From Bacillota bacterium (GTDB lineage: Bacteria; Bacillota; Clostridia; Oscillospirales; Oscillospiraceae), in the NCBI GenBank assembly GCA_029225225.1, contig JAQXWB010000012.1, positions 1 to 49,667 on the forward strand: a stretch of 49,667 nucleotides of DNA, given 5' to 3'. The position numbers and the translations under genes are program-made. The notes under the pieces are model-generated. The model did not search any database. It was not told the origin of the DNA and saw nothing but the letters and a program-made list of their open reading frames with translations. This document shows, piece after piece, positions 1 through 49,667 of the stretch; the first letter of the stretch is position 1; each line of letters opens with the position of its first letter.

Positions 1-474
1 TAAGCCAATCGTTGCCAAAATGAACAGAAGATGCTCCGGCGGCTCCTCGATGATCTTCAGTAAGGCGTTGAAAGCGCTGATCGAGAGCATATGCACCTCG
101 TCGATGATATATACGCGCATTTTAACTTCCGAGGGCGTATAGATCGCGTCATCTCGCAGGGCTCGGACGTTGTCCACACCGTTATTGGATGCCGCGTCAA
201 TCTCCAGCACGTCCATACAGGCGCCTGAGGCGATGCTTTTACAGGAGGGGCAGCAGTTACACGGATTGCCGTCAATCGGATTTTCGCAGTTGACTGCCTT
301 TGCCAAAATCTTTGCGCAGGTGGTCTTGCCCGTGCCGCGCGTACCGGTGAACAGATATGCGTGACTCAAGCGATGGTTGATGATCTGGTTTTTTAAGGTC
401 TGCGTTACCGGCCCTTGCCCGACCACATCGTCAAAGGTCTGCGGGCGGTATTTACGATACAAGGCCTGATACAT
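1..474 (-). CDS. dnaX: DNA polymerase III subunit gamma/tau, 5' part (runs off the window)
   Basis: This is the first 158 codons of the clamp-loader ATPase subunit that opens and loads the sliding clamp during replication. It is absent from the ORF track because the stop lies outside the window. The protein starts MYQALYRKYRP, the standard DnaX start. It has Walker A GTRGTGKT near residue 45, a zinc-type cysteine cluster (CENP..CNCCPSC) near residues 64-80, and the Walker B region IIDEVHML near residue 130. The AAA+ domain continues past base 1. The start is the ATG at 474-472. The gene lies directly downstream of the SRP RNA and its terminator. Identity is near certain. Confidence 0.96.
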   Translation of the reverse strand, partial: MYQALYRKYRPQTFDDVVGQGPVTQTLKNQIINHRLSHAYLFTGTRGTGKTTCAKILAKAVNCENPIDGNPCNCCPSCKSIASGACMDVLEIDAASNNGVDNVRALRDDAIYTPSEVKMRVYIIDEVHMLSISAFNALLKIIEEPPEHLLFILATIGL

Positions 475-526
475 ACCGTTCCCCTCCGATCCATATCAGT
501 ATAAACGAAAACGGACAAAATTGCAA

Positions 527-563
527 CCAAAAAACACGCGGAGGTCAGACAAACCTCCGCGTG
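527..563 (-). terminator. Rho-independent terminator of the SRP RNA
   Basis: On the minus strand an 11-bp perfect stem (CACGCGGAGGT / ACCTCCGCGTG) with a 7-nt loop is followed by TTTTTT. It sits just after the 3' end of the SRP RNA and before dnaX, so it ends the small RNA transcript. Confidence 0.9.
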
Positions 564-565
564 GT

Positions 566-872
566 AAGCTTCGACCCATGACAAGATCGCACACCCGCAT
601 TTGAATCTGCAACCATACCCGTTTCCCGCGCAGCCGGCTCAGAAACGGCTGGCTCGCGGCACACGAACAGATCCGCTTAATGCTGCTCGGTTCCCCGCCT
701 GACATGGTTCACGGGAGCTCGTTGCGCGAGACCGATCCCTCAACACCACTTACGCGGACAGGCGGCACAGCGCAGACCCGGGTGCGGGAATTCATCCCTG
801 CTATAGCGGATTGCAGGTAACAGGGCACCGCTATCTCCCCGACTAGTGCGACCTTGTCATAGGTCGAAGCTA
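566..872 (-). ncRNA. ffs: Signal recognition particle RNA, large bacterial type
   Basis: The RNA forms the scaffold of the signal recognition particle with Ffh and targets nascent membrane and secreted proteins. Read on the minus strand, the 5' part has CTAGTCGGGGAGATAGCGG and GCCCTGTTACCTGCAATCCG, typical of the Alu-like domain of Firmicutes SRP RNAs. The apical Ffh-binding domain reads GTCAGGCGGGGAACCGAGCAGC, a GGAA tetraloop closed by CGG/CCG beside the AGCAG symmetric loop. The ends pair: GCTTCGACCTATGACAAGG near 870 with the segment near 568-590. The length of about 305 nt is somewhat more than Bacillus scRNA. The exact ends are inferred from the closing helix and the terminator. Confidence 0.93.
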
Positions 873-884
873 TGTAGATATTGA

Positions 885-1118
885 CTATTCGATTTCTGAC
901 AGCTTGTCCTCAATATAGTCCGCAAGGTCGCCCAGCGTCTCCAGCTTCATATCGCCTTCCATTTCAAAATCGACGCCGAGCTCTTCCTCCATGTCCATGA
1001 CCATTTCGACCATATCCAAGGAATCGAGGTGCAGACTCTCAAAGGTCGTATCGCGGCTCATTTCCTCAACGGGAATGTCAAGCTGCTCAGAAAGGTAGGT
1101 TCTGATTCTGTCGTACAT
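885..1118 (-). CDS. acpP: Acyl carrier protein
   Basis: A 77-residue acidic carrier protein that holds growing acyl chains on a phosphopantetheine arm in fatty acid synthesis. The attachment serine lies in LHLDSLDMVEMVMD near residue 35, the family signature. Helices and length fit AcpP. The ORF track begins at an upstream GTG, but GGAGGG lies 6 bases before the ATG of MYDRIR, so the ATG at 1118 is the start. The gene stands alone between its own promoter and the SRP RNA, not in a fab cluster, so it could be a second, specialised carrier protein. That cannot be told from the window. Confidence 0.93.
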   Translation of the reverse strand: MYDRIRTYLSEQLDIPVEEMSRDTTFESLHLDSLDMVEMVMDMEEELGVDFEMEGDMKLETLGDLADYIEDKLSEIE

Positions 1119-1157
1119 TTTCTTTCCCTCCACAGTAGTCTGTGTCTTTCTTCCTAT

Positions 1158-1185
1158 ATGATACGATTTTTTTTGATAATGTCAA
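1158..1185 (-). promoter_or_regulatory. Probable sigma-A promoter of acpP
   Basis: On the minus strand TTGACA is followed after 16 bases by TATCAT, about 40 bases upstream of the acpP start. The -35 is perfect and the -10 matches in 5 of 6 positions. Confidence 0.7.
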
Positions 1186-1200
1186 GAAAAATTTTTTCTA

Positions 1201-1361
1201 AGGAAGCTCTGAATCCATCTGCAAGAGCGGTCAGCGAGGGATTTTGCCGCAAATTGTGGTTGGAAAACCGCGGAATACTTTGTGTATTTCAAGGTTTTCA
1301 AGCCGAAAAGTTGCGGCGAAAGATCCGCTGAGCGCCGCCGCTGATTTTTTCAGAGGTTCCC
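1201..1361. mobile_element. MITE-like element with long imperfect terminal inverted repeats
   Basis: A 161-bp non-coding segment fills the gap between acpP and rpoD. Its left end reads AGGAAGCTCTGAA and the reverse complement of its right end reads GGGAACCTCTGAA. The similarity continues inward for roughly 50 bases to a shared GCCGCAA. Both ends are flanked by TA (1199-1200 and 1362-1363), as expected for an element using a TA target site. No transposase is present, so it would be non-autonomous. The inner end stops within about 5 bases of the rpoD stop codon. Confidence 0.55.
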
Positions 1362-1366
1362 TATGC

Positions 1367-2494
1367 TCAATTGAGGAAGTCTTTCAGAATCTTTGAACGC
1401 GAGGGATGACGCAGCTTACGGAGCGCTTTTGCCTCAATTTGGCGAATGCGTTCACGCGTAACTTCAAATTCGTCGCCAACCTCCTCAAGTGTATGCATCT
1501 TGCCGTCGATCAGACCGTAGCGCAAACAGAGAACCTTTTCCTCACGCGGCGTCAGCGTCTTTAAAACGCCCGCAAGCTGCTCACGCAGCATCGCGTAGGA
1601 GGCAACATCGGCAGGCTCCGATGCATCCTCATCTTGAATGAAGTCACCGAGATGACTGTTATCCTCTTCCCCGACAGGCGTCTCCAAAGAGATCGGCTCC
1701 TGCGCAACGCGGAGGATCTCCTCAACCTTCTCGTGGGAAATATGCAGCCTTTGGGCAATCTCCTCCGAAGACGGATCTCTTCCAAGCTCTTGCAGTAGCT
1801 CATGCTGCGCGCGAGATACACGGTTGATTGTCTCTACCATATGCACGGGAATGCGAATGGTACGGGCATGATCGGCAATTGCGCGGGAAATGGACTGCCG
1901 GATCCACCATGTCGCATAGGTGGAGAACTTGTAGCCCTTCGTATAGTCAAACTTTCCGACCGCCTTGATCAGTCCGAGGTTTCCCTCTTGGATCAGGTCA
2001 AGGAAAGGAAGTCCCCTGCCGACATAGCGCCTTGCGATGGAGACAACAAGTCGAAGGTTTGCTTCTACCATCTGGTTATGCGCAGCTTCATCGCCCTCGG
2101 CAAGTCGCTTGGCGACCTCCGTCTCCTCCTCACTTGTCAAAAGCGGGATCTTGCCGATCTCCTTGAGGTACATACGGACAGGATCGTTGACGCTCATCGC
2201 GTCGGACATCTCCTCGGTATCAATCAGCTTCTCCTCTTCGATCAGTTCCAATTCCTCTTCACTTGGTGCCATATCGTCCGGCTTTGTCAGCATTTCCACG
2301 ACATCTGAGACGTCAATCTCAACGCCGGCGGCTTCCAAAGCTTCATAGATCATGTCGGTCTGCTGTTCATCCGCGTCGATGGAATCCAACGCGTCGATCA
2401 GGTCCTTCGATGCGATCCGTTTCTCCTTCTTCGCATTCTGCAAAAGCAGCTGCAGCTTTTCATGCAGCCGAGTTTCCTGTTGCATCTCGTCCAT
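1367..2494 (-). CDS. rpoD: RNA polymerase primary sigma factor RpoD (sigma-A)
   Basis: The housekeeping sigma factor, 375 residues, which directs RNA polymerase to -35/-10 promoters like those in this window. An N-terminal region 1.1-like segment is followed by region 1.2 ([11 protein letters not shown]). Region 2 has the core-binding and -10 recognition helices ([25 protein letters not shown]), then region 3, and region 4 ends with [20 protein letters not shown]. The ATG at 2494 is preceded by GGAGGT at good spacing. The longer ORF start would place the ribosome binding site inside the gene. It begins one base after the dnaG stop, so the two are co-translated as in the classical macromolecular synthesis operon. 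Confidence 0.97.
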
Positions 2495-2495
2495 G

Positions 2496-4247
2496 CTATG
2501 TACCTCCATATCCTTTCTTTTTGCGCAGGCTCTCCTGCATGGCCCGCAGGCTGCTTGCGTCACTTACCTGCGCATGACGGTACTCCTCTCGAATGATACG
2601 GACGCAGTCGTCAAATGCATCATCCGACAAAGGTGCGTCCTGCTTTTGCAGCACGCCCGTCAAATGCGACATTTCGGCAGAGCTCAGTCCTTCTGCAAGG
2701 CACGACAAGTCAAGCGGAAGATCCTCAAGATGTCGCTGTTTCCACACGGAGAAAACCTTGCCAAACATCGGCACGGAAAACGTCTCCTCCGTCAGACCGC
2801 CGGTGCGGTCAAACAGTGCGGGTTCCCGCAGGAGCATCCGCAAAACGCCCTCCTCCGCCATTGCGGAGCGCACATTGTCATAGCGCAGCTCGCGCGCTCT
2901 GGGCTGCCTTGCGGCGGCAATCTCCAAATCCCGCTTCTCCTGCGTTTTTTTCTCCGTCGCCGCGCGCCGTTTGAATGCTTTGCCGATCTCCAGCTTCATG
3001 GTCTCAGGGGATAAGCCTGCCATCTCCGCTGCTCTAACGCCGTAAATTTCCCGTTCAACTGCGGTCGAGTAGGTCGAGATCAGCTCCGCCGCCTGCTTTG
3101 CAAACTCCACCTTCTGCTCGTCCGTCGTAAGATCAAACTTCATCCGCAGCGAACGAAGGCGATACTCCGCCTGATTCTCCGAGCCTTCCAAAAGGAGCTT
3201 GAAGCGATCCGCGCCGTATTTTTTCAGAAACTCGTCGGGATCCTTCGCGCCCTGCATCCGCAAAACCTTCACACGCAGACCCGTCTTTTCCAGCATCGGG
3301 ATCGCACGCTGTGTCGCGTTCTGCCCTGCCGCGTCGCCGTCATAGGTCAGCACGATCTCATTTGTATATTTGGACAGCATGTCCGCGTGCTCCTGCGTCA
3401 GCGAGGTGCCGAGCGACGCGACCGCGCAGTCAAACCCATACTGGTGCAACGCAATGGCATCCATGTAGCCCTCGGTCAGAATGATAAAGCCCTGCTTGCT
3501 CTTTTTGACGATATTCATCGCAAAAAGGTTTCGTCGTTTATTAAAAATAATCGTCTCGGGTGAATTGAGATATTTCGGCGTCGAATCATCCATGACGCGT
3601 CCGCCGAAACCGATCACATTTCCGCGCACATCAATGATCGGAAACATCAGACGATTGCGGAAACGGTCGTAAAAGGTGCCCTTTTCGCGGTTTTGCAGGA
3701 CAAGTCCGGCGTCGTAAAGCTCCTCTTTGGTAAAGCCCTTCGCCGTCATTGCGTCCAGCAGCGCGCTCCACGCGTTCGGCGCAAAACCGAGACCGAAGCG
3801 CGTCACGGTTGCGCGAGAAAGTCCGCGCTTGGCAATATACGCGCGCACCTCGCCCGCGTTTGGCGAGCGGAGCTGTTCGTTGAAAAAGCGCGCACTTTCC
3901 TTGCACAGCGCCCACAGGCGTTCTTTTTTCTTGTACTGCGACTGATTTGTGCCATCCTCCGGCACCTCAAGCCCGGCGCGCTTTGCCAGAAAACGCACCG
4001 CATCCGGATAGCTGAGGTTTTCGATCTCCATGATGAAGTTGATGACACCGCCGCCCTTATGGCAGCCGAAGCAGTAGTAAATGCCCTTCTCAGGCGCAAC
4101 GGAAAAAGACGCGGTCTTCTCTCCGTGGAAGGGGCAAAGGCCGAAAAGGTTGCTGCCCTTGCGGGTCAAGGCGACATACTGCCCCACGACATCCTCGATC
4201 GGGTTGCGGCTATTCAGTTCGTCGAGAAACGCAGAGGGAAATGCCAT
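2496..4247 (-). CDS. dnaG: DNA primase
   Basis: Makes RNA primers for lagging-strand synthesis. The 583-residue protein has an N-terminal CHC2 zinc domain with C38, H41, C59 and C62 ([18 protein letters not shown]). The catalytic TOPRIM core follows, with [12 protein letters not shown] and [12 protein letters not shown] near residues 260-320, then a C-terminal helicase-binding region. Length matches clostridial DnaG. An AAAGGGG-type ribosome binding site precedes the ATG. The dgt stop is 15 bases upstream and rpoD follows after one base, so it sits in the middle of the operon running from hflX to rpoD. Confidence 0.97.
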
Positions 4248-4262
4248 CCGTCTTACCCCTTT

Positions 4263-5279
4263 CTATCCCCGCACCTGCCATGCCGTAGGGATGAACAGCT
4301 CATCGTATTTGTACATGGCGTATTTATCCGTCATACCCGCGATATAATCGCAGATAACACGTTCCATTCCTTCAAAGTCGATCTGCGGCTGGAAATCCGC
4401 AGGGATCGCCTCGGGATGCTTGCTGTAATACTCATAAAGCTGCTGCAAAATGCGCCGCGCCTTTACCTCCTCGCCCTTGGCGACGGGGTTTTTATAGACG
4501 CGTTCAAACATAAAGCTGCGCAGCGCCTCCATCGCTTGCTCGACCTCCGCCGTCATACCCAGCACCCCTGTGTCAAGGGTTTGAAAGATCATGTCCGTTA
4601 CCAGCGAATTGATCCGGTCACGGTGATTGCTTCCCAAGATATCGGATATTTCCTTGGGAATGTCGGAATCGGTCAAAATACCCGCGCGCATGGCGTCGTC
4701 GATGTCATGGTTGATATAGGCAATCTGATCCGCTTTGCGGACGATTTGCCCCTCCAGCGTCTCCGGCAGACGGCTCGAACGCGTATGGCCGAGAATGCCC
4801 ATGCGCACCTCGTAGGTCAGGTTCAGCCCTTGTCCGTCCTTTTCCAAAAAATCCACCACCCGCAGGGATTGCTCATTATGCCGGAAGGGCTTTCCCATGA
4901 CCTCCGACAGCGCGACCTCTCCCGCGTGCCCAAACGGCGTATGTCCGAGGTCATGTCCAAAAGCAATCGCCTCGGCGAGATCCTCATTAAGCCGCAGCGC
5001 CCGCGTGATCGTGCGGGCAATCCGCGCGACCTCTAAGGTATGGGTCATGCGCGTGCGGTAGTGGTCGCCCTCCGGCTGCAAGAAGACCTGTGTCTTGTGC
5101 ATCAGGCGTCGGAAGGATTTGCTGTGCAGAATGCGGTCGGAATCACGCTGATAGCAGGTGCGCACATCGTTTTCCGTCTCCGCCTCCACGCGAGGGCGTC
5201 CCCGAGTGGCATCGGAAAACTGCGCTTTTTCCGAAAATCGGAGATGTTCCTCCTGCTCTAACCGCTCTCTGATCGTCAT
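4263..5279 (-). CDS. dgt: dGTP triphosphohydrolase-like HD-domain protein
   Basis: A 338-residue member of the deoxyguanosinetriphosphate triphosphohydrolase-like family, which hydrolyses dNTPs to nucleoside and triphosphate. The metal-binding HD core is visible as H80 (RMTHTLEV) and H109-D110 (AFGHDLGHTPFGHAGE). The KTQVF segment before it is typical of the family. The start is the ATG at 5279, with GGAGG eight bases upstream; it overlaps the acetyltransferase stop as ATGA. Placement just before dnaG is common in Clostridia. Substrate range cannot be read from the sequence. Confidence 0.92.
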   Translation of the reverse strand: MTIRERLEQEEHLRFSEKAQFSDATRGRPRVEAETENDVRTCYQRDSDRILHSKSFRRLMHKTQVFLQPEGDHYRTRMTHTLEVARIARTITRALRLNEDLAEAIAFGHDLGHTPFGHAGEVALSEVMGKPFRHNEQSLRVVDFLEKDGQGLNLTYEVRMGILGHTRSSRLPETLEGQIVRKADQIAYINHDIDDAMRAGILTDSDIPKEISDILGSNHRDRINSLVTDMIFQTLDTGVLGMTAEVEQAMEALRSFMFERVYKNPVAKGEEVKARRILQQLYEYYSKHPEAIPADFQPQIDFEGMERVICDYIAGMTDKYAMYKYDELFIPTAWQVRG

Positions 5280-5755
5280 AGCTTTTCCTCCGTTCGGAAA
5301 CAAAGTCGATAACAGTTGCCGTCTTTGGTTGCAGCCGCTTTTTGAAAACCACAGCCTTCAAATAAACGCTGCGAAGCAGTGTTGTCTTGATAGATTTCCT
5401 CTACAGCAAGGTGATCCCAGCCGCGGCGTTTCGCCTCATGGATCAAACCAAGGATCACACGCTTTCCGATACCTCTGCTCTGAAAATCCGGCGCGATCAC
5501 AATCGGCAGGTCATCACGGCAGAACGTTACGTCTCCGACAGGGACATATGTATCATCACATAGTAGCTCAATAAAATACAACTCTCCCTTTTTGTCGAGG
5601 AAAGAATACATCCTTTTCAAAAGCTCCATATTATAAGGCTCGGTTCGGTGATCTACCATCCAAACCGTATGCGCATCAAGATACCACGGCAGGGCAAATT
5701 CACAAACACCGTCATATCGGCGCAAACGCAGCGTATCGTCAATTTGCAACATCAT
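5276..5755 (-). CDS. GNAT-family N-acetyltransferase
   Basis: A 159-residue single-domain acetyltransferase using acetyl-CoA. Motif A is seen as FQSRGIGKRV near residues 91-100 (the Q/R-x-x-G-x-G/A pyrophosphate loop). The typical NTASQRLFEGCGFQ motif B follows near 130-145. The N-terminal third carries an aromatic acceptor-site segment. The start overlaps the yigZ stop and the stop overlaps the dgt start, both as ATGA, so expression is coupled to both. The acceptor is unknown; a small molecule or protein N-terminus are both possible. Confidence 0.82.
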   Translation of the reverse strand: MMLQIDDTLRLRRYDGVCEFALPWYLDAHTVWMVDHRTEPYNMELLKRMYSFLDKKGELYFIELLCDDTYVPVGDVTFCRDDLPIVIAPDFQSRGIGKRVILGLIHEAKRRGWDHLAVEEIYQDNTASQRLFEGCGFQKAAATKDGNCYRLCFRTEEKL

Positions 5756-6387
5756 CCATCCGTTCCTATCGGAAAATCACGGTATTCGCTGTCGCCGACA
5801 AGGCCCTCAATTGTGCCCGAGGAAAGGTCAAATACGCGGGCAAGGAACGGCTGTGTCTGGGCTTCGGGGAGTAAAAGGTCAAAGCTGACATCCGCGCCGA
5901 AGTCGGTATCCTTGATGATGCCGCCAAAGACGGCAATCTCAAGCTTGATCCTTTCATACCAGCTATAGGGGCACGGCAAATAGACATTCGTCCATACGCG
6001 CTTCATGGAACGCCCAGCAGCGTCTAAGCCGATTTTTGCGCTGTGCGCATAGGCACGCACCAAGCCGCCCGCGCCGAGCAAAATTCCTCCGAAATATCTC
6101 GTTACGACGCAAGTCACATTAAAAATTCCTTCGCGCTGAAGCACCTGCAAAACAGGCATTCCTGCCGTACCGCCCGGCTCTCCGTCATCGGAAAACCGCG
6201 TTGCGCCGTCTTTGATAATATAGGCGTATACATTATGCGTCGCGTCCCAGTATTTTTCGCGCATCTGCTTCAGCCGCGCAAGCGCCTCCTCCTCTGTCTC
6301 GGTACGGAAGATGTGACCGATAAATCGCGAGCGGCGCTCGATAAATTCGGCGTCGGCATCCTTCGTCGGCACCAAATATTCCGTCAT
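5752..6387 (-). CDS. YigZ/IMPACT family protein
   Basis: A 211-residue protein of the YigZ (UPF0029, IMPACT) family. The conserved central block is clear: ATHNVYAYII, FSDDGEPGGTAGMPVL and VVTRYFGGILLGAGGLVRAY at residues 49-112. A short C-terminal DUF1949-type ferredoxin-like domain follows. Eukaryotic IMPACT modulates Gcn2 and translation; the bacterial function is not settled. The start overlaps the hflX stop by four bases. Family membership is safe, function is not. Confidence 0.93.
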   Translation of the reverse strand: MTEYLVPTKDADAEFIERRSRFIGHIFRTETEEEALARLKQMREKYWDATHNVYAYIIKDGATRFSDDGEPGGTAGMPVLQVLQREGIFNVTCVVTRYFGGILLGAGGLVRAYAHSAKIGLDAAGRSMKRVWTNVYLPCPYSWYERIKLEIAVFGGIIKDTDFGADVSFDLLLPEAQTQPFLARVFDLSSGTIEGLVGDSEYRDFPIGTDG

Positions 6388-7655
6388 GCTCTCTGCTCCT
6401 TTACAAAGCGCCGGAGCTTGCCGTAAAGCGTCTCGGAGCAGATCGTCTCGACCTCCACACCCTCAGCGGTATAGTCGGTTTTCAGCACCTGCGCCTGTTC
6501 ATGCAAAAGCTCCAATGTGCCCGCCTCGGCATAGGGAAGCAAAAGCGTGACATGATATAGCTGCCCGAGCAAAACCGATTCCACGCGTGCAAGCAGCTCC
6601 TCCATACCGACACCGTTTCTTGCGCAAGTCGTCACGCAGTCGTCGCCAATCGGGCAGGCGGTAACATCCTCCAGCAGATCCGCTTTATTATAGCAGCGGA
6701 GGACAGGCACGTCAGGTTTCGCAAGCTTCGCAATCAGCTTGTCTACCACCGCGATATGTGCCTCTCGCTGCGGGTCGGAAGCATCAATGACATGGATCAA
6801 AAGGTCGGCATATTCCAATTCCTCCAAGGTCGCTTTAAAAGCCTCCACAAGATGGTGCGGCAGCTTTGCAATAAAGCCAACGGTGTCGGAAAGCAGGATT
6901 TCCAAATGATCGGATATTTTCAGGCGGCGCGTCGTTGTGTCCAGCGTGTCAAACAGGCGGTTGTTTGCCGGAATGCCCGCGTCGGTCAGTTGGTTCAAAA
7001 GGGTGGATTTTCCCGCGTTCGTGTAGCCGACAAGCGCCACCACGGGGACGGAATTCTTAATTCTCCGCTCTCTCTGCACGGCGCGTACCTTACGAACCTC
7101 CGCAAGCTCCTGCTGCAAGCGGTTGATCCGCTCGCGGATGTGCCTGCGGTCAGTCTCCAGCTTCGTCTCACCGGGGCCGCGCGTGCCGATGCCGCCGCCC
7201 AAACGGGACATGGACTTACCCATGCCCGAAAGCTTCGGCAGCAGATATTGATACTGCGCCAGCTCGACCTGCAAGCGTCCTTCGGCTGTCTTGGCTCGCT
7301 GGGCAAAAATATCGAGGATCAGCGCGCTGCGGTCGAGAACGGTCACATCCGTGATTTCCTCCAGTGCGCGAATCTGCGAAGGAGAAAGGTCATTGTCAAA
7401 GATGACCATATTGGCTTCCGTCGTCTGCAAAAGCTCGCAAAGCTCCTGCGCCTTTCCCTCTCCGATAAAGCTGTGCGGATCGGGCGCATGGCGATTTTGC
7501 AGCACCTTTGCCGCACAGGAACCGCCTGCGGTTTCCAAAAGCGCCTCCAGCTCATCCAGCGTCTCATATGTGGCAGTTTCCTCCGGCTTGAAGCAGTCTG
7601 CGTTCAGACCGACAAGCACCGCTTTTTCACAAACCATGCGCTCGTTTTTTTCCAT
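6384..7655 (-). CDS. hflX: Ribosome-associated GTPase HflX
   Basis: A 423-residue translational GTPase that splits or rescues stalled 70S ribosomes under stress. The N-terminal HflX domain contains the glycine-rich GMGKSMSRLGGGIGTRGPG segment. A coiled coil (RERINRLQQELAEVRK) leads into the G domain with Walker A GYTNAGKST near residues 210-218, DTVGF as G3 and NKADL as G4. The start ATG has GGGAG upstream. It is the first gene of the hflX-yigZ-GNAT-dgt-dnaG-rpoD unit. I saw no strong promoter between it and the rpmE terminator, so read-through from rpmE or an unseen promoter must feed the operon. Confidence 0.95.
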   Translation of the reverse strand: MEKNERMVCEKAVLVGLNADCFKPEETATYETLDELEALLETAGGSCAAKVLQNRHAPDPHSFIGEGKAQELCELLQTTEANMVIFDNDLSPSQIRALEEITDVTVLDRSALILDIFAQRAKTAEGRLQVELAQYQYLLPKLSGMGKSMSRLGGGIGTRGPGETKLETDRRHIRERINRLQQELAEVRKVRAVQRERRIKNSVPVVALVGYTNAGKSTLLNQLTDAGIPANNRLFDTLDTTTRRLKISDHLEILLSDTVGFIAKLPHHLVEAFKATLEELEYADLLIHVIDASDPQREAHIAVVDKLIAKLAKPDVPVLRCYNKADLLEDVTACPIGDDCVTTCARNGVGMEELLARVESVLLGQLYHVTLLLPYAEAGTLELLHEQAQVLKTDYTAEGVEVETICSETLYGKLRRFVKEQRA

Positions 7656-7684
7656 GCAATTCTCCCAAAATGTGACAAAGAATG

Positions 7685-7716
7685 AAAAAAGTCCGCACCG
7701 ATACGATGCAGACTTT
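7685..7716 (-). terminator. Terminator between rpmE and hflX
   Basis: On the minus strand AAGTCTGCA and TGCGGACTT form a stem (one wobble) closed by a TCGTATCGG loop and followed by TTTTTTC. It begins six bases after the rpmE stop codon. Confidence 0.75.
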
Positions 7717-7721
7717 ACTCA

Positions 7722-7922
7722 TTACTTCAGGCCAAACTTCTTGTTGAAGCGGTCAACGCGTCCGCCGGTATCAACCAGCTTTTGCTTGCCGGTATAGAAA
7801 GGGTGGCACTTGGAGCAAATTTCGACCTTGATGTCCTTCTTGGTGGAACCGGTCGCAATGACCTCACCACAAGCACAACGGATCGTCGTCTGTTCGTACT
7901 TCGGATGGATACCTTCCTTCAT
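7722..7922 (-). CDS. rpmE: 50S ribosomal protein L31
   Basis: A 66-residue large-subunit ribosomal protein of the zinc-binding type. The zinc ligands C16, C18, C36 and C39 are all present ([17 protein letters not shown]), so this is not the zinc-free paralogue made under zinc starvation. The start is the ATG of MKEGIHPKY, preceded by AGAGGTG. The ORF track start 25 codons upstream lies within the leader and is rejected. The gene has its own promoter and terminator. Confidence 0.97.
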
Positions 7923-7987
7923 CACATTCACCTCTTTCTGTTCATCGTAAAAGGGCATGCTGCCCCGTCTTTTTTCCATGCCCGAGT

Positions 7988-8016
7988 ATTTTAGCACACT
8001 TCCTGTAGAAATGCAA
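7988..8016 (-). promoter_or_regulatory. Probable sigma-A promoter of rpmE
   Basis: TTGCAT-N17-TAAAAT on the minus strand, about 65 bases upstream of the rpmE start. The same hexamer pair with the same spacing recurs in front of the pheST T-box leader. Confidence 0.65.
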
Positions 8017-8090
8017 GCCTTTTTTTCATATTTTTTTAGAACCGCGCAGGAGTTCGCGGAAACTCTCCATGATTTTTCAGAGAAAGCTCG

Positions 8091-8119
8091 TTGACAATCC
8101 GTGTCGGTTTCTGTATAAT
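8091..8119 (+). promoter_or_regulatory. Consensus sigma-A promoter for the scaffold/GGGtGRT operon
   Basis: TTGACA-N17-TATAAT, a perfect consensus, about 100 bases before the gene at 8217. The roughly 90-nt leader contains a small hairpin GCGTTCC/GGAGCGC shortly before the ribosome binding site AAAGGA. Strong expression is expected. Confidence 0.88.
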
Positions 8120-8216
8120 AGATAAGGAAACTGTGAAAAGCGGCTTTTTACGGTTTCGTGCATAAATTTGTTAATTTTTTGCGTTCCACGCGGAGCGCAC
8201 GGAAAGGATTTTTGCA

Positions 8217-8909
8217 ATGATTTACACAACAGAAGTACAGCATATGTGTCCGGTTGCAAAGGGCGCATACCACGGTCCCGCTCCCATCCCCGAAGAGGGC
8301 AAGTGGGTGCAGGCAAAGCAGATCAGCGATATTTCCGGCTTTACGCACGGTGTCGGCTGGTGCGCACCGCAGCAGGGTGCCTGCAAGCTGACCCTCAACG
8401 TGAAGAACGGCATCATCGAAGAAGCGCTTGTCGAGACGCTGGGCTGCTCCGGCATGACCCACTCCGCCGCAATGGCATCGGAGATTCTGATCGGCAAGAC
8501 CCTCCTTGAGGCACTCAATACCGACCTTGTCTGCGACGCCATCAACACCGCAATGCGTGAGCTGTTCCTTCAGATCGTCTACGGCCGTACCCAGAGCGCT
8601 TTCTCCGAGAACGGTCTTGCCGTCGGCGCTTCTTTGGAAGACCTCGGTAAGGGCCTGCGCAGCCAGGTTGGCACGATGTTCGCCACCAAGGAAAAGGGCC
8701 CACGTTATCTCGAGATGGCAGAGGGCTACTGCACCCGCGTTGCGCTGAATAAGGATGACGAGATCATCGGTTACGAGTTCATCAACCTCGGCAAGATGAT
8801 GGACTTCATTAAGAAGGGCGACGACGCCAATGTCGCGCTGGAGAAGGCCAAGGGCCACTACGGTCAGTTCGACAACGCCGCGAAGTACATCGACCCGCGT
8901 CAGGAATAA
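8217..8909 (+). CDS. IscU/NifU-like iron-sulfur cluster assembly scaffold protein
   Basis: A 230-residue protein that resembles the NifU N-terminal/IscU scaffold family. Cysteines lie at positions suited to cluster or metal binding: C49 and C56 (GWCAPQQGAC) and C77 in ETLGCSGM, the region that in IscU-type proteins reads GCxxS. It lacks the C-terminal NifU thioredoxin-like domain. It is the first gene of a two-gene unit, 16 bases before the GGGtGRT gene, behind a consensus promoter. In Clostridia this pairing is seen repeatedly, but its client is not known to me. Family assignment is fair; biochemical role is inferred. Confidence 0.8.
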   Translation: MIYTTEVQHMCPVAKGAYHGPAPIPEEGKWVQAKQISDISGFTHGVGWCAPQQGACKLTLNVKNGIIEEALVETLGCSGMTHSAAMASEILIGKTLLEALNTDLVCDAINTAMRELFLQIVYGRTQSAFSENGLAVGASLEDLGKGLRSQVGTMFATKEKGPRYLEMAEGYCTRVALNKDDEIIGYEFINLGKMMDFIKKGDDANVALEKAKGHYGQFDNAAKYIDPRQE

Positions 8910-8925
8910 GAAGGAGGACGGCACA

Positions 8926-9927
8926 ATGGCTTTGTTTGAAAGTTACGAAAGAAGAATCGACAAAATCAACGGTGTCCTCGCGCAGTACGGCATCGGCTCC
9001 GTTGAAGAGTGCAGAGAAATCTGCAAGGAAAAGGGTTTTGATCCCTACGAGATCGTCAAGGGCATTCAGCCCATCTGCTTTGAAAACGCCTGCTGGGCAT
9101 ATTGCGTCGGCGCTGCCATCGCAATCAAGTCCGGCGTGAAGTCCGCTGCGGACGCCGCTGAGGCAATCGGCATCGGCTTGCAGGCCTTCTGCATTGACGG
9201 CTCCGTCGCCGACGATCGCAAGGTCGGCATCGGTCACGGCAAGCTCGGCGCAATGCTCCTGCGCGACGATACTAAGTGCTTTGCGTTCCTCGCAGGTCAC
9301 GAGTCCTTCGCCGCCGCGGAAGGCGCAATCGGCATCGTCCGCAACGCGAACAAGGCGCGCAAGGAAGAGCTGCGCGTGATCCTCAACGGCCTTGGTAAGG
9401 ACGCTGCACAGATCATCTCCCGTATCAACGGTTTCACCTATGTCCAGACGCAGTTTGACTATTTCACCGGTGAGCTGAAGATCGTCCGTGAGATCCGCTA
9501 TTCCGAGACGGAGCGTGCAAATGTCCGCTGCTACGGCGCTGACGATGTCCGCGAGGGCGTTGCCATCATGCACCACGAGGGTGTCGATGTCTCCATCACC
9601 GGCAACTCCACCAACCCCACCCGCTTCCAGCATCCCGTCGCCGGCACTTACAAGAAAGAGTGCATCGAGCAGGGCAAGAAGTACTTCTCCGTTGCCTCCG
9701 GCGGCGGCACAGGTCGTACCCTGCATCCGGACAACATGGCAGCCGGCCCCGCTTCCTATGGCATGACCGACACCATGGGCAGAATGCATTCCGACGCGCA
9801 GTTCGCAGGCTCGTCCTCCGTCCCCGCGCACGTCGAAATGATGGGCTTCCTCGGCATGGGCAACAATCCCATGGTCGGCGCTACCGTCGCTGTCGCAGTT
9901 GCAGTCAGCGAAGCACTCAAAGACTAA
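8926..9927 (+). CDS. GGGtGRT protein
   Basis: A 333-residue member of the family named after its motif; GGGTGRT is at residues 259-265. Cysteines in PICFENACWAYCVGAA (residues 45-60) could bind a metal or cluster. It is alanine- and glycine-rich and has no signal peptide, so it is cytosolic. The start is the ATG with GGAGGA upstream; the longer ORF in the track begins inside the previous gene. It is cotranscribed with the scaffold-like protein and ends at a hairpin terminator. The molecular function is unknown; the context suggests iron-sulfur or redox enzyme maturation. A fragment of a second copy lies just downstream. Confidence 0.88.
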   Translation: MALFESYERRIDKINGVLAQYGIGSVEECREICKEKGFDPYEIVKGIQPICFENACWAYCVGAAIAIKSGVKSAADAAEAIGIGLQAFCIDGSVADDRKVGIGHGKLGAMLLRDDTKCFAFLAGHESFAAAEGAIGIVRNANKARKEELRVILNGLGKDAAQIISRINGFTYVQTQFDYFTGELKIVREIRYSETERANVRCYGADDVREGVAIMHHEGVDVSITGNSTNPTRFQHPVAGTYKKECIEQGKKYFSVASGGGTGRTLHPDNMAAGPASYGMTDTMGRMHSDAQFAGSSSVPAHVEMMGFLGMGNNPMVGATVAVAVAVSEALKD

Positions 9928-9956
9928 TCGGTTTTCTTCCCATTCCATGGTAATGT

Positions 9957-9986
9957 AGCGGTCTGCCACCGGCAGACCGCTCTTTA
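9957..9986 (+). terminator. Terminator after the GGGtGRT gene
   Basis: An 11-bp stem AGCGGTCTGCC / GGCAGACCGCT with an ACC loop, then CTTTAATT. The U-tract is short but the stem is perfect. Confidence 0.75.
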
Positions 9987-10017
9987 ATTCCCATCCGCAA
10001 TGCTGCGCATTGCTCTC

Positions 10018-10067
10018 CCATGGTCGGCGCTACCGTCGCGGTTGCAGTCGAAGAATCGCTCAAGTAA
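10018..10067 (+). pseudogene. Fossil of a second GGGtGRT gene, last 16 codons only
   Basis: The segment from CCATGGTCGGCGCTACCGTC to TAA nearly repeats the 3' end of the intact gene (near 9870-9927). It encodes MVGATVAVAVEESLK and a stop, against MVGATVAVAVAVSEALKD in the intact copy. The rest of that copy is missing. A 17-bp palindrome GCAATGC-TGC-GCATTGC sits directly before it at about 9999-10015. It is followed by its own strong terminator, as a gene end would be. Best explained by a former tandem duplicate deleted down to its tail. Confidence 0.8.
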
Positions 10068-10088
10068 TTCACCCCAATACACAGAATT

Positions 10089-10130
10089 CCGCCGCTCCCT
10101 CAAATCACAAGGGAGCGGCGGTCGTTTTTT
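10089..10130 (+). terminator. Terminator after the GGGtGRT fossil
   Basis: A 12-bp stem CCGCCGCTCCCT / AGGGAGCGGCGG with a 9-nt loop, followed by TCGTTTTTT. It is a stronger terminator than the one at 9957. Confidence 0.9.
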
Positions 10131-10163
10131 GCTACATTGGTGCAAAATAAATGTTTCTGCAAA

Positions 10164-10291
10164 CGGGCGGATAATATCCGCCCCTACAGCGCAAATTGGT
10201 TCGACGGTTGTAGGGGCGGCTATTAGCCGCCCGCGTTGTCCACACACAGTCGGCGATTCCTGCACGCGCCGCGTACATGTCCCCGCTCTAC
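10164..10291. repeat. Facing pair of REP-like palindromes plus a half element
   Basis: CGGGCGGATAATATCCGCCCC followed by TACA (10164-10188) and TGTAGGGGCGGCTATTAGCCGCCCG (10209-10233) are the same 25-base palindromic element in opposite orientation. A half element of a related type, GTACATGTCCCCGC, is at 10273-10291. They fill the space between the fossil's terminator and the next gene. No coding potential. Confidence 0.75.
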
Positions 10292-10301
10292 TGTGGCGTT
10301 T

Positions 10302-10790
10302 TTATGCCCACGGGTCGTCCTTTGTGGGAATGCGGATGCCGGAGAGAATCGAGGAATACTCCCAGAGATACCAGTTCTCCCCTTTTCTGCGGAGCTTGAT
10401 CGGTCTCGGCGAGTCCGCGCCGGCGGTTTTGAGGAAGACACGGAAATAGCCGTCCTCCACATCCTGCGGGCGCGGATCGGAAAGGACCTGAAGCGTCAGC
10501 GGCTGTAACGGTGTGTAATTGTTCTCGGGGGTCGCACCGTCAAAATACGCAAGCGGAAGATAGCGCTTGTCACGCAGGCGGTCGCGCAGAAATTGAATGT
10601 CATACGGCGTTAAAGGTCTCGGCCCGCGCAGAAGATTGATTGCCTCAACACCGGCGTCCTTCTCATTGATATAAAGCTGTAATCCCAAGAGCAGCATAGC
10701 GCAGGTGTTTTCCGGCTTTGTCAAATCCATTTGCGGCATTGACGCAAATTCCGCCGCAGTCGTCGGAAGCTTCTGAATAGTTACGATCAT
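10302..10790 (-). CDS. Conserved-looking hypothetical protein (possibly DUF6935-like)
   Basis: A 162-residue soluble protein without signal peptide, membrane segment or a catalytic motif I can name. Noticeable segments are LTPYDIQFLRDRLRDKRYLP and the near-C-terminal KLRRKGENWYLWEYSSIL. The overall form recalls short DUF6935-type proteins of gut Clostridia, a family name I give only tentatively. AGGAGG lies six bases before the second ATG, so the start is MIVTIQ at 10790 rather than the track's MHMIV. It is separated from the downstream-oriented SLH gene by about 70 bases. Confidence 0.75.
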   Translation of the reverse strand: MIVTIQKLPTTAAEFASMPQMDLTKPENTCAMLLLGLQLYINEKDAGVEAINLLRGPRPLTPYDIQFLRDRLRDKRYLPLAYFDGATPENNYTPLQPLTLQVLSDPRPQDVEDGYFRVFLKTAGADSPRPIKLRRKGENWYLWEYSSILSGIRIPTKDDPWA

Positions 10791-10861
10791 ATGCATCCTC
10801 CTTGTAAACTTTTAATTTGTGTTGGCTGATTGTTTCATGATATGCAGCAAGCTACAGTTAA

Positions 10862-12628
10862 TCAAAAAGTGGTGCAGAAGCGGTGGAAGATCGCGGCGAC
10901 TTGACAACGGCTCGCATTGCCTGCCGGCATCAGATACAGACCGTCCTTTTCATTGCTTCCGGTGATCATGCCGGTGCCGACCGCCCAGCTCACGGAATCA
11001 GCCGCCCAGCTCGAAACCTTTGCATAATCCGCAAAACCTGCAAGCATGGCGCAATCCTCGCTGTCATAAACACCTTTGAACTGCGCATAGCGGCAGAGGA
11101 TCGTTGCAAGCTGTTCACGGGTAATGTTCGCCTCAGGAGCAAACTTTCCTTCGCCGACACCCTTGACGATCTCATTCTCCGCTGCCCAAATAATGGCCTC
11201 CGTATACCACTCGCCGGCTTTTACATCCTTGAACGGATTCTTCCCGCTGTGCGTCGGGCTGTTCTCAATGCGGTACAGTACCGTTACAATCATCGCACGC
11301 GTGCAATTTCCGTTCGGGTCAAACTTGTTGTTGCCGACACCGTTCATTATGCGGTTGTAATAGGCATATTCCACATCGCCGTAGAACCAATCGGAGGTCT
11401 TCACATCGTCGAAGAACATGGAGGGCATCGGAGATTGCACCTTCGGGAAGGTGTAGGAGACCTTCATCTCCTTAGCACTTTGGGAAACAATCTTTGCAAG
11501 CTTTCCGTTGATATAGGGCTTGACACTTTCGGGGAACACATAGCCTTCTTCCGCCTCCAGCGTAACGACAACTGTATACACCTTATCCGGCTCGAATTTT
11601 GCGTCGCTCGGATCCCAAGAGACATTTGCAATCGTGTAGCCTTCATAGCAGTCCGGCAGGTTCGCGGCCGTTGTAATGCTCATGTCAAGGACAGGCTCAT
11701 CCGTCATTACAGCAACGCCGGATATCTCCTGCAGCTTTGGGAAGGTGTAGGAGATCTTCATTTCGTCAGCACTTTGGTAGATGACCTTTGCAACCTTTCC
11801 GTTGATATAGGGCTTGACGCTTTCAGGGAACACATAGCCTTCTTCCGCCTCCAGCGTGACGACAACCGTGTACACCTTATCTAACTCGAATTTTGCGTCG
11901 CTCGGATCCCAAGCGACATTTGCAATCGTGTAGCCTTCATAGCAGTCCGGCAGGTTCGCGGCCGTTGTAATACTCATGTCGAGGACAGGCTCATCCGTCA
12001 TTACCGCAACACCGGTAATCTCTTGCTTGCGCTGTACCTTGACCGCATCAATGCCAATGGCGAACTGATCGCTGGCCTCATGATGACGGAACACAATGTG
12101 AACGGTCTGCCCCACGTATTCGCTCAGGCTGAGTTCACGATGCGCAGGCGTATCGCAGTCTTCCCCTTTCGCAAGCGTTTCACTGAACAGGAGCGTCTCG
12201 CCCTTGCCCGCAGCAAAAACATAGACACTGTAATGCTCTGCGGTTTTTAACGGACTCTGCGCAAAGACGTCATAAGTGAGATAAACATCGCCGGAAGCAG
12301 GAATCTCGATTTCGGGAGAATATGCCTTGTTATCCGGTGTCAGCGGCAGGTTCGTGTTGTTGTCAAAAGAATAACTGAACAGAGCGCAGTTCCCTTCAGT
12401 ATGTCCGTAAGCATTGCCGACCCCACCGTCGTCAACCTTTCTGACCCAGCCTTGTCCGTCGCCGTCTGCGTCAACAAAGCTCCACTGCTCCAACTCCGCC
12501 TCGGTCTCAAAACCGCAGGAATACAGCGTCTCTCCGCCTGTCGCAGCCGCGCTCATACCGAGGGCAGGCAGCAGGGATAGCAAAAGGCAAACCGCCAGCA
12601 GCGCAGAGATCATTTTCTTGGTTTTCAT
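10862..12628 (-). CDS. Secreted SLH-domain protein with a MAM/cleaved-adhesin-like domain and tandem repeats
   Basis: A 588-residue surface protein. A signal peptide (MKTKKMISALLAVCLLLSL, cleaved near AAATGG) is followed by a jelly-roll-like domain at about residues 35-205, resembling choice-of-anchor J/cleaved adhesin domains (YSCGFETEAELEQW). Two 98-residue repeats starting I(T/S)GVAVMTDEPVLDM follow, then three SLH repeats (FFDDVKTSDWFYGDVEYAYY, NPFKDVKAGEWYTEAIIWA, FADYAKVSSWAADSV) that should hold it to the wall polymer. GGAGG precedes the ATG at 12628. The ligand of the N-terminal domain is unknown. A degraded piece of another SLH protein lies just upstream. Confidence 0.88.
   Translation of the reverse strand: MKTKKMISALLAVCLLLSLLPALGMSAAATGGETLYSCGFETEAELEQWSFVDADGDGQGWVRKVDDGGVGNAYGHTEGNCALFSYSFDNNTNLPLTPDNKAYSPEIEIPASGDVYLTYDVFAQSPLKTAEHYSVYVFAAGKGETLLFSETLAKGEDCDTPAHRELSLSEYVGQTVHIVFRHHEASDQFAIGIDAVKVQRKQEITGVAVMTDEPVLDMSITTAANLPDCYEGYTIANVAWDPSDAKFELDKVYTVVVTLEAEEGYVFPESVKPYINGKVAKVIYQSADEMKISYTFPKLQEISGVAVMTDEPVLDMSITTAANLPDCYEGYTIANVSWDPSDAKFEPDKVYTVVVTLEAEEGYVFPESVKPYINGKLAKIVSQSAKEMKVSYTFPKVQSPMPSMFFDDVKTSDWFYGDVEYAYYNRIMNGVGNNKFDPNGNCTRAMIVTVLYRIENSPTHSGKNPFKDVKAGEWYTEAIIWAAENEIVKGVGEGKFAPEANITREQLATILCRYAQFKGVYDSEDCAMLAGFADYAKVSSWAADSVSWAVGTGMITGSNEKDGLYLMPAGNASRCQVAAIFHRFCTTF
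11435..12019 (-). repeat. Two-copy 294-bp in-frame tandem repeat
   Basis: The two units (12019-11726 and 11725-11435) encode 98-residue repeats that are almost identical over their first 75 residues and diverge slightly after PYINGK. The DNA is also nearly identical, which points to a recent in-frame duplication. Confidence 0.9.
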
Positions 12629-12677
12629 ATTGTTCCTCCTTGTCATTGTTTGTATTTTGAGTCATATAATGCTGAGA

Positions 12678-12843
12678 TCAGGATTCCTTAAAACGAACAC
12701 AGAAGTGATGGAAGATGGCTGTAACCCGGCAGCGCAGTATGTTCTAAGCTGCTCACGGGTAATGATCGTATCCGGCTCAAACTTTTCTTAGCCGAAACCG
12801 TTTACAATATTGTTCTCAGCCACCCAAATAACAACATATGTGT
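12678..12843 (-). pseudogene. SLH-domain gene fossil
   Basis: Translated on the minus strand this reads an SLH helix region (VIWVAENNIVNGFG), an in-frame TAA, then EKFEPDTIITREQL. After a deletion and frame change it continues as VTAIFHHFCVRFKES and a stop. The pieces match SLH 2 and the last residues (VAAIFHRFCTTF) of the neighbouring 588-residue protein. It is therefore the wreck of a related gene's 3' end, located directly upstream of the intact one. Confidence 0.8.
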
Positions 12844-12900
12844 ACTATCATTCGTTTTTCAAAACCGTTCGCATTCCTTTCTGTGAAGTTATCGCTTTGA

Positions 12901-13737
12901 TCAGCCGTAAGCAAGCTCTGGATAGATATAATGGTAATACCAATCCGCACCTGCCATGGAGGCGATGCGTGCAATGACGACGATCTCGCCATGCTCATCC
13001 GGGTAGAACATGAGGTTCTCCAAATTGATGTTTTCATCAGAGACCGTCCACGCAAGGCATGCGTCATAGCCGTATAACTCGCGCTCCTCCTCGGAGATAT
13101 CACCGAAGTAGGAAACAAAGCACTCTTCTGCCGCCGCACGCGCGGCCTCAAGGAAGCTTTCTTCCTCAATATACAGGTATTCCAAAAGCGCACTGCCCTG
13201 CAGCCATTCACCGGTTGTCTGATTATAGCAATACACGCCGTAAGACGAAAAATCGCTGACGCTTTCTGCGGCGATCACGAGCACCAACAGGTCACGATAG
13301 AGGGTAGGATACCAATTCACAACGTTGTAGTTCAGAAACCAACCGTCCTCCATCGCCTTGTATTCCTCCTCAATCAGCGCGCCGAAGGTCTCGCTGATCG
13401 ACTGATTGATCGCTATGGCGTCTTCGGTAAAAGCGGTAATCTCAGGCAAATGAAAGGAATAATAGAAGGTATCGCTGGTATTCTCGTCATAATGATACTC
13501 ATATTCTCCTGCGTCGTTAAAATACTCACTGACGAGGTTTTCCACACCCATTGTGGGTTCTTCCGGCTCCGTGGGCGAGGAAGTTTGTTCCTCAGTGGAG
13601 AGTTCTGCCGGTTTGGTGCTTTCCGTAGTAGGCAAGGTGATGCTCTCAAACGGTCTGAGTGTGGGCTGTTTTTCACCGCAAGCCGTCAAGGAAAACAGGA
13701 AAAGAAGGGCAAGCGCAATTGCCGTAAGCTTTTTCAT
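12901..13737 (-). CDS. Putative lipoprotein of unknown function
   Basis: A 278-residue exported lipoprotein. MKKLTAIALALLFLFSLTAC gives a lipobox with Cys20. A Thr/Ser/Glu/Pro-rich linker (about residues 25-65) leads to a globular, acidic, aromatic-rich domain of about 200 residues. I do not recognise the domain; it has some resemblance in layout to DUF3298-like or RsiV-like extracellular domains, but no motif proves it. GGAGGAATTCCG precedes the ATG at 13737; the longer track ORF starts in the intergenic region. It is downstream of the 482-residue lipoprotein on the same strand. Confidence 0.8.
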   Translation of the reverse strand: MKKLTAIALALLFLFSLTACGEKQPTLRPFESITLPTTESTKPAELSTEEQTSSPTEPEEPTMGVENLVSEYFNDAGEYEYHYDENTSDTFYYSFHLPEITAFTEDAIAINQSISETFGALIEEEYKAMEDGWFLNYNVVNWYPTLYRDLLVLVIAAESVSDFSSYGVYCYNQTTGEWLQGSALLEYLYIEEESFLEAARAAAEECFVSYFGDISEEERELYGYDACLAWTVSDENINLENLMFYPDEHGEIVVIARIASMAGADWYYHYIYPELAYG

Positions 13738-13808
13738 CGGAATTCCTCCGTTCATTCCTATAGTACTTTGGGGACAACGGCTGGAAGCCGCTGCCCCGTT
13801 GTTTTTTC

Positions 13809-15257
13809 TTAGTTTACCACTTGGATCGAATAGAGAACCGACTCCACTGCCGCAGAACGGCACTCTTCGAAGCTGTTGTAAGAGCGCACACTGATGCAGA
13901 TGCCCTGATACTCTCCGGCATCCTCGCCGAAGTTAATACAAGTATCTACATAGTAGTCTCCCCAGCAGTTATAGGTGATCTGGACAGCCTCATAGCCTGC
14001 GATCATCACTTCCTGCATTGCGAAGTCCTCATAATCGGAATAGCTGTCATAATTCCCCAGCGTAGTCTGGAACTCCTCCTGCGTCCGGTCGGCATAGAAG
14101 GTCATTCGCAGATCGCCGTCTGCCGTTTCCAAGGCATCAATGCCGAAGCTGGCATCAAAGGTGAAGATATCAGAGGGATAGGAGAACAAAATCGCGCCTT
14201 TTTCATTATAATCGTACACCGCGTCTCCGACAACGGTTCCGTTCCCCTCCAAGCCGCTGTCATCAGGTTCGCCGACGTCAGACAGTTCAAAGTATTCGGG
14301 TGCTGCTTCACTTCCCGCTTCAATCAGCGGCAGATACCAGTCGTCATAGTATTTCGGCATCATGTCCTCATAAGGGAAGTCCTCTGTGTCGGCGTAACGC
14401 ACATCCTCCCAGTCCATGCCCCACGGACGGAGATAGAAAGCATAATCGAACCAGCTTTCTCCATCGTCGTCAGGATCCTCATAAGTACCGTCAATGCAGA
14501 TCATATGATCGATTGCGCTGACCGTAGAGGCACCCGGGTCAATAATCCAGTCGGCATGCCCAACTTCATCGTCCCAAAAGTAGCCGTCTTCGGACATCAT
14601 GCAGCCATTTTCTGTCGTACCCGCGCCAAAGGAGACATCAACGTCGATCATATGATCGTCAAGCGTGCTGTTTTCATCCCAAATTTGGATGTAGCCGCTG
14701 CCATCTTCATAGAACGAGATGCGCGCGCAGGCGTCCCAGTAGCTGCCTACCGAATCGGAATAGCTGCCGCCTGCATTCTTCACGATCCACCAGCCGTACC
14801 AGTCGCCGCCCCACCATGCATCGCCGAGGCTCTGCGGTTCCTCTGTCGGTTCGTCGGTCGGCTTGTTTGCCGTATCTGTCTTAGGAGCGGTCGCACCTTC
14901 TTTGACAAAGGTCATCTGTATCCCCTGCCCCATAAAGTCAATTGCTAATACGCCGTCCTTTAGCGTACCCGTAGAATCCACGTCCTCAACAGTGAGGACG
15001 ACATCATTGCCATCGAGCTTCCACTTGCCGCTTACGCTGTCGCCGTCAAGCACGAACACGCACTTCCCGCCGGAGCGCAGCTCAATATAGTTTTCGCCCT
15101 CGGAGTAGATCTCGGAGATATTCACATCTTCGCCGAATACCTCAACCGTCGCGCCGACATATTTCCCTAAATTGGCATCGTTATCCTTTTCTCCGCCGCA
15201 TGCAGTCAAGGCAAACAGCATGACGAATGCAAGCAGTAATGCAATATACTTTTTCAT
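13809..15257 (-). CDS. Putative lipoprotein, acidic and tryptophan-rich
   Basis: A 482-residue lipoprotein. MKKYIALLLAFVMLFALTAC ends in a lipobox with Cys20. Residues about 25-110 form a small beta domain similar in style to DUF4923/lipocalin-like extracellular domains (GKWKLDGNDVVLTVEDVD). A Thr/Pro linker follows, then a Trp/Gly/Asp-rich domain (WWGGDWYGWWIVKNAG) and a C-terminal alpha/beta part. GAGGAG lies before the ATG at 15257. No enzymatic motif seen. It lies between a small membrane protein and another lipoprotein, all on one strand. Function unknown. Confidence 0.8.
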   Translation of the reverse strand: MKKYIALLLAFVMLFALTACGGEKDNDANLGKYVGATVEVFGEDVNISEIYSEGENYIELRSGGKCVFVLDGDSVSGKWKLDGNDVVLTVEDVDSTGTLKDGVLAIDFMGQGIQMTFVKEGATAPKTDTANKPTDEPTEEPQSLGDAWWGGDWYGWWIVKNAGGSYSDSVGSYWDACARISFYEDGSGYIQIWDENSTLDDHMIDVDVSFGAGTTENGCMMSEDGYFWDDEVGHADWIIDPGASTVSAIDHMICIDGTYEDPDDDGESWFDYAFYLRPWGMDWEDVRYADTEDFPYEDMMPKYYDDWYLPLIEAGSEAAPEYFELSDVGEPDDSGLEGNGTVVGDAVYDYNEKGAILFSYPSDIFTFDASFGIDALETADGDLRMTFYADRTQEEFQTTLGNYDSYSDYEDFAMQEVMIAGYEAVQITYNCWGDYYVDTCINFGEDAGEYQGICISVRSYNSFEECRSAAVESVLYSIQVVN

Positions 15258-15279
15258 TTTACTCCTCCATGATGTATAC

Positions 15280-15305
15280 AAGGGCGGCAGCAAGCTGCCG
15301 CCCTT
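15280..15305 (-). terminator. Perfect hairpin between the membrane protein and the lipoprotein gene
   Basis: AAGGGCGGCAGC-TT-GCTGCCGCCCTT, a 12-bp stem with a minimal loop, nine bases past the stop at 15314. The following bases TGTATAC are a poor U-tract, so it could be a weak terminator, an mRNA stabiliser or a processing site. Confidence 0.5.
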
Positions 15306-15313
15306 ATAATAAA

Positions 15314-15718
15314 TTAGCCCTGCTTATTCTTCGCTGCACCGATGATAAACAGCACAGGGAGTACAAGACCGAGAATGAGCGAGAACACAGGGAACTCGCC
15401 GCCGCCGGCAACGGTGAGGATGCAGCCGACAACACACAGCACCGCAACAACGATGCCCCACGCCATACATGTGCCCGCTTTATCGGCACGCTTGGCATTA
15501 ACAACGCCGATAATACCGGTCACCAATTCCGCAACCGCACTGATAAGAGTCAGAGCGCCGGCAGCGTACAGCATGCCGGAAGAAGCTCCCAGTAGTGCAA
15601 GTGTCGCGATACCAAGCAGCGCTGCGATTGCAACGATCAGAGAGATGCCTCCGCCGATAATCATGAGGATGCCGGTTACCTTCAAAAAGCTCGCGCCCTT
15701 CGGTGTAGTCTGTTCCAT
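15314..15718 (-). CDS. Small four-helix membrane protein
   Basis: A 134-residue integral membrane protein. Four hydrophobic helices are visible: ILMIIGGGISLIVAIAALLG, LYAAGALTLISAVAELVTGI, TCMAWGIVVAVLCVVGCILT and FSLILGLVLPVLFIIG. Charged residues are confined to the short loops and C-terminus (AAKNKQG). AAGGAGG precedes the start ATG. No family motif recognised; similar small proteins occur beside DUF4428 and zinc-ribbon proteins in gut Firmicutes. Its upstream neighbour here is the DUF4428-type protein. Confidence 0.8.
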   Translation of the reverse strand: MEQTTPKGASFLKVTGILMIIGGGISLIVAIAALLGIATLALLGASSGMLYAAGALTLISAVAELVTGIIGVVNAKRADKAGTCMAWGIVVAVLCVVGCILTVAGGGEFPVFSLILGLVLPVLFIIGAAKNKQG

Positions 15719-15814
15719 AACAATTGACCTCCTTTTTAATATTGTCTACCGCCGTAGCGGGTCAACACAGGAATATGCTTTTTCGTTTCGAAAGGGGATC
15801 AAAACCGATCTCCC

Positions 15815-16585
15815 TTAATTATTTACGGAGCCTCCGCAGAATTCGCAGCGCCCGGATGCATCCGGTGTCGTTGTCGCGCCGCACCACGGACAGGTGATCA
15901 CCTGCTTCGGTGCGGCAGCCTCCTCCGCTTGCTTGCGCACCTGACGGCGCACCTGCGTCAAGGCGGTGCGGATCTCATTTGCCATCCGCTCGCGCTCCTG
16001 ATATTCCACATTTTGACGGGGATTCACGCTTGCACCGACACGGCTGCCGACAGCGTCAACTTCTACGTCATTCCCCAAACGGAAACGAAGCTTGTCAAAC
16101 CACGGACTGTTGACATGAATGTTCACGTTGAATTCGTAGCTGTAGTGATAGCGCGGCGGATTGTAGCTGACCTCTTTGCCGTCGGGCAGCTTACGTTTTT
16201 CCTCCGTCTTACTCTCGTCGATATCCACATCGCAGCCCGTAACCTGCGTGAAGTCCAGTATGTCCGGGTTGGCCTCCTGCCAGCGCTGCGCCGAGGTCAC
16301 GAGGAATTTTCCTGCGTCCTCATCGAGCAGCACCTTGGTTCCGAGTCCGAGCGTTCGAGTAACATGGAACTTTTCGACCTCTGCGCGGTTTGCATCTCGG
16401 TAATCCAATTGGGCGCGGATCTCCTCCACCGTGCTTTGTCGGCGCTCGGAAAACCACGGCGAAAGCTTTTTGGCACACTCCTTGCAGAGATTCCCGTCTT
16501 CTAACTTTCGGTTGCCCAAAAGTCCGATTTCGCCGCCGCAAATATCGCAGTTTTTCTTTTCAAACAGTTTGCCGAAGAAACCCAT
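15815..16585 (-). CDS. DUF4428-type zinc-ribbon protein
   Basis: A 256-residue cytosolic protein with zinc-binding motifs at both ends. The N-terminal DUF4428-like ribbon has CDICGGEIG and, after a short spacer, CKECAKKLSPWF. A beta-rich middle domain with an SHOCT-like flavour occupies residues about 70-200. A basic helix (RRQVRKQAEE) leads to a C-terminal double CxxC ribbon (CPWCGATTT..CEFCGGS). Such proteins often sit with membrane or stress proteins, but no function is established. The start is the ATG after GGGAGG. Confidence 0.85.
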   Translation of the reverse strand: MGFFGKLFEKKNCDICGGEIGLLGNRKLEDGNLCKECAKKLSPWFSERRQSTVEEIRAQLDYRDANRAEVEKFHVTRTLGLGTKVLLDEDAGKFLVTSAQRWQEANPDILDFTQVTGCDVDIDESKTEEKRKLPDGKEVSYNPPRYHYSYEFNVNIHVNSPWFDKLRFRLGNDVEVDAVGSRVGASVNPRQNVEYQERERMANEIRTALTQVRRQVRKQAEEAAAPKQVITCPWCGATTTPDASGRCEFCGGSVNN

Positions 16586-16646
16586 CTTTCGTTTCCTCCC
16601 TATCTGATATGAATCATAACACGGGGCTGCTAAAAAAACTCCGCCC

Positions 16647-16769
16647 TGTCATTGCGAGGAGCGCGGCGACGTGGCAATCTAATGGGAAGTGTGTTGTTTC
16701 CGCAGAAAATTAGACATATTGCGTGATTCCACAAGATTGCCGCACCCCCTTCAGGGTCTCGCAATGACA
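16647..16769. repeat. GTCATTGCGAG repeat, inverted pair
   Basis: TGTCATTGCGAGGAGCG..GTGGCAATCT (16647-16680) faces AGATTGCCGCACCCCCTTCAGGG..CTCGCAATGACA (16734-16769). The halves could form a large hairpin. This is one of at least six places with the family in this window. It fills most of the 226-bp gap between the DUF4428-type gene and the lipoprotein. Confidence 0.85.
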
Positions 16770-16811
16770 CAACAATCATTTTTTAACAGCACTGTCAGTA
16801 TGTAATTTGAA

Positions 16812-17360
16812 TTACTTTACTTCAATGCTGGCAATGATTGCCTGCACATCGACGTCTTCCAAAGCGATCTTGCCGCCGTCATTTTCAAGGATCATCGTGA
16901 TCTGGATCTGCACATCACCATCCGTATAAAGCACGGCGGTCGGATAATCCATGTTATTGCAGGTAAAGCCGTTCCATGTGTACCCGCCAATCTGTGTCGG
17001 CTCGAGATCTACGACATCATCGTACCAATCCGAGGAAACATACATTGTATTATCCGGGTAATAGTTGATCTGGACATAGGGCTTGGTAAAGAGATCAAAA
17101 TCATTCTCGCCGCCCTTGCAGATTTGCAGCGCGGTCGGATCGTTCTCGCCGTCGTACTCATCAAACAGATCAGACACTGGGAAAGCCTTCCAGCCGTTCG
17201 GGACAAGTGCGCTGACATTGCCGGCGTCGTAGGTCTCACCCTTGACCTCGTCCGCCGTCTTGGGCGCTTCCTCCTTATCGCCGCCGCAGCCGGCGAGCAT
17301 CGCCGTGCAGAGTACGAGGGCAAGCATAAGTGCCATTACTTTTTTAACGTTCTTTTTCAT
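16812..17360 (-). CDS. Putative lipoprotein
   Basis: A 182-residue lipoprotein. MKKNVKKVMALMLALVLCTAMLAGC gives a lipobox with Cys25. The mature part starts with a short acidic linker, then a compact domain with VSALVPNGWKAFPVSD that resembles PsbP/DUF1795-like extracellular folds, in which a protein describes 'values for a given component' as single beta sheet. The resemblance is only in style. The start ATG follows AAAGGATG at moderate spacing. Upstream on the same strand is the Cys-rich small protein, 19 bases away, so the two are probably cotranscribed. Confidence 0.78.
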   Translation of the reverse strand: MKKNVKKVMALMLALVLCTAMLAGCGGDKEEAPKTADEVKGETYDAGNVSALVPNGWKAFPVSDLFDEYDGENDPTALQICKGGENDFDLFTKPYVQINYYPDNTMYVSSDWYDDVVDLEPTQIGGYTWNGFTCNNMDYPTAVLYTDGDVQIQITMILENDGGKIALEDVDVQAIIASIEVK

Positions 17361-17379
17361 ATTTTTTCATCCTTTCCTT

Positions 17380-17754
17380 TCATATGACTGCCTCGATGAG
17401 AGGCGGCATGACCGGAGCGCCTTGCTCATTTAGCTGAGAAGCACAGTGAATGCACATATCCAGATCCTCGCAGATCAGGAAGCATCGATTGCAGACCGTT
17501 CTGCGGCAAATGGGGCAATAATTAAAGCTCTCTGCCGCATCACTGACCGCCGCGTTTCTCGCCCGCTCGTGTTCCTTTTGATAGAGGGTGTCGAATACGA
17601 TACGCTTCCCCTCGCTCAGCGGAGACACGCCCGCCTTTGAAAAACGGATCTGTCTGCTTTTCCAGACTTCCCCGCATTCGGCGCAGCGGACAGAGAAGGA
17701 AAATACTTCGCGCGTCGAGCAATCCTTCAAGATGGCATCTACGATTTCTCTCAA
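17380..17754 (-). CDS. Cys-rich small protein, zinc binding likely
   Basis: A 124-residue soluble protein with two zinc-type knots: CAECGEVW near residue 24, and CPICRRTVCNRCFLICEDLD followed by CIHC near residues 80-103. The central part is charged (KEHERARNAAV). The start is TTG: a TGA stop lies in frame only three codons upstream and no ATG is available, while AAGGGCGGTG lies upstream. The 13-bp palindrome GTACTCAGAGTAC lies about 70 bases before the start and could be an operator. Function is unknown; the cysteine pattern is the only clue. Confidence 0.72.
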   Translation of the reverse strand: MREIVDAILKDCSTREVFSFSVRCAECGEVWKSRQIRFSKAGVSPLSEGKRIVFDTLYQKEHERARNAAVSDAAESFNYCPICRRTVCNRCFLICEDLDMCIHCASQLNEQGAPVMPPLIEAVI

Positions 17755-17949
17755 CGATATTCACCGCCCTTTGCGTTTCGGTTTGGCAACAGCATAACAG
17801 AGAATACGCAGGAAATCCATGGTACTCAGAGTACTTTACTGGGAAAGTAGCCCAAGGATAAGTATAGATTGCACAATTATCATCGCAGTGTTTTGTGCAT
17901 TTTGCGCATTCTTGAGGAAGGGACCCGTCTGTCATTCCTATCCCCCCTG

Positions 17950-17998
17950 CATGAAAAAGGCCACCCGGTGCGCGCGAATCCTCGTGCGCACCGGGTGG
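17950..17998 (-). terminator. Terminator of the membrane LuxR-type gene
   Basis: On the minus strand a 13-bp stem CCACCCGGTGCGC / GCGCACCGGGTGG with a 12-nt loop is followed by CCTTTTTC. It lies 15 bases after the stop at 18014. Confidence 0.88.
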
Positions 17999-18013
17999 GT
18001 AGCAGTATAAAAT

Positions 18014-19609
18014 TCAAACACAATCCGTCAGCTCGTTCAGGCGGTCGAGGCGGCGAAAAAGGTCGATATACAGCATCAGTTCATCCCTGGAAGCAATGCC
18101 TAATTTTTGATAGATATTGCTGTTATGCTTTTTCACGGTGTGGATACTGACAAACGCCAAATCGGGAATTTCCGTGATCTCATGTCCGTCAATATAATAC
18201 TTCAAAATACCTCGTTCTGCCGTGGAGAGCGTCTTTGCCCGCTCGGAGAAGGTATGAAACAATTCCTCAATGTTCGGAGGTAAGGCATTGGCCGCTTGCA
18301 GCGTCTTTGCGTTTGATTTGGAATGTACAAACTGCACCAATTCGTCCAGCTCTGCAATGCCTGTTACGCTGTTCTCCGGAATTTCGTCGGATTGGATGAC
18401 CTGTATTGTGTGCAAAATCGGCTGCACAAAACGTTTCGAGAGGAAGAGAGATAGGCATAGCGCAATCGCAAACAACAGTACTGAGCATCCGATCAGGAGC
18501 AGACGGTTGGTATTACGATATGCGCCGTAAGTATTTTCAGGAATCAGCACCGCCGTGACCAGTTCGTTGCCGTCAGCCCCGCGTACACTTGTTTTGCAGT
18601 GCAGACCGATATATCGGTTGCCGCCGTCAAAATATGTGTTAAAATATTTTCCTTTCTGAACGGCAAGTGCATTCGCATCTGACAGGAAAGTACCGTCAAC
18701 GCTGCCGGTTAATCCTTTATCCAGCAAAAGCTTTCCGCTCTGCACAGGTGCAAGCAAGGTAATCATCGGGCCAAACGAGCCGTTCAGTTCCGGATAAGAA
18801 AGGTAACAGTAGAGAGAAGACAGCTCCACGCCGCACAAACCGCAGACCCTGCCGTCTGGAGTCAGTATCGGAACGCACAGGAGCTGCACATCCTCCCAAG
18901 TATCCGTCAGCCGAAAGCGCTCCGTCCAGCAGCAGGCATCCGCTAAGCGCTCCACCTCTGCCTCCATCCAAGCGTCATAGCCGGGAAAACGTTCGGTGTC
19001 AAACTCCAAATTCCAGCGGTTGTGCAGTTCCAGCCGCTCTGCGCGGGCAATGTCCGGAATTCCGCGGAAGAAAACAACATCCTGCTTCGCCGTGCCTTTT
19101 GCGCTGAGATTTGCATAGCGCAGATAGATCCCGGTGGCTGAATGTGACGCCTTGTCAGCGCCGGTGTTGGTTGTGGCATTCAGCACCAGATAAGCGCCGC
19201 TGCATTGGGATAGCTGTAAGGTCATATACAAACGCGGCAACAAATCCTCTTGCAGTTTTTGCAGAAGCTCAGGGTTATCGTTGAGGTCATTTATTGTCAA
19301 CCCGTTTCCGGTCAGCACACTTTCCAGCGTTCGTGAAATCTGTTCAGACAGGGCGATGCTGTTGGCATCCAGCGACTCCATATGCTGTTCGAGCTGTAAT
19401 TGGGCATTATCGAGCTGTAATTGCAGTGTTTCGCCGGCTTTTTGCGCATCATTGGAAAAAACGCCGGCAACGCTGAGGATCAGAACCAGCACTGCGGCAA
19501 GGCCCAACAGCATCGAAAGCCAATAGAGCAGCAGCCGCCGCTGCATGCTGACACTCTGCTTCTTAATTTGGGCGGTTAAGCGGAGAATTTCTTTTATTCT
19601 GCTCATCAT
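18014..19609 (-). CDS. Membrane-anchored LuxR-type transcriptional regulator with extracellular sensor
   Basis: About 531 residues. TM1 (LLLYWLSMLLGLAAVLVLIL) is near residues 25-50. A large extracytoplasmic domain follows, beginning with a coiled coil (LQLQLDNAQLQLEQHME) and continuing as a probable Cache-like sensor. TM2 (LLLIGCSVLLFAIALCLSLF) is near residue 370. The C-terminus is a LuxR/GerE helix-turn-helix (LSTAERGILKYYIDGHE, SIHTVKKHNSNIYQKLGI). It lacks a receiver or kinase domain, so signal and DNA binding are joined in one chain across the membrane. AGGAGGGGCG precedes two adjacent ATGs; either may be used. It is downstream of the solute-binding lipoprotein, a likely partner. Confidence 0.85.
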   Translation of the reverse strand: MMSRIKEILRLTAQIKKQSVSMQRRLLLYWLSMLLGLAAVLVLILSVAGVFSNDAQKAGETLQLQLDNAQLQLEQHMESLDANSIALSEQISRTLESVLTGNGLTINDLNDNPELLQKLQEDLLPRLYMTLQLSQCSGAYLVLNATTNTGADKASHSATGIYLRYANLSAKGTAKQDVVFFRGIPDIARAERLELHNRWNLEFDTERFPGYDAWMEAEVERLADACCWTERFRLTDTWEDVQLLCVPILTPDGRVCGLCGVELSSLYCYLSYPELNGSFGPMITLLAPVQSGKLLLDKGLTGSVDGTFLSDANALAVQKGKYFNTYFDGGNRYIGLHCKTSVRGADGNELVTAVLIPENTYGAYRNTNRLLLIGCSVLLFAIALCLSLFLSKRFVQPILHTIQVIQSDEIPENSVTGIAELDELVQFVHSKSNAKTLQAANALPPNIEELFHTFSERAKTLSTAERGILKYYIDGHEITEIPDLAFVSIHTVKKHNSNIYQKLGIASRDELMLYIDLFRRLDRLNELTDCV

Positions 19610-19695
19610 CGCCCCTCCTAAGCTGTGACATATCATGCGATTTTATGATCAACGGCAGTTCGCCGCGTCGCACCCCGATAAACGAAACGACCACT

Positions 19696-19808
19696 GTACG
19701 GCGGAGACATGTCCCCAATGACCGCGTAAGCGGCAGATGGCAGACATAAAGAAATTTCTACCCATTCGGTAGTTCCTACAGCGGCGGGGACATGTCCCCG
19801 CCCTACAT
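19696..19808. repeat. Two REP-like GGGGACATGTCCCC palindromes
   Basis: GTACGGCGGAGACATGTCCCC (19696-19716) and the fuller CTACAGCGGCGGGGACATGTCCCCGCCCTAC (19776-19806). Related copies are near 10273 and 39293. They occupy the gap between the LuxR-type gene and the solute-binding protein gene; the second could act as a transcription terminator for the latter. Confidence 0.75.
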
Positions 19809-19830
19809 CAGCCGACCGAAAAATTTAAGC

Positions 19831-21159
19831 CTATTTCCCGTAATATTGCTGCAGATCTTGCAAAGCTTTTGAAGCCGCAGCGCTCAGATCCTCGCCTCCG
19901 TCGTATTCCTTCAGCGCGGCGCTGAGAAGCAAACGCACCTGGGCTTCAAAGGAAGTCTCCAGTGAAAGATAGTCCTCCCGCTGTGGCGGTGTGTAGAAGG
20001 AATATTCCTCCTGTGTCTTTAAGAACGCGCGATACAGCTCCCTGTATTTCGGATTCTCTAACCTTTCGATTGCCTGCGGAAGATAAGTATCAAACGCCTC
20101 CTGCGTCACGGGCATATAGCCCAAGCGGGTCACCAGCTCGACATTTTGCTCCGGTGCGGTCAGCCACTTCAGGAAAACCATTGCCGCCTTCTCGCGCTCC
20201 GGCGTGGATCTCACCGTGCAGATCCCTGCGCCGCGCTGCATGACGAGCTTCTCGCCGCCTTCAAAAATCGGGCACGGGCGGGCAAGATACTCGACCGCCT
20301 CGGAGGTGTTGTCCGGATATGTCACAATGTCGGAGTAGTAAAGGACGCTTGCAGAGGAGGCAACGGAGACTACCGCATCACCCGTGCGCAACGGCTCCGT
20401 CGCGTAACCGTCATAGAGCCACACACCGCCTTGCAGTGCTGCCTCGGCGTAGGGCTGCCAAGCCTTTGCGAACGCAGAACCGAAAGCAATGCCGTCCTCA
20501 TCGAAGAAGGATTCTCCTAAGGCTTCAACGCCGACCTGAAAATAATTAAAATGATAGTCGTGTACAAAGAAGGTCTTTCCTCCACTCCACTCGGTATAGC
20601 GCGCCGCCGTTGCAAAGAGCCCTTCCCATGTATCAAGATCATCAACCGTAGCGCCGGTGTCCGCCGCGAAGCGGTCAAACAGCGTTTTGTTGATAAACAG
20701 GATCTCCGTCGATTTTGCGACCGGCAGGATGGCGAGACGGCCATGGATCGTGCCTTCCTCGACAAACGCGGGAATAAAAGCAGACAGCTCCTGCTCTGAG
20801 AAATAATCCCGGTAATCCACAAGTATATTTTCATCCGGCATGGCGAGCACTGTCTTCGGATAGGAGATGAACATATCAGGAAGCTCCGCCGCGCCCGGAT
20901 CGTTGTTGGCTGCCGACAATACAGCTTCGTGAATGGTATTCGTGTTGGTTACGGAGGTCACTTGTATCGTGATATTGTGTTCCTTGCCGACGGTCTGATT
21001 GAATTGAGCAATCAGGTCATTCAGCGGAGAGTCCGTCTGCCCGCCGTAAACATGCCAAATGGTCAGCGTAATCGGCTGTTCCTCCTGCGCGCTGTCACAG
21101 CCGCCAAGGGTGAGCAGTAAGAGCACGCACAGCAAAAAGGCTAAGAAGCGCTTCATCAT
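19831..21159 (-). CDS. ABC-type extracellular solute-binding lipoprotein (family 1, sugar type)
   Basis: A 442-residue lipoprotein receptor. MKRFLAFLLCVLLLLTLGGC gives a lipobox. The mature start ITLTIWHVYGG..LNDLIAQFN is typical of carbohydrate-binding family 1 receptors, and so are the C-terminal RGAGICTV and AAMVFLKWLTAPEQNVEL segments. The nearest genes are signalling genes; no permease or ATPase gene is in the window. It may therefore present a ligand to a sensor rather than a transporter. GGAGGTAA precedes a double ATG. A 7-bp inverted repeat GCCGAAC/GTTCGGC lies in the leader just upstream. Confidence 0.9.
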   Translation of the reverse strand: MMKRFLAFLLCVLLLLTLGGCDSAQEEQPITLTIWHVYGGQTDSPLNDLIAQFNQTVGKEHNITIQVTSVTNTNTIHEAVLSAANNDPGAAELPDMFISYPKTVLAMPDENILVDYRDYFSEQELSAFIPAFVEEGTIHGRLAILPVAKSTEILFINKTLFDRFAADTGATVDDLDTWEGLFATAARYTEWSGGKTFFVHDYHFNYFQVGVEALGESFFDEDGIAFGSAFAKAWQPYAEAALQGGVWLYDGYATEPLRTGDAVVSVASSASVLYYSDIVTYPDNTSEAVEYLARPCPIFEGGEKLVMQRGAGICTVRSTPEREKAAMVFLKWLTAPEQNVELVTRLGYMPVTQEAFDTYLPQAIERLENPKYRELYRAFLKTQEEYSFYTPPQREDYLSLETSFEAQVRLLLSAALKEYDGGEDLSAAASKALQDLQQYYGK

Positions 21160-21289
21160 TTACCTCCGCACCACAGCCGAACAGGGTCGCCTCCCGTTCG
21201 GCGCAAAAAAAGTTGAGTATCCTAAACCATTATATTATTATACAGCTTTTTTCCATTCCTGCATGAATCGAAAGATCTATAGAAAATAG

Positions 21290-21375
21290 AGATTGCCACG
21301 GCGCAAGCGCCTCGCAATGACAGATAAGCAACCCCCATTTGTCATTGCGAGGAGCGAAGCGACGTGGCAATCTCA
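21290..21375. repeat. GTCATTGCGAG repeat, tail-to-tail pair
   Basis: AGATTGCCACGGCGCAAGCG..CTCGCAATGACA faces TGTCATTGCGAGGAGCGAAG..GTGGCAATCTC. The pair is in the opposite arrangement to that at 16647. Together with a TTTGTACGCAGTCAGTAATTC tail it fills most of the 273-bp gap between the regulator gene and the solute-binding gene. Confidence 0.85.
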
Positions 21376-21432
21376 GAGTGTAAATTTGTACGCAGTCAGT
21401 AATTCCAGCGCCCCAAGGATCAAGCCTCGCTG

Positions 21433-22074
21433 CTACTCGGCGCAAGGCTCCAAGCTAATCGCAATGCCGCTGACCCTTGCTTGGATGGCCAGCGCCGTGC
21501 GGCTCTCGCAGCCGGTTTTTTCCAGCATATGATGAATATGGTTTTTCACGGTACTCTCTGAAATACAAAGCTGTTTTGCGATGGCGGCATTTGAAACACC
21601 GGTAGTCATAATGCGCAGCACCTCCAGTTCGCGTTCGGTAAATTCCGTACTGGTTGCGATGCCGAGCTTAACGGGCTGCACACTGTCGGGGTAGACCGAC
21701 TCGCCCGCTATCGTCCGATCCATCACCTGTAGAATCGACTCTTTCGAGGCTTCCTTATACCAAAAACTGTCGATGCCAATCGCCCGCGCCTTTTTCAGCC
21801 ATGAGGCCTCCGGCATAGAGGTCACGGCAATGATCTTTATCTCCGGGCAGTGCTTTTTGATTCTCGCCGCCGCGTCCAAGCCGTTGGAGCCGTCCGACAT
21901 AAGAATGTCCATAAGGACAAGATCAATGGCGTGCTTCAGAACAAACGTGTCCGCGAACGCAGCGGATTCGACGGAATAAACCATCTCATATGCCTCCGAA
22001 GAATTTACGATCATCTCAAAAAGCTGCCTCGATATAAATTGGTCATCGACAATCATCACTTTTGTCTTTGTCAT
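21433..22074 (-). CDS. NarL/FixJ-family response regulator
   Basis: A 213-residue two-component regulator. The receiver domain has D10-D11, the phosphoacceptor D56 (LVLMDILMSDG), T85 (IAVTSMPE) and the conserved lysine (FWYKEAS). A GerE-type helix-turn-helix follows (FTERELEVLRIMTTG, AIAKQLCISESTVKNHIHHM). The start is one base after the kinase stop, and GGAG lies within the kinase 3' end, so the two are translated together. It should control nearby genes, perhaps the solute-binding protein gene. Confidence 0.94.
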   Translation of the reverse strand: MTKTKVMIVDDQFISRQLFEMIVNSSEAYEMVYSVESAAFADTFVLKHAIDLVLMDILMSDGSNGLDAAARIKKHCPEIKIIAVTSMPEASWLKKARAIGIDSFWYKEASKESILQVMDRTIAGESVYPDSVQPVKLGIATSTEFTERELEVLRIMTTGVSNAAIAKQLCISESTVKNHIHHMLEKTGCESRTALAIQARVSGIAISLEPCAE

Positions 22075-22075
22075 T

Positions 22076-23365
22076 TTAGCATACTCCTTTGGGCAGCTCT
22101 ATCCGCAGTAAAAAGCGTGGCGTTGCCTCCGTTTTCATTGTTCCTCCTGCCGTCTCCACGGTATTGCGCAGATTCAAAAGTCCGCCGGTTTCGCATATCG
22201 CTCCCGTAGGCGGAATGCCGTTGTTGGTCAGCGTCGCCGTAAGTACGGTTTCGTTTGAGCAGAGCTTCAAGTACAATTTGTTGCCCTTTGCGTGCTTTAC
22301 GGTATTTGTCAGACATTCATGCACCGCCGCAATGATCACCGCTCTCTCGCGATCATTCTCCGGCACCTCTCCGTCTTGTACAATCTGCACATCGACCGAT
22401 TGCGCTGCCTTGGAAAGCAGCTCCCAATCACTGCACCGTCTGACCGGTGAAGCCTCGTTTCTCAGCACCGCTACGGTTTGCCGCCATAGGAGCAATAGCG
22501 CATCGCGGTTTCGCTCCGCCATCGGCTGATCCAAATAGGCGCGAAACGCAAGCAAAGAACGTCCCACATCATCATGCACCCGCATCTTCGCGGTCAACAG
22601 TTCTTTTTCCATCGTGCTGCGCTCTACCTCGCGGCTGTACCGCCGCAGGCGCTCATTCACCCGCTTCAAGGCTGCGTTCCGGGCATCCAATTCCTCCCCA
22701 AGATGGTGCTGTTCCGTCACATCGTAGGCAATCAGCTCCTGCACTGCGGCGCGTCTTACCGTAAGCGTTCTGACGCGAAAGTCCCAAACCTTCCCGTCTT
22801 CCGTACGCACGATCACCGTCGGCTCGGTACGAAGAAACTCCGCCTTTTCCTCTCCGTGCCGCAAGCTTTGCAGAAAAGCGTCCGCATTGAGCAGCGTCGT
22901 ACCGAACAGCTCGGCACTGATGCGATTCATTCGCATATTAACCAGTAGCGGCTGACCGTCCGCATGAAAAAAGCAAATGCCGTCAGGCAGTGCGTCAAGG
23001 CTTTCCTTTACTGACATCGACGTAAGCATCGTTTTCCGCTGTTGTCTCAAATGCTGCAAGAGCGCCGCTTCCGCCGAGGCCATCAGAGTCAGAAGCGCAG
23101 CCAAAACGCCATAAGGCATTGCTCCAGTCATTTTACCGAGATTCACGGGTGTAAAGCCGTTGACTTTGCAATTGGAAACATCGCCGATTCCCTGCAACAG
23201 CAAGACGGCAATCGCAGTTAGAAGCACCGAAAAAGCCAAACGCCAATCTCTTCGCCGCATAGAGCAGACAGAGACGAGAAGATACACCGCGCCCGCCATC
23301 AGCAGAAGTGCAAAAACACCAAAAAAGCCTTGCGTTGCATTCGAAAGCGTGTCATAGCGGCTCAT
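22076..23365 (-). CDS. Membrane sensor histidine kinase (HisKA_3/NarX type)
   Basis: A 429-residue kinase. Three or four N-terminal membrane helices (GVFALLLMAGAVYLLVSV, LAFSVLLTAIAVLLLQGIG, LAALLTLMASAEAALL) are followed by a PAS-like domain at about residues 120-225. The dimerisation helix has MRVHDDVGRSLLAF, matching the H-D/E-x-x-G phosphoacceptor motif of the NarX class. The ATPase domain retains the N box (ECLTNTVKHAKG), a degenerate G1 (TNNGIP) and G2 (GGLLNLR). The start overlaps the preceding gene by ATGA. It is the likely partner of the adjoining regulator. Confidence 0.9.
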   Translation of the reverse strand: MSRYDTLSNATQGFFGVFALLLMAGAVYLLVSVCSMRRRDWRLAFSVLLTAIAVLLLQGIGDVSNCKVNGFTPVNLGKMTGAMPYGVLAALLTLMASAEAALLQHLRQQRKTMLTSMSVKESLDALPDGICFFHADGQPLLVNMRMNRISAELFGTTLLNADAFLQSLRHGEEKAEFLRTEPTVIVRTEDGKVWDFRVRTLTVRRAAVQELIAYDVTEQHHLGEELDARNAALKRVNERLRRYSREVERSTMEKELLTAKMRVHDDVGRSLLAFRAYLDQPMAERNRDALLLLWRQTVAVLRNEASPVRRCSDWELLSKAAQSVDVQIVQDGEVPENDRERAVIIAAVHECLTNTVKHAKGNKLYLKLCSNETVLTATLTNNGIPPTGAICETGGLLNLRNTVETAGGTMKTEATPRFLLRIELPKGVC

Positions 23366-25032
23366 TTTGCTGCACCTCCCATGGGCAGAATCAGGCAGAT
23401 GTATTCCGTCTGTTCTTCGGTCTCTATCGTCAATGTGCCGTGCTGCGCATGGATCTCAGCTTGCAGCGTCTTCTCAGGCAAGAAGCTGCTCGGCGCATTC
23501 AGTTCCATTTGCAGCGTCAGTCTGCCGTCATCAATGCGTAAACGCACGAATAGCGCGTCCATATCCGGAAGTGCAGCCTCTAAGGTCTCCTCAAACAGCG
23601 CATAGGCCAGCAAGATCGCTTCGCCGCCGAGCATCGCATCGCCGGAAACCTCTGCGTGTGCCTGTACGCCGTATAGACGCAGATATTCTAAGGATTCGGT
23701 AATCGCAAGATGCAGCTCGTTGCTTTCGATCTGACCTTTCTGATGGAATAGCAGTAATAGATTCGAACACCGTTTGACATAGGTATTCAAGATGCAGGCA
23801 TATTTCATCATCTGCTCAAAGGCTGCCTCCTCCTGCGGCGGTGCAGCAAGGAGGGTGCTGATCCGGTCAAGCTGCGGTTGGACGCTTCTTGCAATGCTGT
23901 CACATAAACGGTTTTGCTGTTCAATGCGGACGCGCTCCTCTGCCAGCGTGTTCTCCGCGTCCAGCATCGCATTCTCCTCCGCTATCACATCGCCCAATTC
24001 CTTCAACGCCCGATGCAAACGGTTGATTTCGGAGATATCCTTCGTCCAAAAGCCAAAGCCGCCGTGAATCGCGTGACTTCGCAGGGCAACGCTGCCGTCT
24101 TGCAGTAAAACCTCCCCTTCCTCCGCCGCACGAATCTGCGCCGGCGTCACGGTGTTTTTCTGTGCTGCACTGTAACGGATCGAGCCGTTTTGGTCCATAA
24201 CCCCCGCGCCGATGGAGGACGCGTTCCACAGATCGTTATAGCTGTCATTTGAGGGAAGCAGCCCCGCTAAAATCAGCCCCTCCATAAACGAACAGTAAAC
24301 AAAGCAGATGATCTCCGGTACCATAAACAGCGCGAGAATTCCATTGTCACCCCAGATAAAATAGCTCGCGAAGCACAACGCGCCAAGCGCCAACGGCATA
24401 AGCGGCATCCATATCTTTTTCCGGTTGCCATACACGGCGCATCGCCGAACCGAAACGGCAATCATCGCCACAAACAGCAAAAGCACCCACGCCATAGATG
24501 CAAAATAAAAAATGCCGTGGCTGTAGTTGTCCTCAGAGGAAACCACGCCGCCGGGAAAGCGAAAAGCGAGATGATGCAGATCGTTTGTGACAATGGCAAG
24601 CACGATGACGGCGGCGGGGATATACAGCAGCCTCCAAAGACGGCTGATCGGCTGATCCGTCGGTCTTCCGATATACAGCACGGAAAAGAACATCGGCAGC
24701 AGAATGAAGGTCTGCGGGAAATAGTAGAAGTACCAGCAGAGCCGCTCCCCAAGGGAATTGTGTGCGGTAAAAATATATTTTATCGTCCGCAGCATCATCC
24801 ATAGGATCACAAATACCGCAACGGCGATCAGATTCCTTCGGATTTCCGGCTGTATGATCCGGCGCTGAAGCTGCGAAATCCAGATAAGTGCCGCAGCAGT
24901 AAAGAGCGTGCAGATCAGCATATTGTAGGTAAAGCCTTCCATATTCTGTAAACAATACCGAACGACACCCGACAGCAGCACAAGTATGACGCAAACGCCG
25001 TTCAGCACTTTTGTTTTTTTACTGTTACGCAC
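23362..25032 (-). CDS. Multi-helix membrane sensor resembling a histidine kinase but lacking key residues
   Basis: About 556 residues. Eight hydrophobic segments in the first 270 residues resemble the 'histidine kinase N-terminal 7TM' sensor class. A short PAS-like segment (GSIRYSAAQKNTVTP) and a long coiled coil follow. At the place of the phosphoacceptor helix the sequence is NRLCDSIARSVQPQLDRI, with no histidine. The C-terminal ATPase-like region has LFEETLEAALPDMDALFVRL without the N-box asparagine and shows no G boxes. I read it as a pseudokinase. Two GTG codons are possible starts; the one at 25032 has AGAGG at better spacing. First gene of the signalling operon. Confidence 0.8.
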   Translation of the reverse strand: MRNSKKTKVLNGVCVILVLLSGVVRYCLQNMEGFTYNMLICTLFTAAALIWISQLQRRIIQPEIRRNLIAVAVFVILWMMLRTIKYIFTAHNSLGERLCWYFYYFPQTFILLPMFFSVLYIGRPTDQPISRLWRLLYIPAAVIVLAIVTNDLHHLAFRFPGGVVSSEDNYSHGIFYFASMAWVLLLFVAMIAVSVRRCAVYGNRKKIWMPLMPLALGALCFASYFIWGDNGILALFMVPEIICFVYCSFMEGLILAGLLPSNDSYNDLWNASSIGAGVMDQNGSIRYSAAQKNTVTPAQIRAAEEGEVLLQDGSVALRSHAIHGGFGFWTKDISEINRLHRALKELGDVIAEENAMLDAENTLAEERVRIEQQNRLCDSIARSVQPQLDRISTLLAAPPQEEAAFEQMMKYACILNTYVKRCSNLLLLFHQKGQIESNELHLAITESLEYLRLYGVQAHAEVSGDAMLGGEAILLAYALFEETLEAALPDMDALFVRLRIDDGRLTLQMELNAPSSFLPEKTLQAEIHAQHGTLTIETEEQTEYICLILPMGGAAK

Positions 25033-25071
25033 AGGCAACACCTCTTTTCTGTGCAGGGTTTCGCTACGCCT

Positions 25072-25100
25072 ATTATCCCGAAGGTTGATTTATTTGTCAA
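25072..25100 (-). promoter_or_regulatory. Promoter of the signalling operon
   Basis: TTGACA-N17-GATAAT on the minus strand, about 40 bases before the chosen start. It lies divergent to the promoter at 25232. Confidence 0.8.
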
Positions 25101-25231
25101 GTCAGTTTGTCCCGACTGTAAGCACTTTTTCCGCCATTGCCACGAAAAAACCTCGGAAGACCCACGCTTCGCTCGCTCTTTTTCCAAAAACGCATGAAGC
25201 GGAAAAACATGAAAAGATGAACAGTTTGGAA

Positions 25232-25260
25232 TTGACAACACGCAGGCTATAGGCTATAAT
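25232..25260 (+). promoter_or_regulatory. Promoter of the lipoprotein gene at 25312
   Basis: TTGACA-N17-TATAAT, perfect consensus, 52 bases upstream of the start codon. Confidence 0.85.
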
Positions 25261-25311
25261 TAAATTGACTTTACAAAATTGCAAAATATTTTCCAAACGG
25301 AGTTATGTTAA

Positions 25312-26184
25312 ATGAAGATACTTTTGAGTGTTCTCATACTTCTCTCAACGCTCCTACTTGTCGGCTGTAAGACGCAGGAGGCATTGCCGAACGAACGGGG
25401 CGGCAGCACGGCTTCCTCCGGTCCTCCATCACTTTCGGAAGCACCGTCGCAGCAAGACGGTACCGCAGCGGAAAGCACGGATCCCGATTCCGAAAGCGAA
25501 CACGGACAGCAGGGAACCGAGACACAGGAGGGCGGATCGAACGGGCAGGTATCCGAATCATCGGGCACTGAAAGCGATCAGCCAACCTATCCCGCGCCGA
25601 CGGGCGAGCCTTGGGTCTCTGATGTGCCGATCGAAAAAACCGAACCGGTAGAGCTTGACGGGCTTCGCTTTACCTCCTTCGGCAGATACTCTGGCACTTA
25701 TTTTGAAGACGGAAGCGATAAGGCAGTAGAAGATGTCGCTGTCGTGCTGGTCGTGAATACCACTGAGCGTTATTTGGAGCTTGCGATCTTTTCGTTTGAA
25801 ATCGACGGGGCGCCGGCGACCTTTACGGTAACAAATTTGCCTCCGCAAAAAGGCGCTTGGGTCTTGGCGCGGGATGCGTTGATCGTCAACAGCGGCGCAA
25901 GCTTTGTCCTGAAGGGCGGCACGACCACCTTCTGCACACCGGAAGATATTCCTACCATCACCGCGCAGCCGCTGGACGGTACCGTTTTAGTCGAAAACCG
26001 CTCTGAAACCGAAGCGTTTTCCGGATACATATATTATAAGACCGTTTATGAAGACGGCAACTATCTCGGCGGGGTCACTTACCGCTCACTGATTGAAGAT
26101 CTCCCTGCGCAGAGCCGCACCGAGATCACTGCCGCGCACTGCGATGAGACTGCCGAGATCGTCCGTATCGTCACGACGGAGTAA
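25312..26184 (+). CDS. Putative lipoprotein with low-complexity stalk
   Basis: A 290-residue lipoprotein. MKILLSVLILLSTLLLVGC ends in a lipobox with Cys19. Residues about 22-95 are a Ser/Thr/Glu/Gln-rich linker of the kind that spans the peptidoglycan. The C-terminal 180 residues form a beta-rich domain (VEDVAVVLVVNTTERYLEL, GAWVLARDALIV, VTYRSLIEDLPAQSRTEI) similar in style to FxLYD-like extracellular domains; this is only a resemblance. It has its own consensus promoter and precedes the giant surface protein by about 130 bases, and may be cotranscribed with it. Confidence 0.82.
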   Translation: MKILLSVLILLSTLLLVGCKTQEALPNERGGSTASSGPPSLSEAPSQQDGTAAESTDPDSESEHGQQGTETQEGGSNGQVSESSGTESDQPTYPAPTGEPWVSDVPIEKTEPVELDGLRFTSFGRYSGTYFEDGSDKAVEDVAVVLVVNTTERYLELAIFSFEIDGAPATFTVTNLPPQKGAWVLARDALIVNSGASFVLKGGTTTFCTPEDIPTITAQPLDGTVLVENRSETEAFSGYIYYKTVYEDGNYLGGVTYRSLIEDLPAQSRTEITAAHCDETAEIVRIVTTE

Positions 26185-26234
26185 AGTCCTATCGTGCGGC
26201 ACACTCCTCCCCTCGTGCGCATAAAAATAATTGG

Positions 26235-26264
26235 TTGGATGCTTGCATCTGCCATCAATATACA
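26235..26264 (+). promoter_or_regulatory. Possible promoter of the giant SLH protein gene
   Basis: TTGGAT-N18-TATACA, a partial consensus match, about 50 bases before the start. Between it and the start codon is a small hairpin CCCGCT-CCTCAAT-AGCGGG (26275-26293), directly before the ribosome binding site, which could affect initiation. Confidence 0.4.
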
Positions 26265-26312
26265 TACAAGCCTCCCGCTCCTCAATAGCGGGAAATAATG
26301 AAAGGAAAGGGA

Positions 26313-29300
26313 ATGAACATGAAGCACAAATTATTGAGAAACACAGTCTCTCTTCTGTTGGCGGTCAGCATGCTGTTTGGGCTGCTGCCTATTTTCGCGC
26401 CCGAAGCCACCGCGGCATCAACTCCCGCGGTTCTGGCCGACGGTATCTACGAGATTTCCAACGAGCGTTTCTCCAACTATTGCTGGGACTATGTCGACCG
26501 CGACTTTGAGGGCAGCAGCATTACCTCCCTCTACTCAAAGCCGAGATCCGCCTCCTCTCAGGCACAGAAATGGCGTTTCGAGCGCTCCGGCGAGTATTAC
26601 ACCATCCAGAACTGTAATTCCGGTCTCTATTTGGAAGTGGTGGACAAGTCCAACATGAGTGACCTCAACGGTACTGCGCTGGCGCTGCGCTCCGCAACCG
26701 TAAGCTCAGACGCTTTCTACTTCAAAATCGCCTACAACCAAACCTACGGTACATACGAGATCACCTCGAAACGCTATCCCTCCCTTTATCCCCACCTGAG
26801 CGACGGAGGAAACTCTGAAATCACAACGCACATTCATTTATGGGGCGGCAGTGCGGGACAGTCGCGGTATTTCATCAACGCAGTTGTGATCGACGGTGTG
26901 TATGAGATTGCCTCCGCTCTGGATACGGATTATGTTTTAGACATTCAGGATAACTCCGCCAATAGTGAAGGAAATGACGGTCAGCTCTGCCTGAACCGTC
27001 GTGACAGCAGCGACAACGCACAGAAGTGGGTCGTTCAGCGCGTCTATGATTCGGAAAGCGGCCTGCAGCTCTACTACAGCATTCGCAATCTGGACGCCAA
27101 CCGCTATCTGGATGTGGACAGCAACACCCAGACAAAGCTGCATACCTACGGAGATGATCTCAACGCCAACAGGTACTTCTGTCTGGACATGAACAATGAC
27201 GGAACCTTCTCCATCCGTTCCAATCTCTATGCAGGAAAATACGCGGCGGTGGATGGCAGCGTCGGCGCAAACGTCACGGTCTCGTGCAAAACCGATGTGC
27301 GCAATACCGCAGCGGGCCGATTCTATCTGAAGCCTGTGACCTATTCCTACACTCCTTCGGATAAGGATGCTTTCAATAACGGCGGCATTTTCTACGTCAA
27401 AGCCTCCACAAACCCCGACCTTGCCTTCGATGTAAAGGATGTCAACACAAATGCAGGCGCAAAGGTACAGCTATATAACTACCAAGAAGGACAAAACTAC
27501 CAGCAATTCTCGTTCATCCCCACGCAGGATGGCCACTATACCATCCGCGCGTCGCTGAACGACCGCCTGATGACCTCGGAAGCAAATGTTATCGCCGGGA
27601 CATCGATCACTCTGCAAAGCACCGGCGCAGCCACCCTTTTACGGGAAAAATGGAATGTTGTCCCCCATGTCGACGGCACCTTCGCCTTTGTCTCCTGCTA
27701 TAACGGTCTGTATATGGACGCCGCAGGCAGTGTCAGCGCCGGGGCTGAAATCCACCATTGGACTTCGCACTACGGAAACAACCAAAAGTTCAATCTTGTC
27801 AGCGTGAACACCTCTAAGACCCAGGGTGTCCGATATAACGGCGAAACAAACATCTACGCCGACACCTTCGACACGAGCGACACCATCAAGCTTCCGATTG
27901 AGATCTACGACTACAAGGCAGACGGTCTGCTCTTTGAGTATGCTGAATCACAGGAAACATCAAAAATGACGGTTGCCGATTCTTCCGGTTCTACTGAAAC
28001 GGTTGCAACGCTGAATAGATTCGGTGACATTAATACCACTAATGGTTGTATCGTTAGCACGGCTTCGCAAACAGAGGTAGCACTCTATCATGCAGTTGTC
28101 CTTTGTGACGCAAACGGCAAGGTTACAGCAGTTTATCCTGCCCCACACTCCGGACGGGAGCCAACGCCGAGCGGAGGCTTCTTTGTACAGGCACACGGCA
28201 CACAAGCTCCCCTTTTGGCAAAAGCACAGATCGGTGACACCGTTACCTATACCGACAATACAGTAACCATCACGCGTGGAGGTTCCGTTTCTGTCCACAT
28301 GGGCAATAACAAGGGCTTCGGTCTGCTCCGCCATTCCGACGGCGGCGGCGATGTGGTAAACAAATCGGTCACCTATACCGGCAACCTCTATTACGACAGC
28401 AATTACGGTCAGTACAGCAGCAACGCTCCTTTGGTAACAAAGGACATCGGCTCCCCCTATACCAACGCAGGCAAGATAACAGACGGCGCTTTTTCCAATA
28501 TCGTGCAGGCGGACCGCTATCATAGCTCCGCTGATATTGATTATTCCGGCGACATCAGCGCTGCATTAGGTTATACGCTGTATAGCAAAATGACTGAGGG
28601 CATAGCCACCGTCGGTCTTTTAGAGCCGACGCTGGGTGCGGACAAGAACCCTGTCTACACCGAAAACACGGTCACCTATGTGGCGCAGCTTCTCTACTCC
28701 GTCCTGCCCATCCCCGAGAAAAACAGCGACGGCTCGAAAAACTACAACTTCGCCCACGGCGAGGCGAGAAGAACCTACACAAACGATCCCAACGCAAAAG
28801 TTGATCTGCCTCAGGCGCTGCGCTGGGTCCTCGTAAATTACGTCAACAGCAACGATAACCTCAGCCAATACGACAGAAAGAATTATACAATCGGCGACTA
28901 TGACTCCACGCTGAAGAAAGCATCTTTGCTGCGCGGCAGCTGGGTGAATGTCTGGACGCATATCGAGACTTGCTACGACGCTGCCTACTACCTGCTCAAC
29001 AGCCTCTTTGACGCGGAAGGCTACCATGTGGATTCGTCGGATTTCAACTACGATGTAGCTCCTTACGATTCTCTTGTCCTGACAAAGGCCACCACCAAGG
29101 CAGGCAAGGACGGCTATGTTTTTGACGCGGGCTTTGCCACCTCCTCCTCCAATTCCCTTGCAGACCAGGCAGTGGAATATAACAGCGACACCAAGACAAT
29201 CCGCAACACCTCCGCAGCAGGCAAGGCAATGTACTATTATGTCGATGGCATCGGCACTACCTATTATCCCTTCCTGCCGATCACCACGCAGAACAATGGC

Positions 29301-32300
29301 GACGGACAGACCAAGGGCTATGACTTTGATCCGGGCATCGTCAACAACGGCACCGAATACAACAACAGAGACTATAACTATGTTCTCAAATCCAGCGGCC
29401 GTTTCGTCTATGACGCGGACAAGGATCTGTTCTTCGACTTCGAGGGCGACGACGATGTTTACCTCTTTATCAACGGTGAGCTGGTTCTGGACATCGGCGG
29501 CGCACACGGCATCACAAAGGTCGAAATGAGCCTCAACGACTATGTCAATGCGGCTTATCAGAAGATCGCCAACAATACTGCCACCGAGCGTGACCGCAAG
29601 CTGGCACTGGAGGACGGGAAGAGCTACAGCTTCGACTTCTTCTACATGGAGCGCCACGGTTATGGCGCAAATATGCGCATCTTTACGAATTTCGAGGTTT
29701 CCGCTCACGGCGCAGAGACGAATAAGCACGCCTATCAGAGCGGCGAGCTGCAATCCGGCTCTGCCGTCGACACGACGAGCCTCGTTGAGTACGGATTCTC
29801 CATCACCAACACGGCCGTGGAGGATCTGAAGTGCTTCGAGTTTGAGGATTCGCGTCTCGGCGTTCGCATTGACTACACAGACGGTCTGACCCTCCTTCCC
29901 GCCGGCAAAGGTGAGATTGTCAATAAGGACGGCGACCCCCTCACCCCCTCCGATCTGAGTATCAGTATCCTGGACGAAAACGGTGATCCCCTTCCCATCG
30001 ATGAGGGACTGCAAAATAAGCCACTGCAAACCATCCTCGGAGAGAGCGGTATCCGTCTTTCCTTCGGTCAGACCATTTTGATCCGCGGCATCTATCTGAA
30101 GAATATTGAGGGGCGGATGGACAAGAACCATTGCTTTGAAAACAAACTTGACACGACCTGCTTCACGGATACCAGCGAGAAAACCAAGATCACAGGCAGC
30201 GACACCCTCAAGCTCTATGCGCCTTCAAACCCGATGTATTATCAGTGGAAGACACAGGAGCTGAATATCTCCGGCAAAGCATTTGTAGAAGATGTTCTCG
30301 CGGCTGCTGCGGAACCGGACAACCCGCTTTACGGCAAAGCCTCCGGCCTGACTGTGGATAATTTCACTACGCTTACCGTCTGCACCGCCGGCGGCTCTCC
30401 GCTCTCCAGAAGTCCGATCAGTGTGACCGGCAGTGGGCAAACTGCGATCGTCAACATCAATTATAACGAGATCGGCACCTACACCGGATTTATCAAGATT
30501 GCTTATGAAAACTCGCAGATCGTCGTTCCTCTGCAAACCTATGTGCTGGATGCACCCTCCAATACGGTCGTCCTTGACTATGGCCTGAAGGCAGCACTCG
30601 GCAAGGCATACGCGGAAAACAACTATTTCAATGTTCCCGGCAGAGCCACGACCTTCCGCTACGAAGGCTATCAAGCTGGCGGCAAGCCCGGCTTTGATGT
30701 GAATACTGACAAAAACAGCATTATCTTCAACGCAGGCACCTCCGCGACGGTGCAGGCGCAATACGGTGAGCTTACGACCACCGACAACGGTGCGAGCTTC
30801 ACCTATACACCGAACAAATTTATGAATGGTGCGGATGAATTCTACACTGCCGTCCGCGTCACAGAGGGCGAAGCAAACAACAAGAAAATCGGTACGCTGG
30901 ATATTCACAACGAAGTTGAGATGTGGTTCAAAACTACCGTTCTTCCCGCAAGTGTCGTCTACTACGAAGATGACTTCCCCGCGATCAATTACCATAATCA
31001 GGTCATCTCCACGACCAACGCGGACAACACGACCACCCAACGCAACACCATCACGACAGACGGCAGCGGTAGTAAGGATCTCTATCAAAGCGTTGACAAC
31101 AGCGAGCAATACGGTCATGACGCAACCTATGAAAACGGCGACATCATCATGAGCGGCAACTCGGCGCATGTGATTGAGATTGTGGACACTTCCGTGATTG
31201 TGGACTTCAACTTCCGTGGCACGGGCTTTGAGTTGATCGGCAGAACCAACGCAACGGATGACACGATCCTCCTGATCGAAGTCAAGCAGCCCCAGCGCGA
31301 CGAAAACGGCACGATATTGAGGGACGATAAAGGAAACATCAAGTACAATGTCGTGCGCCGTATGCCTGTCATTCTCGAATACGACAACAACGCAGACGGC
31401 GAAAATGACACAAATAACGACGCTATTTATCAGGTGCCCATTGTCCGTGTAGACGGTCTTGATGTTGACGAGTACCTTGTGGAGATCAAGGGCGTGCCCG
31501 GCTGGCAGGGAAAGAAGACGCTCTTCTACTTTGACGGTCTGCGCATCTACCGCCCGATCTTCGGTCTGACGGACGCCTCCGGCAGCTCGTTGGAGAACGC
31601 TTACCTTCCTGCCGAGAAGAACGGAACGGTCAAAGAGCTGCGCTCTCTGATCATGAAGTCCAACGCAGGCGTCGCGACAGTGGATCAAGACGGCGTCACC
31701 ATCAGCACCGGCTTGAGCACCTACACCGAAAACCGCAATGGCCACCTTTATCCCAATGGAGAAGCGGCTTCTAAGTTTGAAGGGCATACGGTCGAGAGCG
31801 CCTATGATTATCTGATGGTCGGACCGAACAACGAGGTCTATCTTGACGGTATCTCCGCAAAGCAGGGCGTCGTCCTCTATTTCACCTTGAATGACGGTGT
31901 CACCATCGACAACGCAGAGCTGCAGATCGGTCTGCACAAGCTCGACGCGAAATCGCTGTACGGTTTTGAAGAAGATGACAGCAGCTGCGCCCTTTGGCAG
32001 AGCGCCTATCAGAATGATAGCTATGGCTGGCTGGCGGTCAACAACAGCATCACCAGCGCGACCGAGCAGTATTACCGGATCAACCTCAGCGCCTGCAAGG
32101 AAGTCTCCGAGGGCCGTTATGAGTTGATTCTGTTCGCTGCTGACGGTATGCTCTCTCTGACGAGTGTGAAGTATTACGGCATTACACTCAAACCGACCGA
32201 CGGTACGGCATGTACCTTCGCCTATGACGAGCACGGTACGTTGGTAGAGCTTGACACCTCTTCCGGAACAACCACAGAGGTATCCGCAGAGAAAGCTTCC

Positions 32301-33263
32301 GCTTATCCCAACTTTGCCTCTGTCAGCAAGCAAATGGCTGCCGAAACCGTCTTCCTCCCTGAAGCTGATTCCGTCACCATTCTTGTCCCCGCCGAATCGG
32401 AGAAGCCGAGTGAGCCAACCGATCCGAGCGAACCCGCTGATCCGAGTGAGCCTGTTGATCCGAGTGAGCCCACTGATCCGAGTGAGCCCGCTGATCCGAG
32501 CGAACCCATTGATCCGAGTGAACCCATTGATCCGAGTGAACCCGTTGATCCGAGTGAGCCCGCTGATCCGAGTGAACCCACGGATCCGAGTAAACCCACT
32601 GATCCGAGTGAACCCGTTGATCCGAGTAAACCCACTGGTCCGAGTAAACCCGCTGATCCGAGTGAACCCGTTGATCCGAGCAAACCGGAAGAACCTGTCA
32701 TAGCCCCCGAGTTTACCGACGTTAAGGGCACATGGTATGAGGAGATCGTGGTCTCCTTGGCGGCAAAGGGCGTCATTCAAGGCTACGATGACGGAACGTT
32801 CCGCGGCGATTCGACGATTACCAGAGCAGAATTCGTCACGCTGATCGTGCGTGCCTTTGCGCTGGAAGCCGAGCAGGACTATTCCAATCCCTTCACCGAT
32901 GTCAGCGGCTGGGCAAAGGAATATATCGATGCGGCAGCCTCCTGCGGCATTGTCAACGGCATGACGGCTACGACCTTCGCGCCGGACGAACCAATCACAC
33001 GCGAACAGATGATGACCATCATTTACCGTGTGCAGCGCTATTGCAAGCTGACGCTCCCGAAGCTCGACCAAGTGCCGACCTTTAAGGACCAAGCCGATGT
33101 CTCCGATTGGGCGAGAGCCTCGGTGAATGCGCTGGTCTCGACCGGTCTGATCTGCGGCGACGAAACAAACAGCCTGCGCCCGCAGGGGAAGACAACAAGA
33201 GCCGAATGCGCCACCGTGCTCTACCGTCTGCTGGCAAGCATTGAAAAACAAGAGGAGGCCTGA
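26313..33263 (+). CDS. Giant secreted surface protein: ricin-like domains, fibro-slime domain, PSEP repeats, SLH anchor
   Basis: A 2316-residue exported protein. After the signal peptide (cleaved near ATAAS) come three beta-trefoil ricin-type segments at about residues 40-500 (DGIYEISN, DGVYEIAS, GGIFYVKA; Q-K-W motifs such as NAQKWVV). A fibro-slime domain near 985-1130 has FFDFEGDDDVYLFINGELVL and DIGGAHG. Long beta-rich regions without a clear family follow. Sixteen PS(E/K)P hexapeptides lie near 2032-2127. SLH repeats (FTDVKGTWYEEIVVSLAAKG, NPFTDVSGWAKEYID, DVSDWARASVNALV) end the protein and should anchor it to the wall. The chosen ATG has GGAAAGGGA before it. Its stop is two bases before the small-peptide gene. 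Likely a carbohydrate-binding adhesin or scaffold. Confidence 0.9.
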   Translation: MNMKHKLLRNTVSLLLAVSMLFGLLPIFAPEATAASTPAVLADGIYEISNERFSNYCWDYVDRDFEGSSITSLYSKPRSASSQAQKWRFERSGEYYTIQNCNSGLYLEVVDKSNMSDLNGTALALRSATVSSDAFYFKIAYNQTYGTYEITSKRYPSLYPHLSDGGNSEITTHIHLWGGSAGQSRYFINAVVIDGVYEIASALDTDYVLDIQDNSANSEGNDGQLCLNRRDSSDNAQKWVVQRVYDSESGLQLYYSIRNLDANRYLDVDSNTQTKLHTYGDDLNANRYFCLDMNNDGTFSIRSNLYAGKYAAVDGSVGANVTVSCKTDVRNTAAGRFYLKPVTYSYTPSDKDAFNNGGIFYVKASTNPDLAFDVKDVNTNAGAKVQLYNYQEGQNYQQFSFIPTQDGHYTIRASLNDRLMTSEANVIAGTSITLQSTGAATLLREKWNVVPHVDGTFAFVSCYNGLYMDAAGSVSAGAEIHHWTSHYGNNQKFNLVSVNTSKTQGVRYNGETNIYADTFDTSDTIKLPIEIYDYKADGLLFEYAESQETSKMTVADSSGSTETVATLNRFGDINTTNGCIVSTASQTEVALYHAVVLCDANGKVTAVYPAPHSGREPTPSGGFFVQAHGTQAPLLAKAQIGDTVTYTDNTVTITRGGSVSVHMGNNKGFGLLRHSDGGGDVVNKSVTYTGNLYYDSNYGQYSSNAPLVTKDIGSPYTNAGKITDGAFSNIVQADRYHSSADIDYSGDISAALGYTLYSKMTEGIATVGLLEPTLGADKNPVYTENTVTYVAQLLYSVLPIPEKNSDGSKNYNFAHGEARRTYTNDPNAKVDLPQALRWVLVNYVNSNDNLSQYDRKNYTIGDYDSTLKKASLLRGSWVNVWTHIETCYDAAYYLLNSLFDAEGYHVDSSDFNYDVAPYDSLVLTKATTKAGKDGYVFDAGFATSSSNSLADQAVEYNSDTKTIRNTSAAGKAMYYYVDGIGTTYYPFLPITTQNNGDGQTKGYDFDPGIVNNGTEYNNRDYNYVLKSSGRFVYDADKDLFFDFEGDDDVYLFINGELVLDIGGAHGITKVEMSLNDYVNAAYQKIANNTATERDRKLALEDGKSYSFDFFYMERHGYGANMRIFTNFEVSAHGAETNKHAYQSGELQSGSAVDTTSLVEYGFSITNTAVEDLKCFEFEDSRLGVRIDYTDGLTLLPAGKGEIVNKDGDPLTPSDLSISILDENGDPLPIDEGLQNKPLQTILGESGIRLSFGQTILIRGIYLKNIEGRMDKNHCFENKLDTTCFTDTSEKTKITGSDTLKLYAPSNPMYYQWKTQELNISGKAFVEDVLAAAAEPDNPLYGKASGLTVDNFTTLTVCTAGGSPLSRSPISVTGSGQTAIVNINYNEIGTYTGFIKIAYENSQIVVPLQTYVLDAPSNTVVLDYGLKAALGKAYAENNYFNVPGRATTFRYEGYQAGGKPGFDVNTDKNSIIFNAGTSATVQAQYGELTTTDNGASFTYTPNKFMNGADEFYTAVRVTEGEANNKKIGTLDIHNEVEMWFKTTVLPASVVYYEDDFPAINYHNQVISTTNADNTTTQRNTITTDGSGSKDLYQSVDNSEQYGHDATYENGDIIMSGNSAHVIEIVDTSVIVDFNFRGTGFELIGRTNATDDTILLIEVKQPQRDENGTILRDDKGNIKYNVVRRMPVILEYDNNADGENDTNNDAIYQVPIVRVDGLDVDEYLVEIKGVPGWQGKKTLFYFDGLRIYRPIFGLTDASGSSLENAYLPAEKNGTVKELRSLIMKSNAGVATVDQDGVTISTGLSTYTENRNGHLYPNGEAASKFEGHTVESAYDYLMVGPNNEVYLDGISAKQGVVLYFTLNDGVTIDNAELQIGLHKLDAKSLYGFEEDDSSCALWQSAYQNDSYGWLAVNNSITSATEQYYRINLSACKEVSEGRYELILFAADGMLSLTSVKYYGITLKPTDGTACTFAYDEHGTLVELDTSSGTTTEVSAEKASAYPNFASVSKQMAAETVFLPEADSVTILVPAESEKPSEPTDPSEPADPSEPVDPSEPTDPSEPADPSEPIDPSEPIDPSEPVDPSEPADPSEPTDPSKPTDPSEPVDPSKPTGPSKPADPSEPVDPSKPEEPVIAPEFTDVKGTWYEEIVVSLAAKGVIQGYDDGTFRGDSTITRAEFVTLIVRAFALEAEQDYSNPFTDVSGWAKEYIDAAASCGIVNGMTATTFAPDEPITREQMMTIIYRVQRYCKLTLPKLDQVPTFKDQADVSDWARASVNALVSTGLICGDETNSLRPQGKTTRAECATVLYRLLASIEKQEEA
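32406..32693 (+). repeat. 18-bp tandem repeat encoding (PSEPxD)16
   Basis: Sixteen consecutive 18-bp units around CCGAGTGAACCCGTTGAT encode PSEP(T/A/V/I)D. In the last six units several read PSKP instead of PSEP. It forms a rigid spacer between the ectodomain and the SLH anchor and is expected to vary in copy number. Confidence 0.95.
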
Positions 33264-33265
33264 TC

Positions 33266-33526
33266 ATGAAAAGAGTATATCAAAAGCCGCATCTTGAAAT
33301 CGAGAGCTTTGTTCTGACGCAGCAGATCACCTCTTGCAGCTTTTTGAAGGTCGGTTTCAGTAACGAAGCCTGCGTCAATAAGGATGCGGATTCCACAGAG
33401 TATATGAAGCGCTTAGCATTAGCGGGTATTTTCTCCGATGGCTGCGCAACCCCGCCGATATTTGCCCCTGAAGGCAATGACGGCATTTGCTATCACACAA
33501 GCATCAACATGGCTTTCACCTCTTAA
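33266..33526 (+). CDS. Small four-cysteine peptide, candidate RiPP precursor
   Basis: An 86-residue peptide with no signal sequence or membrane helix. The N-terminus (KRVYQKPHLEIESFVLTQQI) has the Y-x-K-P-x-L/I-x-x-E-x-F pattern of leader-like clostridial small proteins. Cysteines follow at 24, 36, 60 and 75, and the last residue is serine. The second half is Gly/Ala/Pro/Thr-rich. AGGAGG lies inside the 3' end of the giant SLH gene, whose TGA is two bases upstream, so translation is coupled. PqqD, HprK-like and radical SAM genes lie 3.3-5.7 kb downstream on the same strand. No homologue is asserted; the precursor role is inferred. Confidence 0.72.
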   Translation: MKRVYQKPHLEIESFVLTQQITSCSFLKVGFSNEACVNKDADSTEYMKRLALAGIFSDGCATPPIFAPEGNDGICYHTSINMAFTS

Positions 33527-33555
33527 CTTATTTCCCCTTGAGGCTGTCAAAAGAG

Positions 33556-33845
33556 CCTCGCAATGACTTGGAAAGGCGCCCACACTTGTCATTGCGAGAA
33601 GCGTAGCGACGTGGTAGCGCAGCCGTTCGCGAGGAACGAGCGTTACGGAGGCGGCATACCCCTTGCGGGTGCAATCCCCAATTTGTCATTGCGAGTCCAG
33701 TGCGCACACTGGTCGTGGCAATCTCCGGTTTTAGGTTTGTACGCAGTCCGTACTTCCTGCACGAGATTGCCACGGCGCAAGCGCCTCGCAATGACAAAAG
33801 AGGGCAGCCTGTTCTGTCATTGCGAGGAGCGCAGCGACGTGGCAA
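33556..33845. repeat. Mosaic of GTCATTGCGAG repeats
   Basis: The 446-bp gap between the small peptide gene and the GH20 gene holds several copies. They are a rightward half at 33556-33567, forward copies at 33587-33614 and 33683-33726, an inverted copy at 33763-33796 and a forward copy at 33815-33845. TTTGTACGCAGTCCGTACTTC lies between two of them. ORFs called here (33563 and 33700) are repeats read as codons. I see no clear promoter between 33846 and the GH20 gene, only an A/T-rich stretch with CATAAT and TAATAAT. Confidence 0.88.
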
Positions 33846-33972
33846 GCTGCTGACCAAACGATTGTTTAAGACCTCCGAGGAGAAAAAGAAATCCCTTTGA
33901 GCACCATTTCCCGAAGAATCCCTTCATAATAGAAATAAAGAATAATAATAATGAAAGAAAAGGAAGCGTGAT

Positions 33973-36801
33973 ATGAAAAAAAGCTTAAAGCGAATCGGCG
34001 CTCTGGCGGTTTTGTTGGTGATGCTCTTCAGTCTCGTACCGCTGCATGCCGACGCGGCGATCACGGAGAACGCAAGTCTTAAAAAGCTCACCGATAGCTA
34101 CACGAGCGGAGACGGGAGCTTTACCTTGAAAGTCGGCGCGCGCCTGTTTGTGCTCGCTGATGCGGAACCGTCCGAGGCGCTTCAACAGACGGCGTCGCTG
34201 ATCAGCGCGGAATTCGGCGCGGCAGGGCTTCCCTCCTCCGCAGCGCTGCCACAGGTTTGGGGCGCAGCAGAAGATGTTTTAAAGGGCGATATTATTTTGG
34301 AATTGGTTGAAGGTCTTGCCGCTGACGGCTATCGCTTGACCATCACCGCAGACAACCTCAAAATCTCCGCGAGTGATACGGACGGTCTTCTTTACGGCGC
34401 ATTTATGGCGATCAAGCATTTCCGAGTGTATGCGGAATACGGCATGCAGATCCCTGCCTGCACCGTGCAGGACGAGCCGGACACGAAGAAGGAACGCACC
34501 GTTATGCTCGACTGCGCGAGAAAATACTGGTCCGTGGAGTGGATCAAAAACCTGATCCGGCAAATGGCTTGGATGGGTTATAATACGCTGGAGCTGCACA
34601 TGACCGAGGATCAGGGCATCCACGCAAACATTTGGCGTGATGCGAACGGCAATGTCGTAACGGACTGCAACGGCAATGATTTCGGTTGGCTGCCCGGCTA
34701 CAAAGAAGCCAAATGGGCAAGTGATTCGGGCAACGGACAGAACATTACTTCCGGCGTTCAGGATCCCAACGGCACCAATAATTATAACAGAGATGAACTG
34801 ATTGAGATCCTCAACTGCGCAAAAGAGTATCACATCGAGGTCATTCCCGGCGTCGATGTTCCGGGGCATTGCGATTATCTCATTTATCAATGGGCTAATT
34901 CAGGCGCTTCCGGCAGCTTTACCTTTAACTATAAGGGTACGAATTACTCCAACCGCCCCTCCGCAATCTACATTTCAGATTCCTGGCTCTATCCGAATGA
35001 CACCTATAAGAGCTACGGTACTCTGGATGTAACAAATGATTATACCAAAAAAATGTCTCTCGCACTGATCGAAGCTTACGCAGCCTTTTTCCAAGAATAC
35101 GGCAACAGCACAAAAATGAACATCGGCTGCGACGAGATTCGCGGCTCGCTCAGCTACGATTCTTTTGTCAGCTATGTCAACGAGGTTTGCGCCATGCTCA
35201 AGTCCCACAACTACAGAGTCCGCGCCTTCAATGACTATCTCTATGATAGTTCAAATGTTCCATTAGACAGGGATCTTGAGATTTGCTATTGGCAAACCTC
35301 CGATAATGCTTCCGTTGCGAATTATATCGCCGACAACAGAACGGTCTATAACTGCATCAACGTCTTTACCTATTATGTCCTTCGCTATAATAAGACCCAG
35401 GGCGATGCGCGCAGTGAAACATGCCTGCAATGGGCGTTCCATCACAGCACCGAGGAGCGTATCTTCAGCGGCTGCGGCGGTAATTGCAAAAAAAACAATT
35501 ACAATCCCTGCTATTCGTCCACCGGCTGGAACCCGAGCAAGCTTTGCTCCGTTCAGGACGCGTCGCAATACACTTATAGCGGCGAACAGCTCGGCGGCGG
35601 CTACTTCCTCATCTGGGGCGACTGGGCAGGCTGGAGTACGGAAGTACAGGTCTGGAATGGCATCGACAGCAACGGCACCTACAATCTCATTGACCGTATG
35701 TGGTCCAATTCCATCAAAATGTGGAATTGGGATGTTGACAGCGCCAGCAGCAGTAACGGCTTGTCCTATTCCGATTACTGGCCGCTGCGGAATCGCTACC
35801 GCCTCTATCCCGGCTTTACGGCACCCTCTGCCGCACCTTCTATTCCGACAGCAAGCGCCATACATCAGGTCGCTAATTTCACCGAATTGGAAGACCAGAT
35901 CGCCGTAGAACCGGCTTATGAAAGCAGCAAGTATACGGCAAGCAGTTATTCCGCTTACTTAGAAGCACTGAACAAGGCGAATGCCGTTCTAAGTAATACC
36001 GCTTCGACGCAAGCCGAGGTTGACGCGGCAGTCATCGCTTTGCAAAGCGCTTATAACGGGCTCGAACGCGCTACTGCTCACATCCTTTATAAGACGATTG
36101 TCAACGGAGAGCCGAGGGTCATTGAAGACATTCGTTTTGATGGCGGCAAGATCACGCTGGAGGTCACCGGACGCAGAGGCTACCGCTTCCTGCGCGTAGA
36201 GGGCGACGCCAGCTTGCAGCCGTACTATTCCGGCGCGGAGGGCGGCATCGTCACAGGCACCGTGACCGAGCAAGAGCCAATCGTCATCTGGTATGAGAAC
36301 AACCCGCAGCTTGCAACCTTGGAAGCACTTCTCTCTGCCGACGACACGGCGATCGATACCGAGGCTAACCCCGTTTATCAGGAAGCGAAGCGCGATGCGC
36401 AGGCTCTCTATAACAGCATAAAGTCTTCCCCCAAAACATTGGCAACACAGGACGAGATCGACGCCGTAGCGGATAAACTCATTGCGGCAAAAACCAATGC
36501 GGTCATACCTGCCGATGTGACGAAGATCATCACCCTCAAGAGCACGACGGATGTTGTCGCGCAGGGGAAATCCGCAGTGCTCCTTGTGACCACCTCTCCC
36601 GATGTCAAGAGCCTTTCCATTGAAGGTGTGACCTTCAACGATTACGAGAGCAAGCCCACCGTGACCGACAGCGGCGAGCAAGTGAAGATTTGGTATCTGT
36701 CCTTCATCATGACTACTGCGCGCGAAGAGGCATATACCTATACCGTAACCGCTGTCGGCGCGCAAACCGTGACCGCTGAGATCAGCATTTACTGCAACTA
36801 A
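33973..36801 (+). CDS. Secreted GH20 beta-N-acetylhexosaminidase-like enzyme with FIVAR domains
   Basis: A 942-residue exported glycoside hydrolase. A signal peptide (cleaved near HADAA) is followed by a GH20b-like N-domain at about 40-165. The (beta/alpha)8 catalytic domain begins at RTVMLDCARKYWSVEW. The catalytic Asp-Glu pair is D387-E388 in NIGCDEIRG, where the family usually has GGDE; the first glycines differ slightly. FIVAR modules lie near 635-700 and 780-845, then a C-terminal Ig-like domain. GH20 enzymes remove terminal GlcNAc/GalNAc or lacto-N-biose by substrate-assisted catalysis; mucin or milk glycans are plausible substrates. PqqD starts 17 bases after its stop, so it heads the PqqD-HprK-rSAM operon. 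Confidence 0.88.
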   Translation: MKKSLKRIGALAVLLVMLFSLVPLHADAAITENASLKKLTDSYTSGDGSFTLKVGARLFVLADAEPSEALQQTASLISAEFGAAGLPSSAALPQVWGAAEDVLKGDIILELVEGLAADGYRLTITADNLKISASDTDGLLYGAFMAIKHFRVYAEYGMQIPACTVQDEPDTKKERTVMLDCARKYWSVEWIKNLIRQMAWMGYNTLELHMTEDQGIHANIWRDANGNVVTDCNGNDFGWLPGYKEAKWASDSGNGQNITSGVQDPNGTNNYNRDELIEILNCAKEYHIEVIPGVDVPGHCDYLIYQWANSGASGSFTFNYKGTNYSNRPSAIYISDSWLYPNDTYKSYGTLDVTNDYTKKMSLALIEAYAAFFQEYGNSTKMNIGCDEIRGSLSYDSFVSYVNEVCAMLKSHNYRVRAFNDYLYDSSNVPLDRDLEICYWQTSDNASVANYIADNRTVYNCINVFTYYVLRYNKTQGDARSETCLQWAFHHSTEERIFSGCGGNCKKNNYNPCYSSTGWNPSKLCSVQDASQYTYSGEQLGGGYFLIWGDWAGWSTEVQVWNGIDSNGTYNLIDRMWSNSIKMWNWDVDSASSSNGLSYSDYWPLRNRYRLYPGFTAPSAAPSIPTASAIHQVANFTELEDQIAVEPAYESSKYTASSYSAYLEALNKANAVLSNTASTQAEVDAAVIALQSAYNGLERATAHILYKTIVNGEPRVIEDIRFDGGKITLEVTGRRGYRFLRVEGDASLQPYYSGAEGGIVTGTVTEQEPIVIWYENNPQLATLEALLSADDTAIDTEANPVYQEAKRDAQALYNSIKSSPKTLATQDEIDAVADKLIAAKTNAVIPADVTKIITLKSTTDVVAQGKSAVLLVTTSPDVKSLSIEGVTFNDYESKPTVTDSGEQVKIWYLSFIMTTAREEAYTYTVTAVGAQTVTAEISIYCN

Positions 36802-36818
36802 AAGAATCGAGGTGCGCA

Positions 36819-37094
36819 ATGCACATCATCAACGGCTTTTTGATCCGCGAGGTTGCGGATGAGCGCGTCGCCGTTCCCATCGGCGACGCGGTTCGAAAAT
36901 TCTCCGGCTTGATATCGCTGAACGACTCCGCCGCCTTGCTCCTACAGCTTCTGCATACGGAGCAGACGCCCGAAAGCTTGCTCTCCGCAATGCTTGAGGA
37001 ATTTGAGATAGATGAAGCAACAGCAAAGCAGGATATTGCGGAGTTTCTTTCGACCATGGACTCGTTGGGTCTCTTGATTGGTGGGACGCCATGA
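36819..37094 (+). CDS. PqqD-family peptide chaperone (RiPP recognition element)
   Basis: A 91-residue PqqD-like protein. Proteins of this fold bind the leader of a ribosomal peptide and deliver it to a partner radical SAM enzyme. The N-terminal beta strands (GFLIREVADERVAVPIGDAV), a loop with ISLNDSAALLLQLL and the helical C-terminal half with DIAEFLSTMDSLGLL follow the family pattern. GAGGTG precedes the ATG. The stop overlaps the start of the HprK-like gene by ATGA. The nearest candidate leader peptide is the one at 33266. Confidence 0.9.
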   Translation: MHIINGFLIREVADERVAVPIGDAVRKFSGLISLNDSAALLLQLLHTEQTPESLLSAMLEEFEIDEATAKQDIAEFLSTMDSLGLLIGGTP

Positions 37095-37954
37095 ATACAA
37101 GCTTTTGCGCCACAATCGCAGGCATCGGCTTTCGTTTTGTCTCCGAATTCCCAATGGAAACGCCTGCGGAGCTTCTCCCCTTTCCGCTGCAAAGCGGTGC
37201 AGCGGAGGAAGTATTCACGCTCTCTGCAATCACGGAGCCGCTAATCTTTGATACGCCGCCGCTCTTTGTGTCAACACGATTAAATATCTATCGAACAGCG
37301 GAAGGTATCGCAAGAGAATTCCACGCAATTCACTCCACAGACGGCTGCAAAGCCGTCTGTGTTCTTCGGGAAGACAGGCAGAATCGTCTGCTGCTTCCGC
37401 AGGGCATTCTCGACCGTTTTCAGAAAAACTGCACTCTTTCCGTTCTGCTGGGCGCGGAGGCGATCTTTTTGCGGCATGACGCGCTGCTGCTGCACAGCTC
37501 CGTGGTCATCTATCAGGGAAAAGCCGTCCTGTTTTGTGGCGCGCCCGGAATCGGAAAATCAACGCAGGCAGCGCTTTGGGCAAAGACCTTAGGCGCGGAG
37601 ATCATCAACGGTGACCGCTGCGTCATTGCACGCAGAGCGGATGCTTTCTATGGCTGCGGCTCCCCTTACTGCGGTTCCTCCGGCATTTTGAGCAACAAGG
37701 AAGCGCCTATCGGTGCAATCCTTTTGCTGGGTCAGTCTTTGGAAAATCGTCTGCGCAGACTTTCGATGTCAGAAGCGTTTCGTAGAATTCTTCGAGAGCT
37801 GACCGTCAATGCATGGGATTCGGCGTTCATGGAGCGCTGCCTTTCCCTTCTGACCAATCTTGTGCAAGCGGTTCCGGTATACGAGCTGCAATGCCGTCCG
37901 GACGAAACGGCGGTTATGCTGGCAAAGGAGGAAATCACAAAGCATGAATTATGA
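37091..37954 (+). CDS. HPr kinase-like ATP-binding protein
   Basis: A 287-residue protein related to the C-terminal kinase domain of HPr kinase/phosphorylase. Walker A is GAPGIGKST at residues 150-158, within LLLHSSVVIYQGKAVLFCGA, the arrangement of HprK. The second acidic site reads INGDRCVIA. The N-terminal 100 residues are not the HprK N-domain, so it is not housekeeping HprK. Homologues in lasso-peptide clusters phosphorylate a serine of the precursor, and others accompany PqqD and radical SAM genes. It overlaps PqqD by 4 bases and the radical SAM gene by 11. The substrate is unknown. Confidence 0.85.
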   Translation: MNTSFCATIAGIGFRFVSEFPMETPAELLPFPLQSGAAEEVFTLSAITEPLIFDTPPLFVSTRLNIYRTAEGIAREFHAIHSTDGCKAVCVLREDRQNRLLLPQGILDRFQKNCTLSVLLGAEAIFLRHDALLLHSSVVIYQGKAVLFCGAPGIGKSTQAALWAKTLGAEIINGDRCVIARRADAFYGCGSPYCGSSGILSNKEAPIGAILLLGQSLENRLRRLSMSEAFRRILRELTVNAWDSAFMERCLSLLTNLVQAVPVYELQCRPDETAVMLAKEEITKHEL

Positions 37955-39029
37955 TGTACCGATCAAGCAGCGCCTGCAGGCAAAGGCGGCGCTTGCGGGA
38001 ATTCCGATCTTAGGCACCTTTGAGTTGACGCCGCGCTGCAATTTTCAGTGTAAAATGTGCTACGTCCGATTGACCCCTGAAGAAATGCAGCCTTTGGGCA
38101 GAGAGCGGACTGCGGAAGAATGGCTCAGCCTCGGACGAACCGCCTTTGACGCGGGAATGACCTTTCTCCTTTTGACCGGCGGAGAGCCGCTTCTCCGTCC
38201 CGATTTTCCGCAGATCTATGAAGGGCTTGCAAAACTCGGCTTGTCCGTCTCTCTCAACACAAACGGCACGCTGATTTCGGAAGAGATACGAGCGCTGTTT
38301 CTACGCTATCCGCCCGCGCAAGTCAATATCACGCTTTACGGCACCACGCGCGAGACTTATGCAGCGCTCTGCGGCAACGCCGATGGCTTTGACCGTGTTA
38401 CCGACGCGCTGCACTGGCTGAAAGCGCAGAGTATTCTTGTGAATCTGAACGCCACGCTGACGCCGTGGAATGTAAACGAGTGGGCAGCCATGGAGGCGTT
38501 TGCCGCCGCGGAGCAGCTCAATTACCGTCCGACGATTTATACCTTCCCCCCTGCCCGCCGCAGCAGCGCCGATAATTACGCACGCCTGAGCGCAGAGAAG
38601 ATCGGTAGAATGCTTGCCGCAAAGGAGGTTGCGGGCAAGTCTCCGGAGCACATCAAGCAGTTTTTGCAAGAGTCGGAATACGTCGCTGCCCCGCAGAAAC
38701 CTGCTGCCGAAGGCGAACCGCTGCACTGTTTTGCGGGAAAATCGCAGTTTTGGGTTGCATGGAACGGAAAAATGACCCCCTGCGGAATGCTGAACTGTCC
38801 GCAAAGCGACCCGTTTGAAACGAGCTTCCGCGAGGCGTGGGAGGAGATTAAGGCAGAAACTGCAAAAATTCGCCTCTGCCCCGATTGCGTCTCCTGCGCG
38901 CACCGTAAGTTCTGCGCCACCTGCGCGGCAGTAAATCACGCCGAGACCGGAAGCTTTTCCGGCAAACCCGAATACATGTGCCGCATGACCCAAACCTTTG
39001 TTGAGTTCCTCCGCGCAGCAATAGAATAA
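37944..39029 (+). CDS. Radical SAM/SPASM peptide-modifying enzyme
   Basis: A 361-residue radical SAM enzyme. The SAM cluster motif C32-x3-C36-x2-C39 is in TPRCNFQCKMCYVRL, and GGEPLL follows near residue 80. The C-terminal SPASM domain carries auxiliary-cluster cysteines (CFAGKSQF, MTPCGMLNC, CPDCVSCAHRKFCATC, EYMC). Such enzymes form thioether or carbon-carbon links in RiPP precursors, working with a PqqD-type protein. The start is MNYDVP, overlapping the HprK-like gene by 11 bases; the longer ORF in the track is rejected. It is the last gene of the operon and is followed by a perfect hairpin. The modification type cannot be told. Confidence 0.92.
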   Translation: MNYDVPIKQRLQAKAALAGIPILGTFELTPRCNFQCKMCYVRLTPEEMQPLGRERTAEEWLSLGRTAFDAGMTFLLLTGGEPLLRPDFPQIYEGLAKLGLSVSLNTNGTLISEEIRALFLRYPPAQVNITLYGTTRETYAALCGNADGFDRVTDALHWLKAQSILVNLNATLTPWNVNEWAAMEAFAAAEQLNYRPTIYTFPPARRSSADNYARLSAEKIGRMLAAKEVAGKSPEHIKQFLQESEYVAAPQKPAAEGEPLHCFAGKSQFWVAWNGKMTPCGMLNCPQSDPFETSFREAWEEIKAETAKIRLCPDCVSCAHRKFCATCAAVNHAETGSFSGKPEYMCRMTQTFVEFLRAAIE

Positions 39030-39034
39030 AAATT

Positions 39035-39071
39035 GCGCTCCCTTTATGAGCCTGTCTCATAAAGGGAGCGC
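39035..39071 (+). terminator. Perfect 16-bp hairpin after the radical SAM gene
   Basis: GCGCTCCCTTTATGAG-CCTGT-CTCATAAAGGGAGCGC starts five bases after the stop. No U-tract follows, so it may stabilise the mRNA or be part of the repeat that recurs at 39248. Confidence 0.65.
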
Positions 39072-39098
39072 CTCAGCGTGTCGAAAAAGTCCCCGACA

Positions 39099-39223
39099 TG
39101 TCATTGCGAGGAGCGAAGCGACGTGGCAATCTAATAAAAAAGTTTCGTATTTGCCGGAATACATACAAGATGCTAAATTATTCTGCGAGATTGCCACGAC
39201 CCCTTCGGGGTCTCGCAATGACA
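39099..39223. repeat. GTCATTGCGAG repeat, inverted pair
   Basis: A forward copy (39099-39132) and an inverted copy (39187-39223, with ACCCCTTCGGGGTCTCGCAATGAC) lie exactly between the two identical hairpins at 39035 and 39248. Part of a 417-bp gene-free stretch. Confidence 0.85.
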
Positions 39224-39247
39224 AAGCTGTAGTTATTTGACAGTCTG

Positions 39248-39290
39248 AGGCGCTCCCTTTATGAGCCTGTCTCATAAAGGGAGCGCCTTT
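39248..39290 (+). terminator. Second copy of the same hairpin, with U-tract
   Basis: AGGCGCTCCCTTTATGAG-CCTGT-CTCATAAAGGGAGCGCCTTT: an identical core to 39035-39071, extended to 18 bp and followed by CTG. It probably ends the operon's transcript. The CTGAGGCGC flank mirrors GCGCCTCAG of the first copy. Confidence 0.65.
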
Positions 39291-39292
39291 CT

Positions 39293-39433
39293 GTAGACCG
39301 GGGAGATATCCCCGAACTACATTGGGATACAGGAAGAGGTTGCAACATCGCTGCGCTGCCGCAATGACACGGTCTGGCTGCCCTCATTTGTCATTGCGAG
39401 CCGAGGAACGAGGCGTGGCAATCTCGTGCAGGA
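39293..39433. repeat. REP-like palindrome and GTCATTGCGAG copy
   Basis: GTAGACCGGGGAGATATCCCCGAACTAC (39293-39320) is a REP-like palindrome. A partial leftward half (GCAATGACAC at 39361) and a forward copy (39389-39427) ending GTGGCAATCTCGTGCAGGAACT follow. The last bases reach the stop of the deacetylase gene. Confidence 0.75.
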
Positions 39434-39446
39434 ACTTGCTCAGTTT

Positions 39447-41168
39447 TTATCCGATCAGATCATAGATGCGGAGCAGTACGGTTGCAGCTTCGGCTCGTGT
39501 TGAGGTCGCTTTCGGGGCAAAGCAGTTATTTCCCTGCCCTTTGATCAGGCCGCAGGCGGACATACGCGCCACGCTGTCTTTTGCCCAGTCGGAAATACTG
39601 CCCGCATCCGCAAAGCTCATCGGCGCACCCTCCGTTTTTACTTCCAGCAGCATCAGCAGCCGGTCGAGGATCGCGCACATTTCCTCTCTCGAAATGCTGC
39701 GCTCCGGTCGGAAGGTCCCATCCTCATAGCCGAGAACAACGCCGTTTTCAGACGCCCACATCGCCGCGTCCGTGTACCATTGTCCGGCAGGAACATCAGA
39801 AAAGGACGCAGCTCCCTTGATGGACACATCCATTCCCTTTTCCTTTACCAGTCGGTACAGCGTCGTAACAAACATCGCGCGGGTCAATCCGGTATCCGGC
39901 TCAAAGCGGTAGGTTCCCGTCCCGTTGAAAATACCGAGCGCTACGGCAGTGTCAACATTATGAAAATACCAGCTCGTATTCGGAACATCCCAGAAGAGAT
40001 TTCCCTTTGCCGTTACATAGATCGTCTGCGTCGCAGTGCTGACATTCTCACCCAGGGCGCAGAAGCGAAGCACGCCATCATAGCAGGCAAACGGCACCGT
40101 ATAGCACCGGCTGTTTGTCGTCGGTTCTGTTCCGTCCGTTGTATAATACACACCCGCATTCTCGTTTTGGTTGGTAAAAACGAGCTTGCCGTCCTGCACA
40201 CACACAGTCGGGTCAATTCCCAATGTATCCAGCTTTTTTGTGATCGTTTCGCTGCGGCTGCCGTTTAAATCATACGCGGCGCATGCCTTAAGCGTTGCCT
40301 CTGCCGGATAGGAGAACGGTTCCGTGTACCTTGTGCCGTAGAATGCAGGCTCCGAGCCGTCCAAAGTATAATAGATTGCAGCGCCGGGATCTGCCGTCAG
40401 CTTCACCTTCATCCTGCCGTCAATCAGCTCCGCGCTGACCGTCGGTGCGGAGACGGCTTCCGTCTGCGTTCCCGTCGGCTTGCAGGAAGAATAACGATCA
40501 CCGTCTTGCGGCGTCACTCCTCTGCGTCGGAACAGCTCATTGACCGTTACAAACTCATAGCCCTCAGCCTTCAGCGTATCAATTGCCATCAGCGCGCCGT
40601 CAACTGTGGTAGAATAAATGTCGTGGCAGAGGATGATCGCGCCGTCATACGCATTGGAAACGATTCTGTCTCTGACGGTATCCGCGTTGCGGTCACGCCA
40701 GTCCACCGGATCGACCGACCAGAAAATCGCGGGCGCGTTCAGCAGTGACAGGACGCGGGAATTACAATCGCCGTAGGGCGGCCGGACATAATATGTAAAG
40801 TCCTGTCCAAGGATTTCGTTCAGGATATCCCTCGTGTGATCAATCTGCCAACGCACCTTCTCATCGGATTGCGTCGTCAGGGTCGGATGGTCGTAGCCGT
40901 GCTGGGCGACCTGATGCCCCTCTGCATAGATGCGCCGCGTGGTTTGGTCGTATTCCTCCGCGCGCATTCCCAACTCAAAAAAGGTCGCGTGTACATTTCG
41001 TTCCGCAAGTCCGTCGAGCAGGCGGTTGGTATAAGGCCCCGGCCCGTCGTCAAAGGTCAGAGCGATCAGCTTCTTCTGCCCATTCGCTGCCGCGGCCGTC
41101 ATCGGCAGGAGCGTCATCAGGCAGCAAATCGTCAGACACAATGCAATCCATTTCTTTAGCTTCTTCAT
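39447..41168 (-). CDS. Polysaccharide deacetylase with chitobiase-like and SLH domains
   Basis: A 573-residue secreted enzyme. A signal peptide (cleaved near AAAANG) precedes a NodB-type deacetylase domain at about 32-225: TFDDGP with D40-D41, HGYDHPTL metal histidines, RPPYGDCN and ILCHDI. The fold removes N- or O-acetyl groups from chitin-like polymers or peptidoglycan. Two chitobiase-C-terminal-type modules follow (IYYTLDGSEP and VYYTTDGTEP), then three SLH repeats (NTSWYFHNVDTAVALG, AGQWYTDAAMWASENG, SDWAKDSVARMSACG). GGAGGA precedes the ATG at 41168. Its first 119 bases overlap the end of the gene upstream. Probably modifies wall or host glycan at the cell surface. Confidence 0.9.
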   Translation of the reverse strand: MKKLKKWIALCLTICCLMTLLPMTAAAANGQKKLIALTFDDGPGPYTNRLLDGLAERNVHATFFELGMRAEEYDQTTRRIYAEGHQVAQHGYDHPTLTTQSDEKVRWQIDHTRDILNEILGQDFTYYVRPPYGDCNSRVLSLLNAPAIFWSVDPVDWRDRNADTVRDRIVSNAYDGAIILCHDIYSTTVDGALMAIDTLKAEGYEFVTVNELFRRRGVTPQDGDRYSSCKPTGTQTEAVSAPTVSAELIDGRMKVKLTADPGAAIYYTLDGSEPAFYGTRYTEPFSYPAEATLKACAAYDLNGSRSETITKKLDTLGIDPTVCVQDGKLVFTNQNENAGVYYTTDGTEPTTNSRCYTVPFACYDGVLRFCALGENVSTATQTIYVTAKGNLFWDVPNTSWYFHNVDTAVALGIFNGTGTYRFEPDTGLTRAMFVTTLYRLVKEKGMDVSIKGAASFSDVPAGQWYTDAAMWASENGVVLGYEDGTFRPERSISREEMCAILDRLLMLLEVKTEGAPMSFADAGSISDWAKDSVARMSACGLIKGQGNNCFAPKATSTRAEAATVLLRIYDLIG

Positions 41169-41652
41169 CTGTGATTCCTCCATTCTCTTTCTCTTTCAGA
41201 GGGAGGCGTCCGTCCTGCGTGAGCTTCAATGCAGCCGTCTGCATACCGTACACCTCTTGCGTTGTCATATCCTCCACCCACGCGGGGAATTTCAGTGCCT
41301 CCTGCTGCGGAAGCGCCAGTTTGATCGTGCCGCTGTCGTTACGGAAAAACGCCTCGTTCACGGAGACTCCCTCCAGCGTTCCGCACCATGGCAGCCACGG
41401 TCCGCGCGGGTGTCTGACCGCGAGGGCGGCTTCCGCCCCGTCAGGCAGATGACAGCGTGGAATTTTTGCCTCCAGCATTCCTTTTTCATCGGGAATCCCA
41501 AGATATTCCACGCTCCATTGATGTATGACGAAAATGCGTCGGATTTGTTCCCTATCCAAATCTATATGACAGAGAAATTTCCAGAACAACCCGTCTTGCT
41601 CCATCGTCAGCGAGCCGATCCGCTCGCCGTGTTCCGTAATTGCCAGTTCCAT
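41050..41652 (-). CDS. Hypothetical protein overlapping the deacetylase gene
   Basis: A 200-residue soluble protein without signal or membrane segments. The N-terminal part is beta-rich (MELAITEHGERIGSLTMEQD, EGVSVNEAFFRNDSGTIKLA). A C-terminal tail from about residue 160 is acidic and low in structure, and this tail is what overlaps the deacetylase's signal-peptide codons in another frame. GGAGGG precedes the ATG at 41652; the longer track ORF starts in the mazF region. I recognise no family. The first 160 residues look like a real protein; the tail may just be read-through into the next gene. Confidence 0.72.
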   Translation of the reverse strand: MELAITEHGERIGSLTMEQDGLFWKFLCHIDLDREQIRRIFVIHQWSVEYLGIPDEKGMLEAKIPRCHLPDGAEAALAVRHPRGPWLPWCGTLEGVSVNEAFFRNDSGTIKLALPQQEALKFPAWVEDMTTQEVYGMQTAALKLTQDGRLPLKEKENGGITDEEAKEMDCIVSDDLLPDDAPADDGRGSEWAEEADRSDL

Positions 41653-41695
41653 AGCAGAATCCCTCCCACACAGTCTATGCGAGAGGGATCGTTCG

Positions 41696-42052
41696 TTATA
41701 CCTTCGGCAGTCCGAAACTGACTGCGATTGCATTATCCACGCGATTCATCATGCTTTCATCCAACCGCCCCATGTGCTCACGCAGACGCCGCTTGTCAAT
41801 CGTGCGGATCTGCTCGAGCAGCACTACGGAGTCCTTGCTCAGACCGACGCTTCCGCCCGTCAGCTCGATATGCGTCGGGAGCTTCGCTTTGTTGGTCTGA
41901 CTGGTAATCGCCGCAGCTATGACAGTGGGAGAATGCTTATTGCCCGTGTCGTTCTGCACGATGAGGACGGGTCTTGTGCCGCCCTGCTCGCTGCCTACCA
42001 CGGGACTGAGGTCTGCGTAGAAAATGTCGCCCCTCTTTACGGTTGTATCCAT
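41696..42052 (-). CDS. mazF: MazF/PemK-type endoribonuclease toxin
   Basis: A 118-residue mRNA interferase of the EndoA/MazF type that cuts single-stranded mRNA at short motifs. The fold signature [20 protein letters not shown] and [10 protein letters not shown] is at residues 6-35, with [16 protein letters not shown] and [14 protein letters not shown] further on. The start MDTTVKRG has GGAG upstream; the longer ORF is rejected. It follows alr as in Bacillus, where ndoAI (the antitoxin) lies between alr and the toxin. No antitoxin ORF fits in the 122 bases here. Confidence 0.92.
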
Positions 42053-42174
42053 TTGCTTCACGCTCCGTAATTCGTCTCCGCGGCCGCATAGACCTCTATG
42101 TAACCGCGGTATCCTTATTCTCCCACGCAAAAGCAAAATTTATTCAGCGGAACTCCGCTTCATTCTATGTCGGC

Positions 42175-43350
42175 TCAAACAATATATTGCAGGATCTCCG
42201 TCTCATTTTCTCCGTCAAGATAAATGCGCGGGATACGCTTGTTGATGCCGCACAGGATTTCATACGGGATCGTGTTCAGGCGGCAGGAGAGGCTATCCAC
42301 CTCAATGCTGTCGTCCCCGTCCGTGCCGAAGATTGTCACCGTATCCCCAACCTGCGCTTCGGGCACGCGCGAGATATCAACCATGCACATATCCATGCAG
42401 ATACGCCCGATCTGCGGCACACGCTTGCCATGCAGCAGGAAGGAGATATTATTGGAAAAGCTTCTGGAAAGTCCGTCCGCATAGCCGATGCCCACGACGG
42501 CAATTCGCTCCGGATCGGCAGTCGTGTAAGTCCTGCCGTAGCTGACGGTGATGTTCGGCTCAAAATCGCGGATCTGGAAGATCGTCGAGCGGAGCTGCAT
42601 CACAGGCTTTAGGTCGATCCTGCCGCGCAAATCGGAAGACGGCAGCACGCCGTAGGTTGCAATCCCCGGACGGATCATGTCGAGCGCAAATTCGGGATAG
42701 AGCACGCTTGCGCCGCTGTTGCAGCAGTGGCGAATCTGCGGTTCGATACCGACACCCTTCAGTGCCGAAAGCATCTGCCGGAAGCGTTCAAACTGCGTGC
42801 GCGTAAAGTTCTCGTCCGCGCCGTCGATGGAGTCCGCAACGGGAAAATGCGTAAAGATGCCCTCGATCAGCAGATGCTTCATCGCTGCAACCTCTTGCAG
42901 CTCCGTCACCGTGCGTTCGCAATTGTAGGCAAAAAAGCCGAGGCGCGACATGCCCGTGTCCAGCTTGATATGCACGCGGATGCGCAGAGAGGTGCCCTCC
43001 AGCTTTTCATTGAGCATACGGGCATATTCGAGGCTGTGGATCTCCTGCCGCAGCCCCATTTTTGCCAGATCCTCCGCGTGCTTGGGCGGCGTATAGCCCA
43101 AAATGAGGATCGGGCCGCGAATACCGCCTCTGCGAAGCTGTACCGCCTCTTCAATATTAGAAACCGCGAGATATTCCGCGCCCAGCCCCGTCAGATAGCG
43201 GCTGATCGGCACTGCGCCATGTCCGTAAGCGTCCGCCTTCACCACGCCGAGGAAGCGGCAGGAGGCAGGCAGCTTTTCCCGCAAAGCATGGTAGTTGTGG
43301 TTTAAATTATCGAGCGAAATATCCGCCCAAGTTCGCTTTAAGTAATCCAT
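42175..43350 (-). CDS. alr: Alanine racemase
   Basis: A 391-residue PLP enzyme that makes D-alanine for peptidoglycan. The PLP lysine is K38 in VVKADAYGHG. The catalytic tyrosine lies in VSYGRTYTT of the C-terminal beta domain, near residue 270. RIGRICMDMCMVD-like sequence (QIGRICMDMCMVDISR) is typical. AAGGAAC precedes the ATG. It lies between a lipoprotein gene and mazF, the standard Firmicutes arrangement. Confidence 0.97.
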   Translation of the reverse strand: MDYLKRTWADISLDNLNHNYHALREKLPASCRFLGVVKADAYGHGAVPISRYLTGLGAEYLAVSNIEEAVQLRRGGIRGPILILGYTPPKHAEDLAKMGLRQEIHSLEYARMLNEKLEGTSLRIRVHIKLDTGMSRLGFFAYNCERTVTELQEVAAMKHLLIEGIFTHFPVADSIDGADENFTRTQFERFRQMLSALKGVGIEPQIRHCCNSGASVLYPEFALDMIRPGIATYGVLPSSDLRGRIDLKPVMQLRSTIFQIRDFEPNITVSYGRTYTTADPERIAVVGIGYADGLSRSFSNNISFLLHGKRVPQIGRICMDMCMVDISRVPEAQVGDTVTIFGTDGDDSIEVDSLSCRLNTIPYEILCGINKRIPRIYLDGENETEILQYIV

Positions 43351-43363
43351 ATTGTTCCTTCTG

Positions 43364-43927
43364 TCAATGAAAATGAAAATCAGAAATCGTCAGTCTGAGA
43401 ATCCGCTGATTATTATAGCACATCTCGGCATAAATTGGAACCTCATTTTCAAACCAAGTGTCCACCAAAAGCGTTTTTTCGTCAAACCCTTTTTCGTAGG
43501 TCACGCGGCACAGCCCCTCCTCGTAGCCGGCTGAGGCAATATACTCCGAAGCCCAGCACTGCGCCGTCAGCGCGGGCGCTGCAGCCGGAACAACCTCTCC
43601 GTTCGCCAGCAGTCCGAATTCCGCCGCCATCCCGTCGTAGGTGATCTTTCCGCCGCTGTCGGAGACGGTCGCGGTAATGCCGGCAATCGTCTTCGGGGCA
43701 AGGAGTGTCAGCTTCGCCGTGCCGTCCGTTACAGTCTCGCAGGCAACCGTAAAGCGCTGCGTATACTCCCCGAAGTCCGCCTCAATCTCCGCCTGAAAGC
43801 TGCATCCGTTCGCCTGCACCAAAGCGGCGCGGAATTCAATTGCCGGAGACACCGCGTTTTCTTCCCCTCCGCAGGCGCTCAGGCACAGAAGCAGGCAGAG
43901 TAAAATGCCGGAAAAAGTTCGCCGCAA
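43364..43927 (-). CDS. Putative LolA-like/YdcC-position lipoprotein
   Basis: About 187 residues. MRRTFSGILLCLLLCLSAC ends in a lipobox. The mature part is beta-rich with long amphipathic strands (FRAALVQANGCSFQAEIEAD, AKLTLLAPKTIAGITATV, GKITYDGMAAEFGLL), a pattern that resembles LolA/LolB-like lipoprotein folds. Position between nnrD and alr matches B. subtilis ydcC, a lipoprotein of that type. The start is uncertain: TTG at 43927 follows AGGGAAGTG at fair spacing, and GTG at 43936 is the alternative; no ATG is suitable. The function is not known. Confidence 0.78.
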   Translation of the reverse strand: MRRTFSGILLCLLLCLSACGGEENAVSPAIEFRAALVQANGCSFQAEIEADFGEYTQRFTVACETVTDGTAKLTLLAPKTIAGITATVSDSGGKITYDGMAAEFGLLANGEVVPAAAPALTAQCWASEYIASAGYEEGLCRVTYEKGFDEKTLLVDTWFENEVPIYAEMCYNNQRILRLTISDFHFH

Positions 43928-43940
43928 GGCTATCACTTCC

Positions 43941-44813
43941 CTATTTGAGTAGTCGCGGCAGCATGTGCAATAGATCGGAGGGCAGCAGGCCGTATTCGCC
44001 CAAGTGCTCAGCACAGATGTCTGCGGACATCCCGTGCAGCCATGCGGCAGCGGCAGCCGCCTGCGTTGGCGGTAAGCCCTGCCCCAGCAGGGAGACAAGG
44101 ATTCCCGCCAGCACATCACCGCTCCCGCCGGTCGCTAAGCCGGGGTTGCCGCAGCGGTTGACATAGCAGCCGCCGTCTCCGCAGATCAGCGTTCGGTGTC
44201 CCTTGAGCAAAACGGTCGCGCCCGTCGCCTCATGCAGCTTCCACGCTGCTATGCGGCGATCCTCCGTCGGCTTCTGACCCATCAGGCGGGCATACTCGCC
44301 GTCGTGCGGGGTCAAAAGGACGGGACAAGCCGCGCCGCGCACTACATCTATATGCCCCTCCAGCGCGTTTATGCCATCGGCATCCACCACGACTGGGCAG
44401 ACCGCCTCGGACAGCACCGCCTCCACAACGCGCCTGACGCCCTCGCTTCTGCCCAGTCCGCAGCCGATCAGGCACGCGTCGCAGGTCTTTAAGCGGTTCA
44501 GAATGTCCGGGATTGCCTCTGCCGAGAGCATACCGTCCGTATCCGGAAGCGGGAAAACCATCGGCTCAAGCAGACCCCCGGCAATGATTGGGTAGACAGC
44601 CTGCGGCACACCAGTAAACACCAGTCCCGCGCCCGTCCGCACCGCCGCCTTTGCTGCAAGCACGGGAGCGCCGGTATAACCGACCGCGCCGCATAAAAGC
44701 AGAATGCGCCCAAAGTCCCCCTTATGGGCATTCCTCGGTCTGCGCGGCAGCCATGCGCTGATCTCCGCGCCGCCAATTGTCTCCCATGCGCGATAGGCGT
44801 TGACCTTTGCCAT
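43941..44813 (-). CDS. nnrD: ADP-dependent NAD(P)H-hydrate dehydratase
   Basis: A 290-residue metabolite-repair enzyme that converts the S-form of hydrated NAD(P)H back to NAD(P)H at the cost of ADP. The ribokinase-like fold shows HKGDFGRILLLCGAVGYTGA at residues 30-49, VVVDADGIN, LLTPHDGEYARLMG and the nucleotide-site motif NPGLATGGSGDVLAG near 225-240. The N-terminal epimerase domain of the bifunctional form is absent. GGAGAG precedes the ATG. It is the first gene of the nnrD-lipoprotein-alr-mazF unit. Confidence 0.93.
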   Translation of the reverse strand: MAKVNAYRAWETIGGAEISAWLPRRPRNAHKGDFGRILLLCGAVGYTGAPVLAAKAAVRTGAGLVFTGVPQAVYPIIAGGLLEPMVFPLPDTDGMLSAEAIPDILNRLKTCDACLIGCGLGRSEGVRRVVEAVLSEAVCPVVVDADGINALEGHIDVVRGAACPVLLTPHDGEYARLMGQKPTEDRRIAAWKLHEATGATVLLKGHRTLICGDGGCYVNRCGNPGLATGGSGDVLAGILVSLLGQGLPPTQAAAAAAWLHGMSADICAEHLGEYGLLPSDLLHMLPRLLK

Positions 44814-44849
44814 CGTCTCTCCTCCTCGCTTTTCGCTTATTCTATCTAT

Positions 44850-44877
44850 ATTATAATGGAAACCGAAAAATAGTCAA
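44850..44877 (-). promoter_or_regulatory. Promoter of the nnrD-alr-mazF operon
   Basis: TTGACT-N16-TATAAT on the minus strand, about 37 bases before nnrD. Its -35 lies nine bases from the -35 of the divergent pheST promoter. Confidence 0.75.
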
Positions 44878-44885
44878 ATCTTTGC

Positions 44886-44914
44886 TTGCATCTTTCTCGA
44901 ATCTGTGCTAAAAT
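44886..44914 (+). promoter_or_regulatory. Promoter of the pheST leader
   Basis: TTGCAT-N17-TAAAAT, the same hexamers and spacing as at rpmE, just before the T-box leader. Confidence 0.65.
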
Positions 44915-44924
44915 CGGGAGGAAT

Positions 44925-45172
44925 ATGAAACAGCTTTGATCGGGCTGTCAGCTGTCGTAACGCGGTTGCAGAGAGGGCGCGTCGCTGGAAAGCGCCTACC
45001 GCAGGCAGATTCGGCTTTCCCCCGTGAGCTTTCGGCTGAACGCGTCTGCCTGTAGGTCGGAACGGTTTACCCCGTTATCGGTTAGAGTGCGCCGTTTTGC
45101 GCGGCGAATTGCGGGTGGTACCGCGGAAGCATGGTCTTTCGTCCCCTTTTGGACGAAGGGCTTTTATTTTTT
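44925..45172 (+). promoter_or_regulatory. T-box riboswitch controlling pheST
   Basis: A tRNA-sensing leader. The canonical T-box reads GCGGGTGGTACCGCGG at about 45110-45126. GCAGAGAGGGCGCG..GCTGGAAAGCGCC (44967-44995) is the usual upstream element. The terminator is a 9-bp stem CTTTCGTCC/GGACGAAGG followed by a T-rich run (45136-45172). Uncharged tRNA-Phe should favour the antiterminator. A UUC triplet in GGCTTTCCCCCGTGAGC (near 45017) is a candidate specifier codon, consistent with phenylalanine; its place in the loop has not been folded. Confidence 0.93.
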
Positions 45173-45200
45173 GTGATTTCACCAAAGAAGGAGAAACAAT

Positions 45201-46244
45201 ATGAGAGAAGAACTCGAAAGAATCAAACAGCAAGCGCTGGAGGCGATGCAGGCGGCGCAGGATATTGCCGCGCTGGATGCCGTGCGCGTGCGCGTTCTCG
45301 GCAAGAAGGGCGAGCTGACCGCCGTGCTGAAGCAGATGGGCAAGCTCTCCGCCGAGGAGCGTCCCGTCATGGGCCAACTTGCAAACACCGTCCGCGCCGA
45401 GCTGGAAGCGGAGCTGGAAACGCGCAAGACGGAGCTGGAGGCAAACGCCTTGGAAGCCCGTCTCGCAGCCGAGGCGGTCGATGTCACCATCCCCGGCAAG
45501 GAGATCTCCATGGGACACCAGCACCCGATGAACAAGGTGCTGCAGGAGGTCAAGGAGATCTTTATCGGCATGGGCTATACCATTGTAGACGGTCCCGAGG
45601 TCGAAGAGGCAGCCTATAATTTCACCCGCCTCAACATTGAAGAGGGGCATCCCTCCCGCGACCGCTCCGACACCTTCTATTTTGACGATGATGACAGCGT
45701 TCTTCTGCGCACGCAGACCAGTCCCATACAGATCCGCGTGATGGAGAACCAGCAGCCGCCGATCCGCATTTTGGCACCCGGACGCGTCTTCCGTAAGGAT
45801 GAGGCAGACGCCACGCATTCCCCCATGTTCCATCAAATCGAAGGCTTGGTCGTCGATGAGGGCATTACGATGGGCGACCTCAAGGGCGCGCTGGAAACCC
45901 TCATCAAGCGGCTCTACGGTGAAGACGCGGTCGTTCGTTTCCGTCCGCACCACTTCCCCTTCACCGAGCCGAGCTGCGAGGTCGATATGCAGTGCTTCAA
46001 GTGCCACGGCACAGGCGAGGTTGCAGGTCAGGTCTGCTCCACCTGCCACGGCGAGGGCTGGATCGAGCTGTTGGGCGCGGGCATGGTGCATCCGAAGGTT
46101 TTGGAGGGCTGCGGCATCGACTCGAAAAAGTATTCCGGCTTTGCCTTCGGCATCGGTCTGGAGCGCATGGCAATGGGACGTCTGCGCTTTAACGACCTGC
46201 GCCTGATCTTCGACAACGATATCCGTTTCCTGTCGCAATTTTAA
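45201..46244 (+). CDS. pheS: Phenylalanyl-tRNA synthetase alpha subunit
   Basis: A 347-residue class II catalytic subunit. The N-terminal coiled coil is followed by motif 1 (near GHQHPMNKVLQEV), motif 2 (RTQTSPIQIRVM..RILAPGRVFRKDEADATH) and motif 3 (FAFGIGLERMAMG). A CFKC..CSTC pair near residues 259-278, before GWIELLGAGMVHP, occurs in several Firmicutes PheS. GGAGAAA precedes the ATG. It is under the T-box leader and followed by pheT after 12 bases. Confidence 0.97.
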   Translation: MREELERIKQQALEAMQAAQDIAALDAVRVRVLGKKGELTAVLKQMGKLSAEERPVMGQLANTVRAELEAELETRKTELEANALEARLAAEAVDVTIPGKEISMGHQHPMNKVLQEVKEIFIGMGYTIVDGPEVEEAAYNFTRLNIEEGHPSRDRSDTFYFDDDDSVLLRTQTSPIQIRVMENQQPPIRILAPGRVFRKDEADATHSPMFHQIEGLVVDEGITMGDLKGALETLIKRLYGEDAVVRFRPHHFPFTEPSCEVDMQCFKCHGTGEVAGQVCSTCHGEGWIELLGAGMVHPKVLEGCGIDSKKYSGFAFGIGLERMAMGRLRFNDLRLIFDNDIRFLSQF

Positions 46245-46256
46245 GGAGGTACAGCA

Positions 46257-48644
46257 ATGAAACTGAACAGAAAATGGCTCAATGAGGACTTTGTTGACCT
46301 CTCGGATATTTCCGATAAGGCGTTTGTGGAAACGCTGACCGTCGCCGGTCAGAAGGTCGAGACCTATGAGCGCATGGACGCGGAGATCAAGAATGTCGTC
46401 GTCGGCAAGGTGCTCTCCATCGTGCGCCATACCAATTCCGATCACATGTGGGTCTGTCAGGTTGATGTCGGCAAGGAAGAACCGGTGCAGATCGTCACAG
46501 GTGCGCAGAATGTGCACGAGGGCGACCTTGTCCCCGCCGCACTGCACAATTCCTACCTGCCCGGCGGCATTCACATCACAAAGGGCAAGCTGCGCGGCGA
46601 GGTGTCGAACGGCATGCTCTGCTCCATCAAGGAGCTTGGACTGACCCTCAACGACGTCCCCTATGCTATCGAGGACGGCATCTGGATTTTGCAGGAGGAC
46701 TGCAAGCCCGGCGACGATATCAACGCCGTCATCGGCAACAACGACACAATCGTGGATTTTGAGATCACCAACAACCGCCCCGACTGCTACTCCATCATCG
46801 GTCTTGCCCGTGAAGCAGCTGCCGCGTTTGACCGCCCGATGCGCCATCACGAGCCGGTTGTCAAGGGCGGAGCCGCAGGGAATCTGACCGATCTGCTCGA
46901 TGTAGAGGTTCCCGCCGACGATCTCTGCCGCCGCTACACCGCGCGCATGGTGCGCAATGTCAAAATCGCACCGTCTCCGAAGTGGCTGCGCCAGCGTCTG
47001 CGTGCCAACGGTGTGCGCCCGATCAACAACATCGTCGATATCACAAACTATGTCATGCTTGAATACGGTCAGCCGATGCATGCCTTCGATTACCGCTATG
47101 TCGGCTCCGGCAAAATCGTCGTTCGCAGAAGCGAGAAGGGTGAGACGCTGACCACCCTTGACGGTGCCGTCCGTCCGCTCACGCCCGGTATGCTCGTCAT
47201 TGCCGACGGCGAAAAGCCCATCGGCTTAGCCGGCATCATGGGCGGCGAAAACAGCGAGATCGTCGCCGACACCGTGGATGTCGTTTTTGAGTCCGCAAAC
47301 TTCAACGGCACTTCCATTCGTCAGACCGCGCTTGCCCTCGGTATGCGCACGGAGGCGTCCGGTAAATTTGAAAAGAACATCGATCCCCTGCTGACCGTTC
47401 CCGCCGTCAACCGTGCCTGTGAGCTGGTCGAGCTGCTCGGCGCGGGTGAGGTCATGGACGGCATGATTGACATTCTCAATGAGATTCCGCAGCCGCGCTC
47501 CCTGCCCTTGGAGCCTGCGCGCATCAACGCCCTGCTGGGCACGGATATTTCCGAAGCGGATATGGTAGAATATCTGCGCCGTTTGGAAATTCCCGTAGAA
47601 AACGGCATGATCCTCGTTCCCTCCTTCCGTCCCGACCTTGTGCAGACGGCGGATATCGCGGAGGAGGTCGCCCGTCTCTACGGCTACAACGAGATCCCGA
47701 CCACCGCGTTCCGCAGCGCCACCGCAGAGGGCGGCTACACCGGCACGATGGTGCTCGAAAACCGTACCGGTGCGCTCTGCCGCAGCCTCGGCTACAGCGA
47801 AATTCTGACCTATTCCTTCGTCTCACCGTCTTACTTTGACATGATTCGTCTGCCCGTCGATTCCCCGCTGCGCAAGGCAATGCGCATTCAGAATCCCTTG
47901 GGCGAGGACGCTTCCATCATGCGCACAATCGCGCTTCCCTCCATGCTCTCCATCCTTGCCCGCAATAACGCTTACCACAACAGCGCGGTCAAGCTCTATG
48001 AGCTGGCAAAGGTCTACCTCCCGAAGGAAGGGCAGACACTCCCGGACGAGCCGAAGCACCTGCTGCTCGGCACCTATGGCGAGGGCGAGGACTTCTTCTC
48101 CCTCAAGGGCGAGATCGAGGCAATCCTAAAAGGAATGAACGTGCGCCCCGCCGCATATACTGCGGTAAAGGACAACCCCTCTTACCATCCCGGACGCTGC
48201 GCGAAAATCACAGTGGACGGCGTCGAGGTCGGCGTCTTTGGTCAGGTGCATCCGCTCGTTGCGAAGAATTACGGCATTGACGCGGACATCTACGCCGCAG
48301 AGTTGGACTTCACCGCGCTATCCGCCCTGCTCGCACCCGCAAGCACCTACGTTCCCCTGCCCAAATATCCCGCCGTCAGCCGTGATATCGCCGTCGTTTG
48401 CGACGAAGCGCTGACCGTTGCGGAATTGACCGCATGCATCCAAAAAGCGGGCGGCAAGCTGCTGCGTGAGGTGCGGCTGTTCGATATCTACCGCGGCAAG
48501 GGCATCGAAGACGGCAAGAAGAGCACGGCATTCAGCCTCACCCTCCGCGCCGACGACCGCACCCTGACCGACGCAGACTCCGACAGCGTGATCACCGCCG
48601 TCCTCAAAGCCCTCGAAACCGAGCTCGGCGCAAAGCTCCGCTAA
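46257..48644 (+). CDS. pheT: Phenylalanyl-tRNA synthetase beta subunit
   Basis: A 795-residue subunit, the usual length. An N-terminal EMAP-like tRNA-binding domain (about 40-150; VVVGKVLSIVRHTNSDHMWV) is followed by B3/4 editing, B5 and core regions, and an anticodon-binding FDX-ACB domain at the C-terminus (KYPAVSRDIAVVCDE). AAGGAGG precedes the ATG. Together with PheS it forms the heterotetramer that charges tRNA-Phe. It ends the T-box-controlled operon. Confidence 0.97.
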   Translation: MKLNRKWLNEDFVDLSDISDKAFVETLTVAGQKVETYERMDAEIKNVVVGKVLSIVRHTNSDHMWVCQVDVGKEEPVQIVTGAQNVHEGDLVPAALHNSYLPGGIHITKGKLRGEVSNGMLCSIKELGLTLNDVPYAIEDGIWILQEDCKPGDDINAVIGNNDTIVDFEITNNRPDCYSIIGLAREAAAAFDRPMRHHEPVVKGGAAGNLTDLLDVEVPADDLCRRYTARMVRNVKIAPSPKWLRQRLRANGVRPINNIVDITNYVMLEYGQPMHAFDYRYVGSGKIVVRRSEKGETLTTLDGAVRPLTPGMLVIADGEKPIGLAGIMGGENSEIVADTVDVVFESANFNGTSIRQTALALGMRTEASGKFEKNIDPLLTVPAVNRACELVELLGAGEVMDGMIDILNEIPQPRSLPLEPARINALLGTDISEADMVEYLRRLEIPVENGMILVPSFRPDLVQTADIAEEVARLYGYNEIPTTAFRSATAEGGYTGTMVLENRTGALCRSLGYSEILTYSFVSPSYFDMIRLPVDSPLRKAMRIQNPLGEDASIMRTIALPSMLSILARNNAYHNSAVKLYELAKVYLPKEGQTLPDEPKHLLLGTYGEGEDFFSLKGEIEAILKGMNVRPAAYTAVKDNPSYHPGRCAKITVDGVEVGVFGQVHPLVAKNYGIDADIYAAELDFTALSALLAPASTYVPLPKYPAVSRDIAVVCDEALTVAELTACIQKAGGKLLREVRLFDIYRGKGIEDGKKSTAFSLTLRADDRTLTDADSDSVITAVLKALETELGAKLR

Positions 48645-48713
48645 AGCAGACGCACCTCCGCCGTAGACCGCGCCGGTGCAGGAACTACCAAGTGCGTACA
48701 CGCTGCCCATCCA

Positions 48714-48770
48714 TGTCATTACGAGGAGCGCAGCGACGCGGCAATCTCATGCAGGAACTACCGACTGGGC
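48714..48770. repeat. GTCATTGCGAG-family copy with GCAGGAACT tail
   Basis: ATGTCATTACGAGGAGCGCAG..GCGGCAATCTC followed by ATGCAGGAACTACCGACTG. The tail matches those near 33740 and 39425. A further GTGCAGGAACTACC is at 48677. This accounts for most of the 244-bp gap after pheT. Confidence 0.75.
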
Positions 48771-48830
48771 AAGAACTGCCGAGATATACTACGGTAACCG
48801 CATTGTTTCCAAAATGTTCATGGTTTTTTC

Positions 48831-48859
48831 TTTACTTTATTGGCAAATTGGTATATGAT
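48831..48859 (+). promoter_or_regulatory. Probable promoter of ireB
   Basis: TTTACT-N17-TATGAT, 30 bases before the TTG start. A partial consensus match. Confidence 0.6.
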
Positions 48860-48888
48860 AGAGAAAACAGGCAAAGGAGGCGGGCGTT

Positions 48889-49134
48889 TTGGATCACAAC
48901 ACCATCAAATTCACCGTACCCGTAGATACCAACGAGGAAATGAAGCAGATTCTTACCGAGGTCTACCGTTCCCTCACCGAAAAGGGCTACAACCCCATCA
49001 ATCAGATTGTCGGTTATATCCTCTCTGAGGATCCGACCTATATCACCAATCACAATAACGCTCGCAGCCTCATCTGTAAGCTTGACCGCGATGAGCTTCT
49101 TCAAGAGCTCGTTCGTCACTATCTATTCGATTAG
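48889..49134 (+). CDS. ireB: IreB-family regulatory phosphoprotein (UPF0297)
   Basis: An 81-residue protein of the IreB/UPF0297 family; in Enterococcus it is a substrate of the PASTA kinase IreK and affects cephalosporin resistance. The conserved core [20 protein letters not shown] and [19 protein letters not shown] fits closely. The start is TTG, with AAGGAGG upstream; no ATG is available. Threonines near the N-terminus (NTIKFT) could be the phosphorylation sites. Usually followed by ruvX; here a terminator follows directly, so the usual pairing is broken. Confidence 0.95.
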
Positions 49135-49145
49135 TATCCACTGCA

Positions 49146-49182
49146 ACGGGGCTTTCGCGTCTGCGAAAGCCCCGTCTTTTTC
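49146..49182 (+). terminator. Terminator of ireB
   Basis: ACGGGGCTTTCGC-GTCT-GCGAAAGCCCCGT, a 13-bp perfect stem, followed by CTTTTTC. Confidence 0.93.
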
Positions 49183-49287
49183 CGTTTCATAACTCCCACA
49201 ACATCCATTTTTCTACGCATCGCACACCCCGAACCGATTGCAGCACCGTAGCGCATTTGTCACGATTGTTTCCAACAAAAATTATTG

Positions 49288-49316
49288 TTGACAAAATCAT
49301 CTCTATGTGTTACAAT
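49288..49316 (+). promoter_or_regulatory. Promoter of the gene at 49345
   Basis: TTGACA-N17-TACAAT, 28 bases before the start codon, with TTGGAGG between. Confidence 0.82.
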
Positions 49317-49344
49317 CTGGTTACATTTTGTTTTGGAGGTATCT

Positions 49345-49635
49345 ATGTCCGAAAAAAATGAAGTCCTGATGTATAAGGGTCGCCCCCTCATGCGCAAGGA
49401 CAATTTGATCTATTATGGTTCGATGGCTGACGAGTATATTGTCATGCTGCAGATTCTCGAATCCAAAAAATTGGAGGATCTTGATTTGGCAACGAAGGTT
49501 TCCGTCCAGCTCCAGCGCACGGCGCAGGATGTCAAGGCGCGTGACCGCGTTGTGAAGAAAAGCGAAAAAGACGGGTTCTATACGGCTTTGGATGTTGGCT
49601 GTGTATGGCTCGAGCGTGCATTGAACGCAAAGTAA
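49345..49635 (+). CDS. Small conserved-looking hypothetical protein
   Basis: A 96-residue soluble protein. Segments YKGRPLMRKDNLIYYGSMAD, LATKVSVQLQRTAQDVKARD and a C-terminal ALDVGCVWLERAL stand out. Basic and compact, no signal or membrane helix. The start ATG (MSEKNEV) has TTGGAGG upstream; the longer ORF in the track would begin within the promoter. Its own promoter and well-formed sequence show it is real. Similar short proteins are in my memory of Oscillospiraceae genomes, but I cannot name a family or function. The next gene starts 22 bases after its stop. Confidence 0.8.
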   Translation: MSEKNEVLMYKGRPLMRKDNLIYYGSMADEYIVMLQILESKKLEDLDLATKVSVQLQRTAQDVKARDRVVKKSEKDGFYTALDVGCVWLERALNAK

Positions 49636-49657
49636 GCAAAGACCACGGGAGGTTTTT

Positions 49658-49667
49658 ATGAAACGGT
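49658..49667 (+). CDS. Start of a further gene (runs off the window)
   Basis: GGGAGG followed by TTTTT and ATGAAACGG marks a start codon in the last ten bases. It is on the same strand as the gene before and probably in the same operon. Only MKR is readable. Confidence 0.6.

Follow-up and report, generated by a model that had tools for sequence, protein, structure and literature searches.

A recurrent gene-less unit at the doubled 3' end of the GGGtGRT gene in gut Oscillospiraceae: a candidate 3'-end-swapping cassette

In a 49,667-nt stretch of an Oscillospiraceae genome (contig JAQXWB010000012.1; hereafter, the window), the last codons of one gene occur a second time shortly downstream of its stop codon. 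Is this second end the residue of a lost gene copy, or was it displaced by DNA that arrived at the gene end? A sequence-only reading of the window took it for the remnant of a gene that once stood in tandem or was exchanged by recombination. Here, we analyzed the locus and compared it with relatives, of which 60 were searched by protein, 301 genomes of the family by tail pattern, together with 81 genomes of a second genus (g73); the sequence data are mostly MAG contigs.

The doubled gene end in the window

The protein encoded by the host gene (Table 1) matches PF14057 over its full length (residues 4-330, 654 bits), which places it in the GGGtGRT family, and the gene is part of an iron-sulphur operon of a gut bacterium. 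The two ends of this gene noticed in the sequence-only reading were confirmed: one belongs to the intact gene (tail 1), the other is a second copy (tail 2), and the period is exactly 149 nt. Because the initial 24 nt of both tails (TCCCATGGTCGGCGCTACCGTCGC) form an identical block found just twice in the whole 2.09-Mb genome, both times at this locus, the identity is not due to chance. Each end is also followed by its own terminator or hairpin, as had been stated. For the hairpin behind tail 2, the terminator scan lists the minus strand alone, and the plus-strand call was made from the sequence. The 149-nt period, the inverted CCATGG and hairpin P3 between the tails, and the recurrence of the arrangement in relatives were absent from the earlier reading. 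The unit itself carries no gene. Tail 2 lacks two codons of the usual tail, and no close match to either window tail was found among the sequences compared; thus, the insertion in the window is probably older.

Table 1. Features of the GGGtGRT locus, in window coordinates
Feature	Position	Strand	Description
NifU-N-like gene	8217..8909	+	upstream in operon; adjacent, co-directional; PF01592 match weak, just over cut-off
GGGtGRT gene	8926..9927	+	host gene, 3' end = insertion site; PF14057, E 3.2e-197
Inserted unit, as inferred	9868..10016	+	tail 1, spacer and body, 149 nt; offset constant at 149-151 nt in ten genomes
Tail 1	9868..9927	+	PMVGATVAVAVAVSEALKD, stop; final 19 codons and stop, used by gene
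Core CCCATGG, start of tail 1	9868..9874	+	repeat starts here in 10/10 units
Spacer	9928..9944		unconserved among units, identity mostly 0.3-0.6
Inverted core CCATGG	9945..9950	-	left arm of closing stem P1
Hairpin P2, AGCGGTCTGCCACCGGCAGACCGCT	9957..9981		terminator-like
Hairpin P3, GCAATGCTGCGCATTGC	9997..10013		lies between the two tails
Core CCCATGG	10017..10023	+	right arm of P1; tail 2 begins here
Tail 2	10017..10067	+	PMVGATVAVAVEESLK, stop; 16 codons and stop; displaced second end
Second terminator	10089..10129	+	12-bp GC-rich stem (hairpin 10089-10121), then TCGTTTTTT

Two further repeats lie downstream. The first, at 10164-10233, is a MITE-like palindrome with the sequence CGGGCGGATAATATCCGCCCCTACA, a 25-nt inverted repeat (92%); locus L022 has a comparable stretch behind the gene. 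Two tandem 294-nt repeats, 90% identical (11436-12023), are located within a minus-strand gene (10862-12646) for an SLH-domain, cleaved-adhesin-like protein.

Recurrence and predicted fold of the unit

We identified a second tail at a distance of 149-151 nt in ten genomes, each from a different species, and in all of them at the GGGtGRT gene end. These carriers represent three genera: the window's genus, g1 (G000, which is the window genome, G002, G003 and G012), g73 (G337, G347, G365, G383 and G385) and a third (G208). All ten units display the same order, namely, core CCSATGG with the tail, stop codon, spacer, inverted core CCATSGG, P2, P3, and again core with tail 2. The unit body (~75 nt) is conserved, with an invariant CTGCCACCGGCAG in P2 and the motifs AATGC and GCATT in P3 of every unit, whereas the spacers resemble one another little more than random sequences. 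To the left of the core, an inverted copy of the complete tail was detected in three of the ten units at an uncorrected p<0.05 and is unconvincing. Some relatives have half or decayed units (L004, L008, L012 and L006), G011 has a tandem version, and G315 and G379 have a longer version (282-291 nt). The site is empty in G001 and G004, the window itself being without a close relative that has a matching empty site. In G011, contigs C22 and C18 (L099 and L097) both terminate in the same tail-plus-hairpin repeat, which suggests that a tandem array of longer units broke the assembly.

For the ten units taken together, RNAalifold predicts a three-way junction, in which the inverted core pairs with the core (P1) and P2 and P3 form hairpins. 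Pairing is maintained in 98.8% of 240 cells across the ten units, two-sided changes occur at six pairs (shuffles average 1.3 such pairs, and slid controls give 0-1), and the folding of single units (six tested) reaches z of about -5 to -7. P1 comprises 6 bp in the window. In G003, the gene core is CCGATGG and the inverted core of the unit is CCATCGG, so that P1 is retained; in this one event, the inverted core follows the target sequence. Behind P2, the window has a weak T-run, resembling a terminator. However, the T-run is missing from the g73 units, and thus termination is not the sole role of P2.

Repeated gain, foreign tails and alternative origins

In a 92-sequence gene tree, built with a quick method, the ten short units correspond to ten changes and every occurrence is isolated. 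Each occurrence thus represents a separate gain or loss of the unit, about ten in all. An origin as the remnant of a GGGtGRT duplication in tandem would agree with the second gene end in the window, but it is at odds with the constant period, the conserved body, the lack of any trace of a second gene body in 10 of 10 units and these separate gains or losses, and we give it almost no credence. The tandem part of the earlier interpretation is therefore not supported, whereas exchange by recombination gains support from the CCATGG-bounded unit, the empty sites and the foreign tails in relatives.

The identity of the body does not track that of the gene. Between genera, G208 and G337 are 0.94 identical in the body versus 0.84 in the gene, whereas within a genus, G337 and G365 show 0.82 versus 0.92. 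Counting against the cassette reading in its simplest form, the bodies of some pairs diverge more than tail 1 of the same pair (0.77 versus 0.96 for G383 and G365), so the unit is not simply a single block passed on by descent.

In three g73 genomes (G383, G365 and G385), the tails likewise indicate acquisition. Their tail 1 sequences are 0.94-0.96 identical to one another, but on average only 0.76-0.77 identical to 42 native tails of their own genus, and the closest match is a gene end from g1; tail 2 of the same genomes is native-like. The earlier suggestion that the second end might be closer to the gene of another genus is thus borne out in these three relatives for the upstream tail, and not for the downstream 'fossil'. 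Counting against displacement of the older end, the native-looking tail in G337 and G347 is tail 1 and not tail 2. The DNA past tail 2 in G383, G337 and G347 is the native DNA that follows the single tails of relatives. Within nine genomes, the two tails differ by 68 synonymous nucleotides and 5 non-synonymous codons, with 26% synonymous changes expected at random, under no selection; the differences being mostly synonymous, each tail must have served as a functional gene end during its divergence, prior to their being joined. We consider it probable, as we do for the interpretation of the unit as a cassette as a whole, that the units were acquired repeatedly at the same spot and not inherited.

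Alternatively, the unit could be immobile, and homologous recombination could have moved gene ends between species along with a regulatory 3' region that is old and was inherited vertically. The core and tails would supply the homology, and the upstream tails of g73 units are g1-like. However, it is the body, rather than the tails or spacer around it, that shows the high shared identity, and regulation has no need of a second tail, which makes this scenario unlikely. Still less probable, in our view, is that tail 2 is kept for a function of its own, as a small peptide or a cis-acting RNA. Its second codon is ATG, the frame is open in 10 of 10 units, with mostly synonymous differences from tail 1, and a structured body is compatible with a cis-acting RNA; but there is no Shine-Dalgarno-like sequence ahead of the ATG, the tail sits behind a terminator-like hairpin, and it is decayed in G000, G337 and G007 and missing from most relatives.

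Integration at gene ends and comparison with known systems

Larger elements occupy the same site. Between two GGGtGRT tails, we found elements of 8.6 kb (G353), 8.9 kb (G406), 10.7 kb (G401) and 23.1 kb (G193), each encoding a tyrosine integrase (PF00589), and G021 carries a similar integrase-bearing element split across two contigs. Because all these insertions, and a shorter one in G359 described next, have in common at least CCCATGG plus the tail, the GGGtGRT gene end is an integration hotspot; our literature searches returned no description of this 3' end as an integration site. In G359 (C25, locus L180), two tails 1.4 kb apart may delimit a cassette with cargo: a single ORF (1190-2155) lies between them and encodes GIY-YIG and DUF4116 domains. 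An integrase of the G021/G353 type was considered as a helper of the short unit and rejected, being absent from the window genome and the other nine carriers, some of which are incomplete genomes (G012 and the remaining carriers were searched at E 1e-30 only).

These large elements raise the alternative that the gene end once received an element with an integrase, of which only the two ends were later spared. Decay to elements that keep attL and attR alone is known (PMC5704250), and PF00589 elements do sit at this gene end. However, independent decays would not all yield 149-151 nt with the same two hairpins. Pattern searches, viral contigs included, found no large element that shares the ends of the short unit; neither the right-end nor the hairpin pattern matched in viral contigs, and the right end, in the form seen in the window's genus, occurs at the GGGtGRT locus alone and only in short units. 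Such decay is, accordingly, an improbable source of the unit.

A covariance model built from the GGGtGRT unit and run on the g73 genomes matched the unit hairpin at further loci, behind tRNA-Asp, -Leu, -Tyr, -Arg and -Val genes. The units at these tRNA ends are 78-108 nt long, are bounded by GGACTCG and CGAGTCC (inverted T-arm copies) and terminate in a repeated tRNA 3' end, which can extend to all 14 nt past the core; in 9 of 13, an inverted copy of the remaining tRNA end is present on the left side (p<0.05). Such hairpin units occur singly or in tandem (L211, L214, L215, L247, L251, L252, L253, L256, L257 and L266), and the tandem arrays join units that differ in sequence. A search of the window's own genome for the tRNA-end pattern gave no match. 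No Rfam family scored above its gathering threshold for the GGGtGRT units or the tRNA arrays, in which the tRNAs alone scored. The shared plan and hairpin suggest that the tRNA-end and GGGtGRT units belong to one family. More speculatively, gut Oscillospiraceae might contain structured cassettes of ~75-110 nt that are flanked by inverted copies of the target core, carry the 3' end of the target and swap it at tRNA genes and at one protein gene, in the manner of gene-less attC cassettes and with a putative recombinase. Separately, g73 genomes contain an interspersed palindromic repeat, CTTCCCCC...GGGGGAAG (L222, L234, L242, L248 and L250), which holds a related GCTTGCCACCGGCAAGC-type hairpin and is present in at least ten copies in G350.

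Our favored explanation, which we hold to be probable, is that the window contains one copy of a recurrent, very small, non-autonomous cassette that swaps gene 3' ends at an integration hotspot. From the observed insertion, its recurrence and the foreign tails, we infer the recombination chemistry and present-day mobility as follows. The GGGtGRT 3' end would serve as the attachment site for integrating elements. The 149-nt unit would bring a coding tail with its stop codon, a spacer and a foldable body of ~75 nt with the inverted core, and would join the gene at the 7-nt core, leaving the gene complete with the incoming tail and pushing the old end downstream, where it appears as a 'fossil'. 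This would occur by site-specific recombination at the core, with a putative recombinase supplied in trans. The substrate may be a folded single strand, given that the closing stem is retained and that 149 bp would make a very small double-stranded circle. The pattern of conservation fits such a mechanism, with a tail that encodes a working protein end, a body that is recognized and a spacer that is free to vary. On this view, what looked like the fossil of a gene becomes an insertion that can be seen to recur at a strongly conserved gene of gut bacteria, and it hints at structured units without genes as a class that exchanges the 3' ends of genes, tRNA genes included. If mobile, such units would count among the smallest that move site-specifically and would account for the scattered tRNA-end arrays in these genomes.

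Several known systems share features with the unit. In Escherichia coli, the tyrT/rtT repeats stand in tandem behind a tRNA gene only, and each ends in a copy of the 3' end of that gene. The GGGtGRT units resemble them in carrying gene-end copies, but differ in their location behind a protein gene and in having no Rfam match. Like the elements mobilized by tyrosine recombinases (ICEs, IMEs and prophages, with CIMEs and accretion), the unit uses a gene 3' end that is also taken by PF00589 elements, the target gene is restored by the incoming 3' end, the displaced end lies downstream, and tandem accretion is seen (G011). Unlike the elements of this group, it is 149 nt long and gene-less, has a conserved hairpin body and an inverted core copy, and occurs repeatedly and independently. 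As in CIMEs, the flanks are attL- and attR-like, a direct repeat of core plus tail at a site used by integrase elements, and the unit encodes no functions for recombination or transfer. With integron attC cassettes, the unit shares a structured site, core sites at its two ends that are complementary and show covariation, and, at the related tRNA sites, tandem arrays. However, it lacks a cargo gene, its fold is branched in place of one long hairpin, and it does not qualify as an integron cassette: the core is CCSATGG and not GTTRRRY, and in 17 genomes no integron integrase (TIGR02249) scored above the cut-off, only other tyrosine recombinases. Although without a demonstrated parent element, an integron integrase or an integron core, the unit is nearest to CIMEs and integron cassettes.
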